From positions 62,001-126,000 of the forward strand of contig NZ_CP040710.1 in NCBI RefSeq assembly GCF_005943945.1: a stretch of 64,000 bases of DNA. Reading direction: 5' to 3'. The DNA comes from Aggregatimonas sangjinii (lineage in GTDB: Bacteria; Bacteroidota; Bacteroidia; Flavobacteriales; Flavobacteriaceae). Under the pieces are notes generated by a model. That model had not been told where the DNA came from. It did not search any database and saw only the letters and a list, made by a program, of their open reading frames with translations. The position numbers and the translations under genes were made by a program. Shown here piece after piece: positions 1 to 64,000 of the stretch. How positions within the stretch are numbered: position 1 is the first letter of the stretch; each line of letters starts with the position of its first letter.

Positions 1-1135
1 ATAAGATCATGCCGATCATAAAAATGGTGTAGGTCCACCGCAAGAGCTTGTACTTTGTATTCAATACCACCCCCAAGAAGTAAAGGTCTTTGGTCAAATT
101 CGAATACAAATAACTTTGATCCTTTATGAGTTCCTGCATGGCCCATTCATAATCCGGTAATTTCATTTTGTGAAAGTTTCCGAAAAATAAGAGATTCACC
201 TTTTTATTCTTTACATCCTCTTTATTGAATTCTCCACTCGTAATATTCGGTCGTGTGGCCAAGACCGACATGATCATCGATGCTACGCTAAAAAGTACAA
301 AGATTCCAGTAGGATAAATTAGATAATCGTTGCTCGGGTTGTCAAGCTTGGGAATAAGGTTGGTAAGCAGGAGAGAAATGATGATGGCATTGACCGACAA
401 TAAGATATTTGCTTTGGTATCGGCAATATCGCTGAGTTTCAAATGATTGCGCATGGTAACGCGGTACATTGTCTGAATGCCTCTTTCCGGACTGTTATTT
501 TTTAACTTGACCTTAAGCGCTTCTTTTCTGAACGTTTTTTGCTGTTTCTTACGGGCTTTGACCAGCTTTTTGAGATTGCTGTCCTTTCCGCTTTGCCAAT
601 TTTCCCTGGCATAATCGGTGTAGAAGCGATGTTCCGTTTGAAACATTTTAATATTCGCTTTACGCCATTGCTTCTGGTTAAATTCTGCTACGCCCAGCAA
701 TGATAGCTCCTCCCTTAGCATTTCGGAGGTCTGCACATAACTGCTTTGTCCCAAGTGGGAGGAGTCGGCATCCCTTATGATTTCTTCCAAAAGATTTTTT
801 GGGGAATGGGTGCGCATGGTGGCCATGATTAGGGAGCAGACCAATTGAACTCCTTCGGTATCATAATTTCGTTCTGTCAAGAATTCCTTGGCAATTGCAC
901 AGCTATTTTTCTCGTGCTCCGCTATCCCTTTCGTATAACCGGTGTCGTGAAGCCAAGCCGCTAGATGTATCGCTTCTCTTTCTTTTGCTTTCAGGTCAAA
1001 GTTATCCAACAATTCTTTAGTACTTTTAACGACCCGTTGTGTATGCCTCAGATTGTGGTACAAAAAATTCTTGTCTAGCTCATTGGTCAAGAGCTCGGTT
1101 ACATATTCTTCGGTCTTGGAAAGTATATCGGACAT
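1..1135 (-). CDS. HD-domain phosphohydrolase fused to Pycsar-effector-like (PycTM/DUF5706) membrane domain, 3' end outside window
   Basis: The frame is open from the ATG at 1133-1135 (protein begins MSDILSKTEE) to the window edge, about 378 codons, so the C-terminus is missing. The N-terminal half has HD-superfamily metal ligands: YHNLRH (H27, H31), WLHDTGY (HD at 63-64) and a later IRDADSSHLG. This suggests hydrolysis of a phosphorylated or cyclic nucleotide. After a basic linker (KKLVKARKKQQK) comes ADTKANILLSVNAIIISLLL, the hallmark of the PycTM effector domain of Pycsar anti-phage systems, followed by a second hydrophobic helix and the start of a third near the edge. In Pycsar the membrane domain acts after binding cyclic CMP or UMP; no cyclase gene is visible here, although one could lie beyond base 1. 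The start codons of this gene and the divergent phosphoesterase gene are only 39 bp apart. The family call is firm; the biological role is inferred. Confidence 0.8.
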   Translation of the reverse strand, partial: MSDILSKTEEYVTELLTNELDKNFLYHNLRHTQRVVKSTKELLDNFDLKAKEREAIHLAAWLHDTGYTKGIAEHEKNSCAIAKEFLTERNYDTEGVQLVCSLIMATMRTHSPKNLLEEIIRDADSSHLGQSSYVQTSEMLREELSLLGVAEFNQKQWRKANIKMFQTEHRFYTDYARENWQSGKDSNLKKLVKARKKQQKTFRKEALKVKLKNNSPERGIQTMYRVTMRNHLKLSDIADTKANILLSVNAIIISLLLTNLIPKLDNPSNDYLIYPTGIFVLFSVASMIMSVLATRPNITSGEFNKEDVKNKKVNLLFFGNFHKMKLPDYEWAMQELIKDQSYLYSNLTKDLYFLGVVLNTKYKLLRWTYTIFMIGMIL

Positions 1136-1174
1136 GGCCTGGTTTTAGAAATTCCAAATTACAAAATATAACTA

Positions 1175-4100
1175 ATGAAGGGTGTCGTTATCACTAAACA
1201 TTTTATACTAATTGTATTGCTCGCACTATTTACGGGCTGTGCCACATACAAAAGCAAGTATCTAGATACCGCCAATGCAGACGATGCCCCTACTACAAAA
1301 GAGGTTTCGCATACGTTTTATCTAGTGGGCGACGCCGGTCTCTCGCCCTTTGGCGGAATGAACAAAGCTTTGACCATTTTCAAGGATCGATTGGACAAGG
1401 CCGATGAGAACAGTACGGCGATTTTCTTGGGAGATAATATCTACCCTGCGGGTATGCCTGATAAAAAAGATTCTACGGCCGCATATGTAAATGCCAAAAA
1501 CGACCTGGATGCCCAACTCAAGACGCTGGAGAACTATAAAGGGAAGCCTTTCTTCATTCCCGGTAATCACGATTGGTACACCGAAGGTCTCGTAGGGTTG
1601 GAACGTGAACAGAAGTACATACAGGAGAAATTGGATAGTAAGGAAGTATTCTTTCCGGAGGATGGCTGTCCTATGAAAACCATCGAGGTCAATGATCAAA
1701 TCATCATCATCGCGTTGGATACGGAATGGTACCTCACGAATTGGAACAAGCGTCCCGATATCAATGACAAATGCGAGATCAAAGACCGTGAAAAACTTTT
1801 TGAGGAAATCGAGAGCGAGATTAAAAAAAATGCCGGCAAAACCATCGTAATGGCATTTCACCACCCGATGTTCAGCTACGGTTCGCATGGGGGTCAATAT
1901 AGTGTGAAACAGCATTTATACCCAAAGAGCAACATTGGCCCGGTGCCTTTTTTGGGCACTTTTGTAAATGTGCTCCGAAGAACCACAGGGGCGTCTATTG
2001 CCGACATCCAAAATAAGCGCTATACCGAACTGAAAAAGCGCTTGGTCACCTTGGCACAATATTCCGATAAGGTCATTTTTGTGTCGGGTCACGAGCACAC
2101 ACTGCAATATATCGTTGAGAACAGCACTCCGCAAATTGTTAGTGGTTCTGGCGCAAAAAAGGGGTGGACACGGCTTTTGAACGGAAGTCAGTTCTCCACT
2201 GGGCATATGGGCTACGCCACCTTGGAAGTTTATACCGACGGCTCATCGCGGGTTCGCTTTTATGGGGTGAATGATGAAAGCGATACTGAGGAGTTTTTAT
2301 TTACTACGAACGTCTTTGCCCCGGATAGGGAAATCAATGAAGAGAAATACGATGAGGTGTTCCCAGCGACCTACAGCGCTTCCATTTATACCGAGGATGA
2401 AATTGATAAAAGTGGATTTTTCAAAGGTCTGTGGGGTGAGCGCTATCGAAAATATTATGCTACCAATGTTACTGCTCCTACCGTAAACTTAGATACGCTC
2501 TTCGGTGGCTTAAAACCAGTACGGAAAGGCGGGGGACACCAATCCAAGTCGTTGCGCTTACGTCACAAAGATGGAAAGGAGTACGTGATGCGGGCCTTAC
2601 GGAAGGTTTCGGAACTCTACTTACAGGCCATGGTCTTTCAAGAGCAATACGTTATCGACGATTTAGAAGATAGCTATTTACAGGAGTTTCTGATGGATTT
2701 TTATACCGGAGCTAATCCGTATGCGCCTTTTACTATTGGCAAACTATCCGACGCCGTTGGTCTTTATCACACCAACCCGACGCTCTATTATGTTCCGAAA
2801 CAACCGGCTCTTGACCAATACAATACCGATTTCGGAAACGAGCTGTATATGATCGAGGAACACGCAGGAGACGACCATGACATTGAAAGTTTTGGTTTTA
2901 GCAGAGAACTAAAGAGTACCGACGATATGTTCGATAATCTTCGCGATGACGAAAAGTATGAAGTGGATTCGGATGCCTATCTGCGCGCCCGTTTGTTCGA
3001 TATGGCCATAGGCGATTGGGATCGTCATGTAGACCAGTGGCGCTGGGCCGAATTCGAAGGCAAAAACAAAAAAGGAAAGAAATCAAAAAAGACCATTTAC
3101 CGTCCGGTTCCCCGGGACAGAGACATGGCATTCTCCAATATGGGAGACGGTTTATTTATGAACATCGCCACACGAATAATCCCTAGCCTGCGGATTATGG
3201 AAGGATACAAGAAAAAAATTAGAAACGTAAAAGGGTTCAATTCCTCCCCTAAAACATATGTTCTCGACGTAGCGCTGTTGAACCAAAAAACAAGGGAAGA
3301 ATGGCTAAAGCAAGCTACTTACATTCAAGAACACCTAACGGCGGAAATAATCGATGACGCTTTCAAACAATTTCCAGAAGAAGTACGGGACGGTACGGTC
3401 GACAACATTAAGGAAATTCTACTCTCGCGGATCGAGCAGCTTCAGGAAACTGCAAATGCATACTTTGAGATAATAAATAAATATGCCGTCGTAACTGGTA
3501 CGGATAAGGACGATTGGTTTGAAATCAATTATAAGGAAGGGCAAGTAAAAATTAAGGGATACCGTATTATCGATGGCGATAAAGAGAAGAAGTTTTACGA
3601 AAATACCTTTCGAAAAAACGTGACCAAAGAAGTTTGGGTATACGGGCTTGACGATGACGATAAGTTCAAGGTCAAGGGTACGAACAATAGCGGTATCAAA
3701 GTGAGATTGATCGGGGGGCAAAACAATGATATTTACGACGTAGGTGCAGGCAAGGGTACGTTCATTTACGATTATAAATCCAAAAAGAACACCTTGAAAG
3801 ACGTGTCGAAGGCCAAGGTGCGACTGACCGATAATTATGAGGTCAATACCTATCGCCCCTTAAAGTTTAGGAGCAGTACCAACCAATTCATCCCGACTAT
3901 CGGATTCAATCCCGATGACGGTATAAAAGTGGGGATCAGCAATATGTATACGTTCAATGGCTTTAGGCAAAACCCTTTTACGCAACAGCACCGTACCGCA
4001 CTCTCCTATTATTTCGCGACCAGTGGTATAGAGTTCGATTATCGCGGAGAATTCGCGAACGTTACCGAGAAGGCCAATCTGGAAATTGCGGCAAGATTCA

Positions 4101-4912
4101 CCAGTCCCAATTTCGCGATAAACTTCTTTGGTTTTGGCAACGAGACCGATAATTTAGACGATGACCTGAGCTTGGATTACAATCGGGTGCGACTGCAGAC
4201 CTTGCGCTTCTCGCCGTCCTTGGTGTGGCGGGGGCAATTGGGGAGTAAATTGAGACTAGGGATCAACTATGAGAACATTCAGGTAGAAGAAACGGAAGAG
4301 CGCTTTATCAATACTTTTTATCTGGCGAATGGGGAAGAGAGTACGCGTAGCTTCACAGGTATAGATGGCCAATACACCTATGAAAATAGCGATAATTCGG
4401 CCTTTCCGACAATAGGAATGGCAACGTCGTTGCAAATAGGGTACAAGACCGGCCTGAGCGGTGGCGGCTCTTTCGGTTATGTGATTCCCACGCTGTCGTT
4501 CGATTACAAACTGAGTGCGAACGGGAAACTGGTATTGGCCACCAAATGGAAAGCCCATTTGAATATCGGGAATGGTTTCGAATTTTATCAAGGCGCAAGT
4601 ATTGGAGGGATAGATGGCCTGCGCGGATTCCGAAACCAACGGTTTACCGGCAAACGCTCATTCTATCAAAATACCGATATCAGACTAAGCCTTGGAAAGG
4701 TAAAAACCGGAATTTTACCCACTGCCATTGGGTTGTACGGGGGATTCGATTATGGTCGCGTATGGGAATCCGAAGACCCCTCCAATATCTGGCATACCTC
4801 TTATGGGGGCGGTTTTTTCTTGAATATGACCGATTTGATATCCGCTCGGGCAGCACTTTTCAATAGTGTAGACGGACTCCGTTTTTCGTTTGGGATAGGA
4901 TTCGGGTTTTAA
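1175..4912 (+). CDS. Lipoprotein: calcineurin-like metallophosphoesterase, kinase-like middle region and Omp85/BamA-like C-terminal barrel
   Basis: 1245 aa. The N-terminus is a lipoprotein signal (LLALFTGC, Cys22). Residues about 45-400 carry all metallophosphoesterase motifs: VGDAG (51-55), GDNIYP (86-91), GNHDW (130-134), FHH (228-230) and GHEH (305-308), so phosphate-ester hydrolysis is expected. Residues about 440-740 hold an unassigned block with kinase-like elements: a beta strand VMRALRK (471-477), GDWDRHVDQW (613-622) resembling the catalytic loop of CotH/HipA/FAM20-type kinases, and PVPRDRDMAF (644-653) resembling a metal-binding aspartate motif. Residues about 895-1245 look like an outer-membrane barrel, with GLRGF (1148-1152) matching the conserved Omp85 loop motif. 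The protein is probably anchored in or spans the outer membrane. Phosphoesterase and barrel are well supported; the kinase-like reading is my inference. It is monocistronic, with a divergent neighbour upstream and a convergent one downstream. Confidence 0.85.
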   Translation: MKGVVITKHFILIVLLALFTGCATYKSKYLDTANADDAPTTKEVSHTFYLVGDAGLSPFGGMNKALTIFKDRLDKADENSTAIFLGDNIYPAGMPDKKDSTAAYVNAKNDLDAQLKTLENYKGKPFFIPGNHDWYTEGLVGLEREQKYIQEKLDSKEVFFPEDGCPMKTIEVNDQIIIIALDTEWYLTNWNKRPDINDKCEIKDREKLFEEIESEIKKNAGKTIVMAFHHPMFSYGSHGGQYSVKQHLYPKSNIGPVPFLGTFVNVLRRTTGASIADIQNKRYTELKKRLVTLAQYSDKVIFVSGHEHTLQYIVENSTPQIVSGSGAKKGWTRLLNGSQFSTGHMGYATLEVYTDGSSRVRFYGVNDESDTEEFLFTTNVFAPDREINEEKYDEVFPATYSASIYTEDEIDKSGFFKGLWGERYRKYYATNVTAPTVNLDTLFGGLKPVRKGGGHQSKSLRLRHKDGKEYVMRALRKVSELYLQAMVFQEQYVIDDLEDSYLQEFLMDFYTGANPYAPFTIGKLSDAVGLYHTNPTLYYVPKQPALDQYNTDFGNELYMIEEHAGDDHDIESFGFSRELKSTDDMFDNLRDDEKYEVDSDAYLRARLFDMAIGDWDRHVDQWRWAEFEGKNKKGKKSKKTIYRPVPRDRDMAFSNMGDGLFMNIATRIIPSLRIMEGYKKKIRNVKGFNSSPKTYVLDVALLNQKTREEWLKQATYIQEHLTAEIIDDAFKQFPEEVRDGTVDNIKEILLSRIEQLQETANAYFEIINKYAVVTGTDKDDWFEINYKEGQVKIKGYRIIDGDKEKKFYENTFRKNVTKEVWVYGLDDDDKFKVKGTNNSGIKVRLIGGQNNDIYDVGAGKGTFIYDYKSKKNTLKDVSKAKVRLTDNYEVNTYRPLKFRSSTNQFIPTIGFNPDDGIKVGISNMYTFNGFRQNPFTQQHRTALSYYFATSGIEFDYRGEFANVTEKANLEIAARFTSPNFAINFFGFGNETDNLDDDLSLDYNRVRLQTLRFSPSLVWRGQLGSKLRLGINYENIQVEETEERFINTFYLANGEESTRSFTGIDGQYTYENSDNSAFPTIGMATSLQIGYKTGLSGGGSFGYVIPTLSFDYKLSANGKLVLATKWKAHLNIGNGFEFYQGASIGGIDGLRGFRNQRFTGKRSFYQNTDIRLSLGKVKTGILPTAIGLYGGFDYGRVWESEDPSNIWHTSYGGGFFLNMTDLISARAALFNSVDGLRFSFGIGFGF

Positions 4913-5014
4913 GCGTGCCGACGATTGCGAAGACTGATAGCTGAAATGTAAGTACTTGACTGTACGAATAGATTAAAAGTTGGGCACTAGCGCCTTTGTT
5001 GATTCTTAACCTGC

Positions 5015-5866
5015 TCAAGGCAGGACTAGGGAATATAGGTTGCCTCCTTCATTACCCCTTTTTTCGTCGGAGAGAAAAAGGGTGTCGTTGTCCGAAAAGC
5101 AGACCGACTCCAGTTGCGTGCGTATCCCCAAATCGAATTCCTCAATGGTGACGCCGGAAAAATCGTTTAATGTAAAGTCCGTCAATCGCCATAATTTCCC
5201 ATATCCTAAAAGCACGATAGTTTTACCATTTGGTGAAATATCCGCCGAGGTAATTCGACAGGTGTTCCAGTCGAGGCAAATGTTGAGCCTACCCACTAAT
5301 TTTGCATCCTGTTTCCCTTTTTTATCTATTACACGGTAAATCGAAGTCTCTCCAGTAAACGGATTACCGTCGTTCTTTGTAAATATATAAAGGTTTTGGC
5401 CGTAGTGAAAAAAGGCCTCGGCATCGAATACCCGGTCTTCTTTTTTGGCTGGGAAATCTTTTTGCTCCGGATACCTGAATTTTATTTTTTTGGCATCTAT
5501 TTTGTCACCAGGTTCCGTCTCCGGATTGGGAAGTTTGTAGATGGTCAGGTTTTTACGGTTGTTATCATTATTTCCAAAATCCCCAATGTACAAATTGCCA
5601 TTTGAATTAGTTGCTAAATCCTCCCAATCCCCGTTTTTGGCATTTTTGACCTCCAGCTTCTGTATGATTTCCCCTTTGTGGTTTACCTTGTAGATATTGT
5701 CGCCGTTACCCTTGTCTTCTATAAGCCACACCGTTGAATCGTTGAACATGGCGATACCCGAGTTTTCATCAAGACTTGAAGGTAAGTCGGCAACGAATTT
5801 CAGCTGCCCATGCCCTGCACAGCCAACGAACCATGCCGAGGCAAGTAAGAGAAGGTATCTATTCAT
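5015..5866 (-). CDS. Predicted lipoprotein with beta-propeller-like repeats, function unknown
   Basis: 283 aa from the ATG at 5866. A GTG fifteen bases upstream is in frame, but the ATG gives a clean lipoprotein signal, MNRYLLLLASAWFVGC. The mature part has strand-turn-strand repeats with phrases such as NSGIAMFNDSTVWLIEDKG, GDWEDLATNSNGNLYIGDFG and RVFDAEAFFHYGQNLYIFTK, which resemble six-bladed propellers of the SdiA-regulated or phytase-like esterase families common in Bacteroidota. No catalytic residues can be assigned. It is convergent with the phosphoesterase gene (102 bp between stops), and a short hairpin (5010-5014 with 5020-5024) overlaps its 3' end. Confidence 0.65.
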   Translation of the reverse strand: MNRYLLLLASAWFVGCAGHGQLKFVADLPSSLDENSGIAMFNDSTVWLIEDKGNGDNIYKVNHKGEIIQKLEVKNAKNGDWEDLATNSNGNLYIGDFGNNDNNRKNLTIYKLPNPETEPGDKIDAKKIKFRYPEQKDFPAKKEDRVFDAEAFFHYGQNLYIFTKNDGNPFTGETSIYRVIDKKGKQDAKLVGRLNICLDWNTCRITSADISPNGKTIVLLGYGKLWRLTDFTLNDFSGVTIEEFDLGIRTQLESVCFSDNDTLFLSDEKRGNEGGNLYSLVLP

Positions 5867-5945
5867 AGGATTTGTTGTCACGAACCTTTAGGCTGGGCAA
5901 TAATCGGCAAAATGAATAGCGGTTCTTCAATTAAAAGGGGATTAG

Positions 5946-7304
5946 TTAGTTGGAAGCGAGGTCCGGATTCGTCTTCATCTGCAGTTTATTCACCACATAA
6001 GTGCCCAAATCGCGACCTTGTGTCACCCCAACCTCTACTGCTGCACGATAGTGAATACCGCCGTACATTCTACTGATGGCGGCCTCATCGGCGGCCTGCT
6101 CAAAAGAATCGAAACTTCTTACGGGTAGTCCGTAGGCCACTTCGGTATCATCGTCAAAGGCAAAATCGGGTCCGAAAATATCGGTCAGAGCCGTTGAGGC
6201 AGCTCCAGAAGCTACACTATGGCCACTGGAATATTCGGGAAAGGGAGGCGTTTGTAAAATCGGGGTCCAATCCTCGTCGATATGTTGGTTGATGAGCGTT
6301 TCCGGGCGAATAAGGTTACTTCTGTATTTTTCATCCCAACAGCTAATAAAGGCATCGGCAATCGCAATAGAGGTCTTGGTATAGGCAAAAAGCGTGGTAT
6401 CGAAATCACTATTTGTTTTCTTCGCAGCGATTTTGGCGATGCCGATCCAGTGTGCACCCGGTGAAATCTTTTTTGTAGCGAACATGAGATGCCCCCTAGT
6501 AACGGAGACATACGGATTACAATCCCAAAATTTGGCAATGGCCACCTCTTCGGAGGAATCCCCTTGAGCGGTAATCTTGTTGCTGATGTCGTATACTTCC
6601 ACCAATTCCTTGTAGAAAGGAGAATTTTTTTCCATTGAAAACGGTGGCGGCGGTACGGGTTTGAACTGCGCCGCGGAATCGATAGCAAAGGGTCTTATTT
6701 TATTCCAGTGCGGTTCAATACCTTCAATGTAGGCAGGTGGTGTGGGCTGCCATCGCGAAGGGTCATCGGTGTCGACCGTAAATTTGGGCATGGTCCTGGT
6801 CTGGGCATAATTGTCCTTTGCCATCCACGCCTTAATGTGTTCGGCGACCTGCATCGCATAATCCTTGGACGCCTCGAACTCCTCAAGGTTCTGGTTTTTC
6901 CATACCCCGTACAGACTATCTTCCAAAACTTCGAATTTGTCTTCCGAGAAAATCAAGGTCTTACTCAAATGCATATGCGCCATGAGCGCCGCAAGTTGCG
7001 AATTCACCTGTTTGGTCGAATCTATAGTGGGAATGGTTTCCAGGTCTGTTACCTGACCCGATAGCGGGCGGTAATCAGGATTGGTTTGTGCCATAATCTC
7101 ATAGGCCGCAATGTTCGGATAGGCAAACACACGGCTGGCGACTGGTGGCGAAAAGATATCATGTATCATGATTTCCGTAACCATGTCTACCGAAGCATGT
7201 AGCTGATCAGGGCTAACCACAATGGGTCCTTTGGCGGTCTTTACATCTTCTTTACAAGATAAAACCGCAAAACACAGGCATAGGATAACTACTAATTTCT
7301 TCAT
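5946..7304 (-). CDS. Vanadium-dependent haloperoxidase / PAP2-family lipoprotein
   Basis: 452 aa with lipobox FAVLSC, so the enzyme is likely exported and lipid-anchored. The C-terminal third carries the vanadate/phosphate-binding signature shared by vanadium haloperoxidases and type 2 acid phosphatases: EKYRSNLIRPET (Lys and Arg ligands), EYSSGHSVASG (H362) and SRMYGGIHYRAAVE (H418, the residue position that binds vanadium axially in characterised haloperoxidases). The length agrees with bacterial vanadium haloperoxidases. Halide preference, or whether it is an acid phosphatase instead, cannot be read from sequence. It is downstream of xylA but separated by a strong terminator and has its own -7-like element, so it is probably its own transcript. 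Confidence 0.88.
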   Translation of the reverse strand: MKKLVVILCLCFAVLSCKEDVKTAKGPIVVSPDQLHASVDMVTEIMIHDIFSPPVASRVFAYPNIAAYEIMAQTNPDYRPLSGQVTDLETIPTIDSTKQVNSQLAALMAHMHLSKTLIFSEDKFEVLEDSLYGVWKNQNLEEFEASKDYAMQVAEHIKAWMAKDNYAQTRTMPKFTVDTDDPSRWQPTPPAYIEGIEPHWNKIRPFAIDSAAQFKPVPPPPFSMEKNSPFYKELVEVYDISNKITAQGDSSEEVAIAKFWDCNPYVSVTRGHLMFATKKISPGAHWIGIAKIAAKKTNSDFDTTLFAYTKTSIAIADAFISCWDEKYRSNLIRPETLINQHIDEDWTPILQTPPFPEYSSGHSVASGAASTALTDIFGPDFAFDDDTEVAYGLPVRSFDSFEQAADEAAISRMYGGIHYRAAVEVGVTQGRDLGTYVVNKLQMKTNPDLASN

Positions 7305-7345
7305 TTGCTTAGAATACTGATTTTCAGTTCATAGAATTCGTGCTG

Positions 7346-7353
7346 CAAAGCTA
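7346..7353 (-). promoter_or_regulatory. Candidate Bacteroidota -7 element for the haloperoxidase gene
   Basis: On the minus strand the sequence reads TAGCTTTG, an exact match to the TAnnTTTG -7 consensus of Bacteroidota sigma-ABfr promoters. It lies 42 bp upstream of the haloperoxidase ATG and beyond the xylA terminator. The -33 region is not a clear TTTG. Confidence 0.45.
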
Positions 7354-7436
7354 CATTATTTTTCCCCTACGAAAAGTTAAGGGATTGATAGTACGAGAGG
7401 TTTCAATGTTAAAATTAGGGGTTCTCATATGGGTTC

Positions 7437-7476
7437 AATAAAAAATGCCTTCAAAAATAGTAATTTGAAGGCATTT
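7437..7476 (-). terminator. Rho-independent terminator after xylA
   Basis: A perfect 13-bp inverted repeat (7443-7455 with 7464-7476, arm AAATGCCTTCAAA) with an 8-nt loop is followed on the minus strand by a run of T residues. It lies 18 bp past the xylA stop and would end xylBA transcription before the haloperoxidase gene. Confidence 0.85.
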
Positions 7477-7493
7477 AAATGGCGTCGTATTCC

Positions 7494-8819
7494 TTAGATA
7501 TACTGGTTCACGATGTTTTCGAACAATTCTTGCTTGCCACTTTGTAGTTCCAATTCGCCATTGTCTTTGGCAATCTCGTATAATGCCTTAAGATCTAGCT
7601 TTCCATCTTCAAAATCCTTGCCTTTTCCGGAGTCAAACGAACTGTAACGTTTGCTGCGAAGGGCATCGTAGGGTGAGGATGAAATGATTTTGTCGGCAAC
7701 CAATAAGGCCCTGGCAAAAGTATCTGCACCTCCTATGTGTGCATGAAAAACATCGTCCATATCCGTAGAATTTCTTCGAATTTTCGCGTCAAAGTTAATG
7801 CCGCCTCCTTGCAATCCGCCTGCTTTTAAGAAAACTAACATGGCTTCGGTAACCTCGCCGATATTGTTAGGGAATTGATCGGTATCCCATCCGTTCTGAT
7901 AATCGCCGCGATTGGCATCTACACTGCCCAACATGCCGTGCGCCGCCGCAACTTCCAACTCGTGCTGCATGGTGTGGCTCGCCAAGGTAGCATGGTTGAC
8001 CTCGATGTTCAATTTGAAATCATCCTGTAATCCGTATTGATGCAGAAAGCCTACAACGGTCGCACAATCGAAATCGTACTGGTGTTTCATAGGTTCCATA
8101 GGTTTGGGCTCGATAAAGAAATTTCCTTTAAAGCCTTGTGCTCTCGCATAATCCCGTGCCATTCCCAGGAATCTTCCCATATGGTCCAATTCGCGCTTCA
8201 TGTCGGTATTCAGAAGCGACATATAGCCTTCTCGACCGCCCCAGAAGACGTAATTTTCGCCATCCAGGGCCATAGTGGCATCCAAGGCCAGTTTTATTTG
8301 TCCGCCTGCACGGGCCAATACATTAAAATCGGGATTGGTCGCTGCACCGTTCATATACCTTGGGTTCGAAAAGCAATTCGCCGTGCCCCATAACAACTTT
8401 ACGCCTGCTTCCGCTTTTTTACTCTTGATATACTCGACTATGGTCGCCAGTCGCTTTTCCGATTCGGTAAAAGTGGCCCCTTCCTGTATGAGATCATAAT
8501 CGTGAAAACAGAAGTAGTCGAATCCCATTTTTGTGATAAACTCGAATGCCGCATCGGCCTTGGCCTTTGCCGCCTCGACGGCGTCGGAGGGTTGGTCCCA
8601 TGGAAAATTTTGCGTTCCGGGCCCGAATGGATCGGCACCTTGGCCGCAGAAGGTATGCCAGTAGGCAATGGCGAATTTGAAATGCTCGCGCATGGTCTTG
8701 CCGGCAACTACTTGTTCCGGATTGTAGTATTTGAACGCTAAGGGATTATCCGATGCTGCCCCTTCAAATTTAATTTCCCCGATTCCTTTAAAGTATTCTT
8801 TGTCTCCTATTACTGCCAT
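7494..8819 (-). CDS. xylA: Xylose isomerase
   Basis: 441 aa, typical class II length. It converts D-xylose to D-xylulose in the cytoplasm. Family motifs are [38 protein letters not shown] and [20 protein letters not shown], which include the metal-binding Glu, His and Asp residues of the TIM barrel, and a C-terminal region containing [15 protein letters not shown]. The start ATG ([10 protein letters not shown]) fits the usual N-terminus. It follows xylB on the same strand after a 178-bp gap that contains a GC-rich palindrome. No xylose transporter or XylR-type regulator is visible beside it. Confidence 0.97.
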
Positions 8820-8971
8820 ATTTTTAGTTTATGAATTTATTAGTTTATTGGTTGTTCTTGTGAGAAGCTTTTTTGCGACGAAGCAATTTATTTAAGTTTG
8901 ATGATGGTTTTTATACTAAATTAAGTCATCGACTAGTTTCAACGGATTCTTTCGTTGTGCCTAATCGCGAA

Positions 8972-8991
8972 CCTGCCTGCCGGCAGGCAGG
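8972..8991. repeat. 20-bp perfect GC-rich palindrome
   Basis: CCTGCCTGCCGGCAGGCAGG is self-complementary over all 20 bases and sits just downstream of the xylB stop, before xylA. It has no following T run on either strand, so it is not a standard terminator. Palindromes of this type recur in many Bacteroidota genomes and, when translated, give peptides containing ACRQAG. The arrangement suggests a dispersed repeat or an mRNA-stabilising stem between the two genes. Confidence 0.6.
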
Positions 8992-8997
8992 GACGAA

Positions 8998-10482
8998 TTA
9001 TTTTTTTTCTAACAGTATCTCCAGTTCCTTCTTCCATTTGCTATATGCCTTCTGATATACTTCCGAATCTTCCGAAGGACGAAATCCCATCTCATAATCA
9101 TTGTCCATAATCTGTTTCCCAAAGGCATCAAAATCGCCCTTGTGTAATTCGCAGGCCCGAGCGGCACCTATGGCTCCGGTAGTATTGTATATTTCGATTT
9201 CTTGTTCAATGAGCGTGGCTATGGTGCTCGAAAAGATATCCGAACGGAACAGATTGTCGTTTCCCGCACGTATGACCGAGGGTTCGATACCATCCGATTT
9301 CATAATTTCCATTCCGTAAACGAACGAAAAAGCGATTCCTTCCAATGCCGCGCGACACAAATGGGCCTTGTCGTGGTTATTCAAGTTGATATTGGACATT
9401 CTGGTGCCCAGTGTTTTATTGTTCAGTACGCGTTCTGCCCCGTTGCCAAAGGGATGTATGGTAACCCCGTCCGAGCCGATAGGAACCGACGAGGCCAGCG
9501 CGTTCATCTCTTCATACGAGCTAACATCTAAATTTTTCATCAACCATCTATACATTATACCCGCCCCGTTGATACAGGCCATTTTACCAATTCGGGTATT
9601 TGCGAGGGTATAGTTGACATGGGCAAAATTATTGACCCGTGCGCTTTCGGCAACCGATAGGCTATCGGTAATGGCATACATGACTCCTGAAGTACCACCT
9701 GTTGCGGCTACCTCGCCAGGGTTGAAAACATTTAATGACAAGGCATTGTTGGGCTGATCTCCGGCCCTGTAAAGAATGGGTGTACCTACGGCCAGGCCAG
9801 ATTCGGAAGCCCCCTTTTCGGAAACCTTGCCTTGCACAGAGAAAGTATCCACAAAATCGGGAACGAGTTTTTCCGTTATACCGTAATGGTCCAACAACCA
9901 AGTGGCGATCGAATTGGATTTAAAATCCCAAAAAATCCCCTCGGAAAGCCCGGAAATTGTAGAACAAATGGTTCCGCCTAACTTGTAGGCAATATAATCG
10001 CCAGGAAGCATGAACTTATCGATTCGATCAAAGAGGTCAGGTTCATTTTCCTTTACCCATTTTAATTTGGAGGCTGTAAAATTCGCCGGGGAATTCAGTA
10101 ATCGCTCCGCACATTTTTCCGGTCCCAAATCTTCAAAAGCCTTTTGTCCGATTTCGACAGCGCGACTGTCGCACCAAATAATCGATTGTCGTAGCGGTTC
10201 GCCATTGTCGTCAACGATTACCAAGCCGTGCATTTGATAGGAAATGCCTATTCCAGTAATCGCATCAGACGAAATCGAATGTGCTTTTATCAGCTGCTTG
10301 GTGGCATTGCATACGTGCTTCCACCATTCGTCTGGATCTTGTTCGGCCCAGCCATTCTTAAGGGCGACCATTTCCATTTCGACCTCCGGCTCGTTGACCA
10401 CGGTAATACTTTTTCCCGTTGCCGTTTCGACCAAAGCCGCCTTTATGGAAGAACTGCCGATGTCATAACCAATGGTGTACAT
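8998..10482 (-). CDS. xylB: Xylulokinase (FGGY family)
   Basis: 494 aa. It phosphorylates D-xylulose to xylulose 5-phosphate for entry into the pentose phosphate pathway. The N-terminal ATPase-fold phosphate-binding strand is YTIGYDIGSSSIKAALVE; SYQMHGLVIVD and SIIWCDSRAVE match the sugar-binding part of FGGY kinases, and the second domain has VAATGGTSGVMY, CINGAGIMYRW and RAGNDNLFRSDIF. Pairing with xylA fixes the substrate with good confidence. The start gives MYTIGYDIG, standard for the family. An upstream palindrome at 10586-10599 may regulate the pair. Confidence 0.95.
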   Translation of the reverse strand: MYTIGYDIGSSSIKAALVETATGKSITVVNEPEVEMEMVALKNGWAEQDPDEWWKHVCNATKQLIKAHSISSDAITGIGISYQMHGLVIVDDNGEPLRQSIIWCDSRAVEIGQKAFEDLGPEKCAERLLNSPANFTASKLKWVKENEPDLFDRIDKFMLPGDYIAYKLGGTICSTISGLSEGIFWDFKSNSIATWLLDHYGITEKLVPDFVDTFSVQGKVSEKGASESGLAVGTPILYRAGDQPNNALSLNVFNPGEVAATGGTSGVMYAITDSLSVAESARVNNFAHVNYTLANTRIGKMACINGAGIMYRWLMKNLDVSSYEEMNALASSVPIGSDGVTIHPFGNGAERVLNNKTLGTRMSNINLNNHDKAHLCRAALEGIAFSFVYGMEIMKSDGIEPSVIRAGNDNLFRSDIFSSTIATLIEQEIEIYNTTGAIGAARACELHKGDFDAFGKQIMDNDYEMGFRPSEDSEVYQKAYSKWKKELEILLEKK

Positions 10483-10874
10483 GTATTTTTCTTAAATGTG
10501 TTACTCGAGCTTTGGACATTTCCCCTCCATCATGCAGACAGCTTGGCCCTATATCGATTGCGAACGCCTAAGATATTGTTTTTGTTTTGATGTATCAAAT
10601 AATAGGATTGGAGTTGAATATTCTACTCCGATTTAGGACGATTGGCACCTGATTTCAAGCTTTTTGTTTTTTAGGTCGGATGTATCGCCTTAAATTGGTC
10701 GTTCTATAAATTAGGGGTATTTTGTGATCAGTTGGAGCTTCGATGTTTTCTTTGGGCTAGAGTAGATGTTAAGACAGCGAGGAACTTTTCATATCTTATT
10801 TCCAGAATAAATTACCTTCTTTGTAAATCGATCTATGGTTGAAAGAATTTAAGAGTTCGAATGTGAAAAAATCA
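10483..10874. other. Divergent intergenic region between xylB and the transport operon
   Basis: About 390 bp without a credible gene; it must hold the promoters of xylB (minus) and of the operon starting near 10875 (plus). I see one perfect palindrome (10586-10599) but no exact TAnnTTTG element on the plus strand. Small open frames here lack signal sequences or family motifs. Confidence 0.5.
10586..10599. promoter_or_regulatory. Candidate operator upstream of xylB
   Basis: TTTGATGTATCAAA is a perfect 6+2+6 inverted repeat 104 bp upstream of the xylB ATG. On the minus strand it overlaps TATTATTTGATAC, which resembles a spaced -7 element. That placement fits repressor binding at a promoter, but no regulator gene is adjacent. 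Confidence 0.35.
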
Positions 10875-11648
10875 ATGCAAAAGTCATTAGCATATGGGGA
10901 GCATCGCTTCACTGCCAATAATCTGATTGTATGTATAGTGGTATTATGCCTGGGCTGGTCTTTAAAGTTGAACGGCCAAGAAAAGGAGCTATCAAAATAT
11001 GCCTGGTTCGATAGTATGACGGGGCAGTCTAATTCTGGAATCTTCAAGGGAGTGGTGTACGATGAGGAATTCCGTGTCATTACCGATAGGCATCAGTTTT
11101 TCGAAAAGGCAGCGTATGTTTCGGGATCAGTGGTCTTCGATAAACAGTCCTATTTTGATCTGCAACTCAGGTATGATGTATTCAACGATAATTTATTGGT
11201 CTTGAATGCCGAGGTAGTAGGTCTTCCAGCAATAATTCTCGAAAAGGAACATACCGAAGTTTTTCAATTGGGCAACCATCGGTTCAAGAATATAGATTTG
11301 TTGTATCCTGAACGGGGAAAGCTATCCGGTTTTGCCGAGGTGCTAGTGTCAACCGATTCCCTTTCGTTATATAAAAAACACCATAAGCGGTTGCTCAAAA
11401 GAACGGATCAAAAAACGCTCTATTCAGAATTCAAAAGTACCGCAAGCTACTACTTTGAACATGACAATAACCTTTATAGAATAAAGAAAGCCACTGATCT
11501 CGCCACGGTTTTCCCGGAGCAACGAAAAACAATTAAAGAACTACACGATACCCATGCGTCCTTGAAGAAAACGGATTTCGATACTTACCTAAAATCGGTC
11601 GTACAGGATTTGTCGGAAATCTTGAATCAAAACAGGCCGGGAAAATGA
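10875..11648 (+). CDS. Exported protein of unknown function, first gene of TonB/DUF4249 operon
   Basis: About 257 aa from ATG 10875; in-frame GTG 10863 and TTG 10839 are alternatives. A hydrophobic segment (NNLIVCIVVLCLGWSL) ending before NGQEKELSK resembles a signal peptide with an extended positively charged n-region. The mature sequence is rich in strands and aromatic residues (GIFKGVVYDEEFR, YFDLQLRYDVFNDNLLV) and ends in a charged helix; no enzyme motif is recognised. Its stop overlaps the start of the TonB receptor by 4 bp (ATGA), so it is translationally coupled and probably a periplasmic or outer-membrane partner of the receptor. Confidence 0.6.
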   Translation: MQKSLAYGEHRFTANNLIVCIVVLCLGWSLKLNGQEKELSKYAWFDSMTGQSNSGIFKGVVYDEEFRVITDRHQFFEKAAYVSGSVVFDKQSYFDLQLRYDVFNDNLLVLNAEVVGLPAIILEKEHTEVFQLGNHRFKNIDLLYPERGKLSGFAEVLVSTDSLSLYKKHHKRLLKRTDQKTLYSEFKSTASYYFEHDNNLYRIKKATDLATVFPEQRKTIKELHDTHASLKKTDFDTYLKSVVQDLSEILNQNRPGK

Positions 11649-14404
11649 AAAAAATCGGTCTAACCATTGTAGCATTGTTCCTTTTTTCATCCTTAACCGG
11701 CCAGAAAAAGGGAAAGCCGCTGTCTCTTAACATCGAAGATGGCACTGTAATGGAAATCCTGAAAGCGATCGAAGCGAGGACCGATTATCGTTTTTATTAT
11801 GCCGAATCGTGGTTGAGCGATACGAGCCTCAGTAAGAACTATGAAAATATGTTGGTCGAAGATATTCTCGCCGATGTTTTTGAAAACACCGAGCTCAACT
11901 TTTACATCTCCGCAGACAACCGAATTATTCTAACGCGCAATAATCGTATCTATAGCGATTTGCCTGATGGCTTTCTTGATGAACAAGAGGAAAAAGAGGT
12001 AGCTAAAACGACAAATAGTTCATCTGTTCCGGCGCTTTATGGCAGAGTGAAACAGCAATCGATTACTACGGCGGAAACCGTAAGAATCGGAAAAGAACGT
12101 TCAGGTAAGCGTCAAGAGCGTTTCGTGTTGTCCGGAAGAGTATTAAATGCGGAAACCGGTAAGCCTGTACCCGACGCTGCTGTCATTGTAAAGGACCTTC
12201 GCACAGGGGTGGTTACCACAGCAGGGGGCACCTATGAGATTGAATTGTCGTCTGGGTTGAATGTGGTTGAGGTAAGTGCGCTGGGGACGGCCGGTGCATT
12301 GAAAAACGTAATCATTTACAGCGACGGTAATCTTGACTTTGAGGTAGCTGAAAGCGTTGAGCAACTCGACGAGGTAATCGTTCAGGGCGACGCGATACGT
12401 ACTATAGAGGATACTTCCACCGGAAATACAAAAATTGGGGCCGAGGCTTCCAAAAATATTCCCTTGGTGCTTGGTGAACGTGATGTTTTGAAGGTTGCCA
12501 CCACGCTTCCCGGTGTTACTACTGCCGGCGAAGGTGCTGCCGGCTTTAATGTGAGAGGTGGCAAGACCGATCAGAACCTTATTTTACTGGATAATGCGGT
12601 ACTGTACAACCCTTCGCATTTTTTCGGGTTTTTTCAAGCGATCAATCCCTTTTCGATTAAAGATTTGAATATTTATAAGGGAAGCATTCCCGCCGAGTAC
12701 GGAGGTCGATTGTCTTCGGTATTCGAAATCAGCAGTAAAGATGCCAGTACCGAGAAGGTCAAGGGCGAAGTTTCCATCGGCCCCGTAACGGGCAATGCGG
12801 TCATAGAATTACCCATTCTAAAGGATAAAGCCGGTTTATTGCTTGGTGCGCGTGGTGCCTATTCCGATTGGGTATTGAAAGCATTAAATGATGAACAATT
12901 GCAGGACAGCCAAGCCTCATTTTATGATTTTATCGCCAAGTACAACCATCGAATCAATGAAGATAATCAGGTGAGTTTGACGGGGTATTCGAGCGGGGAT
13001 GTTTTTAGTATTACATCAGATTCGCTGTTTAATTATAACAACCGTTTACTTAGTTTAAAGTACAATCGTAAACTGAGTGAAAAAAGCTCGGGTAGCATCA
13101 TCGTAAACAATAGCCAATATAAGTTTAATATTGATTTTGATGGCAGTGTAAATTCAAACTTTGAACAAGGTTTTCAAATCGATGAGACCGAAATAAAGAC
13201 ACAGTTTAAATATTTGCTCAATGATGCGCATAATTTTGACTATGGTATTTCCGGAAAGTTATATTCCGTTCTTCCTGGCGAGATACGACCCAGAGGGGCG
13301 AACGATATCATTCAATCTTTGTCTATTCCGAAAGAGAAAGCGTTGGAAGCCGCACTGTTCATATCCGACAATATGAAGATCAGTGATCGATTACAGCTAG
13401 ACCTTGGAGTACGGTATTCGTTTTATTCGGCCATCGGGCCCTCTGAACAACGGATATATCGGGAAGATCTTCCCAAATCGGAAAGTACCGTAGTAGCTAC
13501 CGAAGTATATGAGGGCAATGATTTTTTTCAAACTTACGGCGGTCCTGAACTAAGGGCATCGGCTAGATATTTATTGAACGACAGCCTATCCGTTAAGGCC
13601 AGTTTTAATAACACCTACCAATTTATACATACCTTGACCAATAACACGACCGTATCCCCGGTCGATACATGGAAACTTTCCGATAGCAACATTAAACCAC
13701 AACAGGCGAGTCAATTTTCATTGGGTATTTATCAAAATTTAAGTGATTATGAACTTAGTTTAGAGGGTTTTTACAAGAAGCAGGATAATATCACCGATTT
13801 TAAAACAGGTGCCCAGTTGCAGCTAAATGCCAACATCGAGACCGAAATATTGCAGGGTGAGGGTAAGGCGTACGGTGTAGAATTACTTATTAGAAAAAAC
13901 AAGGGCAAATTGAATGGATGGTTGGGCTATACCTATTCTCGATCACTTTTTAAGTTGGATAGCGAATTTCAGGAAGAGCGTGTAAACAGCGGTGAATTTT
14001 TTCCGTCGAACTTCGACAAGCCACACGATTTTAGCTTGGTCTTGAATTATAAATTGACAAGAAGGTTCAGTTTCTCGGGTAATTTCATATATCAGACTGG
14101 TAGGCCCGTGACCTTTCCTGTTGGCAATTATGAGTTCGATGGAAACGAATTCGTACTCTATAGTGATAGAAATCAATTTCGGATTCCGGATTATTACCGT
14201 CTCGATCTTTCCTTGAATATCGAGGGAAATCACAAGGTCAAGAAATTCGCCCATAGTTTTTGGTCGATTTCGGTGTATAATGTTCTGGGCAGGAATAACC
14301 CCTATTCCGTATTTTTTGTCTCACAGGAGGGTGAGGTAAAGGCCCTGCAAAGCTCTATTTTTGCGATTCCAATACCATCGATAACGTTTAATTTTAAATT
14401 TTAA
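11645..14404 (+). CDS. TonB-dependent outer-membrane receptor with N-terminal STN domain
   Basis: 919 aa. After a signal peptide (IVALFLFSSLTGQ) residues about 22-100 form an STN/secretin-like domain (LSLNIEDGTVMEILKAIEA...), then a low-complexity linker, a carboxypeptidase-D-like regulatory fold near 155-245 (VLSGRVLNAETGKPVPDAAV), a plug (LPGVTTAGEGAAGFNVRGG, IYKGSIPAEYGGRLSSVFE) and a long beta-barrel ending in SITFNFKF with a C-terminal aromatic residue. It imports an unknown substrate using TonB energy. STN domains often contact a FecR anti-sigma factor, but none is encoded nearby. It is coupled to the gene before it and followed 20 bp later by a DUF4249 lipoprotein, a combination frequent in Bacteroidota. 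Confidence 0.92.
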   Translation: MKKIGLTIVALFLFSSLTGQKKGKPLSLNIEDGTVMEILKAIEARTDYRFYYAESWLSDTSLSKNYENMLVEDILADVFENTELNFYISADNRIILTRNNRIYSDLPDGFLDEQEEKEVAKTTNSSSVPALYGRVKQQSITTAETVRIGKERSGKRQERFVLSGRVLNAETGKPVPDAAVIVKDLRTGVVTTAGGTYEIELSSGLNVVEVSALGTAGALKNVIIYSDGNLDFEVAESVEQLDEVIVQGDAIRTIEDTSTGNTKIGAEASKNIPLVLGERDVLKVATTLPGVTTAGEGAAGFNVRGGKTDQNLILLDNAVLYNPSHFFGFFQAINPFSIKDLNIYKGSIPAEYGGRLSSVFEISSKDASTEKVKGEVSIGPVTGNAVIELPILKDKAGLLLGARGAYSDWVLKALNDEQLQDSQASFYDFIAKYNHRINEDNQVSLTGYSSGDVFSITSDSLFNYNNRLLSLKYNRKLSEKSSGSIIVNNSQYKFNIDFDGSVNSNFEQGFQIDETEIKTQFKYLLNDAHNFDYGISGKLYSVLPGEIRPRGANDIIQSLSIPKEKALEAALFISDNMKISDRLQLDLGVRYSFYSAIGPSEQRIYREDLPKSESTVVATEVYEGNDFFQTYGGPELRASARYLLNDSLSVKASFNNTYQFIHTLTNNTTVSPVDTWKLSDSNIKPQQASQFSLGIYQNLSDYELSLEGFYKKQDNITDFKTGAQLQLNANIETEILQGEGKAYGVELLIRKNKGKLNGWLGYTYSRSLFKLDSEFQEERVNSGEFFPSNFDKPHDFSLVLNYKLTRRFSFSGNFIYQTGRPVTFPVGNYEFDGNEFVLYSDRNQFRIPDYYRLDLSLNIEGNHKVKKFAHSFWSISVYNVLGRNNPYSVFFVSQEGEVKALQSSIFAIPIPSITFNFKF

Positions 14405-14424
14405 GAATTGAATTGCATTTGAAA

Positions 14425-15606
14425 ATGATACTATCCGTTGTGCAGATAAGACATTTAGTAATTATCCTCTTAGTAAGCGCCTTTGCGCTACTATCCCAGG
14501 CATGTACCGAACCTTTTGAGGGCACGGTAGAAGGCTTTGACGATGTCTTAGTCGTAAATACGGTCATAACCAACGAACTTAAAAGGCAAGAAGTGCTGTT
14601 GCAGCGATCGTACCGCTTTGAGGAGGAAGGCCCGCTGCCAGAAGAACAAGCGCGTGTGATTTTGAGCGATGATGAAGGAAGTGAATATAATTTTGAAGAG
14701 GACACGCCTGGCAGGTATTTTTCTACAATACCTTTCGCGGCCGAGTTGAACACAGAGTATACACTCTCAATTACCACCCAAGACGGAAAATCCTATGGGT
14801 CTACAGCCATGACCTTACCGACCGAAAAAACAAGTATAGATTCGCTCTATGCCATGCGTACCACCAATGATAACGGGATAGAGGGCTTGGGTATTTTCGT
14901 AGACACCTATGACCCCTCAGGCAATTCGCAATACTATCGCTACGATTTTTTGGAGACCTATAAGATAATTGCACCGCTTTGGAGTCCCTATGATGTCGTT
15001 CTGATTATCGAAACATCGCAAGGGCCGGAGTTTAGTGTAATCCTTAGGGAGCGTGAAGAGGAGGTTTGCTACGGCAGTGCGCGACCGACAACCATCAATT
15101 TGGCCAATACGTTGAACCTAAGTGAAGACAGATTGACCCAGCAAAATGTGCGCTTCATTTCCAGCGATAACTATATTCTATCACATCGGTACAGTATTTT
15201 GGTCAGACAATATGTGCAGAGTCCGGTAGCGTTCGCCTACTATGAGGCCTTAAAGGACCTTATCCAATCGTCGGATGTTTTTTCGGAAGACCAGCCGGGC
15301 TTTTTGGCTGGCAATTTATTTTCTATTAACGACCCAAATGAAAGGGTAGTGGGCTTTTTCGAGGTGGCTACAGTAGATGAAAAACGTATATTTTTCGATT
15401 ATGAGGATTTTTATCCGGGCGAAGAATTGCCACCATATGTGCAAGAATGTACCATCTCGAATGAATCCTTATTAGATGCGGTTAAGACCGGAAATGGCGT
15501 GTTTTATGGGTTTGACCCGAATCAACCTATACGAACCACGCAAAGACCATGTGGCGACTGTACCGTTTTAGGAAGCAATAAAGTACCTGATTTTTGGATA
15601 GAATAA
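14425..15606 (+). CDS. DUF4249 family lipoprotein
   Basis: 393 aa from ATG 14425; a TTG twelve bases upstream is in frame but less likely. The signal ends with a lipobox near SQACTEPFEG. The body shows DUF4249 features: an early strand motif (VVNTVITNELKRQEVLLQRS), YRYDFLETYKIIAPLW, RHRYSILVRQY-like region (LSHRYSILVRQYVQS), YYEALKDLIQS and a Cys-containing end (TTQRPCGDCTVLGSNKV). DUF4249 proteins are surface or periplasmic lipoproteins encoded next to TonB receptors and are thought to help substrate capture; the exact function is unknown. Confidence 0.85.
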   Translation: MILSVVQIRHLVIILLVSAFALLSQACTEPFEGTVEGFDDVLVVNTVITNELKRQEVLLQRSYRFEEEGPLPEEQARVILSDDEGSEYNFEEDTPGRYFSTIPFAAELNTEYTLSITTQDGKSYGSTAMTLPTEKTSIDSLYAMRTTNDNGIEGLGIFVDTYDPSGNSQYYRYDFLETYKIIAPLWSPYDVVLIIETSQGPEFSVILREREEEVCYGSARPTTINLANTLNLSEDRLTQQNVRFISSDNYILSHRYSILVRQYVQSPVAFAYYEALKDLIQSSDVFSEDQPGFLAGNLFSINDPNERVVGFFEVATVDEKRIFFDYEDFYPGEELPPYVQECTISNESLLDAVKTGNGVFYGFDPNQPIRTTQRPCGDCTVLGSNKVPDFWIE

Positions 15607-15619
15607 ATGTAACCTTACT

Positions 15620-17413
15620 ATGAAGCGTGTTTTTCTTGTTTGGATTTTTCTACTGGCTTTTGTAGCAACGCAGGGGCAAGAAACGTTGAAAACCAGCGAA
15701 GAGGTGAATGGTTTTCAAAGCATCTCTCAGGAACGGGTTTTCGCACATTTGAATACTTCCCTATTGCTCACTGGTGAATATCTTTATTACTCCTTGTACT
15801 GTTTTCAGGCAAACCCTCTAGACATCAGTGATATCAGTAAAATAGCCTACGTCGAACTTGTCGGTACTGATGGGGATCAGGTTTTTAAGCATAAAATCCG
15901 GTTGGAAGACGGTCGGGGTTACGGCGATTTTTTTATTCCAACAACTGTTTCATCCGGCAGTTATAAACTTTTGGCGTACACGCAGTGGATGCGGAATGGT
16001 GACCTTTCCGATTTTTACCAAGCGGACATCACGATTATCAATCCGTACCAATCGGACCAATCGGGCGTTCGGGTGGCGCAATCAGTGGAAGGCGATACAA
16101 TCCTGGTGGATAAAAGCCTCGAGTCATCGATTAAAGCGGAAATGGATGTAGAAGCGATTTCCGATGTGGGACCATTGCAGATTTTCATCGAAACGGAGAA
16201 TTATACAGAAAGGGAGCAAGTTTCCGTCGTTTTGAAAGCGCGAAATGAAGGAGTGAAGGTAAATGGTAGTTATTCGGTTTCCGTCCGTAGAAAAGACGCA
16301 CTGAAAGGAGCCATACCGCAGAGATCTTTTGAATTTTTAAAAGGGATTTCTCCCCAAAAAAACGGATATGTAGGCGGAAAAGGGCAGCAAGTCTATTTGC
16401 CAGAACTGAGAGGGGAGCTTTTTTGTGGTAAGGTGACAGCTGTCGAAAATGATTATCGGGTCGACAATCTAAAGTTGGCGATATCCGTTCCGGGGGAAAA
16501 TTTCTATTTTGATGCCGTAATGACCGATGCAGCTGGTAGTTTTTGTTTCAATGTTAATGAGCAGTACGGAGGGGATAAGATGCTTTTCCAGGTTTTGACC
16601 GAACAGCCTGAAAGGTATACTGTTATGTTAGACGAACCCGACCCTTTGCAGTATTCAAAATTACTATTTGAGGAAGTTGATTTGGCATCATCGTTAAAAT
16701 CGGAAATTTTAGAGCGCAGTGTACACAATCAAATCGAAAACTCCTATTTTCAATTTAGACCGGATTCCCTGCTATTTAAACCAGTGGAACAAATTTTTGA
16801 CAATAAGGAACGCAAGGTCTTTGTACTTGACGATTATACCAGGTTCAAAACGCTAGGGGAGACTATCGTAGAAATCATAAAGGATGTTTCCAGACAAAGG
16901 GTAGGGCAGGATGATTATGTCATAAAGGTTAAAGGCTTTGACTATGCGGCTTCTTCGGAATTGTTGCCGCTCATTCTTATGGATGGCGTGCATGTGCAGG
17001 ACCATAATGCGCTATTGGAATATGACGCCCGTACCATTCAAGAAATTACAGTAATGCAACACAAACTGATTTTCGGTCCCGAAGTTTATCTTGGTGCTTT
17101 GATGATCAAGACCAAAAACGGCAGCGGGTTTGATGCTTTGAGCGCGCGCAGTGCTTATTCTGCAACTACCATTTTTAAACCACAAAACAGTAAGAACTAT
17201 TTCATTCAAAGCCACGAAGAAGGTGCCTCCAATTCTAGTTTACCGGATGATAGGATACAATTATTATGGAATCCCATACTAGAGGTAGAAGGTGGGACTA
17301 TCCAAATCAACTTCTTTACTTCAGATGTAACGGGCGAATTTATCATTTCGGTTGAAGGGTTTGCCGATGGAAATATTCCCGTATCCGTACAACAATCGAT
17401 TTTCGTTCGGTAA
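15620..17413 (+). CDS. MG2/plug-like exported protein of the TonB/DUF4249 operon
   Basis: 597 aa with a cleavable signal peptide (MKRVFLVWIFLLAFVATQGQ). The N-terminal part (ERVFAHLNTSLLLTGEYLYY..., then VSSGSYKLLAYTQWMRN) resembles the macroglobulin MG2-type domain found in Bacteroidota TonB-associated proteins. Near the C-terminus, PLILMDGVHVQDHNALLEY followed by ARTIQEITV and LGALMIKTKNG resembles a TonB plug domain without a barrel. It starts 13 bp after the DUF4249 gene and is the last gene of the operon. Its end is only 8 bp from the end of the convergent lipoprotein gene. The likely role is a periplasmic or surface accessory to the receptor; this is inferred. Confidence 0.7.
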   Translation: MKRVFLVWIFLLAFVATQGQETLKTSEEVNGFQSISQERVFAHLNTSLLLTGEYLYYSLYCFQANPLDISDISKIAYVELVGTDGDQVFKHKIRLEDGRGYGDFFIPTTVSSGSYKLLAYTQWMRNGDLSDFYQADITIINPYQSDQSGVRVAQSVEGDTILVDKSLESSIKAEMDVEAISDVGPLQIFIETENYTEREQVSVVLKARNEGVKVNGSYSVSVRRKDALKGAIPQRSFEFLKGISPQKNGYVGGKGQQVYLPELRGELFCGKVTAVENDYRVDNLKLAISVPGENFYFDAVMTDAAGSFCFNVNEQYGGDKMLFQVLTEQPERYTVMLDEPDPLQYSKLLFEEVDLASSLKSEILERSVHNQIENSYFQFRPDSLLFKPVEQIFDNKERKVFVLDDYTRFKTLGETIVEIIKDVSRQRVGQDDYVIKVKGFDYAASSELLPLILMDGVHVQDHNALLEYDARTIQEITVMQHKLIFGPEVYLGALMIKTKNGSGFDALSARSAYSATTIFKPQNSKNYFIQSHEEGASNSSLPDDRIQLLWNPILEVEGGTIQINFFTSDVTGEFIISVEGFADGNIPVSVQQSIFVR

Positions 17414-17421
17414 ATGACAAG

Positions 17422-18609
17422 TCAATCGATTCCTCTTGTCCAGCCATTGGTCCAATTTGGAAGTTGTGCCCTATTGCCCGCCCCGTCAGTTGTGGCCTCG
17501 GTGTAGAATGAGGTATTATCGCCCGTATAGTTTGTGGGAATAAAATCGATTTGCGGGTTGTCAAATTCAACCGAGTCCAATTGCAGGTTTCCAAGCTCTA
17601 TGTTCGACGAAACAACAGCATTATCTACTCTAATGCCCGTACTTAGGCCGTTGGTGTAGACATTCGTAAAGGTGTACCTGCCATTTCCGCTGGTGTAATC
17701 CAAACCTATTTCAAGGGAGGGTCCTATAATGCTGATATTCCGAATTGAATCGATGGCGGTTTGAGGCGGGTTTTCAATATCGCTCCTAATTTGGATTCCA
17801 GCATTCTTACTGCCGGAAAGGTGCCAGAATTCGCCCTTTCCGCTCCAATCATTGGTCATGGCAATGGCATTTTCGCCGTTATTCGTGGCCACGACCCATT
17901 TGGTGTTTACCGTACCGCCGATAAACCGAATTCCGTTCCCCAAACTCTCGAACGCTTGTACCCTAGTCACCGTAGTTAATGATCCCACACCGTAAAAAGC
18001 AATGGCATCGAACTTCCGGTCATTTACTTCGGCACCGGCGTATTCTACACGTAAATAGTTAAGGACTCCTGAAGTATCGGTAGCCGTAGAGCCACCATAG
18101 AAAATGTCTATGATATCCGATCGTCCCAGGTTCTCTCCATTTATGGGCGCTCTTCCGGAAATAACGATGCCTCCCCAGTCGCCCGGGACCGGATTTTGAG
18201 CCCCTGAAGTTATGATAACGGGGTTATCAGGTTGGCCAAACACATTAAGTCGCCCGCCCTGGGCCACTGCAATATAGGCTCCTTTTCCTGGGTCGGCTTT
18301 GATGACAGTACCTGCAGGAATGGAAAGTTCCGCTTTGTCACGAACCAAATAGGGACCGGTCAGGCGATATTCCACACTCGCCTCGAGTTGAATTCTACTC
18401 ACCAGTTCACCTTCCAAAATCCCTTCTGATTCCGTTGGGCAAAACCCAGGGCATGCACCTCCGCAATCAACGGTTACCTCATCACCGTTTAAAATGCCAT
18501 CAAAACAGGTAAGCTCAACTTCCATAATTTCCGGAGCGTCGTCACTCGAACATGACATGGCCAAGAGTAGCATACCGCACAGAAAAATTTTTGAAAGAAT
18601 GGGTTTCAT
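17422..18609 (-). CDS. Beta-helix-like surface lipoprotein with Cys-rich N-terminal motif
   Basis: 395 aa with lipobox LLAMSC. Just after the anchor is a Cys motif, CFDGILNGDEVTVDCGGACP, typical of Bacteroidota surface proteins. The rest has a repeated-strand pattern (AELSIPAGTVIKADPGKGAY, GDWGGIVISGRAPIN, LNYLRVEYAGAEVN, GIRFIGGTVNTKW) resembling right-handed beta-helix proteins often labelled cell-surface or T9SS-associated; no catalytic site is identified. It begins 4 bp after the third FG-GAP lipoprotein gene, so it is the last member of the SusC/D operon and may bind or process a surface glycan. Confidence 0.7.
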   Translation of the reverse strand: MKPILSKIFLCGMLLLAMSCSSDDAPEIMEVELTCFDGILNGDEVTVDCGGACPGFCPTESEGILEGELVSRIQLEASVEYRLTGPYLVRDKAELSIPAGTVIKADPGKGAYIAVAQGGRLNVFGQPDNPVIITSGAQNPVPGDWGGIVISGRAPINGENLGRSDIIDIFYGGSTATDTSGVLNYLRVEYAGAEVNDRKFDAIAFYGVGSLTTVTRVQAFESLGNGIRFIGGTVNTKWVVATNNGENAIAMTNDWSGKGEFWHLSGSKNAGIQIRSDIENPPQTAIDSIRNISIIGPSLEIGLDYTSGNGRYTFTNVYTNGLSTGIRVDNAVVSSNIELGNLQLDSVEFDNPQIDFIPTNYTGDNTSFYTEATTDGAGNRAQLPNWTNGWTRGID

Positions 18610-18613
18610 GGTA

Positions 18614-21600
18614 TTATCGATTATTCATTGGGTCTATAAGATAAGAATTATCATTGTTGGAAATGACCAGATAGGTGGTGTCGTTCACTTTAAGGATTTT
18701 TCTCGAATTCAAGCCAGCTGGTAGCGGCAAGTATTTTTCAAAACTAATTTTTTGATTCTCCGAGATTTTTAAAACGCCTCCGGAGTTGGCATCGCTATTA
18801 CCAAGTTCATTGGTGTAATCCATATAATTTCCGACAAACGTAATGCGCGTTTTTTCATCCTCCGTCGTAATGAGCAAATCCTCTACACTGCTCATTTGCG
18901 CTTCCTTTGGTAAGGGTACGGCTGTAAAAACAGCATTTTTGTTGAAATATGCCATAGATCGGAGTTCCGTAAGCTTTTTGATTTCAAGGATTTCATCAAT
19001 TTTTTTTCCAGTCAAATCCGTGATATTATCGATTTTCGAAAAAGTCTCGTAATCAAGAAAATCCTTTTTTATAGAAGGAATTTGCGTAACCAGTTTATCC
19101 TTGGAGGCAAAGGGTACTTGGTGCCCGAAAAAGTCGTAAAAGATAATCGGATCTGCGGAACCGTTGTCATCAAAATCGTCTATGTACAAATGAACCGGGT
19201 TTTCAGGGGAAGCCTTTAATTTAAAGTTCAGCCCGGCATTACCTGCGACGATGTCATTTTTACCATTTTTATCGATATCTGCAACCGCGACAACATTCCA
19301 CATACCATAGGTCTCGTCTAGCCCCATTTCCTTTGTGGCGTTTTTAAATTCAGAATCTCCCTGATTTAGGTATACCGTAATAGGCATCCAATCACCGACC
19401 ACCACCAAGTCAAGTTCGCCATCGCCATTGATATCGGACCATTCGCTATCGGTCACCATACCCATGCGAATCTTTTTAACAATAATGAATTGTCCCTTCC
19501 CGTTATTTTTTAAAATAAAGCTGTACGGCGATAAGCCGTAATTGCCCGGTATAGATCTGCTGCCAATAAATAGGTCTAGATGGCCATCTTTGTCAAAATC
19601 GGCGGAAGAGACACTACCTCCGTTCGTTTTTATCAAATCCAATGGTAATCGCCTAAAGAGGGCATTTCCATCGTTTATGTAAATGCGGTCCTCTAAATAA
19701 TCGCTACTCTCGGCATTTTCATTGCCCCCGGTCATGACATAGAGGTCCAAATCGGAATCATTGTCGATGTCAAGGGCTATCGCATCTACATCCTCATAAA
19801 TGTTATCGTTGCCAAAATCGCCTTCTTTTGAAACCGTATAAGAGCCATCAGGGTTCTTCAAATAGAGTGAGGGAGACTGATATTTGGCCCCTCCTAGGTA
19901 AAGGTCATCCAAACCGTCGCCGTTAAAGTCGGCTTGAACCGCTGCGGGACCTTCTGCGGATAGCTTTTCCGGCATTAAAACCTCCCTGTCGTAATCAACA
20001 TAGTTATTTTCTAAGTGTCTGAAAGCGAATTCTTCCAGCGCTGTTTCTAATGGGGTAGTGCGGGCCACCGTTTTTACGGTATTTGAATTTCTTTGAATAT
20101 TATTCTCTTTGTTAATGGAGAGATCTTTTATGATTTGTGTTCGGCCATCAAGCCATTGTACCACCAGCGAATCGACTTTTGAAATCGTACCTAGTCCATA
20201 ATGAAGCTTTCGCGTAGATGCCGATTGAAAACCGCGATTGACACTTAATTCCTTATAAAACTTGTGGTTATCGGCATACAGCGTCAATTTTGAACCGGTC
20301 GGGTTGAAAAGGCTATCATTTCCTTTTAATGTAATTGAAATATGGTTTCGGGTGGTATCGGCTTCGCTTTTATTTTCCAAAACCGAGGCTTTTTGATTGA
20401 TATTATTGACCACGATATCGATATCACCATCATTATCTAAATCGCTATAGGCAGCACCATTTGAATAGGAGGGGCTTTGTCCGGCCGAGGAGGTCAGCCT
20501 TTCGAATTCAAAATTACCCTTGTTCCGGAAAACGACGTTCGGAATATTGATCGTCGGCATCATGTCGACCAATTTTTTTTCAATTTCATTACGCTTCGCC
20601 CCATCGTATTTGGCAAAATCAACATTGCTCAAATAGTTGATATAATTGAGGTCATTTGGTCTTTTATAAATGCCATTGGTCACGTAGATATCGTTACGGC
20701 CATCGTTATCGTAGTCTTCGATCAAGCTTGACCAGCTCCAATCGGTAGCATGGGTTTCCGTCATCAGCGCAATGTCGGAGAATATGCCATTACCTCGATT
20801 GAGTTGCAATGTATTTCTGGCGTACTGCGTTTGAAAACCGAAATTTTTCTTGATTCGATAGATATTGTCCGAGTCTTCCCCGCCGGATTTCAGGAATATT
20901 TCATGGTCGAAGGGCATCATGTCCAACGAGAACAAATCCAAATACGAATCATTGTTGAGATCGGCAACATCTATCCCCATCGTGAATCGGGCCGTGTGCT
21001 GCAGATAGGATGCGCTCGACTCTTCAAAGGTTTTATCTCCTTGATTGATGTACAGGTAGTCGTTTTCATGAAAATCGTTGCCCACATAAATGTCGATCAA
21101 GCCATCTTTATTGATATCCGTGGTCGCCAAGGCCAAACCATACCCCAAAGCACTGCTGTATATTTGTGCGGATTCGGTGACATCGATAAACGTGGCAACA
21201 CCTTCATGCAACTGGTTCTCAAATAATTTATCTCCTGCAATGGAATCGACCAATACACGTTTGCCGATATCGCCATAGCTATCTGAATTATGAACGGAAT
21301 GGTTCATCAAATACACATCCATATCACCATCGTTGTCATAATCGAAAAAAGAGGCTTGGGTAGACAAACCGGAAAAGTCTAAACCGTATTCGGAGGAAGA
21401 TTCCTTGAAGGTAGCATCCCCTTTGTTGATGTATAAGAGATTATGGGCTTTTAAATCTTTGTAACTTCCAACTTTGGAGACGTAGATATCCAAGAGCCCA
21501 TCGTTGTTTACATCTTCCATAGTTACACCGGTAGACCATGTGGCATCGGTTTCCAGTCCAGCCTGCGCCGTGATATCCTGGAATTTAAGATTTCCCAGGT

Positions 21601-21886
21601 TTAGATATAACTTATCGGTTGACTGGTTTGCGGAGAAGTATATATCATCCAAACCATCGTTATTGATATCTCCCACAGCGACTCCACCTCCATTATAGTA
21701 ATAGAGGTATTCAATAATATTCAAATTGTCTTTATGGGTTAGCTCATTTGAAAAGTCAATACCTGTACTATCGGCAGGAAGGTTTTCAAAATAAATGGCC
21801 GCTTTTGGTTCGGCTTCTACTTTCTCGTTTTTGCAGTTTGTGAAAAGCGCAAAAACGAGAAGTGATACCAGCGTTATTTTCTTCAT
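18614..21886 (-). CDS. FG-GAP/VCBS repeat lipoprotein with ASPIC/UnbV domain, paralog 3
   Basis: 1090 aa, lipobox FALFTNC. I count 12 calcium-binding-type DxNxDGxxD loops of integrin-like beta-propellers in two blocks (about residues 60-470 and 640-900), for example GDINNDGLDDIYF, EDYDNDGRNDIYVTNG and ADFNGDGLDDLYLGG. Between them is an ASPIC/UnbV segment (GLGTISKVDSLVVQWLDG). The two upstream paralogs have a thirteenth loop near the C-terminus; here it is replaced by ITTEDEKTRITFVGNYMDY, without the Asp ligands. The protein is expected on the cell surface, and the function is unknown (binding of glycan or protein is plausible). It lies 122 bp after paralog 2 and 4 bp before the lipoprotein gene that follows. 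Confidence 0.88.
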   Translation of the reverse strand: MKKITLVSLLVFALFTNCKNEKVEAEPKAAIYFENLPADSTGIDFSNELTHKDNLNIIEYLYYYNGGGVAVGDINNDGLDDIYFSANQSTDKLYLNLGNLKFQDITAQAGLETDATWSTGVTMEDVNNDGLLDIYVSKVGSYKDLKAHNLLYINKGDATFKESSSEYGLDFSGLSTQASFFDYDNDGDMDVYLMNHSVHNSDSYGDIGKRVLVDSIAGDKLFENQLHEGVATFIDVTESAQIYSSALGYGLALATTDINKDGLIDIYVGNDFHENDYLYINQGDKTFEESSASYLQHTARFTMGIDVADLNNDSYLDLFSLDMMPFDHEIFLKSGGEDSDNIYRIKKNFGFQTQYARNTLQLNRGNGIFSDIALMTETHATDWSWSSLIEDYDNDGRNDIYVTNGIYKRPNDLNYINYLSNVDFAKYDGAKRNEIEKKLVDMMPTINIPNVVFRNKGNFEFERLTSSAGQSPSYSNGAAYSDLDNDGDIDIVVNNINQKASVLENKSEADTTRNHISITLKGNDSLFNPTGSKLTLYADNHKFYKELSVNRGFQSASTRKLHYGLGTISKVDSLVVQWLDGRTQIIKDLSINKENNIQRNSNTVKTVARTTPLETALEEFAFRHLENNYVDYDREVLMPEKLSAEGPAAVQADFNGDGLDDLYLGGAKYQSPSLYLKNPDGSYTVSKEGDFGNDNIYEDVDAIALDIDNDSDLDLYVMTGGNENAESSDYLEDRIYINDGNALFRRLPLDLIKTNGGSVSSADFDKDGHLDLFIGSRSIPGNYGLSPYSFILKNNGKGQFIIVKKIRMGMVTDSEWSDINGDGELDLVVVGDWMPITVYLNQGDSEFKNATKEMGLDETYGMWNVVAVADIDKNGKNDIVAGNAGLNFKLKASPENPVHLYIDDFDDNGSADPIIFYDFFGHQVPFASKDKLVTQIPSIKKDFLDYETFSKIDNITDLTGKKIDEILEIKKLTELRSMAYFNKNAVFTAVPLPKEAQMSSVEDLLITTEDEKTRITFVGNYMDYTNELGNSDANSGGVLKISENQKISFEKYLPLPAGLNSRKILKVNDTTYLVISNNDNSYLIDPMNNR

Positions 21887-22008
21887 TTTCTACAATTAAT
21901 TATTACCAGCGAATCACTATGTTCAGCACTGGTTAGGTGATCCTTTGTGATTCCAATGGGTCTCATCGGCCCATCCACTGCAAAGCCAATCTTACATACG
22001 GTATGCCA

Positions 22009-25000
22009 TTAATACTTCAGTACGACCAAAGAATCGCTATTTCGGGCTACGAAAAGCTTATGCCCATCCAGCTTGAAATCGCGAATTTCCCCCTTAACGG
22101 AGAAGCGTTTGTCCGCGATATTGGTTTTAAAGTCCATGCCTCCCAAGTTTTCGATGTAGGTGCCATAAGATGCGTCGTAACGCCCTATTTCGGGCTTCAC
22201 GTTGTAGAGGTTGCCCCCCAGAACGATATCCTGATCTCCATCGCCATCGAAGTCTTCCGTTTCTATGGCGTACACGTTCGAAAATTGTGCCTCGATCGGT
22301 AAAACAATTTTTTCAAAATTAAAACCACCATTGTTTACCAGGACTACCGTTGCGAGTTCGGACACTTGCGATACGGTGGCGTCTTTCAATTCCTCTTCGG
22401 AAAAGATTTTGCCAATATCGGCGTCCTTGAAAGAATCATAATTCGGAAATCTTTTTTTAAGGCCTCTGATTTGATCGATGAGGTTGTGTCTCAGGGCATA
22501 AGGATAATCTTTCCCGTTAGCCGCACGGAAGGTCATTATGGGATCGATAAAGCCATTTTTATCAAAATCCTTGGAATACAATGTTATCGGTCGTTCGCTG
22601 GTCGCTTTAAACCGGCTGTTCAAGCCATGGTTGCCAACGATAAAATCGGTATCGCCGTCATTATCCAAATCGGCGGCATGAATCGTATTCCACCATCCCT
22701 TTAAATCCGCAATTTTACTATTTTCTTTTTGGGTAAACACGCCCTTGTCATTAATGAACAAAAGAATGCCCATGAACTCTCCAACAACAACCAAATCTTG
22801 GTCACCATCTTGGTCTAAATCCTCGAACAGGGCATCAGTGATCATTCCAATATTTTGGAGTCCATTCGCGGCCTTTTTGGTGATATCAGAGAAATTCCCT
22901 TTGCCGTCATTTTCCAAAATAAATCCGGAGCAGGGTTGGCCGTATTTTAGGGGAACCATACGTTCGCCCACAAAAAGATCTAAGTCCCCATCCTGGTCTA
23001 CATCAGCACTTATAACCGTCGATGTGCTATGAACTCCTTTTTTCGTTGGGAGTTTTTGATCTGATTGTTCAAAAACACCGTCCCCATTGTTGAAATACAA
23101 GCGGTCTTGAAAGGCAGCGGCATACTGTGAAAATTCAACTCCGCCACTACAGACATACAGGTCTTGATCACCATCGCCATCCGCATCAAAAAACAGGCTG
23201 GCCGCGTCTTCTGAATTCATGTTTTTGTCGAAAATAGAATTTTTACCGGCTTTCAAATTATTTTCCGAAGCGAGATAAAGACGTCCGGGGTTGCCTTTTG
23301 ATCCGCCGATAAACAGGTCGTTTCGTCCATCGCCATTCACATCCGCCATTGCCATCTTAGGGCCTTCGGTACTGGTCATATGGTTCAGTAAACGATCTCT
23401 ATCAAAATCGACAAACCTGTTTTCGGTATGCTTGTAATCGACATAGTCCGATAATTTCGTGAAAAGCGAATTTTCAATCGGTTTATCCGATACAGGCGAA
23501 ATCGTGGCATCCTTTTCGGATAGAAATAGGGTCTTGTTCACCGATTCATCAACAAGCAAGGTTTGTTTGCCTGACGGCCAGGTTACTTTTAAGGAAATTG
23601 GGTCGTCCGATTGTAAACCGATTAGCGTGCGGGGGTCCATACTGGACTGAAAGCCCCGAACGGGTTGATTTTCAATAAACACATTCGTAGTAATTTCCTC
23701 TATTTTCGCACCGATGGCGTTGCGATTTTTTCCCTCGCCCTCAAGTACGAGTCTGATAAAGTTACCTTTATTATTTTCAATCGTAGTATTCTGGTAGACG
23801 AAGGCCTTCATGTTCAGATTGTTGACGACCAAATCTAAGTCTCCGTCATTGTCAAGGTCACCGTACGCAGCACCATTTGAAAAGCTCTCCGTCTGTAAGC
23901 CTGAACCGTTGAAATCGGTAAAGGCGAGATTGCCTTGATTTTTATAGGCGTGATTTTTGAGCTTGTTGGATGGAATGATGTCTATCAATTTTGCATAGTT
24001 GATCGAGTCATTGGAGATGATCGATTTGATTACTTCTTCACTTGATATGAATTGAAGGTAATCTTGGTTGGTGAGGTCTCTATAAATACCGTTCGCAATG
24101 AACAAATCTTTGAGTCCGTCGTTGTCCATATCGAATATAAGGGCTCCCCAGCTCCAGTCAGAGGCTTCTACACCACTTAACCTGCCTATTTCACTAAATG
24201 AATCGTCTCTATTATTGAGTTGAAATGTATTTCGTGTAAATTGATGATGGTAACCACTTTTTAATTTCAATTGATATTTGTCCCAATCCTCGAAGGTGGT
24301 TACGGTTTTCAGACGTTCATACTCCGAAGGAAGCATTTCGGTCACGAAGATATCGTTATAGCCATCGTTATTGATATCTGCCATATCAGCCCCCATAGAG
24401 GCACCACTGGTCGCCGAGATTTCGTTTTCAAGATCTTCTGTAAAGGTCCCGTTCCTGTTATTGATATACAGATAGTCCCGTTCAAAGAAATCGTTTGAAA
24501 CGTAAATGTCTTCCCAACCGTCATTGTTGACATCGCCAACGGTAACCCCTAGACCGAAACCGACAACGCTACCATAAATACCAGCCTTTTCGCTAACGTC
24601 AACGAATTTGCCGTCAACATTTTCCATCAGTTTATCGCCACCCAAAAGATCGCGCTTCGGACGTTCGTTTCTTCTTAAGTCGAAGCTCCCGATGGCCTGG
24701 TACGAATTGTTCAGGATATAGGCGTCTAGATCACCGTCCTTATCATAATCGAAGAATGAGGCATGGGTCGAGAAACCCTTGTCATCCAAATTGTATTCGG
24801 AAGCCATCTCGGTAAAGGTAAGATTACCATTATTGATAAAAAGTTCGTTTTGTTTGTTCTCCCCTTTTAAATCGCCGGAATTGCAAACATAGACATCCAG
24901 GAACCCATCTGCATTAATGTCTACCATGGTTACTCCCGTCGACCAAGGTCTTTCCCCGCCCACCTTGGCCGAAGCCGTAATGTCCTTAAACTCAAAGTCC

Positions 25001-25302
25001 CCCAAGTTCAGATAAAGCTTGTTCGTTTCCTGGTTCGCCGTAAAATAAATGTCGGGGAGACTATCGTTATTAATGTCACCTATGGCTACGCCTCCACCGT
25101 TATAAAAATTTCGGTATTTATAGACATTAAAACCGTTGGAATAGTTGAGGTCGTTAGAGAAATCAATTCCCGTTCTGGACGAATCCAATAAACGGAAAAC
25201 CAATTCCGATGTACCTGATTGCGATGTTTTTCCCTTAGAATCCGACGTGCAATTGACCAATACGACGGAAACTAAAATTATAGCGATTTCTTTAAATTTC
25301 AT
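22009..25302 (-). CDS. FG-GAP/VCBS repeat lipoprotein with ASPIC/UnbV domain, paralog 2
   Basis: 1097 aa, lipobox VVLVNC. Thirteen DxNxDGxxD loops are visible, from GDINNDSLPDIYF to EDFDGDGDQDIVLGGN, arranged around a central ASPIC/UnbV region (MDPRTLIGLQSDDPISLKV, TWPSGKQTLL). Also present is the conserved DFDKNGFIDPIMTF motif shared with the paralogs. The architecture matches its neighbours end to end, so the three genes arose by duplication followed by strong divergence. It starts 10 bp after the small lipoprotein gene and is probably co-transcribed with it. The protein is a likely surface lipoprotein; its ligand is unknown. Confidence 0.9.
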   Translation of the reverse strand: MKFKEIAIILVSVVLVNCTSDSKGKTSQSGTSELVFRLLDSSRTGIDFSNDLNYSNGFNVYKYRNFYNGGGVAIGDINNDSLPDIYFTANQETNKLYLNLGDFEFKDITASAKVGGERPWSTGVTMVDINADGFLDVYVCNSGDLKGENKQNELFINNGNLTFTEMASEYNLDDKGFSTHASFFDYDKDGDLDAYILNNSYQAIGSFDLRRNERPKRDLLGGDKLMENVDGKFVDVSEKAGIYGSVVGFGLGVTVGDVNNDGWEDIYVSNDFFERDYLYINNRNGTFTEDLENEISATSGASMGADMADINNDGYNDIFVTEMLPSEYERLKTVTTFEDWDKYQLKLKSGYHHQFTRNTFQLNNRDDSFSEIGRLSGVEASDWSWGALIFDMDNDGLKDLFIANGIYRDLTNQDYLQFISSEEVIKSIISNDSINYAKLIDIIPSNKLKNHAYKNQGNLAFTDFNGSGLQTESFSNGAAYGDLDNDGDLDLVVNNLNMKAFVYQNTTIENNKGNFIRLVLEGEGKNRNAIGAKIEEITTNVFIENQPVRGFQSSMDPRTLIGLQSDDPISLKVTWPSGKQTLLVDESVNKTLFLSEKDATISPVSDKPIENSLFTKLSDYVDYKHTENRFVDFDRDRLLNHMTSTEGPKMAMADVNGDGRNDLFIGGSKGNPGRLYLASENNLKAGKNSIFDKNMNSEDAASLFFDADGDGDQDLYVCSGGVEFSQYAAAFQDRLYFNNGDGVFEQSDQKLPTKKGVHSTSTVISADVDQDGDLDLFVGERMVPLKYGQPCSGFILENDGKGNFSDITKKAANGLQNIGMITDALFEDLDQDGDQDLVVVGEFMGILLFINDKGVFTQKENSKIADLKGWWNTIHAADLDNDGDTDFIVGNHGLNSRFKATSERPITLYSKDFDKNGFIDPIMTFRAANGKDYPYALRHNLIDQIRGLKKRFPNYDSFKDADIGKIFSEEELKDATVSQVSELATVVLVNNGGFNFEKIVLPIEAQFSNVYAIETEDFDGDGDQDIVLGGNLYNVKPEIGRYDASYGTYIENLGGMDFKTNIADKRFSVKGEIRDFKLDGHKLFVARNSDSLVVLKY

Positions 25303-25312
25303 TTGTTTCGTA

Positions 25313-25906
25313 TTACTCGATAAGATACCTCAGGTCATCTATTCGCGCATTTACATCTTTGTTGTTTTCCAAAGGTTCGATTAGGATGCGACGGTTGCCG
25401 TCTATTTTAACAAGCACAGCCTCGCCGTTCTTTTTTAAGGGTACTGAGATGAAATCATTTCCGGGAAACCATTCCAACAAACTGTCTTTGACCTGAGGAA
25501 GCAAGGTATCGGCTTGATAGGATTTATTCCAGAGCGACCAGGAATTGTAACCGAATTTGAGGTCCATTCCGGTCATGATTTTTTCTTCATTGAATATTCC
25601 GTAGAAATACATCATCACCTTCTTTGCTGTCGAATCGTTTTTGCGGTGGGGCAGTTGGTATTGAACGAATTTATTTTCGGGCCCTTGCTTGATCAATCCC
25701 TTGTTGTTCAATTGCCAACAGATGTCAAAAAAAGTCTGTCTTGATTGTCCAAATTTCATGCCGAACAAAAGTGAATCCTTCATTACATCTTTACTCATTT
25801 CAGTCTTGACCAAGCGGGAGTACTCCGATTGGGAACAACTTAGCGGCAACACAACAAAACAACCAACTATAAAAATACTAATACAGGTAGAATTGAACTT
25901 CTTCAT
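25313..25906 (-). CDS. Small lipoprotein of unknown function in the FG-GAP operon
   Basis: 197 aa, signal with lipobox VLPLSC. The body contains LLFGMKFGQSRQTFFDICWQL, a polar strand-rich middle (KKVMMYFYGIFNEEKIMTGM) and a C-terminal helix (ARIDDLRYLIE). I recognise no family. Its start overlaps the end of FG-GAP paralog 1 by 29 bp and its stop is 10 bp before paralog 2, so it is embedded in the operon and probably translationally coupled. It may be a small partner of the large lipoproteins. Confidence 0.7.
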   Translation of the reverse strand: MKKFNSTCISIFIVGCFVVLPLSCSQSEYSRLVKTEMSKDVMKDSLLFGMKFGQSRQTFFDICWQLNNKGLIKQGPENKFVQYQLPHRKNDSTAKKVMMYFYGIFNEEKIMTGMDLKFGYNSWSLWNKSYQADTLLPQVKDSLLEWFPGNDFISVPLKKNGEAVLVKIDGNRRILIEPLENNKDVNARIDDLRYLIE

Positions 25907-28900
25907 TATTGGTGGGTACTATTAACAGCTTCTTATTGTTGAAATCGATCCATTTCAATCCTCTTATTTGTCCTTCGATATTCAAGGGAATCACTTCTTT
26001 TTTGTCCTCTTTTACAGAATGTGGCCCAAAGATAGCCCATCCTTTTGAAGCATCATACCTTCCGAACTGTGGTTTGACCAAATATTGATTTCCACCGAAT
26101 AAAAGGTCGGGTGAACCGTCTTTATCCAAATCTTCCGATGTGATGGCGAACACGGGGGCGTATTGAATTTCATTCGGAAGCGATTTCGCCGTAAAGCGCT
26201 TTCCTTCATTAAAAAATATGGTGCTTTCCAGCATTTGTAAATCGACAAAAATGGCGTTTTCGAGAGTTTCTTTGGGTATTAGTGAGGCGATGCTCGCTTT
26301 GGCGTAGTCTTTATAGTAGAGCAATTTCTTTTTTAACGCAGGTATTTGTGCGATGAGCTCATCCTTATCTACGATAGGATAGTATCGTCCATCCACTTTT
26401 TTACAGATCAGTTGTTCCTTAAAGCCGTTTTTGTCAAAATCGCCAACGTACATCCGCATGGCCGGTTCCATAAAATTATTTAAACCTATGTTTCCGACTA
26501 TGAGATCTTGGTCACCATCCAAATCCACGTCGGTGATATGCAAAGAGGACCAGATGCCAGAGGTGTTATCAAAACCATAAGCGGCACTTTGGTCGGTTAA
26601 TACGCCCTTCTTATTGATGAAAATTTTAATGGCCATCCATTCGCCGATGACGATCAGGTCTTGCCAGCCATCGTTGTTGATGTCGCTCCATTCGGCGTCC
26701 CGGATCATACCCATATCCTGGAACACTTTTTTTTCACGGGCTTTAAAATTACCGTTGCCGTCGTTTTCCAATAGATATCCGGAACAGGCTAGGCCGTAGG
26801 ATCTTGTTTTGTAGCGTTCCCCAACAAAAAGATCTACATCGCCATCCCGATCATAGTCTGCAGCGGTTACGGTCGAAGAACTTATCGGGTTGTCAAAACT
26901 CAAGGCCTTTTCCGCTAGGGTAAAATGCCCCTTGTCATTAGTGTAATACCGGTCATGCAGGGCGGTGGAGTAGGGCGAAAAAGCCTTACCGCCGTGACAT
27001 ACGTAAAGATCCATGTCGCCATCGTTATCACCATCAAGAAACAGGGCATCGGTATCTTCAGAAGCTTTGTCGTTTAAGAAGGGCTGTTCGTATCGCTCAT
27101 AGCCGTTTTCGGAAGAAATAAAGAGCGCACCTAATTGATTTTTGGCTCCGCCTACAAAGAAATCCGGAATACTGTCGGCGTTCAGGTCGGCGGAAGCAAA
27201 AGCTGGCCCTTCGTTGCTGAACATCTGGGGGAGCAGACGCTCATTGTTAAAATCGATGTATTTGTTCTCTTGATGTTCAAAGGTAAACAGTGGGGGCATT
27301 TTGGTCAAAACGGGACGCGGACCTTTCCTCACCATTGTATCGAAAGCTGGTTCTAATGGATACTCGATAATGTGGCGCTGGTTGGTGGCAAGATCAAAAA
27401 GTTCGGTTACCGTTCCATCTGGCCAAGATATCGATAAGGAGTCGATTGTTTCGGCATCGCCAACACCAAAGTGCACCCCGTCGGGAACACTGCTTTGAAA
27501 ACCGCGTGAGGTGTAATTCTCACCATAGCCCGTTCCATTTGGCGTAGCCAGATAGACTTTGGTTCCTATGGCCTGTGTATTTGATTCTTTCATTCGAAAT
27601 TTTAAAGACAAGCTCCTGTGCGTTAAGGTGTCGGTATTATTTTCATAAACGAACGCGGGCATATTCACGTTATTGACCACTAAATCAAGGTCCCCATCGT
27701 TGTCTAAATCCCCGTATGCGCTCCCGTTGCTGAAACTTGGTTGTGATAGGCCCCAAGCTTCATTGGTTTTTTCAAATTTAAAGTCGCCGAGATTTTTAAA
27801 TACACTATTCGCAACAGGCTGCGAGGGCATGGCATCGATTAAATTTTTGATAATATTCTTCTCATTGCCTTGAACCTTCTTACGTATGGTCTCATCGTTG
27901 CCCTCATAGGTCAAATAATCCCTGTCTAGCAAATCCTTATAGATACCATTGCTCACGTACATATCGCGCAATCCATCATTATCCATATCAAATATAAGGG
28001 CACTCCAGCTCCATTCCGTAGCGGCAACTTTGGATTGCCTTCCCACCTCGAGAAATGTATTGTTGCCTAGGTTTCGTTGTAAGGTGTTTCTGGAATACTG
28101 ATTGAAGTAGCCTTGTTTTTCGGCGAGTTGCTGTTTGTCCCAAGATTCAAAAATGGTTTTTGTCTTCTGGCGGGCCTCGGTTTCCGGGAGCATCTCGGTT
28201 ACCATCAAATCAGGGTAGCTATCGTTGTTCAGATCGGCAAGGTCGGCACCCATAGAGCCCATGGAAATGGAAGAAAAATACGATTCCAACTCTTCGGAAA
28301 AACCTCCTTTGGTATCATTGATGTATAGATAGTCCCGCTCGAAGAAGTCGTTGGATACGAAAATATCTGTCCAGTTGTCATTATTGAAGTCCCCTAAGGT
28401 AATTCCGAGACCAAATCCGATTTTACTCGAATATATGTTGGCTTCTTTGGTGATGTCCACAAAACTCCCATCGTCGTTCCGGAAAAATTTATTTCCGCTA
28501 CCAGAGGCGTCGGGTATATTTCGTTGGTCTTTGATCAGGTCGAAAACCCCGACCGATTTGATTGAGTTGTTCAGTATGTAACAATCAAGGTCCCCATCTT
28601 TATCGTAATCGAAAAAAGCTGCTTGAACGGAAAGTCCTTCAACATCCAAGCCATACGCTTTTGACGACTCTGTAAAGGTTAAGTTGCCATTATTTATAAA
28701 GAGTTCATTGTAACGATTGTCGCCACCGGGCTTTCCGGACTTACATACATACAAATCCAAAAAACCGTCGGCATTTATGTCGACAAACGTGGCGCCGGTA
28801 GACCATACTCCCGTACATTGTACGCCAGCGGTTTTGGTGATATCCTCAAATTGCCAATTGCCTTTGTTCAGGTAGAGTTTATTATCAACTTGATTGCCGG

Positions 28901-29132
28901 TAAAATAAATATCTTCTAAACCATCATTGTTTACATCACCGATGGCAATGCCTCCGCCATTGTAAAAATTACGATAAACATAAGGGTTGAAATCCTCGGT
29001 GTAGGTAAGCCGGTTCTCGAAATCGATACCGATGCTCGTATCCCTTAAGGTAAACAGGGGCTTACTGGGGTCTTCCTCCTTAACCGAGCAAGCTGTAATC
29101 GAAGAAAGTACGAAAAGTAAAAAAAATCTCAT
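25878..29132 (-). CDS. FG-GAP/VCBS repeat lipoprotein with ASPIC/UnbV domain, paralog 1
   Basis: 1084 aa, lipobox LSSITAC. It has thirteen DxNxDGxxD propeller loops (GDVNNDGLEDIYF, FDYDKDGDLDCYILN, GDLDNDGDLDLVVNN, ADYDRDGDVDLFVGE, EDLDKDGSPDLLFGGN among them) and a central ASPIC/UnbV segment about residues 510-600 (GENYTSRGFQSSVPDG, SLSISWPDGTVTEL). It is the first of three paralogs after susD, separated from susD by a terminator-like hairpin. By context it is a surface protein associated with the SusC/D transporter, possibly for ligand capture in place of SusE/SusF; that role is inferred. Confidence 0.9.
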   Translation of the reverse strand: MRFFLLFVLSSITACSVKEEDPSKPLFTLRDTSIGIDFENRLTYTEDFNPYVYRNFYNGGGIAIGDVNNDGLEDIYFTGNQVDNKLYLNKGNWQFEDITKTAGVQCTGVWSTGATFVDINADGFLDLYVCKSGKPGGDNRYNELFINNGNLTFTESSKAYGLDVEGLSVQAAFFDYDKDGDLDCYILNNSIKSVGVFDLIKDQRNIPDASGSGNKFFRNDDGSFVDITKEANIYSSKIGFGLGITLGDFNNDNWTDIFVSNDFFERDYLYINDTKGGFSEELESYFSSISMGSMGADLADLNNDSYPDLMVTEMLPETEARQKTKTIFESWDKQQLAEKQGYFNQYSRNTLQRNLGNNTFLEVGRQSKVAATEWSWSALIFDMDNDGLRDMYVSNGIYKDLLDRDYLTYEGNDETIRKKVQGNEKNIIKNLIDAMPSQPVANSVFKNLGDFKFEKTNEAWGLSQPSFSNGSAYGDLDNDGDLDLVVNNVNMPAFVYENNTDTLTHRSLSLKFRMKESNTQAIGTKVYLATPNGTGYGENYTSRGFQSSVPDGVHFGVGDAETIDSLSISWPDGTVTELFDLATNQRHIIEYPLEPAFDTMVRKGPRPVLTKMPPLFTFEHQENKYIDFNNERLLPQMFSNEGPAFASADLNADSIPDFFVGGAKNQLGALFISSENGYERYEQPFLNDKASEDTDALFLDGDNDGDMDLYVCHGGKAFSPYSTALHDRYYTNDKGHFTLAEKALSFDNPISSSTVTAADYDRDGDVDLFVGERYKTRSYGLACSGYLLENDGNGNFKAREKKVFQDMGMIRDAEWSDINNDGWQDLIVIGEWMAIKIFINKKGVLTDQSAAYGFDNTSGIWSSLHITDVDLDGDQDLIVGNIGLNNFMEPAMRMYVGDFDKNGFKEQLICKKVDGRYYPIVDKDELIAQIPALKKKLLYYKDYAKASIASLIPKETLENAIFVDLQMLESTIFFNEGKRFTAKSLPNEIQYAPVFAITSEDLDKDGSPDLLFGGNQYLVKPQFGRYDASKGWAIFGPHSVKEDKKEVIPLNIEGQIRGLKWIDFNNKKLLIVPTNNEEVQFYLY

Positions 29133-29145
29133 TCCTACTGCGGTA

Positions 29146-29178
29146 ATAAAAAAGGGTTGCCCGTTTTGAGCAACCCTT
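29146..29178 (-). terminator. Terminator or attenuator between susD and the FG-GAP genes
   Basis: A perfect 9-bp stem (arm AAGGGTTGC, 29152-29160 with 29170-29178) and 9-nt loop are followed on the minus strand by TTTTTTATT. It begins about 20 bp after the susD stop and 20 bp before the next start, so it should reduce transcription of the downstream lipoprotein genes relative to susCD. Confidence 0.8.
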
Positions 29179-29200
29179 CAATATATTGAATACTTTTAAA

Positions 29201-30820
29201 TTAGTAGCCTGGGTTCTGTGTTAAAGTACCTTCGGAGGCATTAATTTGTTCCTGTGGAATGGGGAATATGGTTCTAAAAGAATCGCTGTTGGTCTTTTCC
29301 CACCAAGATTCGCCCCATTTACCAAAACGGATACGGTCAGTACGACGACTTCCTTCCTGGAACATCTCTTTACCGCGCTCCTCGAAAAAGGTGTCTGCGT
29401 CTATACTATCCAAGCCTTCAAGACCTGCTCTATCTCTAATAGCATTCACATCGTCTAAAGAAAGACTCCAATCACCTGCTGCCCTTGCTCTTGCTTCACC
29501 TCTCATCAAGTGAACGTCACCTAAACGTACGATAGGATAATCATTGTTCATTTCCTGACGGCCAAAGAGTTGAAAGCTGAATTTTTTAGCACGTGTACCA
29601 CTCTCTCTTTCAGAATTGGGCTCAAGTTCATTGATGGCAGGAGTGTAGTTGACAACAAGGTCATCATCATCCGCTGCGAAATCCAAAAGGGCGTTTCCGC
29701 TAAAGTCGGTCTGAGGCCCGGCCAAAAAGTTCGCTTCTTTTCTCAAATCGTCATCATCGTAGCTGTTGTAGAACTCCTCTAGTACCTGATAACCGTTCCA
29801 TGGCTGTTGGTCTAAAGAATACGTCAATTGGCTACTGTAATGCATGTTCATTTGAGAGAAATTCATGCCACCAGCACTTACAGCGTCGTAATAGATCGAC
29901 CAAATCATCTCTGGATTAAATTGATTGTTCGGCGCAAAAATCGCAGCATACCCTTCTAGGTTATCAGGATCTTCCTCAACGTCAGGTCTTTTTGCAAGAT
30001 TGGGTACGGAGCAACCGTCAGCACACAATTGGTAAGGACCATTGTCAATGATATAAGAAGCTGCCCATTCGGCCTCTTCGTAACGTGGTGTTCCCGTATA
30101 GACTTCGGCGTTCAAATACAATTTGGCCAAAATTCCCAGAACCGCATATTGGTTGATGATATATGGATCGGATGCCGTTCCCAAATCGCTACCGGACAAG
30201 TCCATGGAAGCGGTGACGGCAGGAATACCCAATGCAGCCAACAATTCGCTCTCTACAAAAGCAAATACTTCTGATCTTTCTGATTGCGGTACACTACTAT
30301 TTGCACCAGTATCCGTACTGGTCACAATCTTTACACGTCCGAATAAGTCCATTAGCCTAAAATATTGGTAGGCTCGAATCGTTCTTGCCTGGGCAGTTTC
30401 GTTCGGAGAGAGGCTACCCGCTAAAGCCGTATTGGCTTGGCCAATACCATTAAAGGCATTGTTCCAGGTATCGTTCAACGGACCGTTGGCAGAACCTACG
30501 GTGTGACGGTGCATACGCAACCAGATACCTCCATCAAACCAGTCACCACCCTTTTGGCCAATCGCCATCTCGTCGGAAGATACTGTTTGAACGGAATAAT
30601 ACGACCCGTGTCCCGCAGTACCTGCACGAACACCGCCATAGGCGCCTAATAAACTTCCTGGAGGCTGTATGCCGCCAGCAGTTGCCCCTTCGATAACGGA
30701 AACTCCGTCGTCAGAGAATTCCGTGGTAAGCTCATCTTCGAGCGTTTCTTCCAAATCGGTACATGAATAAGCGAGCACTAGCATACTGCTTAAAAATGTG
30801 AGTTTATACAAATTTTTCAT
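29201..30820 (-). CDS. susD: RagB/SusD family nutrient-binding lipoprotein
   Basis: 539 aa, lipobox VLAYSC followed by acidic residues. SusD lipoproteins form the lid over the SusC channel and bind glycan at the cell surface. Family features include the early helical region (NDTWNNAFNGIGQANTAL), TPR-like helices (ARTIRAYQYFRLMDLFGRV), the YPIVRLGDVHLMRGEARARA stretch and the C-terminal DSFRTIFPIPQEQINASEG ending NPGY. It starts 9 bp after the susC stop and is clearly paired with it. The symbol denotes family, not proven starch specificity. Confidence 0.95.
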   Translation of the reverse strand: MKNLYKLTFLSSMLVLAYSCTDLEETLEDELTTEFSDDGVSVIEGATAGGIQPPGSLLGAYGGVRAGTAGHGSYYSVQTVSSDEMAIGQKGGDWFDGGIWLRMHRHTVGSANGPLNDTWNNAFNGIGQANTALAGSLSPNETAQARTIRAYQYFRLMDLFGRVKIVTSTDTGANSSVPQSERSEVFAFVESELLAALGIPAVTASMDLSGSDLGTASDPYIINQYAVLGILAKLYLNAEVYTGTPRYEEAEWAASYIIDNGPYQLCADGCSVPNLAKRPDVEEDPDNLEGYAAIFAPNNQFNPEMIWSIYYDAVSAGGMNFSQMNMHYSSQLTYSLDQQPWNGYQVLEEFYNSYDDDDLRKEANFLAGPQTDFSGNALLDFAADDDDLVVNYTPAINELEPNSERESGTRAKKFSFQLFGRQEMNNDYPIVRLGDVHLMRGEARARAAGDWSLSLDDVNAIRDRAGLEGLDSIDADTFFEERGKEMFQEGSRRTDRIRFGKWGESWWEKTNSDSFRTIFPIPQEQINASEGTLTQNPGY

Positions 30821-30829
30821 AGTTTTTTT

Positions 30830-33823
30830 TTAAAAATTAATATTCAAACCTAAGGTGATGGTTCTAGAAGCAAAATAGTTGTAACGTCTATCAACACCTG
30901 GCGCCAATACATCAGGATTATTCGTATTTAAGACCCCTCCATTGTCTACCGAACCGAAATCCTGTAAAGAAGGTTCTGGATCTGCTCCTGTGTAGTTGGT
31001 AATTGTAAAGATGTTTTGACCGGCTAGCGAGATTCGCATGTTTTTGATATAGTCGCTATCGAAAGGAATGTTATAGCCTATTGACATGTTGTCCAATCTA
31101 AAGAAATCAGCTTTTTCTACATAATAAGAGCTAAATTGAGCAGTTCTAATGTCGTCCCTTGCCAATTCCGTATTCACGAAGTTGTACGAAGATTGTGATC
31201 CGATTCGGGGCTCGTAAAATGCCCGGAATGTATTGACCAAACTATGACCGAAAGCACCTCTAAAAAAGGCATTCACGTCCCAGTTGCCAAAGGTCACTTG
31301 GTTGGTCCATCCGATTTCAAAATCGGGTAAACCTTTTCCGAGTACCTCGAAATCTACATTCTCATCCAAGGCGTTCCCTTGACCGGTGATCAACTCACCA
31401 TCACCGTTCACATCGACCAAAATCGGCGTTCCGTTTTCATCCACGTCCCCGGAAAAAACAGGCCCCCAGATCTGACCAATCTCTTCACCTTCTTGAACCA
31501 GAATCACATTTGTATCATTCTGACCAGGTGCACCCAAGTTCGCGGTAGTACGGTTACCCCCTGTTACACTTGTAAGCTCTGTTTTGTAAGTAGAAAAGAT
31601 AATCCCTGTATTGTAGGATACATTTTCTTTTTTGATGACATCATAATTAACGGCTAGCTCAAGACCTCTGGTATTCAACTCACCACCATTTTGAAATTGG
31701 GAACCTCCATCTGCTCCACCACCTGTATTTTCGAGCGTAACAGAGTTGATAAAGTCTTCGATATCCCTATTGTAAATATCCAAGGTTGCTGACAAGCGCT
31801 CACTTGCAAATTCAAATCCTAAATTGATTTCTTTCTTCTCTTCCCATTTTAGATCTGGATTTGGAACCCGAAGGGTATTCCCTGTGGCAGAAGAGCCAAA
31901 ACCATTAGAGCCGTTGATTACTCCAAAAGTAGCTTGAGATAATCCTACTTGCGGTGGAAGGGCACCGGTTACCCCGTAACCCAGTCGTACTTTCAATAGG
32001 TTTACATTTTTCAATTGTAGGTATTTGTTCGCATCAACCCCGATTGCAGCGGCAGGGAAAAGACCCCATTGCTCGTCCTCACCAAATCTACTCGAACCTT
32101 CCCTACGTAGTGAAGCGTTCACATAAATGGCATCGTCAATCGTAGCATTCACACGCCCAAAGAAAGCGATAATCCGGTCATCATCATTTCTCCCACTGTT
32201 TGCAGCGATTCGTCCAGCTTCCAATAAATCCTGGGAGGCTTCAATGGCATTGCTGAAATCGAAATCTACGCCTGGAGGAAAATCACCTAATTGCAAGAAA
32301 TATTCGTTAAAATCGGTTTCTTGCCAAGAATACCCTCCGGTCACTTTCAAGGAAACCAAATCGCTAAACGTATTGCTGTAGGTGCCAAAAAGCTCTAAGG
32401 TTCTGTTCTCGATTTCATTAGTATAGAAACTTGCTGAACCTTTTCTAAAAGGGCTCACAGCATTTCCTCTAAAGAATGAGGTGGTCGGATAGTACTGCCG
32501 ATTCGTATTTTTCTCATTTTGCTGCCCGATGTTCAAATTGGCCGTTAAATTATCGGTAAAATTGTAACGGAAATCCAAGCTATAATTGATTAGACTTCTA
32601 GTACCGTAATTTTTATTCTGCTCGGCTATCGATACCGGGTTGAAACTGTCAAAAAGACCTAGCGTCTCAAAATAACCACCGAATTGGTCGCCATTGAATG
32701 CGAAAGGCGCGTCCTCACCTAGAACAGGAGCGGTAGGATTGTAAAGTACGGCATATCGCAATGCTTCGTTAAAACCGAAATCACTGTCGCGTTGTGTAAG
32801 CGATGAATTGAAATCAATATTCAATTTATCATTGAAAATACGACCGGACAATTTCGTTCGGGCATTGAATTGCTTGAAACCGGAATTGGTCAAGATACCT
32901 TCCGTATCCCTGAAGTTGACCGATACCCGATAGTTCGCATCCTCGGTACCACCTACTGCGGCTACGTTATGAACTGATGTGAAGGCTGCTCTGGTCACTT
33001 CGTCCCTCCAATTGGTGTCACTTCCCAAATCGCTTCCACCAACTGCGAGAAATTCCTCCCGGTTCATGGTTTCTACTTGGTTTGCGACGTTAGCAGTAGA
33101 AAACTGTCCGTTATAGGAAACTGAAAAAGGTTGTCCTACCTTACCGGACTTGGTAGTGACCAAAATTACACCACTTGATCCACGTGTACCGTATATCGCA
33201 GCTGCGGAACCATCCTTTAACACCGTAATGTTTTCGATATCACTTGGGTCTACGTTATTCAGCGACTGTCCGAGCACCCCATCGATAACGACAAGAGGTT
33301 CGGCATTGCCCCCAATGGTAGAGATACCCCTTAAACGAATGGTAGAATTTGAATTTGGGTCACCACCCTTGTTGTACACGCTTAAACCAGCGACCTTACC
33401 TTGTAGTAATTGCGTCGGTTCGCTGATGACACCTTGGTTAAACTCCTCGGAACTTACACTGGTCACGGCCGTAGTAATTTCCTTTTTTACCTGACTACCG
33501 TATCCCGTAACTACCACTTCTTCCAAGGCTTGTGCATCCTCTTCCATGGTAACGTCTATAGTAGACTGGCCTCCAACAACGACTTCCGTCGATTTATATC
33601 CAATATAACTGAATACCAATGTGGCACCTTCACTAACCGTTATAGTGTAATTGCCATCAAAATCGGTCTGGGTGCCATTGGTCGTTCCCTTTTCCAAAAC
33701 GTTTGCACCAGGCAAAGGACCTTGTGCGTCGGAAACCGTACCAGACACTTCTTGGGCTTGCGCAATCCCGAAACATAAAAATGCCCCGATTATGGCTAAG
33801 CTTTTTAAGAGCGTAATCTTCAT
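30830..33823 (-). CDS. susC: SusC/RagA family TonB-linked outer-membrane transporter
   Basis: 997 aa. After the signal peptide (IIGAFLCFGIAQA) comes a carboxypeptidase-D-like domain (VSGTVSDAQGPLPGANV... to VVGGQSTIDVTMEE), the SusC signature EEVVVTGYGSQVKKE, a plug (IRLRGISTIGGNAEPLVVID, ILVTTKSG) and a barrel ending RTITLGLNINF. It is the energised channel for oligosaccharide uptake with the SusD lid. It is divergent from a LacI-type regulator; a candidate operator lies 86 bp or more upstream. Linkage to GH65, beta-PGM and GH13 genes suggests an alpha-glucan or maltose substrate. Confidence 0.96.
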   Translation of the reverse strand: MKITLLKSLAIIGAFLCFGIAQAQEVSGTVSDAQGPLPGANVLEKGTTNGTQTDFDGNYTITVSEGATLVFSYIGYKSTEVVVGGQSTIDVTMEEDAQALEEVVVTGYGSQVKKEITTAVTSVSSEEFNQGVISEPTQLLQGKVAGLSVYNKGGDPNSNSTIRLRGISTIGGNAEPLVVIDGVLGQSLNNVDPSDIENITVLKDGSAAAIYGTRGSSGVILVTTKSGKVGQPFSVSYNGQFSTANVANQVETMNREEFLAVGGSDLGSDTNWRDEVTRAAFTSVHNVAAVGGTEDANYRVSVNFRDTEGILTNSGFKQFNARTKLSGRIFNDKLNIDFNSSLTQRDSDFGFNEALRYAVLYNPTAPVLGEDAPFAFNGDQFGGYFETLGLFDSFNPVSIAEQNKNYGTRSLINYSLDFRYNFTDNLTANLNIGQQNEKNTNRQYYPTTSFFRGNAVSPFRKGSASFYTNEIENRTLELFGTYSNTFSDLVSLKVTGGYSWQETDFNEYFLQLGDFPPGVDFDFSNAIEASQDLLEAGRIAANSGRNDDDRIIAFFGRVNATIDDAIYVNASLRREGSSRFGEDEQWGLFPAAAIGVDANKYLQLKNVNLLKVRLGYGVTGALPPQVGLSQATFGVINGSNGFGSSATGNTLRVPNPDLKWEEKKEINLGFEFASERLSATLDIYNRDIEDFINSVTLENTGGGADGGSQFQNGGELNTRGLELAVNYDVIKKENVSYNTGIIFSTYKTELTSVTGGNRTTANLGAPGQNDTNVILVQEGEEIGQIWGPVFSGDVDENGTPILVDVNGDGELITGQGNALDENVDFEVLGKGLPDFEIGWTNQVTFGNWDVNAFFRGAFGHSLVNTFRAFYEPRIGSQSSYNFVNTELARDDIRTAQFSSYYVEKADFFRLDNMSIGYNIPFDSDYIKNMRISLAGQNIFTITNYTGADPEPSLQDFGSVDNGGVLNTNNPDVLAPGVDRRYNYFASRTITLGLNINF

Positions 33824-33908
33824 AAATTGTTAGTTTAAGTTTGAGTTAATTAAAAATCTAAGGTTAAAAATATGTAAAAAATGTGTTAAAAACAGTTATT
33901 CGCTGCTT

Positions 33909-33939
33909 TATCAACTACGCAAACGGTTTCGTGTTGATA
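33909..33939. promoter_or_regulatory. Candidate LacI-type operator between susC and the regulator gene
   Basis: An imperfect 31-bp inverted repeat runs from TATCAAC on the left to GTTGATA on the right, with a core CGCAAACGGTTTCG that has AAAC/GTTT arms around one G. The arms match fully except for two extra bases on the left. LacI-family operators commonly have a similar A-rich/T-rich symmetry around a central CG. Its position in the divergent promoter region supports control of susC and perhaps the regulator itself. Confidence 0.5.
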
Positions 33940-34173
33940 ACTTTTAGGAATTATGAGTCTAATAATTTGGGAATACCTTAATTATGCATCTAACAATGAG
34001 AGTGATTCAAAATCATCATTCTCGCAATTAGAAACAAATATATAAATTTTTTTATGACCAGATTTTAGTGGGTTTATACGGTTTGGCAGGATTATATGTT
34101 AAATTACGACCGAATTCTAGGAAGCCTTTCCGTAAAGAATTATTTTGTTGAAATTTCATTATTAAAAATTATT

Positions 34174-35208
34174 GTGAGAAAAAATATCACCCTCAAACAT
34201 ATCGCCAAAGAATTGGAAGTCTCGATATCCACCGTGTCAAAGGCGTTAAAAAACAGCGAAGAAATCGGAAAAGATACCAAAGAAAAGGTTCAAGCTTTTG
34301 CGAAATTATACAATTATCGGCCGAACAATATTGCTATAAGCCTCAAAAACAGGCGGACCAAAACAATTGGGGTTATCATTCCCGATATCATCCATCACTT
34401 TTTCACTACGGTATTTAGGGGCATAGAGAAGTACGCCAACCGTCATGGTTATAATGTAATAATCTGTGTCTCCGATGAATCTTTTGACCGGGAAGTAATT
34501 AATATGGAAATGTTGGCCAATGGAAGTATCGATGGTTTTATCATGTCGCTCTCGGCAGAAACCCAACTCAAGAACGATTTCAACCATTTAAAGGAAGTGA
34601 CCGAACAAGGCATTCCACTTGTTTTATTCGATAGGGTTACCGACGAAGTGAAATGCGATAAAGTGATTATCAACGATAAGGAAATAGCGTACAAAGCGGT
34701 TCAGATGTTTATTGATGAAGGAAAAAAACGGATTGCCTTGATATCTACTGATGATTATTTGAATGTAAGTGCCAAAAGAGCCATTGGTTACCAAGAAGCA
34801 TTGCGAGCAAACAATTTGGAAATCAACGAATCCCTAGTCTTAATACTACCCTATTTTGGGGATAGTAGCAATGCAATAAGTGAATTCTTCGATAATAACG
34901 ATTTTGATGCCATGCTTTGCGTCAATGAAATTTTCGCAGTACAGTGTATGCGGGAAGCGCAGGAGCGTGGAAAAAGAATTCCAGAGGATATCTCCGTTAT
35001 CGGTTTTACCAACGGCATTCTTTCTCAGTATTCATCTCCTAGATTAACGGCTATTGCCCAACATGGGGAACAAATGGGAGAAACGGCCGCCCAGATGTTG
35101 ATTGAACGTGTAGAGGCCGAGCTGGAATTGGACGAGGATGAGGAAAATTTTCGAACCGAGGTCATTCAGGCCACCATTATCAATGGGGGAACGACTTCCA
35201 ACCCATAA
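34174..35208 (+). CDS. LacI-family transcriptional regulator
   Basis: About 344 aa from GTG 34174, which gives MRKNITLKHIAKELEV and places the helix-turn-helix at the very N-terminus as usual; an upstream in-frame ATG at 34096 would add 26 unmatched residues. The HTH and hinge region is ISTVSKALKNSEEIGKDTKE... to YNYRPNNIA, followed by a periplasmic-binding-protein-like effector domain (TKTIGVIIPDIIHHFFTTVF, IPLVLFDRV, RIALISTDDYLNVSAKRAIGY, ISVIGFTNG). Lying between the susCD operon and the phosphorylase/amylase genes, it probably senses a sugar of this pathway and controls both sides. Confidence 0.9.
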   Translation: MRKNITLKHIAKELEVSISTVSKALKNSEEIGKDTKEKVQAFAKLYNYRPNNIAISLKNRRTKTIGVIIPDIIHHFFTTVFRGIEKYANRHGYNVIICVSDESFDREVINMEMLANGSIDGFIMSLSAETQLKNDFNHLKEVTEQGIPLVLFDRVTDEVKCDKVIINDKEIAYKAVQMFIDEGKKRIALISTDDYLNVSAKRAIGYQEALRANNLEINESLVLILPYFGDSSNAISEFFDNNDFDAMLCVNEIFAVQCMREAQERGKRIPEDISVIGFTNGILSQYSSPRLTAIAQHGEQMGETAAQMLIERVEAELELDEDEENFRTEVIQATIINGGTTSNP

Positions 35209-35232
35209 CAAATACCCTTAATAATTTAAAGT

Positions 35233-35886
35233 ATGCAGAAAACCGGATTCATATTCGATTTGGACGGTGTTATTGTCGACACCGCGAAATACCATTACCT
35301 AGCCTGGAAAAAACTCGCGAACGAATTGGGCTTTGAGTTTACCCACGAACAGAACGAACTCTTTAAAGGGGTAAGTCGAAAGCGATGCCTTGAGATCTTA
35401 TTGGATATCGGTCAAGTAGAGGCCACTCAAGAACAATTCGATAGATGGATGATCGAAAAAAACGAGGATTATCTTGCCTACATCGAAAAAATGGACGCCT
35501 CTGAGATTCTACCCGATGTACCTAAGGTGTTGCAATTTCTAAAGGAAAGAAACGTCCCCATTGCTTTGGGTTCGGCCAGTAAAAATGCGCGACCCATACT
35601 GGAAAAGGTACAATTGTTATCCTATTTCGATGTCTTGGTCGATGGGAATAGTGTAACCAAGGCCAAACCGGATCCTGAAGTTTTTCTGATCGGTGCCGAT
35701 AAATTGGGCGTTGCCCCTGAGCACTGCGTTGTCTTCGAAGATGCGGTGGCGGGAATCGCCGCGGCGAACCATGCGAATATGCTCAGCATAGGCATCGGTA
35801 ACGCCGATGTATTATCCGAGGCGAAATTTATTTTTAAAGATTTTACCGAAATTAGCCTAGAATTTTTAGAGGGTTTACTTTCGTAG
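35233..35886 (+). CDS. pgmB: Beta-phosphoglucomutase (HAD superfamily)
   Basis: 217 aa. The HAD nucleophile motif is FIFDLDGVIVDTAKYHY near residues 7-23, motif II lies in IALGSASKNARPIL, and KAKPDPEVF and VVFEDAVAGIAAA give the Lys and Asp motifs of the beta-PGM subgroup. It converts beta-glucose 1-phosphate to glucose 6-phosphate. Being immediately upstream of a GH65 phosphorylase, which releases beta-glucose 1-phosphate, makes the assignment strong. It begins 24 bp after the regulator stop. Confidence 0.94.
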   Translation: MQKTGFIFDLDGVIVDTAKYHYLAWKKLANELGFEFTHEQNELFKGVSRKRCLEILLDIGQVEATQEQFDRWMIEKNEDYLAYIEKMDASEILPDVPKVLQFLKERNVPIALGSASKNARPILEKVQLLSYFDVLVDGNSVTKAKPDPEVFLIGADKLGVAPEHCVVFEDAVAGIAAANHANMLSIGIGNADVLSEAKFIFKDFTEISLEFLEGLLS

Positions 35887-35960
35887 TGATTTATAAAAGG
35901 ATGCTTGATTCCGGCTCGGTATTGTCAAAGCTCGTCAAGTCTAAAAAACCATGAGATTAC

Positions 35961-38264
35961 ATGCAAGATTACATTAAACCGGACAACTGGTCCATCATCG
36001 AAGAAGGTTTTGATGCAGAACGGGTCAAGTCTTCGGAAAGCCTTTTTAGTATCGGGAACGGGGCCATGGGGCAACGTGCCAATTTTGAGGAACGCTACAC
36101 GGGAGAGACATTTCAGGGCAGTTATATAGGAGGGGTCTATTATCCCGACAAAACTAGGGTAGGTTGGTGGAAAAATGGATACCCTGAATATTTTGCCAAG
36201 GTGCTCAACGCTCCCAACTGGATCGGGATAGAAGTCCTGATCAATGGGGAGCAACTCGACCTAAATACCTGTAAAAAGGTAAAGGACTTTCGGAGAGAGC
36301 TGAACATGAAAGAAGGCTGGTACCAACGCTCGTTTCAGGCCTTGACTTCAAATGGTGTTACGGTAAAAGTGAGAATAACACGCTTTTTAAGTCTCGCCAT
36401 AGACGAAGTTGGCGCCATCAAATATGAGATTACACCCGTTGATTCGGATGCCGAAATCGTATTTCGACCTTATTTGGATAGCGGTATCACCAATGAAGAC
36501 AGCAATTGGGACGATAAATTTTGGAACACCACGGGTATCTCTTCCGAAAATAGTCAGGCGTTTATCGAGGCACACACGATGAAGACCAATTTCGCGACCT
36601 GCACTTTTATGCAGTCGCAGCTATATCATCAAAACGAGCTGTTAGACACCGCTCTGGAGGAGCAGTTGGGAGATACGAGCGTAGCATTTTCATTTAAACA
36701 AAAACTTAGTAAGGGTGAGACCTTGGCCCTGCATAAATTCGGGGGCTACACGGTATCTACGAATCACGACCGTTCCGATTTGGTCGCGGCGGCCAAGAAA
36801 GTCTTGAAAAAAGCGACCGAGCTCGGTTTTGAACATCTTTTGGACGGCCAGATGAAAGCCTGGGCCGATATTTGGAAAATGAGCGACATTACCATTGAAG
36901 GCGATGTGAAAGCGCAACAGGGCATCCGTTTTAATATCTTTCAGCTCAACCAAACCTATTTGGGTAAGGATTCCCGATTGAATATCGGTCCAAAAGGGTT
37001 CACGGGAGAAAAATACGGAGGGAGCACTTACTGGGATACCGAGGCCTATTGCATTCCCTTTTATATGGCGACCAAAGACCAGAAAGTTGCCCGAAACTTA
37101 TTAAAGTACCGCTATAATCATTTGAAAAAGGCCATTGAAAATGCTGAAAAACTAGGATTTTCGAACGGTGCGGCCCTCTATCCGATGGTTACCATGAACG
37201 GTGAGGAATGTCACAATGAATGGGAAATCACCTTTGAGGAAATACACCGCAACGGAGCAATCGCCTTTGCCATCTTCAATTATTACCGCTTTACAGGGGA
37301 TTACACGTACATTCCTGAAATGGGCTTGGAAGTACTCATCGGCATCGCGAGATTTTGGCAACAGCGCGCAACCTTTTCAGAACAGAAACAGCAATATGTA
37401 ATCCTTGGGGTAACCGGTCCCAATGAATACGAGAACAATGTCAACAACAACTGGTATACCAACTATTTGGCGAAATGGTGTATCGATTATACCATAGTTC
37501 AGCTAGGTAAAGTTAAAGACGGTTATCAAGAAGATTACAAAAGGGTTATGGGCAAAACGAAGCTTACCGATGGCGAGCTTTCCAAGTGGAAAGAGGTGGC
37601 CGACCAGATGTACTTTCCGAGATCGGAAGAACTTGATATATTCCTTCAGCAAGACGGATTTTTAGATAAAGAACTGATTACCGTCGACGATTTGGATAAA
37701 AAGCAACGCCCCATCAACCAAAAATGGAGCTGGGACCGAATTTTACGCTCGCCCTATATCAAGCAGGCCGATGTATTGCAGGGTTTTTACCTTTTCGAAG
37801 ACCACTTTTCGACCGAGCAGCTCGAAAAGCATTTCGATTTTTACGAACCTTTTACCGTACACGAATCTTCGCTATCGCCCTGCGTACATAGTATTCAGGC
37901 AGCAAAGCTGAATCGAATGCAACAAGCATATACTTTTTACCTTCGGACCTCTCGATTAGATTTGGACGATTACAATAAAGAGGTAGAAGAAGGGTTGCAC
38001 ATCACTTCGATGGCCGGAACTTGGATGAGCATCGTTGAAGGTTTTGGCGGCATGCGGGTTATCGATGATAAACTGTCGTTCACTCCAAGGATTCCCGAAG
38101 AATGGACATCGTATTCCTTTAAAGTGAATTTTAGGAACCGTATCCTAAGGGTTACCATTAGTCATGATGGTAGCAGCTTCGCGTTGGAGGGCGACCAAGA
38201 AATGTCAATTCGAGTGAACGGGAAGCGAATCGCGCTTAGCCCGAAGTCGGAAATCAGCGTTTAA
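35961..38264 (+). CDS. GH65 glycoside phosphorylase, probably maltose phosphorylase
   Basis: 767 aa, usual GH65 length, with no signal peptide, so cytoplasmic. The N-terminal beta-sandwich is seen in SLFSIGNGAMGQRANFEE and TFQGSYIGGVYYPD; the (alpha/alpha)6 barrel has GGSTYWDTEAYCIPFYM and the catalytic-acid region NGEECHNEWE (413-422), then HRNGAIAFAIFNYYRF. The phosphate-binding region near HESSLSPCVHS is present. It cleaves an alpha-linked disaccharide with inorganic phosphate to give beta-glucose 1-phosphate and glucose. Maltose is favoured by context (beta-PGM, GH13); kojibiose, nigerose or trehalose cannot be excluded. Confidence 0.92.
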   Translation: MQDYIKPDNWSIIEEGFDAERVKSSESLFSIGNGAMGQRANFEERYTGETFQGSYIGGVYYPDKTRVGWWKNGYPEYFAKVLNAPNWIGIEVLINGEQLDLNTCKKVKDFRRELNMKEGWYQRSFQALTSNGVTVKVRITRFLSLAIDEVGAIKYEITPVDSDAEIVFRPYLDSGITNEDSNWDDKFWNTTGISSENSQAFIEAHTMKTNFATCTFMQSQLYHQNELLDTALEEQLGDTSVAFSFKQKLSKGETLALHKFGGYTVSTNHDRSDLVAAAKKVLKKATELGFEHLLDGQMKAWADIWKMSDITIEGDVKAQQGIRFNIFQLNQTYLGKDSRLNIGPKGFTGEKYGGSTYWDTEAYCIPFYMATKDQKVARNLLKYRYNHLKKAIENAEKLGFSNGAALYPMVTMNGEECHNEWEITFEEIHRNGAIAFAIFNYYRFTGDYTYIPEMGLEVLIGIARFWQQRATFSEQKQQYVILGVTGPNEYENNVNNNWYTNYLAKWCIDYTIVQLGKVKDGYQEDYKRVMGKTKLTDGELSKWKEVADQMYFPRSEELDIFLQQDGFLDKELITVDDLDKKQRPINQKWSWDRILRSPYIKQADVLQGFYLFEDHFSTEQLEKHFDFYEPFTVHESSLSPCVHSIQAAKLNRMQQAYTFYLRTSRLDLDDYNKEVEEGLHITSMAGTWMSIVEGFGGMRVIDDKLSFTPRIPEEWTSYSFKVNFRNRILRVTISHDGSSFALEGDQEMSIRVNGKRIALSPKSEISV

Positions 38265-38265
38265 T

Positions 38266-40128
38266 ATGAAAAAATCCCATCTATGCATTATACTGGTCAT
38301 CTTGGTGTATTCGGTAGGATGTGAAGAAGAACTAGAACAGATGCAGGAAAGCCCTAAAAAGAAAGAAGTTGTTTACCAAGTCTTTACCAGACTTTTTGGT
38401 AATACGAATACGACCAATACACCTTGGGGAACCTTGGAAGAAAACGGGGTCGGTAAATTCTCCGATTTTTCGGAGGAAGCACTTCGGGAAATCAAAAACC
38501 TAGGGGTTACCTATATCTGGTATACCGGTGTACCCCACCATGACGTGATAACCGACTACACCGATTTTGGTATCAGCCAGGATGATCCGGATATCGTGAA
38601 GGGTAGGGCGGGTTCACCCTATGCCGTCAAGGATTATTATAATGTGAATCCCGATTTAGCGGAAAATCCCGAGGAACGATTGGCCGAATTCAAGGCGTTG
38701 ATCCGGCGAACCCATCAGGCTGACTTGAAGCTGTTGATCGATATCGTTCCAAATCACGTAGCGCGCAATTACGAGGGAAAAACGACACCTGAAGGTTCGG
38801 CTCCGTTCGGGGCAACCGATGATACCTCGGTCGAATACGCTAGGAACAATGATTTTTATTACATCCCAGGGCAGGATTTTGAGGTGCCCGATTGGCGCGA
38901 TGGTTATCAGCCTTTGGGAGGGGAAAATCATCCGATGCTTGACGGGAAATTTAACGAAAGCCCTGCAAAATGGACCGGAAATGGTTCGCGTTTGGCCAAA
39001 CCGGACCAAAACGATTGGTACGAGACGGTAAAGATAAATTATGGCGTTAAGCCCGATGGTACATACGATTTTGAAACGCTTCCTGAAGACTTTGGATTGC
39101 GTGGGTTTGAGGAACACCATGCCTTTTGGTCTAACAAGGATGTACCTGGCTCATGGAAAAAATTTAAGGACATCGCGCTCTATTGGTTAGATTTAGGGGT
39201 GGATGGCTTTCGTTTTGATATGGCCGAAATGGTACCTGTAGAATTCTGGAGTTATATGAATTCGAATATTAAAATGAAAAATCCCGATGCCTTTCTCCTG
39301 GCAGAGGTGTACAATCCCGATTTGTATAGGGACTATATATTCAAAGGTAAAATGGACTATTTATATGATAAGGTCGAGATGTACGACTCGCTCAAACATA
39401 TCATGCAGGGTCACGGGTGGACGGACCATTTGCCCGTTGTGAAAAGAGGAACGCAGGACATTGAGCATCATTTGTTGCATTTTTTGGAAAACCATGACGA
39501 GCAACGCATCGCCAGCCCGGCCTTCGTCGGTGATGCCAAAAAAGGGATGCCTGCCATGGTCGTCTCGGCAACCATGACCACGGCACCCATTATGATTTAC
39601 TTCGGTCAGGAAGTAGGGGAGCCTGCGGCCGAGGATGGGGGATTTGGCGATCCGACTCGTACATCCATTTTCGATTACATAGGTGTACCAAGTCATCAGC
39701 GTTGGGTCAACGACAAAAAGTTCGATGGAGGGCAATTGAGCGAGGATGAAAAAAGTCTTCGTGATTTTTACAAGCGTCTTTTAAATTTCACTGTGGCCAG
39801 CGATGCCCTGGGTGGAAGCTATGAAGACATCCATTTTTACAATAAGGAGCGCACCGAAAACTATGATCATCGCGTGCTTTCATACGTACGGTGGTCGGGT
39901 ACGGAACGTTTGGTAATAGTTTCCAATTTTGAAGCGGACCGTTCCCGCGAATTTCAATTGAAAATCCCACCGGAAATCCTTGCCGAATGGGATTTGAAAA
40001 ATGGCACCTATTCCACTGTAGATATGTTGTATGGTTCAGCCTTGCCCTTAGTGGTAAACGATAGTGTGGGTCAAATCGACATAGACTTGAAACCCTTGGA
40101 GTCTTTTATTCTCAAAATTGAAGAATAA
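38266..40128 (+). CDS. GH13 alpha-amylase-family lipoprotein
   Basis: 620 aa with a lipoprotein signal (LVYSVGC) and acidic residues after Cys, so probably surface or periplasmic. The GH13 conserved regions are DIVPNHVARN (region I), GVDGFRFDMAE with nucleophile D318, LLAEVYNP with acid/base E347, and FLENHDEQR with D411. It starts one base after the GH65 stop. It likely degrades alpha-1,4-glucan to maltose-type sugars; neopullulanase-like or alpha-glucosidase activity is possible. The order enzyme - phosphorylase - mutase makes a compact route from alpha-glucan to glucose 6-phosphate, but no inner-membrane maltose transporter is present in the window. Confidence 0.9.
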   Translation: MKKSHLCIILVILVYSVGCEEELEQMQESPKKKEVVYQVFTRLFGNTNTTNTPWGTLEENGVGKFSDFSEEALREIKNLGVTYIWYTGVPHHDVITDYTDFGISQDDPDIVKGRAGSPYAVKDYYNVNPDLAENPEERLAEFKALIRRTHQADLKLLIDIVPNHVARNYEGKTTPEGSAPFGATDDTSVEYARNNDFYYIPGQDFEVPDWRDGYQPLGGENHPMLDGKFNESPAKWTGNGSRLAKPDQNDWYETVKINYGVKPDGTYDFETLPEDFGLRGFEEHHAFWSNKDVPGSWKKFKDIALYWLDLGVDGFRFDMAEMVPVEFWSYMNSNIKMKNPDAFLLAEVYNPDLYRDYIFKGKMDYLYDKVEMYDSLKHIMQGHGWTDHLPVVKRGTQDIEHHLLHFLENHDEQRIASPAFVGDAKKGMPAMVVSATMTTAPIMIYFGQEVGEPAAEDGGFGDPTRTSIFDYIGVPSHQRWVNDKKFDGGQLSEDEKSLRDFYKRLLNFTVASDALGGSYEDIHFYNKERTENYDHRVLSYVRWSGTERLVIVSNFEADRSREFQLKIPPEILAEWDLKNGTYSTVDMLYGSALPLVVNDSVGQIDIDLKPLESFILKIEE

Positions 40129-40233
40129 ATCACTCGGTTTTGGCATAATGTAGGGCTCCTGCAATACCCCCATTAAGCTATCCTACCTGTTTGAAGCAGT
40201 GCGCATCCTAGAACAGATTTCGAAAACCAATTG

Positions 40234-40241
40234 TATCTTTG
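40234..40241 (+). promoter_or_regulatory. Candidate -7 element for the GDPD gene
   Basis: TATCTTTG matches TAnnTTTG exactly, 31 bp before ATG 40273, giving a short leader of about 25 nt. No exact TTG was found at the expected -33 distance. Confidence 0.5.
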
Positions 40242-40272
40242 ATAAACTTAATTGCAAGCAATACAGAAAAGA

Positions 40273-41016
40273 ATGAGATTTTTAGTCACCATATTTTCGC
40301 TGTTTTTATTTTTAAGCTGCACACGCATGAACGAACCTTTGATAATAGGGCATCGTGGGGCCATGGGCCACGAAACGGAAAACACCTTGGCCTCTGTACA
40401 GAAAGCACTTGACTTGGGTGTAGATGGTATCGAGATCGATGTCTTTAATATCGAGAGTGGGGAGACCGTTGTGTTTCACGATGAGCGGGTAGAACGTCTG
40501 ACCAATGGTGGGGGGCGTGTAGAGGAATACAATTATGTAGACCTATTGCAACTTACCCTTGACGGAAATCATAAAATACCGATGCTGCAGGACGTCCTGA
40601 AATTAATTGATAACAAAGTACTCCTCAATATCGAACTCAAGGGTGCCGGGACATCGGATCGGGTGAATTTTATTATGAATTACTATATCGAAGAACGAGG
40701 TTGGTCTCCAGAGAATTTTCTCATCTCCAGTTTCAATTGGGATGAGCTACGGGAGATGCGCAAAATTAATCCCGACGTGGCCATCGCTGTACTAACCGAA
40801 GACGACCCCCTTGAAGCGATTCCGGAGGCCATAGAACTGAAGGCCGTTGCGATTAACCCGGATTACGAGAAACTTACAAGTGAAAACAATTTGGCGATCA
40901 AGGATGCCGGTTTTAAAATCTATGCGTGGACGGTGAATGAACCGCAGGATATCATAAAAATGAAACGATTTGGTGTCGACGGCATTATCACCAATTATCC
41001 TGAACGCATTCGCTAA
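40273..41016 (+). CDS. Glycerophosphodiester phosphodiesterase family lipoprotein
   Basis: About 247 aa from ATG 40273; an in-frame TTG at 40252 is less likely because the ATG starts directly at a lipoprotein signal, MRFLVTIFSLFLFLSC. GDPD motifs are IIGHRGAMGHETENT (HR and E residues), GIEIDVFN (ExD metal ligands), VVFHDERVERLTNGGG, and the C-terminal YAWTVNEP and GVDGIITNYPE. It hydrolyses glycerophosphodiesters to glycerol 3-phosphate and an alcohol. Its stop touches the start of the following flavoprotein gene, so both are one operon. Confidence 0.92.
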   Translation: MRFLVTIFSLFLFLSCTRMNEPLIIGHRGAMGHETENTLASVQKALDLGVDGIEIDVFNIESGETVVFHDERVERLTNGGGRVEEYNYVDLLQLTLDGNHKIPMLQDVLKLIDNKVLLNIELKGAGTSDRVNFIMNYYIEERGWSPENFLISSFNWDELREMRKINPDVAIAVLTEDDPLEAIPEAIELKAVAINPDYEKLTSENNLAIKDAGFKIYAWTVNEPQDIIKMKRFGVDGIITNYPERIR

Positions 41017-42297
41017 ATGTACGATGTACTGATCATAGGAGGGGGCGCAGCGGGGTTCTATGCGGCCATACATGTAGCTGAGGCAAATCCTACCTTTAAG
41101 GTGGGTATCCTGGAGCGCGGAAAGGAAGTATTGGGTAAAGTAAAGGTTTCCGGTGGGGGCCGATGTAATGTTACCCATGCCGAATTCGACCCAGGTGAAT
41201 TGGTAAAACGATATCCCAGAGGGGAAAAAGAGCTCTTAGGACCGTTTCACGCCTACTGTAGTGGCGATACCGTGGCCTTTTTTCAAGAAAGGGGCATCGA
41301 ATTGAAAATCGAGGACGACGGGCGAATGTTTCCGATTACGAATAGCTCACAAACCATCATAGACTGCTTTTTAAGCGAAACAGTTCGTTTGGGGATTCAC
41401 ATTTTACGTCATAGTACGGTAACCGATATTCGACACACAACTTTGGCAAACAAAGAAAAAGGATGGGCGGTCAAATCGATCAAGGGTTCCTATGAAACCA
41501 AAAAGTTATTGGTAGCGACCGGAAGCAACCCGAAAATATGGAATCTACTCGAAAAATTAGGGCATACGATCGTTCCACCGGTTCCTTCACTATTTACCTT
41601 TAATATTAAGGATGAGCGAATCAATGGGATTCCCGGAGTAAGCACCCCGGCGTCGGTGTCCGTTTTGGCAAAGAGTCATTCGAATTCAAAAGTAACCATC
41701 AAGCTACGGAGCCAAAGGCCCGATGAGGTATTGCTCCAAGATGAGGGGCCGGTACTCATTACCCATTGGGGATTAAGTGGCCCGGCGATCCTAAAACTGT
41801 CGGCTTGGGGAGCTATTTTGATGAATGACCGTAACTACCGTTTCAAAATCAGGGTCAATTGGTTGCCCGATTTTAACAAAGGTGCCATTATCTCTTTTCT
41901 AATGGATATCAAAGAGGTAGAAGGAAAGAAGACCGTACTGCGTACCAAGGCCTTTGAACTACCACGGCGTTTATGGACGAACCTCGTGCGCGCCTCCGAT
42001 ATAGAAAAAACGACGAAGTGGGCCGACACCACCAAAGAACAGTTACAGGCACTTGCCAAGCAGTTGACCGAATGTGAGTTCGAGGTAGATGGAAAAAGTA
42101 CCTTTAAAGAAGAATTCGTGACCGCGGGCGGGGTAGATTTGAAGGAAATCAATTTCAAGACCTTTTCAAGTAAAAAGTTACCTAATTTGTTCTTTGCCGG
42201 GGAAATCATGAATGTGGATGCGCTAACCGGGGGCTATAATTTTCAAAATGCATGGACCAGCGCCTACATCGCCGCGAAGGGAATTTCGGGGGGCTAG
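41017..42297 (+). CDS. HI0933-like NAD(P)/FAD-dependent oxidoreductase
   Basis: 426 aa. The FAD-binding Rossmann motif is DVLIIGGGAAGFYAA at the N-terminus, followed by VKVSGGGRCNVTHAE, which is diagnostic for the HI0933/YhiN flavoprotein family. Further family elements are DDGRMFPITNSSQTIIDC, LLVATGSNP, ITHWGLSGPAILKLSAW and the C-terminal FAGEIMNVDALTGGYNFQ. The reaction is not known for this family. It starts directly after the GDPD stop codon. Confidence 0.93.
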   Translation: MYDVLIIGGGAAGFYAAIHVAEANPTFKVGILERGKEVLGKVKVSGGGRCNVTHAEFDPGELVKRYPRGEKELLGPFHAYCSGDTVAFFQERGIELKIEDDGRMFPITNSSQTIIDCFLSETVRLGIHILRHSTVTDIRHTTLANKEKGWAVKSIKGSYETKKLLVATGSNPKIWNLLEKLGHTIVPPVPSLFTFNIKDERINGIPGVSTPASVSVLAKSHSNSKVTIKLRSQRPDEVLLQDEGPVLITHWGLSGPAILKLSAWGAILMNDRNYRFKIRVNWLPDFNKGAIISFLMDIKEVEGKKTVLRTKAFELPRRLWTNLVRASDIEKTTKWADTTKEQLQALAKQLTECEFEVDGKSTFKEEFVTAGGVDLKEINFKTFSSKKLPNLFFAGEIMNVDALTGGYNFQNAWTSAYIAAKGISGG

Positions 42298-42327
42298 GCA
42301 AAGACATTCTGCAACTGCCATCGATTT

Positions 42328-42335
42328 TAATTTTG
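42328..42335 (+). promoter_or_regulatory. Candidate -7 element for the DUF1697 gene
   Basis: TAATTTTG matches TAnnTTTG exactly, 20 bp before the ATG at 42356, predicting a leader of about 14 nt. Confidence 0.45.
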
Positions 42336-42355
42336 ATTTTTCAAATGCCTGACTA

Positions 42356-42895
42356 ATGCACAAATACATCGCGCTTTTAAGGGGAATCAACGTCAGCGGA
42401 CAAAAGAAGATTATCATGTCCGAATTGCGCGACATGCTGAAGGCGTTAAATTTTCAAGATGTCGAGACCTATATTCAAAGCGGAAATATCGCTTTAAAGA
42501 GCTCGGAAGGCCGTAACGCTAAGGTTGCCGAAAAAATCAAAAAAGCCATTGCCGACACCTTTGGTTACGATGTTCCTGTTTTGGTCAAGACCTATGGGGA
42601 ATTGAAATCTATTTTCAAGAAAAATCCCTTTACCGATGCCTCCGACATCGAACACAAAAGGGTCTATTTCGCTTTACTTCAAGAAACGCCACAACCCGAA
42701 TTGATCAAAACATTTCAACAGGAAAAATTTGAAGCCGAAGCGTTTATGGTGACGAATGATTGCGTTTATCTGAATTACAAGATGGGTGCGGGGAAGGCGA
42801 AACTCAGTAACACCCTTATCGAGCGAAAATTAAAAGTTTCGGCAACTTCAAGAAACTACCGAACCATGGTCAAGTTGTTGGAAATGGCACAATGA
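42356..42895 (+). CDS. DUF1697 family protein
   Basis: 179 aa, typical size. The family signature is at the N-terminus: YIALLRGINVSGQKKIIMSE followed by FQDVETYIQSGNIAL, and the C-terminal RNYRTMVKLLEM is also conserved. No signal peptide, so cytoplasmic. The biochemical function is unknown. It stands between the HI0933-like gene and the mevalonate cluster with its own -7 element. Confidence 0.9.
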   Translation: MHKYIALLRGINVSGQKKIIMSELRDMLKALNFQDVETYIQSGNIALKSSEGRNAKVAEKIKKAIADTFGYDVPVLVKTYGELKSIFKKNPFTDASDIEHKRVYFALLQETPQPELIKTFQQEKFEAEAFMVTNDCVYLNYKMGAGKAKLSNTLIERKLKVSATSRNYRTMVKLLEMAQ

Positions 42896-43012
42896 GCTAT
42901 AAGATAGCTGCGGGCAGGTGATTGTAGAAGCTTTTATGTCATCCTGGATTAACCCTATCATTTCGCAACCTTCATTACTCGCTATCGAATTCCCATCCTT
43001 CCATAAAAAGGT

Positions 43013-43020
43013 TAATTTTG
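43013..43020 (+). promoter_or_regulatory. Candidate -7 element of mvaD, possible leaderless transcript
   Basis: TAATTTTG, an exact TAnnTTTG match, ends 4 bp before ATG 43025. Transcription starting the usual 5-7 nt downstream would begin at or beside the start codon, so the mRNA may be leaderless or nearly so. Confidence 0.45.
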
Positions 43021-43024
43021 TAAC

Positions 43025-44119
43025 ATGAGAGAACAGGATTTTGAACCCGCAAACTATGTGGGTCAAGTAGATGAAGGTAAAGTTACCTATCGTTCCCCGA
43101 GTAACATCGCCCTTGTGAAGTATTGGGGCAAAAAAGAACATCAGATTCCTGCGAACCCCTCCATCAGTTTTACGTTGGAAAGTTGTGCGACCACGACTAC
43201 GGTTTCGTTTACCAAATTAAAATCCAAGGCGAAGGACTATTCTTTTGAGCTATCGTTCGAAGGAAAGCCAAAGGAAGATTTTAAGCCGAAAATTGAAGTT
43301 TTTTTCAATCGAATCGAACCTTATCTTCCCTTTTTAAAGGAATATCATTTTATCATTGAAACATCGAATTCTTTCCCGCATAGCAGCGGTATTGCTTCCT
43401 CCGCCAGCGGAATGTCCGCGCTTGCGCTTTGTTTGATGCATCTTGAAATGGAGCTTCAGCCAGATTTAACGATCGAATATTTCAATCAAAAAGCGTCTTT
43501 CTTGGCCCGTCTGGGCTCAGGAAGCGCTTGCAGAAGCATTGAAGGTCCGCTGGTACAATGGGGAAAGCACGAGACTGTGGGAAGTACAGATCTATTCGGA
43601 ATCAGATATCCCTATAAAGTCCACCCTGTATTTCAGGAATACCACGATACGATTCTTTTGGTCGACAAGGGCCAAAAGCAGGTGAGCAGTACCGTTGGTC
43701 ACGATTTAATGCACAATCATCCGTTCGCTGAACAACGTTTCGCCCAAGCGCATGAAAATCTGACGAAATTAAGGACGGTTTTTGAAAATGGGGATGTAGA
43801 AACGTTCATTCAAATCGTTGAAAGCGAGGCCCTCACCTTGCACGCCATGATGATGACCAGTCTGCCTTATTTTATATTGATGAAGTCCAATACCCTCGAA
43901 ATCATCAATACCATATGGGCCTTCCGTAAAAAAACCGGTACCCCTGTCTGTTTTACCTTAGACGCAGGTGCCAATGTACACGTTTTATTTCCGAAGGCTG
44001 AAAAAGAAAAAGTAGATCGTTTTATTGCGGATGAACTGGTTGTTTTTTGCGAAAACGGGCAGTATATTTGTGATAGCGTAGGATATGGAGCAAAGAAATT
44101 AATAGATAAAAATGAATAA
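43025..44119 (+). CDS. mvaD: Diphosphomevalonate decarboxylase
   Basis: 364 aa, GHMP superfamily. It converts mevalonate 5-diphosphate to isopentenyl diphosphate, the last step of the mevalonate pathway. Motifs are RSPSNIALVKYWGKK near the N-terminus (substrate-binding Tyr and Lys), NSFPHSSGIASSASGMSALA (phosphate-binding loop) and RLGSGSACRSIEGPLVQW (conserved Ser/Arg region). The cluster continues with a mevalonate kinase-like gene and a UbiA prenyltransferase, interrupted by a four-helix-bundle gene that begins 29 bp after this stop. Confidence 0.95.
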   Translation: MREQDFEPANYVGQVDEGKVTYRSPSNIALVKYWGKKEHQIPANPSISFTLESCATTTTVSFTKLKSKAKDYSFELSFEGKPKEDFKPKIEVFFNRIEPYLPFLKEYHFIIETSNSFPHSSGIASSASGMSALALCLMHLEMELQPDLTIEYFNQKASFLARLGSGSACRSIEGPLVQWGKHETVGSTDLFGIRYPYKVHPVFQEYHDTILLVDKGQKQVSSTVGHDLMHNHPFAEQRFAQAHENLTKLRTVFENGDVETFIQIVESEALTLHAMMMTSLPYFILMKSNTLEIINTIWAFRKKTGTPVCFTLDAGANVHVLFPKAEKEKVDRFIADELVVFCENGQYICDSVGYGAKKLIDKNE

Positions 44120-44146
44120 TTAATAACGAATGATTCCGTTATTAAT
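44119..44146 (+). repeat. Perfect 10-bp hairpin directly after mvaD
   Basis: ATTAATAACG (44119-44128) pairs with CGTTATTAAT (44137-44146) around an 8-nt loop, immediately after the mvaD stop and 2 bp before the next ATG. No T run follows, so it is more likely an RNA stem or insertion edge than an intrinsic terminator, and it could affect initiation at 44149. Confidence 0.6.
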
Positions 44147-44148
44147 GC

Positions 44149-44496
44149 ATGAGAGACAACGTTATAAAATCCAAGAGTTTCGATTTTGCAGTGTATATTG
44201 TATATCTTTATAAGAAGTTGGTTGCCGAGCACAAGGAATATGTTATGTCTAGGCAACTTCTGAAATCAGGAACTTCAATTGGTGCGAATGTAAGGGAAGC
44301 CGAGTTTGCGGTTAGCAAACCTGATTTCATCAATAAGATGACAATTAGCCTAAAAGAAGCGAATGAAACCGATTATTGGCTCGATTTGTTGCACAAAACT
44401 GGTTATTTAGTTGATGAAACTCATCTAAACGCCAAGCATAAAATAGAGGAAATATTAAAATTATTGGTAAGTATTGTAAAATCGTCCAAGCAATAA
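44149..44496 (+). CDS. Four-helix-bundle protein (23S rRNA intervening-sequence S23-like)
   Basis: 115 aa. The sequence FDFAVYIVYLYKKLV, SRQLLKSGTSIGANVREAEF, DFINKMTISLKEANETDYWL and a final helix KIEEILKLLVSIVKSSK matches the small four-helix proteins found inside 23S rRNA intervening sequences and as free genes in Bacteroidota; family members form pentamers and may bind nucleic acid. It interrupts an otherwise compact mevalonate gene cluster, is more AT-rich than its neighbours and is flanked by matching inverted sequences, all suggesting insertion. Function unknown. Confidence 0.88.
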   Translation: MRDNVIKSKSFDFAVYIVYLYKKLVAEHKEYVMSRQLLKSGTSIGANVREAEFAVSKPDFINKMTISLKEANETDYWLDLLHKTGYLVDETHLNAKHKIEEILKLLVSIVKSSKQ

Positions 44497-44532
44497 TTAT
44501 TAATTTTTCACTAGCCATTTATAATTAAAATA

Positions 44533-45471
44533 ATGAAAGGACCCTTATTTTATTCGAAAATCCTTCTCTTTGGAGAGTACGGAATCATTAAAGATTCTAA
44601 AGGACTTTCCATCCCCTATAACTTTTTTAAAGGAGCCTTGAAGAACGACGACGTCGATTCCGAGGCGGCTAAGAAATCGAATAGTGGCCTAAGGGAATTT
44701 GCCGGCTATCTTGAAATCGTACAAAAAAATAGTCCCGACTTGGTTTCTTTCGATATCGCCGCCTTAAAAAGGGATGTTGATGCCGGAATGTATTTCGATA
44801 GTTCAATTCCCCAAGGATACGGTGTGGGCAGTAGTGGTGCTTTGGTAGCAGCTATTTATGATAAATATGCCAAGGAAAAGATTACGGTTCTCGAAAATCT
44901 GACCCGAGAAAAGCTTTTAAAATTGAAAATGATTTTCGGTAAAATGGAGTCATTTTTTCACGGGAAATCTTCAGGACTAGATCCCTTGAACAGTTATTTA
45001 AGTCTGCCGATTCTAATCAATTCCAAAGACAATATCGAATCTGCCAGTATTCCCTCTCAAAATACTGAGGGCAAAGGTGCCGTATTCCTTTTAGATAGCG
45101 GTATCACTGGTGAAACGGCCCCAATGGTTCAGATTTTTATGGAAAAAATGAAGAACGAAGGGTTTCGCAATATGCTAAAGGACCAGTTCATCAAACATAC
45201 CGATGCCTGCGTTGAAGATTTTGTAGACGGTAATATAAAATCACTTTTCGGGAATTTAAAGCAACTCTCCCACGTTGTTCTCGATAACTTTAAGCCGATG
45301 ATTCCCAAGAAGTTTCATCAGTTGTGGAAACAAGGAATCGATACCAATGAGTACTACCTAAAACTCTGTGGATCAGGTGGTGGGGGTTATATTTTAGGAT
45401 TCACAGAAGATATCGACAAGGCCAAATCCGCACTGAAAGACTACAATTTAGAAGTGGTATACAACTTCTAA
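44533..45471 (+). CDS. Mevalonate kinase-like GHMP kinase
   Basis: 312 aa. The start MKGPLFYSKILLFGEYGII contains the N-terminal K-(I/L)-L-x-GEY motif of mevalonate kinases; SSIPQGYGVGSSGALVAAIY is the GHMP ATP-binding loop; KMESFFHGKSSGLDPLNSY holds the HGxSSGxD active-site motif; and LKLCGSGGGGYILGF is motif 3. It phosphorylates mevalonate, or possibly phosphomevalonate, upstream of MvaD in the same pathway. The following UbiA gene starts 10 bp later. Confidence 0.9.
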   Translation: MKGPLFYSKILLFGEYGIIKDSKGLSIPYNFFKGALKNDDVDSEAAKKSNSGLREFAGYLEIVQKNSPDLVSFDIAALKRDVDAGMYFDSSIPQGYGVGSSGALVAAIYDKYAKEKITVLENLTREKLLKLKMIFGKMESFFHGKSSGLDPLNSYLSLPILINSKDNIESASIPSQNTEGKGAVFLLDSGITGETAPMVQIFMEKMKNEGFRNMLKDQFIKHTDACVEDFVDGNIKSLFGNLKQLSHVVLDNFKPMIPKKFHQLWKQGIDTNEYYLKLCGSGGGGYILGFTEDIDKAKSALKDYNLEVVYNF

Positions 45472-45481
45472 TACCTATCAC

Positions 45482-46387
45482 ATGCTTAGTCGAAAAAACA
45501 AACTGCTTCTTCTTAAGTTGCTCAGTTTGTTCTCCGTAGTGCGTGGGTATAATATTTTGATGATCGCCTTGGCGCAGTACTTAGCCTCTATTTATATTCT
45601 TTCGCCAAATCTGCCGCTTCGTCAGGTTATTTTTGATCTAAATCTCTTTTTCATTGTTCTGGCATCCGGCTTGGTCATAGCGAGTGGTTACATCATCAAC
45701 AATTTTTATGATGCCGAAAAAGATTTGATCAACAAGCCAAAAAAGAGCATGTTAGATCGCTTGGTGGGACAGCGCTTTAAGTTGACTACCTATTTCCTTC
45801 TTAATTTTCTGGCCGTATTTGCGGCAAGTTATGTTTCCTTTAGAGCTGTTCTCTTTTTCTCGGCCTATATTTTTGGAATTTGGTTGTATTCCCATAAGCT
45901 GAAAAAGGTTCCTTTCATCGGAAATTTTGTATCCGCAATTTTAGCGATTTCCCCTTTTTTTGCCGTCTTTGTGTACTACAAGAATTTCGAAACGGTCATT
46001 TTTGTGCATGCCGTGTTCCTATTTTTGCTGATTTTGGCGCGTGAGATGATCAAGGACCTCGAGAATATGACCGGCGATATCGCCCAGAATTATCGCACTA
46101 TTCCCATATTATATGGTGCTCGGGTTTCTAAATTGGGTATTGCGGCGCTAGTGCTGCTTACCTTGGTTCCGTCCCTTCTGTTGATTGCGAAATTTGATAT
46201 CGGTCATATGAACTTATATTTTATGGCATGTGTGGCGTTTTTGCTTCTTTTTCTAGTGTTGCTGGCACGTTCTTCAACCAAAGCACATTACGTATGGTTG
46301 CATAATATTTTAAAACTCATTATTGTGGTAGGGGTTTTCAGTATCTTGTTGATCGACGTGAATTTGGTACTGAACCGAATTTTTTAA
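45482..46387 (+). CDS. UbiA-family prenyltransferase (geranylgeranylglycerol-phosphate transferase-like)
   Basis: 301 aa integral membrane protein with about eight hydrophobic helices. The two UbiA aspartate motifs are NNFYDAEKDLINKPKK (about residues 74-89) and REMIKDLENMTGD (about 186-198), which bind Mg-prenyl diphosphate. It transfers an isoprenoid chain to an acceptor; homologs in Flavobacteriia are usually named geranylgeranylglycerol-phosphate geranylgeranyltransferase, an archaeal-lipid-type enzyme, but the acceptor cannot be inferred here. Co-location with mevalonate genes is consistent with use of pathway products. Confidence 0.88.
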   Translation: MLSRKNKLLLLKLLSLFSVVRGYNILMIALAQYLASIYILSPNLPLRQVIFDLNLFFIVLASGLVIASGYIINNFYDAEKDLINKPKKSMLDRLVGQRFKLTTYFLLNFLAVFAASYVSFRAVLFFSAYIFGIWLYSHKLKKVPFIGNFVSAILAISPFFAVFVYYKNFETVIFVHAVFLFLLILAREMIKDLENMTGDIAQNYRTIPILYGARVSKLGIAALVLLTLVPSLLLIAKFDIGHMNLYFMACVAFLLLFLVLLARSSTKAHYVWLHNILKLIIVVGVFSILLIDVNLVLNRIF

Positions 46388-46503
46388 AAATGGGAGAGGA
46401 TATCCCAATAATAAGGTCTTCGAATTTACATCTAGGAAGCATAAGTCGCGTTTTGGGTTACTTCTATGGTAAGCGAAGATCACCCTGAAAAAATATATCT
46501 AGA

Positions 46504-47454
46504 ATGGAAAACACATTGAAAGTTGCGCTAGCACAGATCGCTCCGGTTTGGTTGAACAAATCGGGGACCATACAAAAAATCGAAACGACGATTCAGGATG
46601 CGGGAAAGGAAAAAGCGGAGCTTATCATTTTCGGCGAAGCCCTATTGCCCGGCTACCCTTTTTGGTTGGCCCTGACAGATGGTGCCGCGTGGGATACCAA
46701 AGTCAATAAGGAACTACATGCCCATTATACTAGAAATTCGATTCAGATTGAGGCGGGGGAATTGGACAGTATACGGCAATTGGCCAAAGAACATCGCATG
46801 GCAGTTTATCTTGGAGTCATGGAACGTGCCAAAAACCGTGGCGGCCATAGTCTTTACGCCTCCTTGGTTTACATTAATGCGGAAGGAGAAATACAATCGG
46901 TGCATCGAAAACTGCAGCCTACATACGACGAGCGACTGACCTGGGCACCGGGCGATGGCAATGGCTTACGGGTTCATTGCTTAAAACAATTTACCGTCGG
47001 CGGACTCAATTGCTGGGAAAATTGGATGCCCTTACCTCGTGCTGCGTTGTACGGGCAGGGAGAAAATTTACACATCGCTGTATGGCCGGGTAGTGACCAC
47101 AATACGAAGGACATTACCCGATTTATCGCCCGCGAGTCGAGAAGCTATGTGATTTCGGTCTCGTCCTTGATGAAAAAAAGCGATTTTCCCGAAGATACAC
47201 CACATGTAGAGGCCATTCTCAAAAAAGCACCGGAGACCTTGGCCAACGGGGGATCCTGTATAGCGGGCCCAGATGGTAAATGGATCCTCGAACCAGTGCT
47301 GCATCAAGAAGGTATCATTTATAAAACCTTGGATTTTAATCGGATTTACGAGGAGCGGCAGAATTTTGATCCAGTCGGTCATTATTCGAGACCGGACGTG
47401 ACCAAACTTTCTGTAAATCGTGAGCGGCAGTCTACGGTCGAGTTTAAGGATTAA
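46504..47454 (+). CDS. Nitrilase-type carbon-nitrogen hydrolase
   Basis: 316 aa. The catalytic triad is visible: Glu45 in IFGEALLPGYPFW, Lys136 in HRKLQPTYDER and Cys170 in GGLNCWENWMPLPRA. The WENWMPL context and PTYDERLTWAPGDG match branch-1 nitrilases rather than amidases, so a nitrile is the expected substrate and a carboxylate plus ammonia the product. It is cytoplasmic, with no signal. It stands 116 bp after the UbiA gene and 27 bp before the pseudouridine synthase gene. Confidence 0.92.
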   Translation: MENTLKVALAQIAPVWLNKSGTIQKIETTIQDAGKEKAELIIFGEALLPGYPFWLALTDGAAWDTKVNKELHAHYTRNSIQIEAGELDSIRQLAKEHRMAVYLGVMERAKNRGGHSLYASLVYINAEGEIQSVHRKLQPTYDERLTWAPGDGNGLRVHCLKQFTVGGLNCWENWMPLPRAALYGQGENLHIAVWPGSDHNTKDITRFIARESRSYVISVSSLMKKSDFPEDTPHVEAILKKAPETLANGGSCIAGPDGKWILEPVLHQEGIIYKTLDFNRIYEERQNFDPVGHYSRPDVTKLSVNRERQSTVEFKD

Positions 47455-47457
47455 GAC

Positions 47458-47465
47458 TACCTTTG
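47458..47465 (+). promoter_or_regulatory. Candidate -7 element for the pseudouridine synthase gene
   Basis: TACCTTTG, an exact TAnnTTTG match, lies 16 bp before the ATG at 47482 and just past the nitrilase stop, predicting a leader of about 10 nt and independent transcription. Confidence 0.5.
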
Positions 47466-47481
47466 CAACTAAAGCTATATT

Positions 47482-48324
47482 ATGGGCAGGTCAGAATCGA
47501 ATGAAAAGGGTCGGAAATCGGGAAGGGAAGGTGGTAACTTTCGTAAGAAAAGTTATGCCCGGGGCAACGCACCTATCAAAAAGAAACAGCAGCCTCAAAA
47601 ACCGTCGGACCCCAATGTAATCCGTTTGAACAGGTATGTGGCCAATTCGGGTGTTTGCTCAAGAAGGGATGCCGATATCTATATCGCTGCGGGAAACATT
47701 ACCGTAAATGGTAAACCTGTTACCGAAATGGGGCATAAGGTAAAATTGACCGATACCGTAAAGTTCGATGGGCGGTTGCTCAATCCGGTTAAGAGAGAGT
47801 ACGTACTGCTGAACAAACCCAAGGATTTCGTGACATCCGGTAGGGACGAACATGGCAAGCGTACCGCGGTGGGTCTGATTTCCAATGCGTCAAAAACCGA
47901 ATTAAAGCCCGTCGGGAAATTAGATAAGGACACGACCGGCCTGATCCTATTTACCAATGATGGTGAAATGACCAAACGCTTGAACAGTCCTAAAAACGGA
48001 CTTCGGAAAATATACCATATCGAACTCACGAAACCGCTGCGCAGTGCCGATTTAAAGAAAATACAAGACGGTCTTCCGGTAGATGAAAAAGTGGTTAAGG
48101 TGCAGGAAGTAAGTTTTGTCGACAATGCCCCAAAGAACCAAGTGGGGATGGAGATATATAGTTCCCGAAACAATATTGTACGAAGAATCTTTGAGGAGTT
48201 AGACTATGAAATCGTAAAGCTGGACCGTGTTGTCTATGCGGGCCTTACAAAGAAAGACCTTCCACGAGGCCATTGGCGGTATTTGACCGAACAAGAGGTC
48301 ATCAATTTGGGTATGATCCAATAG
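47482..48324 (+). CDS. rluB: RsuA/RluB-family pseudouridine synthase
   Basis: 280 aa. A basic, Gly/Lys/Gln-rich N-terminal tail (about residues 1-45) precedes an S4 RNA-binding domain (IRLNRYVANSGVCSRRDAD, ITVNGKPVTEMGHKV) and the catalytic domain with the conserved Asp in KPVGKLDKDTTGLILFTNDG, followed by KIYHIELTKPL. It isomerises uridine to pseudouridine in rRNA, most probably 23S rRNA. The specific site, and hence the symbol, is inferred from family resemblance. Confidence 0.9.
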   Translation: MGRSESNEKGRKSGREGGNFRKKSYARGNAPIKKKQQPQKPSDPNVIRLNRYVANSGVCSRRDADIYIAAGNITVNGKPVTEMGHKVKLTDTVKFDGRLLNPVKREYVLLNKPKDFVTSGRDEHGKRTAVGLISNASKTELKPVGKLDKDTTGLILFTNDGEMTKRLNSPKNGLRKIYHIELTKPLRSADLKKIQDGLPVDEKVVKVQEVSFVDNAPKNQVGMEIYSSRNNIVRRIFEELDYEIVKLDRVVYAGLTKKDLPRGHWRYLTEQEVINLGMIQ

Positions 48325-48325
48325 C

Positions 48326-48793
48326 ATGGTTGCCGGGTTACTGTTAAGAGAAAAACCCTTTGTTGGTCTGACCGTTTTCTCCGGTCTGCTATTTGTGCTA
48401 TCGTATTTGAGATTTTTCTTTTTTGAAGGCAGTACGCTCGATATTAACATTCATGATACCTACTATGTCTTTTCCCAACACCATTTACTGAACTTTACCG
48501 CAATCTGGATAGGACTATGTGCCTTTGGGTATTGGGTTTTGTTTAAGAAGGGAATTCGAACTATTTATGGGTTGACCATAGCACACCTGCTTTTTAGTAT
48601 TTTGGCAATTGTAGGTTTGATTTTTGACCTCGGATTTATAAGCCCCGATGATACACCTAACCGTGATTATCAGAATACCGTATACCCCAAAGGGATGGAC
48701 TTTCTCGTCTACATTCTTCTATTCTCCATAGGGCAGTTACTTTATTTTATAAATATTACTGCTTCGACCATAAGACGGGAGCGTATCCGTTAA
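48326..48793 (+). CDS. Small four-helix membrane protein with a cytochrome oxidase subunit I-like motif
   Basis: 155 aa, four predicted membrane helices (about 12-33, 52-75, 82-102, 125-147). Residues 43-54, HDTYYVFSQHHL, align without gaps to the COX1 segment HDTYYVVAHFHYV that precedes and enters helix X; the remaining sequence (then AFGYWVLFKKG) also resembles COX1. In that alignment the low-spin haem histidine position is His53, but the high-spin haem histidine position is Gln51. The protein is far shorter than any oxidase subunit I. It begins one base after the pseudouridine synthase stop. A fold remnant or small haem-binding membrane protein is possible; function unknown. Confidence 0.75.
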   Translation: MVAGLLLREKPFVGLTVFSGLLFVLSYLRFFFFEGSTLDINIHDTYYVFSQHHLLNFTAIWIGLCAFGYWVLFKKGIRTIYGLTIAHLLFSILAIVGLIFDLGFISPDDTPNRDYQNTVYPKGMDFLVYILLFSIGQLLYFINITASTIRRERIR

Positions 48794-48837
48794 AAATCAA
48801 GATAAACATATTCTAAGGATAATTCAATAAGCTTTCC

Positions 48838-49530
48838 TTACAATAAACCGGTTACCGCCGCTACAAAACCGATGATCACTATAAAAACGAGCAGCCCGAA
48901 TGCGATTGCATAGACGGTCAAAATTCGTGAATTTTTCGAGGAGCGGCTACTGAAATGTGGATGCAAAAACGGTATGCCCAATACGGTTCCGAAAATGAGT
49001 AGCAGCGTAAGAGGAATGGCTTGAACGAAGGTTGCGGGACTATTGTTTCTTTTTGCCGTAACCGCTCTGGCCGCATAATGGCAAACAATGGGATAGGCGA
49101 TCATGATGCCCCCAAAACTCATAAACTCCTTGGAGGCATAAATCAAATAGCGGTAATCAGCGCCCGAAAAGTGAGTATCCATCAAGGGCTCGATAATGGA
49201 AACGGTAACGGTATAGATAATATAAATCCATAAAGCAACGTAGGCGATTTCAAACCATTTTCTTGGTAAACCTAGTTGCATATCGCCGACCGAATACACC
49301 ACGCTTCGCAACCAACAGAGCCAAAGCAGGACAAAAATGGCCAGACAAAGCGCCAGAATTATTATGATTATCCGAATAAGATTTTCTTGGGTAGGAGAAT
49401 TATTCGAAAGGTTACGAATACCGATTGTGAATATGGTATGAAGTAAAAACAATAGGAGCGGCCCCAAAACCAGGTAAATGGCGAGTTTTTTAGGGGAAAG
49501 CTCAAAAATATAATCATAAATTTTTTGCAT
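48838..49530 (-). CDS. Integral membrane protein of unknown function
   Basis: 230 aa with about six hydrophobic helices (for example LAIYLVLGPLLLFLLHTIF, IIIIILALCLAIFVLLWLCW, WFEIAYVALWIYIIYTVTV, FVQAIPLTLLLIFGTVLGI, TVYAIAFGLLVFIVIIGFV). No conserved enzymatic motif is recognised. It starts 3 bp after the stop of the WG-repeat gene and is therefore co-transcribed with it; it converges with the COX1-like gene. Confidence 0.7.
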   Translation of the reverse strand: MQKIYDYIFELSPKKLAIYLVLGPLLLFLLHTIFTIGIRNLSNNSPTQENLIRIIIIILALCLAIFVLLWLCWLRSVVYSVGDMQLGLPRKWFEIAYVALWIYIIYTVTVSIIEPLMDTHFSGADYRYLIYASKEFMSFGGIMIAYPIVCHYAARAVTAKRNNSPATFVQAIPLTLLLIFGTVLGIPFLHPHFSSRSSKNSRILTVYAIAFGLLVFIVIIGFVAAVTGLL

Positions 49531-49533
49531 TGA

Positions 49534-51363
49534 TTAGTCTTTAATCTCCTCCTTTTTTGGAAGCAATCTTCCAAAGGCATCATAGGTATCATCACCGAAC
49601 TGATATGTTTTATCCAATCCAGAGCCGCTTACGGAATACGAACTGCCCTCCGCGGTAACAAGTACCTTCCCCGTCTTATCAAGAAGTTCATGCCCATCAC
49701 CGGTCGACACCCAGACAATACCGTTCTCGAAGGACTGTATCCCGAAGTATTTCAAAGGAATCACTACTTTTCCATTGGTATCGATCAATCCGTATTTATT
49801 GGTTTCTTTTGCCACAATGGCGAGTCCGTCCTGAAAATTTCCTGCATCGATATATACAAACGGAATAGCGACTTCGCCCGACCCTGCGAGATAACCGTAT
49901 TTACCGTTCGATTTGGCCGCCATTCTTCCATAATAAGGGTCGCGTATGTCGCTGATGCCATCGAGTTTTTTGATAGTTCCCTTAGAATCTAAAATAAAGT
50001 TATCGGTGCCGGTGATTCCTTGCACATAAGTATCATCAATAGTATACAGCCCTTCGAAGGCAAAATCCGATAGCAACTTAAATTCGGCATCGTACATCAA
50101 GAAGTTACTTTCTTCCGTAGCTTGTACAAAGGCTAATCCGTTAGGGGCTTCCCATACTCTGAACGCATCTATTGCCCTCAGTTGTTTGGCTTCAAGGTCA
50201 AGGTGATAGTATAGACTGTCGCTCTGGTAGTATCGCGAACCCAAGGATTGTATCGGGCGATACTCCGACCGGAACAACTCTTTGGCATTGGCATCCAGGA
50301 AAATATTGTGTTTTTTGTCCTGCATTAAAATAATATTGCCAAAACCACTATTGTTGATCGCAGTAAAAGAAACCGTTTTGGACTTCTCCTCCGTTTCAAT
50401 AAAGAGCTTTACCGTATCGATATTCCCTTCGAAATAGTATTTTTTATGATACACCCCATCGGTGTCCTTGGCGGTTTCCAATTTGGAGACTTCTTTTAGG
50501 AAGTAGCTTTTAAATGCCTCAGTATCCTTGAAATCCTTATTTTTTAATTTTACCTGAATCTCCTCCAACAACGAAACTATTTCGGCAATCCCATCGCCTG
50601 CCTGATCGTCGGTAGTGGGAGAGAACGAACTACTGTTCTGGTTTAAGACTTTTCCATCAGCGTTCAGCGCATTAACATAAAATCCATCAGCGTAGGCGTC
50701 GCTCACGGTTACATAAAGAAAATTATTTTCAAATTGCTTTACTTTGATAAGACCCTCTTTGTACTTAATTTTTTTTGACTTTTTCGTAAGCATCAACGAA
50801 TCGTATTTAGCGGTGAAATAAACGGTATAGTCAACGGCTACACTGTCGATTATAGCGATAGGGCCCCAGGGATTTTCGAAATGGAAGCTTATCTCGTTAT
50901 CTGAAATTCCCTCAGTCACCTTTGTGCCATCTTTAAAGTATATGGTTTTGGGCATAAAGCTTTCTGCCATACCCTCCTCCATCCACACCGTATTCCAGTA
51001 GTTGTCACCAATTTTTTCAAATTTCAGTTGGGATTTGCCGTTACGGAAGTTTTGTTGAAACCCGATATCCTCAAACTGCAGCACAGCCTTGGCCACTACC
51101 GCGGTATCTATGGCAAATGGTTCTTCAAAGTTTTCCTCTTCACCTGCGTAATCCTTTATTCCTTCAGAGTCGCCGCCATCAAAAAATCCCATGAAAGCTT
51201 TTAGTCCTCGTAGGCCTTCATCTAATTCAGCTTCGATATCGGCGAGGCTTGTGCCGTCGATATTAGCTATAAAAGATTCCATTTCGGGAGTCAATTCTTG
51301 GGCTGTTAGGGTATTTGCGCATAGTAAGATAAAAGCGAAAAAGAGAAGAACGGCTTTATTCAT
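49534..51363 (-). CDS. WG-repeat-containing exported protein
   Basis: 609 aa with a signal peptide (LLFFAFILLCANTLTAQ). The middle is a strand-rich unassigned region. The C-terminal third has WG-type repeats: NGKYGYLAGSGEVAIPFVY, TNKYGLIDTNGKVVIPLKY and GHELLDKTGKVLV, each a turn plus two strands. Such repeats form propeller- or solenoid-like surfaces, usually for binding. Function unknown. It is in a two-gene unit with the membrane protein that follows 3 bp later; a 177-bp gap with only a weak 5-bp hairpin separates it from porP. Confidence 0.78.
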   Translation of the reverse strand: MNKAVLLFFAFILLCANTLTAQELTPEMESFIANIDGTSLADIEAELDEGLRGLKAFMGFFDGGDSEGIKDYAGEEENFEEPFAIDTAVVAKAVLQFEDIGFQQNFRNGKSQLKFEKIGDNYWNTVWMEEGMAESFMPKTIYFKDGTKVTEGISDNEISFHFENPWGPIAIIDSVAVDYTVYFTAKYDSLMLTKKSKKIKYKEGLIKVKQFENNFLYVTVSDAYADGFYVNALNADGKVLNQNSSSFSPTTDDQAGDGIAEIVSLLEEIQVKLKNKDFKDTEAFKSYFLKEVSKLETAKDTDGVYHKKYYFEGNIDTVKLFIETEEKSKTVSFTAINNSGFGNIILMQDKKHNIFLDANAKELFRSEYRPIQSLGSRYYQSDSLYYHLDLEAKQLRAIDAFRVWEAPNGLAFVQATEESNFLMYDAEFKLLSDFAFEGLYTIDDTYVQGITGTDNFILDSKGTIKKLDGISDIRDPYYGRMAAKSNGKYGYLAGSGEVAIPFVYIDAGNFQDGLAIVAKETNKYGLIDTNGKVVIPLKYFGIQSFENGIVWVSTGDGHELLDKTGKVLVTAEGSSYSVSGSGLDKTYQFGDDTYDAFGRLLPKKEEIKD

Positions 51364-51540
51364 AAAGGTCAGGTTAGCGTTTGATGTACTGGATTACGCA
51401 CGGTATAAACGTGCTCAACAACGGATTATTTCGATAAAGGTACTGTGCATTGCGCTATTGGAATCTACTGAAAACAGTGAAATCGATGGGGTCCCATAGG
51501 CCAAAACGTTCTAATTTGTCTCATCTGGGATGGGTCGCTA

Positions 51541-52470
51541 TCAACTACGGCTATATCCCCTTCCGAAGCGATAGCTGAGCATAATGCCATGGGTGTTGCC
51601 CAAAGGAGAATCTTTCAAAGCTAGGTTATAATGATACACCATGCGAAAATTATTGAGCAAATAGATTCCAGCCAACAGGTTCGCCGAAGAACTGGTACGG
51701 AATCCTCCACCTATTTCAAAGCGGTTTCTATAGCTTACGGACAGGTTCAAATCCGCTTGAAATGGAGCACCATGCTCGTACTTTAACAAGACGCTTGGTT
51801 TCAATATAAAATCCTCGAAAAGGTTATTGTAAAAGCGATAGCCGAAATAGCCGTAAACGGGACTTTCCAATTGAAGATTATCGTCGGATGCCAGGGCGTC
51901 TCCTAAAACGTTTGGCGTGGAAACCCCGGCATAGAAACGGGCATGATTGAATAAAAATCCAACACCGATTGTCGGAATGGTCGCATTGATATTCTGACTG
52001 AAATTGGGGTCATCTACGATGCCCAGCGCCAAAAGATTATCCTGATATTGCTGAACCCCGGCGGTTATTCCGAACGAAAGGGTGCCTGGTTGGTAAATTT
52101 GCCAGTAAGGCCTATCGTCTTTAAAATCGAAGAAAATCTTATAGGAATAGGCGGCAAAGGCACTCGTTGAGGTGGTCACCCCGATTTGGTCCCTGATTAT
52201 GCCCGCACCAAGGCCTATTTTTCCGTCGCTCACGGGCGAATGAAAACTGAGGCTAAAGTTTCTCGGGCTTCCTTCAAACGTACTGAACCCGGTATTCGTT
52301 GCGGTAGCTTCTGTCGAAGGCAGCAAACCTGCATAGGCCGAATTGATGATAAACGGATTGAAATTGTATTCCGAAAATACGGCGGTCTGTTGTGCCGATA
52401 CTGTTTGTAACGATAAAAACGACAGGAAAACACCTAGTGCCAGCGTGCCAAATTTGTGTGTTGCTTTCAT
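51541..52470 (-). CDS. PorP/SprF-family type IX secretion membrane protein
   Basis: 309 aa with signal peptide (FLSFLSLQTVSAQ). The start of the mature protein (QQTAVFSEYNFNPFIINSAYAGL) is the hallmark of the PorP/SprF family, followed by barrel strands such as GKIGLGAGIIRDQIG and RFEIGGGFRTSSSANLLAGI, ending HGIMLSYRFG. SprF-type proteins help place large T9SS adhesins on the surface. Its start lies 4 bp after the stop of the giant adhesin gene, so the two are a dedicated secretion/adhesin pair. Confidence 0.93.
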   Translation of the reverse strand: MKATHKFGTLALGVFLSFLSLQTVSAQQTAVFSEYNFNPFIINSAYAGLLPSTEATATNTGFSTFEGSPRNFSLSFHSPVSDGKIGLGAGIIRDQIGVTTSTSAFAAYSYKIFFDFKDDRPYWQIYQPGTLSFGITAGVQQYQDNLLALGIVDDPNFSQNINATIPTIGVGFLFNHARFYAGVSTPNVLGDALASDDNLQLESPVYGYFGYRFYNNLFEDFILKPSVLLKYEHGAPFQADLNLSVSYRNRFEIGGGFRTSSSANLLAGIYLLNNFRMVYHYNLALKDSPLGNTHGIMLSYRFGRGYSRS

Positions 52471-52474
52471 TTGA

Positions 52475-55400
52475 TTAACGCTTTAGTACTACGAAACCTT
52501 GAAGTTTTTTAAGAATATGATTTTCTGGAACCTGAATATTGAAAAAGTATGTTCCAGCGGGCAGGGTATTGGCACCCATTTTAGTCATACGGTTGGCCTC
52601 CCCGGTAAATACGTTCGAGGCATTGTCATAACCTTGTACCTCAAAGACGATATCGCCCCAGCGGTTGAATATGGTTACCGTGTTTTCAGGGTAATATTCG
52701 ATATTGTCTATGTGCCAATACTCGTTAATGCCATCTCCATCGGGTGAGAAACCGTATTTGGTTTCATCCTCCGGGATGTGTGTGGTAAAGGATTGCTCTG
52801 CACATTGAATGGCGTCCCCCTCGCTATTGTAAGGCGTAATCGAAACATATATTTGGGTTTCAAACGGAAGCTCTGCATCAGGCTGGTAGCTTAGCGATGG
52901 GCCAACATCCAAGTCGTTTACAATATCGTTTCCGCTCGGGGTAGTACCGATCGAGATGCGATAGCCATCGGCCAATTCCGCCTCATCCCAGTTGATACTT
53001 GAATCTAAGGGCACGTCGGTTGCACCGTTTTGTGGACTAGTCAAGTCTGTACAGTTGGGAATGATGATTTCGGTTTCGAAGCTGTCTTGAAAGCATCCGG
53101 TGGCGTCACCCGCTGCATTGTAAGGTATAATATTGACATAAATTACCGTATCTGCTGGTAGATTTTCGGAAAAGGTGTAGTCCGTCAAAGAGGCGACGTC
53201 AATATTATCAACCAGATCCGTTTCGTAGGGATTGGTCCCTACCGATAAGCGATAGCCATCTGCATTGGGAACTGACGTCCATTCAAGATCCGTATCGATT
53301 GCAACATCAATTGCTCCATTGAATGGTGCCGTCAATCTGGTACAATCCGGGATAGACATAATAGTAAAGCTTTCCGTAGTACAACCCAGTGCGTCGCCGG
53401 CAGCGTTGTAAGGCGTAATACTCACGGTCACCAGCTCGCTTGGTTCAAAATCGTTCGTGAAATCGTAGGAATTACCGGTTGGGATGTCAAGATCCGTAAT
53501 GGCATTGCCAGTACCGATGCTGCTGGTCACAGTAAGTTTGTACCCGTCGGCATCGGCGATGGCCGTCCATTCCAGGTCTGTATCGATGGCGACGCCCGTT
53601 TCCGTATCGAAGGGCGCGGTCAGGTTGGCGCACAAGGGTACTGTCATAATGGTAAAGCTTTCCGTAGTACACCCTATTGCATCACCCGCAGTGTTATACG
53701 GGGTTATGGTTACCGTTACGGTTTCGCCCGGTTCGAAATCGTTGGGGAAATCATAGATGGTTCCGGATGAAATGTCAAGATCGGTCACGTTATTGTTTGT
53801 GCTGATGCTTCCCGTTACGGTAAGCTTGTACCCGTCTGCATCGGCGATCGCTCCCCACTCAAGGTCGGTATCGATAGCGACGCCCGTTTCCGTATCGAAA
53901 GGCGCGGTCAGGTTGGTGCACAAGGGCACTGTCATAATGGTAAAACTTTCCGCAGCACATCCTATTGCATCACCTGCTGCGTTATAAGGAGTTACGGTTA
54001 CCGTTACGGTTTCGCCCGGTTCGAAATCGTCGGGGAAATCATAGGTGTTTCCGCTTGTAATGTCTTGGTCGACGATATCATTACCCGTACTGATGCTTGC
54101 GGCTATCGTAAGTTTATAACCGTCTGCATCAGCGATGGCTGCCCATTCCAGATTGGTATCGATGGCGACGCCCATTTCCGTATCGAAAGGTGTGGTCAAG
54201 TTGGTGCAAGAAGGCACTGTCATGATGGTAAAACTTTCGGTAGCGCATCCTAAGGCACGTCCTGCTGCATTATAAGGGAGTATCGTTACGGTTACGGTCT
54301 CTCCTGCCTCGAAATCGTTTGGAAAATCATAGCTGTTACCCGTAGTAATGTCTTCGTCGACAATATTATTTCCAGTACTTATGCTTCCAGTAACCGTTAG
54401 CTTGTACCCGTCCGCATCGGCAATCGCTCCCCACTCAAGGTCGGTATCGATGGCGACACCCGTTTCCAAATCCATTGGTGCGGTCAGGTTCGTACATAAG
54501 GGTAGTGTCATGATGGTAAAGCTTTCCGAAACACATGCTACTGCATCACCCGCAGCATTGTATGGGGTAATGCTCACCATCACCGTCTCGCCCGGTTCGA
54601 AATCGTTTGGAAAATCATAGGTGGTTCCGGATGAAATGTCATGATCTGCAATGTTATTGCCCGTGCTGACGCTTCCCGTAACGGTAAGTTTGTACCCGTC
54701 TGCATTGGCGATGGCTGCCCATTCCAGATTGGTATCGATGGCGACGCCCGTATCCATATCGGCGGGTGCGGTCAAGTTCGTACACAGCGGAACCGTCATG
54801 ATGGTAAAGCTCTCCGAGGTGCATCCCGTTGCCTCGCCAATAGCATTGTAAGGTACAATGGTAACCGTGACGGTTTCGCCTTGGTCGAAGTCGTTGGTAA
54901 AATCGTAGAAGTTATCTGATACTACATCAAAATCGGTCACATTGTTCGCGGTACTGCTGCTTCCGCTAACGGTAATTCTATAGCCATCTGCATTTCCGAT
55001 GGCATTCCAAGTGATACCGGTAGCGATGTCAATATTCGTATCGCCGTTCGAAGGTGTTGTTAAATTGGTACAGATCGGGGCAATGTTCGAATTATCGACT
55101 CCTGTCCTGAACGTTTCTTCCGCACAGGAAATAGCATCGCCAACTTCATTGTAAGGGGTGATCGTCACGAAAATAAGCCTATTTTCCCTGAGGTCTTCGG
55201 GAAGGTCATAGGTAGTCATATTCCCAACATCTACATTGTTCAATACTTCTATTCCTCCTCCAGAAGTACCAACGGTAAGTAGATAGCCTGTTGCTTCCGC
55301 AATCGGCCTCCAGCTGAGATCGGTATCGATGGGGACATCGATTTCCCCATTTGTGGGGATGGTCAAGTTCGTACAAGGAGGTGGTATCGGTATAAAGGCC

Positions 55401-58400
55401 GTGGTAAAACGCTCCTCAATACATCCTGTAGCATCGCCTTCCGTATTGTAGGGTGTTATGGTCACGAATATTGGACTGTTTTCGGGAAGATCTGCAGGAA
55501 TATTGTAGCTGGTCGCGTTGCCGACATCAACATCACTTATCACATCGCTTGCCCCGGAAGATGTTCCAGCAGTAATACGATACCCATCGGCATTCGAAAT
55601 TGGTGTCCATTCCAAATCGGTGTCCACCGGTATATCCATATCACCATCCATTGGCAAGGTCATATTTGTACACTCAGGTACTGTAGGTGGTGTCGTGTTG
55701 ATAATGGTAAAACTTTCTTCCGCACAGCCAGTGGCATCGCCTGTATCATTATAAGGAACAAGAGTGACGTATACGGTTTCATTACCGGTAAAATCGACCG
55801 GAAATTCGTAAAAGGTTTCTGTAACGAGTTCATTTGTCAATAATGGACCACCGGGGTCAACCCGAACGGTAAGTTTGTATCCTCTTGCATAAAGGGCTGG
55901 TTCCCACGTTAGGTTCGTGTTTACGGGAACATCGGTTTCGCCATTTACAGGGGCGGTAAGGGTGGTACAAAGCGGAACCGGACAGTCTAAGGTATCGCCG
56001 GTTACCGACCAACCAAAAGTGTCGATCATCGATTGTCTTTCTTCCAAAGCATCGCAATACAGAAGCCCTTGAGCGCCTAAGGTGATTCCTGACGTTAGCG
56101 TTTGTTCCGACCACGCGATTAGTGTATTGTCGTAATTTTCCCGCGTCAATATGGTGTTATCCAGCATACTATTCATATTCGAGACAGTACTTATGTCCCA
56201 ATCACCAAGGTATTGGTCAAAAGAATTGGCATCCTCGAACATAGAGCGCATATTAACGGCGCCCAAATCCCAGCGATCCATCGGTTGGTCATAGACTATG
56301 GCATTTTCGAACATACTGATCATAGTATCGACCCCCGATACACGCCAACTGTTGATGGTTTGATTGAAATTTCGAGTGTTTTCGAACATCGATTCCATTG
56401 TGGTCACCCGTCTAACATTCCAATCGTCGAGCGGACTATTGAACATCTCGGCTCCTGAGAACATACGGCGCATGGTAGTTGCCGAAGCAACATTCCATGA
56501 AGAAATTACCTGATTAAATGCGGTAGCATTCTGGAACATACTTTCCATGGTGGTTACATAAGAAACGTTCCAATTACTCATCGGTTGGTCGTAAGCTGCA
56601 GCCCCCATGAACATCTCTCTCATCGTCAATACCTCTCCGGTATCCCAATCAGCTATAGATTCGTTAAAGGATGTGGCATTTTTAAAAAGTAGGTCCATAC
56701 GCGTAACCGAGCCCACCTCCCAGTTGATAAGCGATTGGTTGAACGACAAGGCGCCTTCGAACATAGAGTTCATCAAGGTGACGGAGCTCACATCCCAGTC
56801 GCCGATCGCTTGATCGAACACCAAAGCATCTTTAAACATCGATGCCGTGTTCGCTACGGCGCTAACATTCCAGATATCCAAGGGCTGGTCGAACACTTCG
56901 GCATCTTCGAACATCGATTCCATACTTACAACGGAATTCACTTCCCAGTCCCGAAGGGGCTGATTGAATGCCGTTGCCCGTTCGAACATCGATTCCATAC
57001 TCACTACCTGTGCGGTGTCCCAGTTCGATATGGCACTGTTGAATGCGCTAGCACTTCGGAACATCGATTGCATAGACTTTACTGCGGAAACATCCCAAGA
57101 ATTGAGCGGTTGATCGAATGCACTTGCGGAACTGAACATACCGGCCATGCTTTCTACATTTCCAACACTCCAAGCATTGAGGGGCTGATTGAATTCGGAA
57201 GCACCACTGAACATATAAGCCATATTGCTCACCTTACTAACATCCCACCCTGCCAAGGGTTGGTTGAATTTTTCCGCCCGCCCGAACATACGGCTCATAT
57301 CTGTAACCTCACTGACGTCCCAATTTCCTATGGGCTGATTGAATGATTCGGCAGTATCGAACATAGATGCCATATTGGTTACGGCACCCACTTCCCAATT
57401 TGCCAATGGCTTGTTGAAGACTTCATTGTAGTCGAACATTGAACGCATCGTAGTTACTTTGCTTACATCCCAGCCGTTCAGGGGTTGGTTGAAAATCGTT
57501 TCGTGGGTAAAAGAACCCGCGAACATCTCGGACATGTCGGTAACTTCTCCCACCATCCATGAGCTGATATCCTGATCGAATACTTCAGCCCTTTTGAACA
57601 TAGAATTCATATTGGTGACCTTACTCACATCCCAATTATCAAGGGGCTGGTTAAAAGATTCGGCCTCTAAGAACATAGCGGACATATTGGTCACGTTACT
57701 CACGTCCCAGTTGTTGATATCCCCATTGAACAGTAAAGTTTCGTAAAACATCCGCGTCATATCCTCAACTTGCGAAAGGTCTGGAATATCAGTGGCGTTA
57801 TAGACCATATTTTCACATTCTGCAAAAGACTGGTTCATCGATTTCCAAGTATAGGTACCCCACTGATCTATAGAGATTAACTTTTCGGCCTCTCGGGCCG
57901 CGAACCGATACTGGTGAGCGGGATATTCCCCGATAATGGCGACGGTATATGTACCAGGTATTTGGTAGCTGTGTACAATTTCGGTACTCACATTATGATC
58001 GTATTGCCCGTCTCCCCAATCAATCGAGTAATCATAAGTGAAATCGGTATTTCGCTTTATTTCTACTTGGTTGTCAGGCCCGAACCTGGCCAAGGTGGTG
58101 TCGAAAGTCAATTTAAAGGCATCAGGACTATTATTCCAAGTGGGAATTATGGTAAAGCTTTCTTCGGTACAACCCACCGCCGGACCGTCGGCATTGTAGG
58201 GCACCACCGTAACGAAAACATCATCCCCGGGCGTAAAATCGGTGCCGAAGTCGATACTGGTTACATTCCCTACATCCTGATCGTTCATAATATCGGTAGA
58301 GACACTCCCTGTAACACTACGCACGCTTACCCGATATCCAGTGGCGGAAGGTGCCGCTTCCCAAACGAGGTTAAAGTTCGCCGGTACCTGAGTATCGCCG

Positions 58401-60322
58401 TTAGAAGGCGATAAAATCGTCGTGCAGAGTACAAAATCACAATTGATGATGTCCCCCGTGATATCCCAGTTCGAATTGTCTATCAGCAATTGGCGCTCTT
58501 CAAGGCCCTCGCAATAGTTTAAACCTAGGGCCCCTAATGCTACATTGGGCATCACGGTTTGGGTAGACCAACCGATAAGCGTATTGTCGTAATTGGTTTC
58601 GGATAGTCCGGATTCCCTTAGCATATCTACCATGGCCGATACCTTACCAATATCCCATGACCCCAGATTCCGATCAAAGGCTGTGGCTCTGTCGAACATT
58701 CGGGACATTTGCGTTACATTGCCCACGTTCCAACCAGCAAGAGACTGGTTGAACTTTGCTGCATAGGAAAACATCGAGGCCATCGACTCGACCAAACCCA
58801 CGTCCCAAAGACCTAGAGGTTGGTTGAATTCGATTGCACCATAGAACATTGATGCCGTATTCTCTACATTCTCAACATTCCAGGCGTTTAGGGGCTGATT
58901 GAACGCCACCGCCTCTTGAAACATTGACGCCATATTCTCGACATGGCCTACATCCCAACCTTCTATGGGCTGGTTAAAACTAGACGATTTGAACATACCC
59001 GACATATCAGTGACATTTTGAACCTCCCAAAGGTCTAAGGGCTGATTGTAAACTGTTAAGGACGATGAAAAGCCCGCAAACATATCGCTCATATCGGTAA
59101 CCGCACTAACGTCCCATCCATTTAGGGGATGGTTGAACACGCGGTTGTTGTCGAACATTTCGGACATATCGGTAACCTTGCTCACATCCCAACCTTCCAA
59201 AGGGTGGTTATAACGCGCCCGCGAGAACATCCCACTCATGTTCGTAACATTGCCTACCGCCCAATTCTCAAGTGGATGATTGTAACCGGACGACGCGAAC
59301 ATCTCGGACATATTCTCCACATTGGATACATTCCAAAGATTTAAGGGAAAATTAAAACTTCCAGTACCAGCGAACATACTGGACATGTCGGTTACTTGCG
59401 TAACGGTCCAACTATTGATATTCTGATTGAAGGCCGAAGCATAGCGGAACATACTCGACATATTGGTTACTAAGGCCGTATTCCAGTTGTCGAGGGGTTC
59501 ATTGAAATTTCGTGCACCAGCGAAGGTCTCCGACATATCCGTTACCGCACTGGTTACCCATTTATCCAAAGGTCTATTAAAGGTTTGTGCGTTTGCGAAC
59601 ATCCCGGAAATGTCGTTTATCGAGCTAACGTTCCAGTCGTTAATGATACCATTAAAAACGGAAGCATTCCTGAACATATTTTTTAGACTGCTTACTTGTG
59701 TTAGGTCGGGATTGTCTATGGCATCGAAATTCAGATTGTCGCATCCATGAAAAGCATCCTCCATGCTTTCCCATTGGATGGTACCCCAGCTTAGGATTTC
59801 AACTATTTTTCCTTTATCACCTGCATCATTGAAGTAAATCGCAGGAAAATCACCACTGATCAATATGGTCTGTCTACCGGGGGTAGCAAAGGTGTGGGTA
59901 ACATCCCCCGTTATATTCGTCTCGATCGAACCATCACCCCAATCTACTGTGTAGTTGTAGGTGTAGGCGGGATTGGTGGGAATCGTGATTTGATCGTTAC
60001 CGGAGGTTCCTGGGAGGGTAGTATCCCAAATGGTTGTGAACTCGCCAGCGAAAACTGCATTAAGGCGCTTTGCGGATTCGTACTCCGCTTCTGGATAACC
60101 ATCGGAATTCAACCGTGAAGGTCTTATTGTCGTTTCCAGATCGTTATAGACCAAATCCGAACTAATACCGAACGTGGAAGAGTCTTCATGGCTATCGTTC
60201 CAATTGTTCCCATAGGAATTGAAACTAATTTCTTGTTCAAGAATCCCATCTGATTGGGGTGCGTTCTGGGCTTGTAAAAGTATGCTGGCAAATAAGATTG
60301 CTAGGGAGAGTAGGTTTCTCAT
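52475..60322 (-). CDS. Giant T9SS adhesin: two PKD-like/BspA-type (DUF285) blocks, twelve Fn3-like modules and a type-B sorting domain
   Basis: 2615 aa. Signal peptide (LAILFASILLQAQ) precedes a PKD-like fold (VDWGDGSIETNITGDVTHTF). A first DUF285 array follows at about 195-580 with 15 copies of the pattern NxWDVSxVTxMSxMFxxAxxFNQPL, closed by YDNTLIGWS and a GDIINC end. One Fn3-like module (about 632-735), a second PKD-like unit, a second DUF285 array of 22 copies (about 836-1400) and a matching cap follow, so the whole module was duplicated. Residues about 1450-2515 are 11 tandem CTNLTAP-type Fn3-like modules. The C-terminus (YGFSPDGDGINEYWHID, TIFNRWGDIVFEVQGYD) is the type-B sorting signal of type IX secretion. 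Predicted function is surface adhesion or gliding. Confidence 0.95.
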   Translation of the reverse strand: MRNLLSLAILFASILLQAQNAPQSDGILEQEISFNSYGNNWNDSHEDSSTFGISSDLVYNDLETTIRPSRLNSDGYPEAEYESAKRLNAVFAGEFTTIWDTTLPGTSGNDQITIPTNPAYTYNYTVDWGDGSIETNITGDVTHTFATPGRQTILISGDFPAIYFNDAGDKGKIVEILSWGTIQWESMEDAFHGCDNLNFDAIDNPDLTQVSSLKNMFRNASVFNGIINDWNVSSINDISGMFANAQTFNRPLDKWVTSAVTDMSETFAGARNFNEPLDNWNTALVTNMSSMFRYASAFNQNINSWTVTQVTDMSSMFAGTGSFNFPLNLWNVSNVENMSEMFASSGYNHPLENWAVGNVTNMSGMFSRARYNHPLEGWDVSKVTDMSEMFDNNRVFNHPLNGWDVSAVTDMSDMFAGFSSSLTVYNQPLDLWEVQNVTDMSGMFKSSSFNQPIEGWDVGHVENMASMFQEAVAFNQPLNAWNVENVENTASMFYGAIEFNQPLGLWDVGLVESMASMFSYAAKFNQSLAGWNVGNVTQMSRMFDRATAFDRNLGSWDIGKVSAMVDMLRESGLSETNYDNTLIGWSTQTVMPNVALGALGLNYCEGLEERQLLIDNSNWDITGDIINCDFVLCTTILSPSNGDTQVPANFNLVWEAAPSATGYRVSVRSVTGSVSTDIMNDQDVGNVTSIDFGTDFTPGDDVFVTVVPYNADGPAVGCTEESFTIIPTWNNSPDAFKLTFDTTLARFGPDNQVEIKRNTDFTYDYSIDWGDGQYDHNVSTEIVHSYQIPGTYTVAIIGEYPAHQYRFAAREAEKLISIDQWGTYTWKSMNQSFAECENMVYNATDIPDLSQVEDMTRMFYETLLFNGDINNWDVSNVTNMSAMFLEAESFNQPLDNWDVSKVTNMNSMFKRAEVFDQDISSWMVGEVTDMSEMFAGSFTHETIFNQPLNGWDVSKVTTMRSMFDYNEVFNKPLANWEVGAVTNMASMFDTAESFNQPIGNWDVSEVTDMSRMFGRAEKFNQPLAGWDVSKVSNMAYMFSGASEFNQPLNAWSVGNVESMAGMFSSASAFDQPLNSWDVSAVKSMQSMFRSASAFNSAISNWDTAQVVSMESMFERATAFNQPLRDWEVNSVVSMESMFEDAEVFDQPLDIWNVSAVANTASMFKDALVFDQAIGDWDVSSVTLMNSMFEGALSFNQSLINWEVGSVTRMDLLFKNATSFNESIADWDTGEVLTMREMFMGAAAYDQPMSNWNVSYVTTMESMFQNATAFNQVISSWNVASATTMRRMFSGAEMFNSPLDDWNVRRVTTMESMFENTRNFNQTINSWRVSGVDTMISMFENAIVYDQPMDRWDLGAVNMRSMFEDANSFDQYLGDWDISTVSNMNSMLDNTILTRENYDNTLIAWSEQTLTSGITLGAQGLLYCDALEERQSMIDTFGWSVTGDTLDCPVPLCTTLTAPVNGETDVPVNTNLTWEPALYARGYKLTVRVDPGGPLLTNELVTETFYEFPVDFTGNETVYVTLVPYNDTGDATGCAEESFTIINTTPPTVPECTNMTLPMDGDMDIPVDTDLEWTPISNADGYRITAGTSSGASDVISDVDVGNATSYNIPADLPENSPIFVTITPYNTEGDATGCIEERFTTAFIPIPPPCTNLTIPTNGEIDVPIDTDLSWRPIAEATGYLLTVGTSGGGIEVLNNVDVGNMTTYDLPEDLRENRLIFVTITPYNEVGDAISCAEETFRTGVDNSNIAPICTNLTTPSNGDTNIDIATGITWNAIGNADGYRITVSGSSSTANNVTDFDVVSDNFYDFTNDFDQGETVTVTIVPYNAIGEATGCTSESFTIMTVPLCTNLTAPADMDTGVAIDTNLEWAAIANADGYKLTVTGSVSTGNNIADHDISSGTTYDFPNDFEPGETVMVSITPYNAAGDAVACVSESFTIMTLPLCTNLTAPMDLETGVAIDTDLEWGAIADADGYKLTVTGSISTGNNIVDEDITTGNSYDFPNDFEAGETVTVTILPYNAAGRALGCATESFTIMTVPSCTNLTTPFDTEMGVAIDTNLEWAAIADADGYKLTIAASISTGNDIVDQDITSGNTYDFPDDFEPGETVTVTVTPYNAAGDAIGCAAESFTIMTVPLCTNLTAPFDTETGVAIDTDLEWGAIADADGYKLTVTGSISTNNNVTDLDISSGTIYDFPNDFEPGETVTVTITPYNTAGDAIGCTTESFTIMTVPLCANLTAPFDTETGVAIDTDLEWTAIADADGYKLTVTSSIGTGNAITDLDIPTGNSYDFTNDFEPSELVTVSITPYNAAGDALGCTTESFTIMSIPDCTRLTAPFNGAIDVAIDTDLEWTSVPNADGYRLSVGTNPYETDLVDNIDVASLTDYTFSENLPADTVIYVNIIPYNAAGDATGCFQDSFETEIIIPNCTDLTSPQNGATDVPLDSSINWDEAELADGYRISIGTTPSGNDIVNDLDVGPSLSYQPDAELPFETQIYVSITPYNSEGDAIQCAEQSFTTHIPEDETKYGFSPDGDGINEYWHIDNIEYYPENTVTIFNRWGDIVFEVQGYDNASNVFTGEANRMTKMGANTLPAGTYFFNIQVPENHILKKLQGFVVLKR
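53355..55082 (-). repeat. Six tandem 288-bp repeat units in the adhesin gene
   Basis: The phrase GTCAT(A/G)ATGGTAAA recurs at 53643, 53931, 54219, 54507 and 54795, exactly 288 bp apart, with a diverged copy at 53355. Each unit encodes one 96-aa Fn3-like module containing ADADGYKLTV or a close variant. Neighbouring modules outside this span are more diverged, so these copies are recent. Confidence 0.9.
56090..57830 (-). repeat. DUF285 (BspA-like) repeat array, block 2, 22 copies
   Basis: About 75-bp units encoding 25-aa repeats of the form MxSMFxxAxxFNQPLxxWDVSxV. They are too diverged in DNA to be a CRISPR array and lie fully in frame within the adhesin. Confidence 0.85.
58560..59760 (-). 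repeat. DUF285 (BspA-like) repeat array, block 1, 15 copies
   Basis: About 75-bp in-frame units with the same MSxMF ... FNxPLxxW pattern as block 2, ending in the same YDNTLIGWS cap. Several units have short deletions (YNHPLENW, YNHPLEGW) that remove the Phe. Confidence 0.85.
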
Positions 60323-60781
60323 TATTTTTTTGGGACTGGTATTTTTTTAAAACGTGCCAGGCCTTCTTAATATTTCAAGATTTTTGGTCTAAAGCATGGA
60401 TTTGTTGTCAAAGCATGAATTTCTATGGTGTACAGAGGTAAAGAGATACTGAAATGATTGAAAACAGTCTTTCAGAAGCCTGGGCAAGAATGAATGGAAA
60501 GGAGCAAATCGGTGAGCCACAAAACGAAAATTTCAAAAATACTTGAACCAAAACCCCGGAAGTACGAAAAATCTACGTCGGACTCCAGCCGAAGGGCTTT
60601 TAGGATAAATCGTTGCCTGATGCTTAAACCATATTTTAGTCCAAGACAACGGTTTTGTGGAAGTTGATTAGCTGCGATACCGAAGCCGATAAAATTAAAT
60701 CAATACATATGTCATAGGAAAGGCTCGGGTAATTAATCAGGAATTATTTCGTTTGGTCTATACCAAATCAGTACCTAACCT
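60323..60781. other. 459-bp intergenic region upstream of the adhesin and the beta-lactamase-family gene
   Basis: Divergent promoter region with no credible gene. Visible structure is a direct repeat, AAAGCATG(G/A)ATTT, with copies near 60393 and 60412, and a palindrome TTTGGTCTATACCAAA at 60752-60767, 14 bp before the hydrolase ATG. No exact TAnnTTTG element is seen. Confidence 0.5.
60752..60767. promoter_or_regulatory. Palindrome before the beta-lactamase-family gene
   Basis: TTTGGTCTATACCAAA has perfect 6-bp arms (TTTGGT/ACCAAA) around CTAT, ending 14 bp before the ATG at 60782. A repressor site or short leader hairpin is possible. Confidence 0.35.
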
Positions 60782-62101
60782 ATGCAGCGATTCAAAATTT
60801 TAGGGGGCGCAGCCCTATTTCTACTTACGCTTTTTATTTTGATGCCTTTGAGCGAAAACACCGCTACATCGATACCCGGCCCCGAAGCCTTGGTTTCAAA
60901 GTCGGCATTGCAAGAAACCGCTATCGATCAAGAGGAAGTGCGTCGTTATCAACTTCGGCAACAGCAATTAAAAAGCACGCTCACCGACTATTTTAATAAA
61001 GCCATTGCATCAGGGGAAATCGTAGGGGCGGGAGTGAGTATCGTTAAAGGGGATTCTATTCTACTTTCAGACGGCTTTGGAAAACGAAAAATCAATGACG
61101 CTGCCACGGTTAACGGACAGACCATATTCAGGCTTGGATCTCTCTCCAAGGGGTTTGCAGGAATTTTGGCAGCCAGTCTGGAAGATGAAGGCAAACTGGA
61201 TTGGGAAGATAAGGTCATCGATTACCTACCTGAATTTCAGTTGGGCGACCGGCAGAATACGGCTCAAATTACCCTTGCCAATATTTTATCCCATACCGCG
61301 GGCACACCCTATCATAGTTTTACCAATCTGGTGGAGGCCGGGTTATCGGTAAAGGAAATTGCCACACATTTTAAGGAAGTCGCACCGATCAGCGAACCTG
61401 GTTCATTGTACAGTTACCAAAACGCGATGTTCTCATTATGCCAAGAGATGATGCACAAGGCCACTGGTAAAAAAATCACCACCTCGCTGAATAACCGCTT
61501 TTTCAAACCCTTGGGGATGCACAGCGCTACCATGGACCACCAGACGATATCGGATGCCGATAATGTGGCCATGCCCCATTCGAAATGGCGTAAAAGTTTT
61601 AGAAGCAGGCCGCTGACCAATAGGTATTACAATGCCGTGGCCGCCGGGGGTATCAATGCAAGCGCCCTCGATATGGCCAAATGGATGCGTTTTCTACTCG
61701 GATACCGCCCGGAGGTAATGCAAAAATCGGTTATCAAAGAGGCTTTCAACCCCATCATAGAACACAAAGGAAAAAGTAAATATTACCAACGCTGGCCCGG
61801 ACATCTGAAATCGTATTATGGGTTTGGATGGCGCATTCACAAGATGGCCGCATCCGATGGAAGTGATCAAGAACAGACCATTTGGCACCATGGAGGAAGT
61901 GTGAACAGTTATAGAAATGAAATCGCCGTCTATCCTGAAGTCGATTTAGGAATATGCGTGCTCCTTAATAGCAATTCGAAACTGGCGAGAAGGGTAATTC
62001 CGGATTTGTATGAAATCGTACAAGAAGTCTATAAAGCATCCCCTCGAAAGAAGGCTCAAAAAGATGATACGAAAATACTTGCGGGCAGCAATTTTGAGTG
62101 A
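60782..62101 (+). CDS. Serine hydrolase, class C beta-lactamase / penicillin-binding-protein-like family
   Basis: 439 aa with an N-terminal hydrophobic segment (ILGGAALFLLTLFILMPL) for export or anchoring. Active-site motifs: SxxK at S120-K123 in RLGSLSKGF, YQN in YSYQNAMFSLC (the YxN motif) and HHGGSVNSY (the HxG motif, in place of KTG). The family covers AmpC-type beta-lactamases, D-aminopeptidases and esterases; antibiotic hydrolysis cannot be assumed. It is monocistronic and convergent with the small lipoprotein gene 41 bp downstream. Confidence 0.92.
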   Translation: MQRFKILGGAALFLLTLFILMPLSENTATSIPGPEALVSKSALQETAIDQEEVRRYQLRQQQLKSTLTDYFNKAIASGEIVGAGVSIVKGDSILLSDGFGKRKINDAATVNGQTIFRLGSLSKGFAGILAASLEDEGKLDWEDKVIDYLPEFQLGDRQNTAQITLANILSHTAGTPYHSFTNLVEAGLSVKEIATHFKEVAPISEPGSLYSYQNAMFSLCQEMMHKATGKKITTSLNNRFFKPLGMHSATMDHQTISDADNVAMPHSKWRKSFRSRPLTNRYYNAVAAGGINASALDMAKWMRFLLGYRPEVMQKSVIKEAFNPIIEHKGKSKYYQRWPGHLKSYYGFGWRIHKMAASDGSDQEQTIWHHGGSVNSYRNEIAVYPEVDLGICVLLNSNSKLARRVIPDLYEIVQEVYKASPRKKAQKDDTKILAGSNFE

Positions 62102-62142
62102 TTTGGATATTGAATTCTATTCGCGAAGACGGGACTTTGAGC

Positions 62143-62685
62143 CTAGTCACAAAGGGCCTGTGTTATTTTGTTCCTCCATTGAATCCAATATTCCTGCAAG
62201 CCCTCGGGGGTTGTTTTTAAGGCACTAATATGTAACGAATCGTCTGGCATTAGCGCTGGACCTAGTTGCGCTTTTCTTGCTGATAAGGCCGGGGCATGAT
62301 TCCACCCTCCCACATGATCAAAAGAGGTAAAGGCATCGCATTTTTTAGTCACTGAAACGAAAGGAATAAACAGTTGATATACCACCTGCCCTGATCCCAT
62401 GCCTTTGGTAGACATCCGTATTTTGGAAAAATCAACTTGGCTGTAGGCACCCTTAATGAATAAGTCTTTCAATTGGTCTCCTACTTTGGCCGACATGGCA
62501 TTCGAAAACTGGTGCGCAACGTCGGAACCATTTACAAATTCAGGTCCTTCGTAGATGCCCTCACAGGCGCTGTCCGAACAAACAATTTCATTCCCAGTTG
62601 TCTTTTTATCAGAAATTTTTTTAGTTGTGTCTTTACAATTGAGAAAACAAAACACAAGAATTGATACAATCAATATACTTCGCAT
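62143..62685 (-). CDS. Small lipoprotein of unknown function
   Basis: 180 aa, signal with lipobox FCFLNC. The mature protein contains CSDSACEGIYEGPEFVNGSD, SNAMSAKVGDQLKDLFIKG, GSGQVVYQLFIPFVSVTKK and HVGGWNHAPALSARKAQLG. No family is recognised; the pattern suggests a soluble alpha/beta domain exported to the periplasm. It lies between convergent hydrolase and upstream argH (same strand, 74 bp apart), so it might be co-transcribed with argH, although its function would be unrelated. Confidence 0.65.
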   Translation of the reverse strand: MRSILIVSILVFCFLNCKDTTKKISDKKTTGNEIVCSDSACEGIYEGPEFVNGSDVAHQFSNAMSAKVGDQLKDLFIKGAYSQVDFSKIRMSTKGMGSGQVVYQLFIPFVSVTKKCDAFTSFDHVGGWNHAPALSARKAQLGPALMPDDSLHISALKTTPEGLQEYWIQWRNKITQALCD

Positions 62686-62759
62686 CGTATGGTATTTTCA
62701 ACGTATTCGGGAAATAAGCAGAAGAGGTTAGAGATTATAGCCACCGAGCAAGGATGATT

Positions 62760-64000
62760 CTAAGTGATTTTATGCATCTTTTTCCGAATCCCATCCAAAC
62801 ACAGATCGCCCAAACTGCCCTCATGGGTATGGGTAATATCACGTTTGGGGATAAAGGTGCCTTTTTGAATTTCCATCCCCATTTTTTTATAGGCATCTCG
62901 AAACGGTATTCCTTGCTGCACCAATTCGTTCAAAGTATCGACGCTGAAGAGGTAGTCGTATTTCGGGTCATCTAAAATAGTGTCATTCACGCTAATTTTC
63001 TCGAGACTGAACGTTAGGATTTCCAAACAGGCTTTCATGTCCTGGATGGCGGGAACAATAATTTCTTTGACCAATTGCAGATCACGGTGGTAGCCGCTCG
63101 GTAGGTTGTTGATGACCAAGGTCAATTGATTGGGTACGGCTTGAAGCTTGTTGCATTTTCCGCGGACCAGCTCGAAAACATCGGGATTCTTTTTGTGGGG
63201 CATGATACTACTGCCTGTGGTCAATTCATCGGGGAAGGAAATAAAATTGAAGTTTTGGCTCATGTACAAACAGATGTCCATCGCCAGTTTCGAGAGCGTT
63301 GCGGCGATGTTCGCCATGCCGAAAGCTGTTGCTTTTTCAACCTTGCCCCGTCCCATTTGTGCGGCTACGACGTTATACTTCATGGTCTCAAAATCCATTT
63401 CCTCGGTGGTGTACGTCCGGTCGATCGGAAAAGAGCTGCCATAGCCCGCGGCGCTTCCTAATGGGTTTTGATCAGCGATTTTAAAGGCCGCATCGATAAA
63501 GTAGAGGTCGTCTATCAAACTCTCGGCATAGGCAGAGAACCATAACCCAAAGGAGGAGGGCATCGCTATCTGTAAATGGGTATAGCCGGGCAGCAACACT
63601 TCTTTATGGGTTTCGGCAAGGCGCAAAAGCAAATCGAACAAGACCTTGGTCTGGCTTTTGATTTCCGTAAGTTCATCCTTCAGATACAAATGCATGGCGA
63701 CCAGAATCTGGTCGTTTCGGGAACGCGCGGTATGGATTTTCTTGCCGGTATCCCCCAATTTCTCGGTCAATACATACTCGATTTTAGAGTGCATATCCTC
63801 GAAGGCGTCTTCGATGACAAATTTGCCCTTTTCGACTGTGTCAGCGATATGGTCAAGCTCTCTGACCAAATCGTCCGTTTCTTCCCCTGTCAGCAGCCCA
63901 ATTTTACCCAACATTTTCGCATGTGCCTTCGACGCGATTACATCATATTTTGCCAAATGCAAATCGAGCTCGCGGTCATCGCCCACGGTAAAATGGTCTA
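62760..64000 (-). CDS. argH: Argininosuccinate lyase, N-terminus outside window
   Basis: The frame runs from the stop at 62760 to the window edge. A GTG at 63984-63986 looks like a start but is the internal Val of HFTVGDDRELDLHLAKYDV, a region normally preceded by about 14-18 residues in ArgH, so the gene continues past base 64000. Family motifs: HTARSRNDQ, PGYTHLQIAMPSSFGLW, DQNPLGSAAGYGSSFPIDR and the fumarate-lyase signature GSSIMPHKKNPDVFEL. It cleaves argininosuccinate to arginine and fumarate in arginine synthesis; as usual for this family, arg genes probably lie upstream beyond the window. Confidence 0.97.
   Translation of the reverse strand, partial: DHFTVGDDRELDLHLAKYDVIASKAHAKMLGKIGLLTGEETDDLVRELDHIADTVEKGKFVIEDAFEDMHSKIEYVLTEKLGDTGKKIHTARSRNDQILVAMHLYLKDELTEIKSQTKVLFDLLLRLAETHKEVLLPGYTHLQIAMPSSFGLWFSAYAESLIDDLYFIDAAFKIADQNPLGSAAGYGSSFPIDRTYTTEEMDFETMKYNVVAAQMGRGKVEKATAFGMANIAATLSKLAMDICLYMSQNFNFISFPDELTTGSSIMPHKKNPDVFELVRGKCNKLQAVPNQLTLVINNLPSGYHRDLQLVKEIIVPAIQDMKACLEILTFSLEKISVNDTILDDPKYDYLFSVDTLNELVQQGIPFRDAYKKMGMEIQKGTFIPKRDITHTHEGSLGDLCLDGIRKKMHKIT

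Follow-up and report, generated by a model that had tools for sequence, protein, structure and literature searches.

A Predicted Fusion of a Phosphatase, a Kinase-Like Domain, and an Omp85-Type Barrel in Aggregatimonas sangjinii and Other Bacteroidota

Overview of the fusion protein

The gene at positions 1175 to 4912 of the window, i.e., the whole stretch of 64,000 nucleotides of Aggregatimonas sangjinii that was analyzed, on balance probably encodes an outer-membrane-anchored, extracytoplasmic kinase/phosphatase whose catalysis is predicted. The kinase reading of its middle part rests mainly on the predicted structure and on conserved motifs, because the kinship detected by profile-profile comparison (hhalign) is slight. 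The reading frame starts with ATG and contains no internal stop codon, and its 1,245-residue product, a predicted lipoprotein, is composed of the following elements:

1175 to 4912, + strand: whole gene encoding phosphatase, kinase-like core, beta domain, and Omp85-type barrel (intact open reading frame, 1,245 amino acids)
1175 to 1240, + strand: predicted lipoprotein signal LFTG/C with Cys22 (from sequence)
1313 to 2329, + strand: calcineurin-like phosphoesterase of the purple acid phosphatase/TRAP (ACP5) type (Pfam, profile A4 against the PDB, ligand positions)
2408 to 3490, + strand: kinase-like core, residues 412 to 772 (AlphaFold2 model, Foldseek)
2504 to 2542, + strand: glycine-rich loop GGLKPVRKGGGHQ, residues 444 to 456 (conserved in 90 homologs; at the first strands of the model)
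2579 to 2605, + strand: beta-3-like strand EYVMRALRK with R473 and K477 (conservation)
3011 to 3040, + strand: catalytic-loop-like motif GDWDRHVDQW, residues 613 to 622 (conservation, hhalign; putative role)
3104 to 3133, + strand: metal-binding-like motif PVPRDRDMAF, residues 644 to 653 (conservation, hhalign; putative role)
3482 to 3826, + strand: beta-rich domain between kinase-like core and barrel, approximately residues 770 to 884 (DSSP of the predicted model)
3872 to 4912, + strand: putative Omp85-type barrel with GLRGF motif, approximately residues 900 to 1245, plus stop codon (NCBIfam Omp85_fam below cut-off; sequence)

The host genome harbors two more full-length paralogs with 38 and 39% identity. 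Among the named relatives found, the closest belong to the Flavobacteriaceae, the best being that of Maribacter halichondriae (74%).

Phosphatase domain and barrel

The N-terminal phosphoesterase recognized in the preliminary description was confirmed by a Pfam Metallophos match over the cut-off (residues 47 to 246, E value of 2.5e-8). Comparison of profile A4 with the PDB at an E value of 0.001 returned seven matches, namely, six TRAP/purple acid phosphatases (best 2bq8, 1.3e-15) and GAP50; the profile comprised 42 of the 58 phosphatase rows, omitting five with changed ligands (L002, L003, L158, L120, and L168) and 11 others. In addition to the sequence match, the metal-ligand motifs GDxG, GDN, GNHD, HHP, and GHxH of TRAP-type purple acid phosphatases are present, and all seven ligand positions are intact in 53 of the 58 aligned domains (55 full-length proteins and three stand-alone phosphatases). 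Judged from these features, the N-terminal domain is a TRAP-type phosphoesterase of predicted activity. It shares the profile match and the ligand positions with tartrate-resistant acid phosphatase (ACP5), but in the window protein the phosphatase is fused to a kinase-like domain and a barrel.

The C-terminus, for which an Omp85 barrel was proposed previously, carries the loop-6-type motif GLRGF, and it matched NCBIfam Omp85_fam (E value of 5e-15; 55.9 bits, below the cut-off of 200), Pfam ShlB (21 bits, below the cut-off of 22.7), and, likewise below cut-off, the NCBIfam BamA model. No Pfam match to a POTRA domain was found in the window protein. Omp85 proteins have their N-terminal domains on the periplasmic side, and in Bacteroidota the surface-export signal is expected as an acidic run after the lipoprotein cysteine. 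Because of this topology and because the sequence following Cys22 (CATYKSKY) lacks an acidic run typical of this signal, we infer that the N-terminal domains are located on the periplasmic side. A lipobox was detected in 30 of the 55 full-length rows with a strict regular expression, and near-matches were seen by eye in others.

The pairing of such a phosphatase with a barrel is already known. Heinz and Lithgow (2014; PMC4104836) defined an Omp85 "Metallo" subfamily in which PF00149 likewise precedes the Omp85 barrel and POTRA domains are absent. The window protein corresponds to it with PF00149 over the cut-off, no POTRA match, and barrel matches below the cut-offs, but a kinase-like core and a beta domain in between are found only in the window protein when compared with the subfamily as described there. 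That paper discusses the PF00149 domain as a metalloprotease, and its main text nowhere uses the word kinase. The function as an Omp85 metalloprotease or quality-control factor, which these authors proposed for the subfamily, is hardly tenable here, since PF00149 denotes calcineurin-like phosphoesterases and since the domain profile matches TRAP/purple acid phosphatases with ligand positions retained. No description of a kinase-like domain in Omp85 proteins was found in the literature searched (open-licence PMC papers), within which the middle domain appears to be new.

Predicted fold of the kinase-like core

The AlphaFold2 model of the core (residues 412 to 772; alignment A3, 78 sequences) reached a pLDDT of 88.2 and a pTM of 0.89, and that of residues 398 to 900 (alignment A1, 65 sequences) reached 88.0 and 0.89. 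In a Foldseek comparison of the core model with the PDB, the best matches were CtkA (3akk_B, E value of 1.1e-4), HipA (4pu3_A, 3.4e-4), and PI4KIIalpha (4hnd_B, 1.3e-3), each with a probability of 1.00, and RIO2 (0.98) and the Fam20C/20A complex (5yh2_D, 0.94) were also retrieved. The best 50 of the 513 matches all look like kinase folds, mostly by title or name, including about eight that we take to be such folds (e.g., YihE, Rv3197, MSMEG_1954, and a pre-40S chain). For the 398-to-900 model, COQ8A and PI4KIIalpha (probability of 1.00) and RIO2 (0.99) ranked near the top. The similarities are modest: an E value of 0.001 was reached by 2 of the 513 matches of the core and by 3 of the 893 of the longer model, and the three best core matches had a TMt of 0.33 to 0.47, a TMq of 0.38 to 0.43, and an rmsd of 7.5 to 11.8. 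CotH was absent from the matches listed (the best 50 of 513 for the core and those listed for residues 398 to 900).

The order of elements in the core model, i.e., three strands around the glycine-rich loop, helices, two strands, helices, the DWDRH loop, a hairpin, and DRD, fits a kinase, and the predicted fold is protein-kinase-like, with two lobes and the loop and metal residues in order. The VMRALRK strand expected upstream of the motifs was recovered in both models, in which EYVMRALRK is a predicted strand (residues 469 to 477 in one and 469 to 474 in the other).

Conservation and sequence kinship of the core

Both motifs lie exactly where they had been reported (residues 613 to 622 and 644 to 653). 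Their conservation was determined in 90 nonredundant sequences (<70% identical), which were obtained from 167 aligned middle domains by keeping homologs that span approximately residues 480 to 740 (or 480 to 760) and dropping rows at least 70% identical to a kept one; L071, which is split into two frames, lies outside these counts. The four residues highlighted at the outset are kept in 84 (D616), 81 (H618), 84 (D648), and 82 (D650) of the 90 homologs, as are D614 (88), R617 (87), Q621 (84), R473 (82), K477 (86), and E561 (89). Motif conservation in the aligned cores is thus above chance, and the CotH/HipA/FAM20-type appearance assigned to the middle domain in the preliminary description withstood both the comparison of the predicted structure with kinase folds and the conservation count.

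It is distinctly unlikely that the core is generally a noncatalytic pseudokinase with a role in ligand binding and in gating or coupling of the barrel. The full set of eleven key residues is unchanged in 78 of the 90 homologs. D616 together with D648 or D650 is retained by 54 of the 55 full-length proteins, by 23 of the 32 kinase-barrel forms, and by three of the three kinase-alone forms, with the forms set by length and the contig-cut L061, L139, and probably L115 counted among the 32. D616 and D648 are both kept in 80 of the 90 homologs and both missing in two. The idea draws on lineages in which a degenerate domain is nevertheless retained. Key residues deviate in 12 of the 90 homologs, nine of which are kinase-barrel forms, and three relatives of 693 amino acids and one of 712 amino acids are degenerate. 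Because of these deviations and of GDWSRR forms of the motif, some copies may be pseudokinases.

A canonical kinase has a lysine on strand 3 and an asparagine at position D+5 of the catalytic loop. In the window protein, the usual strand-3 lysine position is apparently occupied by an arginine (R473), and Q621 is found at D+5. These exchanges, and the presence of COQ8A and PI4KII beside protein kinases among the closest folds, would suit a kinase-fold enzyme with another chemistry, e.g., AMP transfer, glutamylation, a COQ8-like ATPase, or PI4K-like phosphorylation of lipids or sugars. Such a function is unlikely, as the acidic residues of phosphotransferases are retained and nothing points to any particular one of these alternatives.

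Judged from its sequence, the kinase-like domain is no member of the CotH, HipA, or Fam20C families. A Pfam search with the whole 1,245-residue protein (E value up to 10) returned just Metallophos and the subthreshold ShlB and left the middle without a match; NCBIfam gave nothing over the cut-off for the middle, nor did comparison of the middle with the PDB as a single sequence or as a profile. Among 67 members, Pfam matches were scattered and weak (EnY2 in five, best 0.0026; CotH in one, 0.019), and among 10 kinase-alone proteins nothing exceeded the cut-off (best DUF1598, 0.0019). CotH (PF08757) did not reach its gathering cut-off in any of these sets; it gave no match in the window protein or the 10 kinase-alone proteins, and among the 67 members just the weak one mentioned. 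HipA (PF07804) did not reach its cut-off in the window protein or the 10 kinase-alone proteins, no Fam20C match was obtained for them, and both were absent from the 25 of 32 families listed for the 67 members. Middle-domain profile A2 had no PDB sequence match, Fam20C included, up to an E value of 10.

The hhalign comparison of the core profile with 24 profiles lends weak support to a kinase kinship. CotH ranked first (P = 0.011), slightly apart from 20 decoys (P = 0.068 to 0.8) and two reversed profiles (P = 0.30 to 0.33), and both motifs aligned with a profile of 30 CotH sequences. HipA was second (P = 0.064) but inseparable from the best decoy, and only the first motif aligned with 30 HipA sequences. 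CotH against HipA gave 1.8e-4.

The core thus resembles several known systems in part. HipA and CtkA are its best structural matches, and the HipA catalytic loop aligns (no better than the best decoy), but both differ by the lack of a sequence-family match; they are cytoplasmic toxins or effectors and not outer membrane proteins. CotH has the best profile score with both motifs aligned, but differs in the near-absence of PF08757 matches and in its absence from the listed structural matches. Fam20C is alike in fold, but no sequence match was detected. This secretory kinase acts outside the cytosol, and we know of no fusion of a Fam20 protein with a phosphatase and a barrel.

Distribution and modularity

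The preliminary description had considered that phosphate removal and phosphate transfer in a single outer-membrane lipoprotein would be unusual; the architecture is not rare, and the phosphatase-barrel pairing was described in 2014. The whole protein found a match in 137 of the 296 genomes of the phylum, and the middle-domain profile (A2, 67 rows) found one in 115 of the 296 genomes and in 63 of 140 genera. Three forms recur, i.e., phosphatase-kinase-barrel, kinase-barrel, and kinase alone. The kinase-barrel form has a signal sequence, with a lipobox pattern in just two of 32. Among 13 kinase-alone sequences inspected, D616 and H618 are kept in 11 and GDWSRR is found in two; five consist of the core only (423 to 425 amino acids) with an N-terminal hydrophobic stretch, and all five retain the motifs. 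L134 and L135 encode kinase and barrel in two genes that lie approximately 1.2 kb from each other. Because it occurs without the phosphatase and on its own, the kinase-like core is a genuine independent module.

On a tree of 75 kinase cores, the presence of the phosphatase requires seven changes, of which well-supported branches enforce six, and nine are required for the three-way architecture (73 labeled rows, two contig-cut ones omitted). The two paralogs in the host genome (L002 and L003) have lost phosphatase ligands and retained GDWDRH and PRDRD, and selection therefore seems to act separately on the phosphatase and kinase-like domains. Origin from a mobile element or phage is not favored, as matches were found in five of 72,556 plasmid records and in no phage record at an E value of 1e-5.

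Gene neighborhood

Two genes flank the fusion gene in the window:

1 to 1135, - strand: divergent HD-PycTM-type neighbor, 401 amino acids, extending 71 bases past the window start (L233, 17931 to 19136; PADLOC PycTM, 2.7e-18)
5015 to 5881, - strand: convergent YjiK-like beta-propeller lipoprotein (profile A5 against PDB 3qqz YjiK, 7.5e-10)

The PADLOC matches of the former were not counted as evidence for defense. Its BLAST cluster was found in 125 loci, and Pfam showed the HD domain in one member (L117). Profile A5 combines the window propeller protein with 18 of the 19 members of cluster 9; propeller clusters 1 and 9 (87 and 19 loci) were joined by hhalign (99.1%, with 40 of cluster 1).

A recurrent neighborhood of HD-PycTM, YjiK-like propeller, PPK1, and SixA-like genes is new. 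Counted within 5 kb for the 90 nonredundant homologs, as lower bounds since some flanks are short, an HD-PycTM-type gene occurs in at least 58 loci (31 of 38 near and 27 of 52 far ones, near being L001 to L112), a beta-propeller lipoprotein gene in 47 (28 and 19), a PPK1 gene in 13 (1 and 12), and a SixA-like gene in 12 (0 and 12); none of the four was found in 2 of the 38 near and 20 of the 52 far loci. Neighbors were grouped by BLAST, with domain searches on some members: representatives were called as PPK1 (TIGR03705), PycTM with HD, and His_Phos_1 for the SixA-like protein, whose SixA score of 56.4 lies below the cut-off of 74.5.

Among the 80 genomes with homologs, 13 have a PPK1 gene no more than 1.5 kb from a listed copy, 17 have one within 5 kb, and 35 have one within 20 kb; in most of the genomes PPK1 is thus not close. 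The 5-kb cases are spread over 10 of 24 families, and simple arithmetic predicts approximately half a genome at this distance. The link suggests a connection to phosphate or polyphosphate metabolism. No functional link was assumed for the PPK1 gene that lies approximately 10 kb away in family f23, since the intervening genes in L245 look unrelated. In L247, HD-PycTM, PPK1, propeller, and fusion genes follow in this order on one strand, overlapping or nearly touching, and L248 apparently has the same arrangement by open reading frame positions. The set is divided in the window genome, where HD-PycTM is divergent from the fusion gene, the propeller gene converges on it, and PPK1 lies approximately 8.4 kb away, upstream of paralog 2 (approximately 11.4 kb away) with a DUF2652 gene in between.

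A point against the kinase reading is that ATP is not known to be available in the periplasm. A single module of PPK1, HD-PycTM, propeller, and fusion protein for polyphosphate-linked extracytoplasmic phosphorylation, with polyphosphate or its products rather than ATP as the donor, is a speculative proposal to which we give little credence.

Proposed function and implications

For the extracytoplasmic kinase/phosphatase, we infer location, catalysis, residue roles, substrate, and a common target of both domains as follows. The Omp85-type barrel would be seated in the outer membrane, with the N-terminal lipid, the TRAP-type phosphatase, and the HipA/CotH/Fam20-like kinase domain hanging into the periplasm. 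The kinase domain would move phosphate (or a related group) onto an envelope substrate, with D616 as the base and D648/D650 and Q621 as metal ligands, and the phosphatase domain would strip phosphate from the target or recycle it. Most likely, the kinase domain would modify an envelope target, and the TRAP-type domain would counteract it or serve in recycling.

The protease reading of the Omp85 "Metallo" subfamily is herewith corrected. A natural test set is available in the intact fusions, the fusions whose phosphatase site is lost, the stand-alone cores, and the degenerate copies. If the kinase domain is active, the question of the phosphate donor outside the cytoplasm arises, and a widespread family of Bacteroidota would combine an extracytoplasmic kinase with an extracytoplasmic phosphatase that opposes it.

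Relatives of the outer-membrane gene

Two paralogs of the window gene (1175-4912, +), which encodes a predicted outer-membrane lipoprotein, are present in the genome of Aggregatimonas sangjinii, and both have lost phosphatase ligand residues and retained the kinase motifs. One comes after PPK1 and DUF2652, and the other is followed by a PAP2-type phosphatase-like gene. The same genome has three CotH-family matches, at G000:C1:3133570-3137149 and 4200514-4201536. The paralogs and further relatives are listed by locus (L).

L233:4050-7748 and L234:7251-10943, paralogs
L237:5259-6536, L238:5556-6827, L239:4939-6210, L240:5339-6610 and L147:5382-6653, core-only kinase-like proteins (423-425 aa)
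L235:4126-9151, three clustered kinase-alone genes (about 520-570 aa)
L236:4433-7778, two such genes (about 520-570 aa)
L241:3808-5889, L242:4253-6334, L243:3540-5621 and L244:3805-5943, barrel-bearing relatives (693-712 aa)
L071:6013-9724, Maribacter antarcticus homolog in two overlapping frames

The core-only proteins carry an N-terminal hydrophobic anchor, and the four of the five whose ends were read terminate in a CFEC motif; the L237 protein weakly matches PADLOC PDC-M03A across its catalytic loop (E 2.2e-4). GDWSRR replaces GDWDRH in one member of each kinase-alone cluster. In the 693-712 aa relatives, the barrel is present and the kinase-like domain is degenerate. The split in M. antarcticus reflects either a sequencing error or a broken gene.

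Neighboring PycTM gene

Window 1-1135 (-), PycTM-domain protein adjoining the outer-membrane gene

The PycTM fold is listed among phage-defense effectors. A PycTM-type gene lies within 5 kb of the outer-membrane gene in 58 of the 90 non-redundant relatives.
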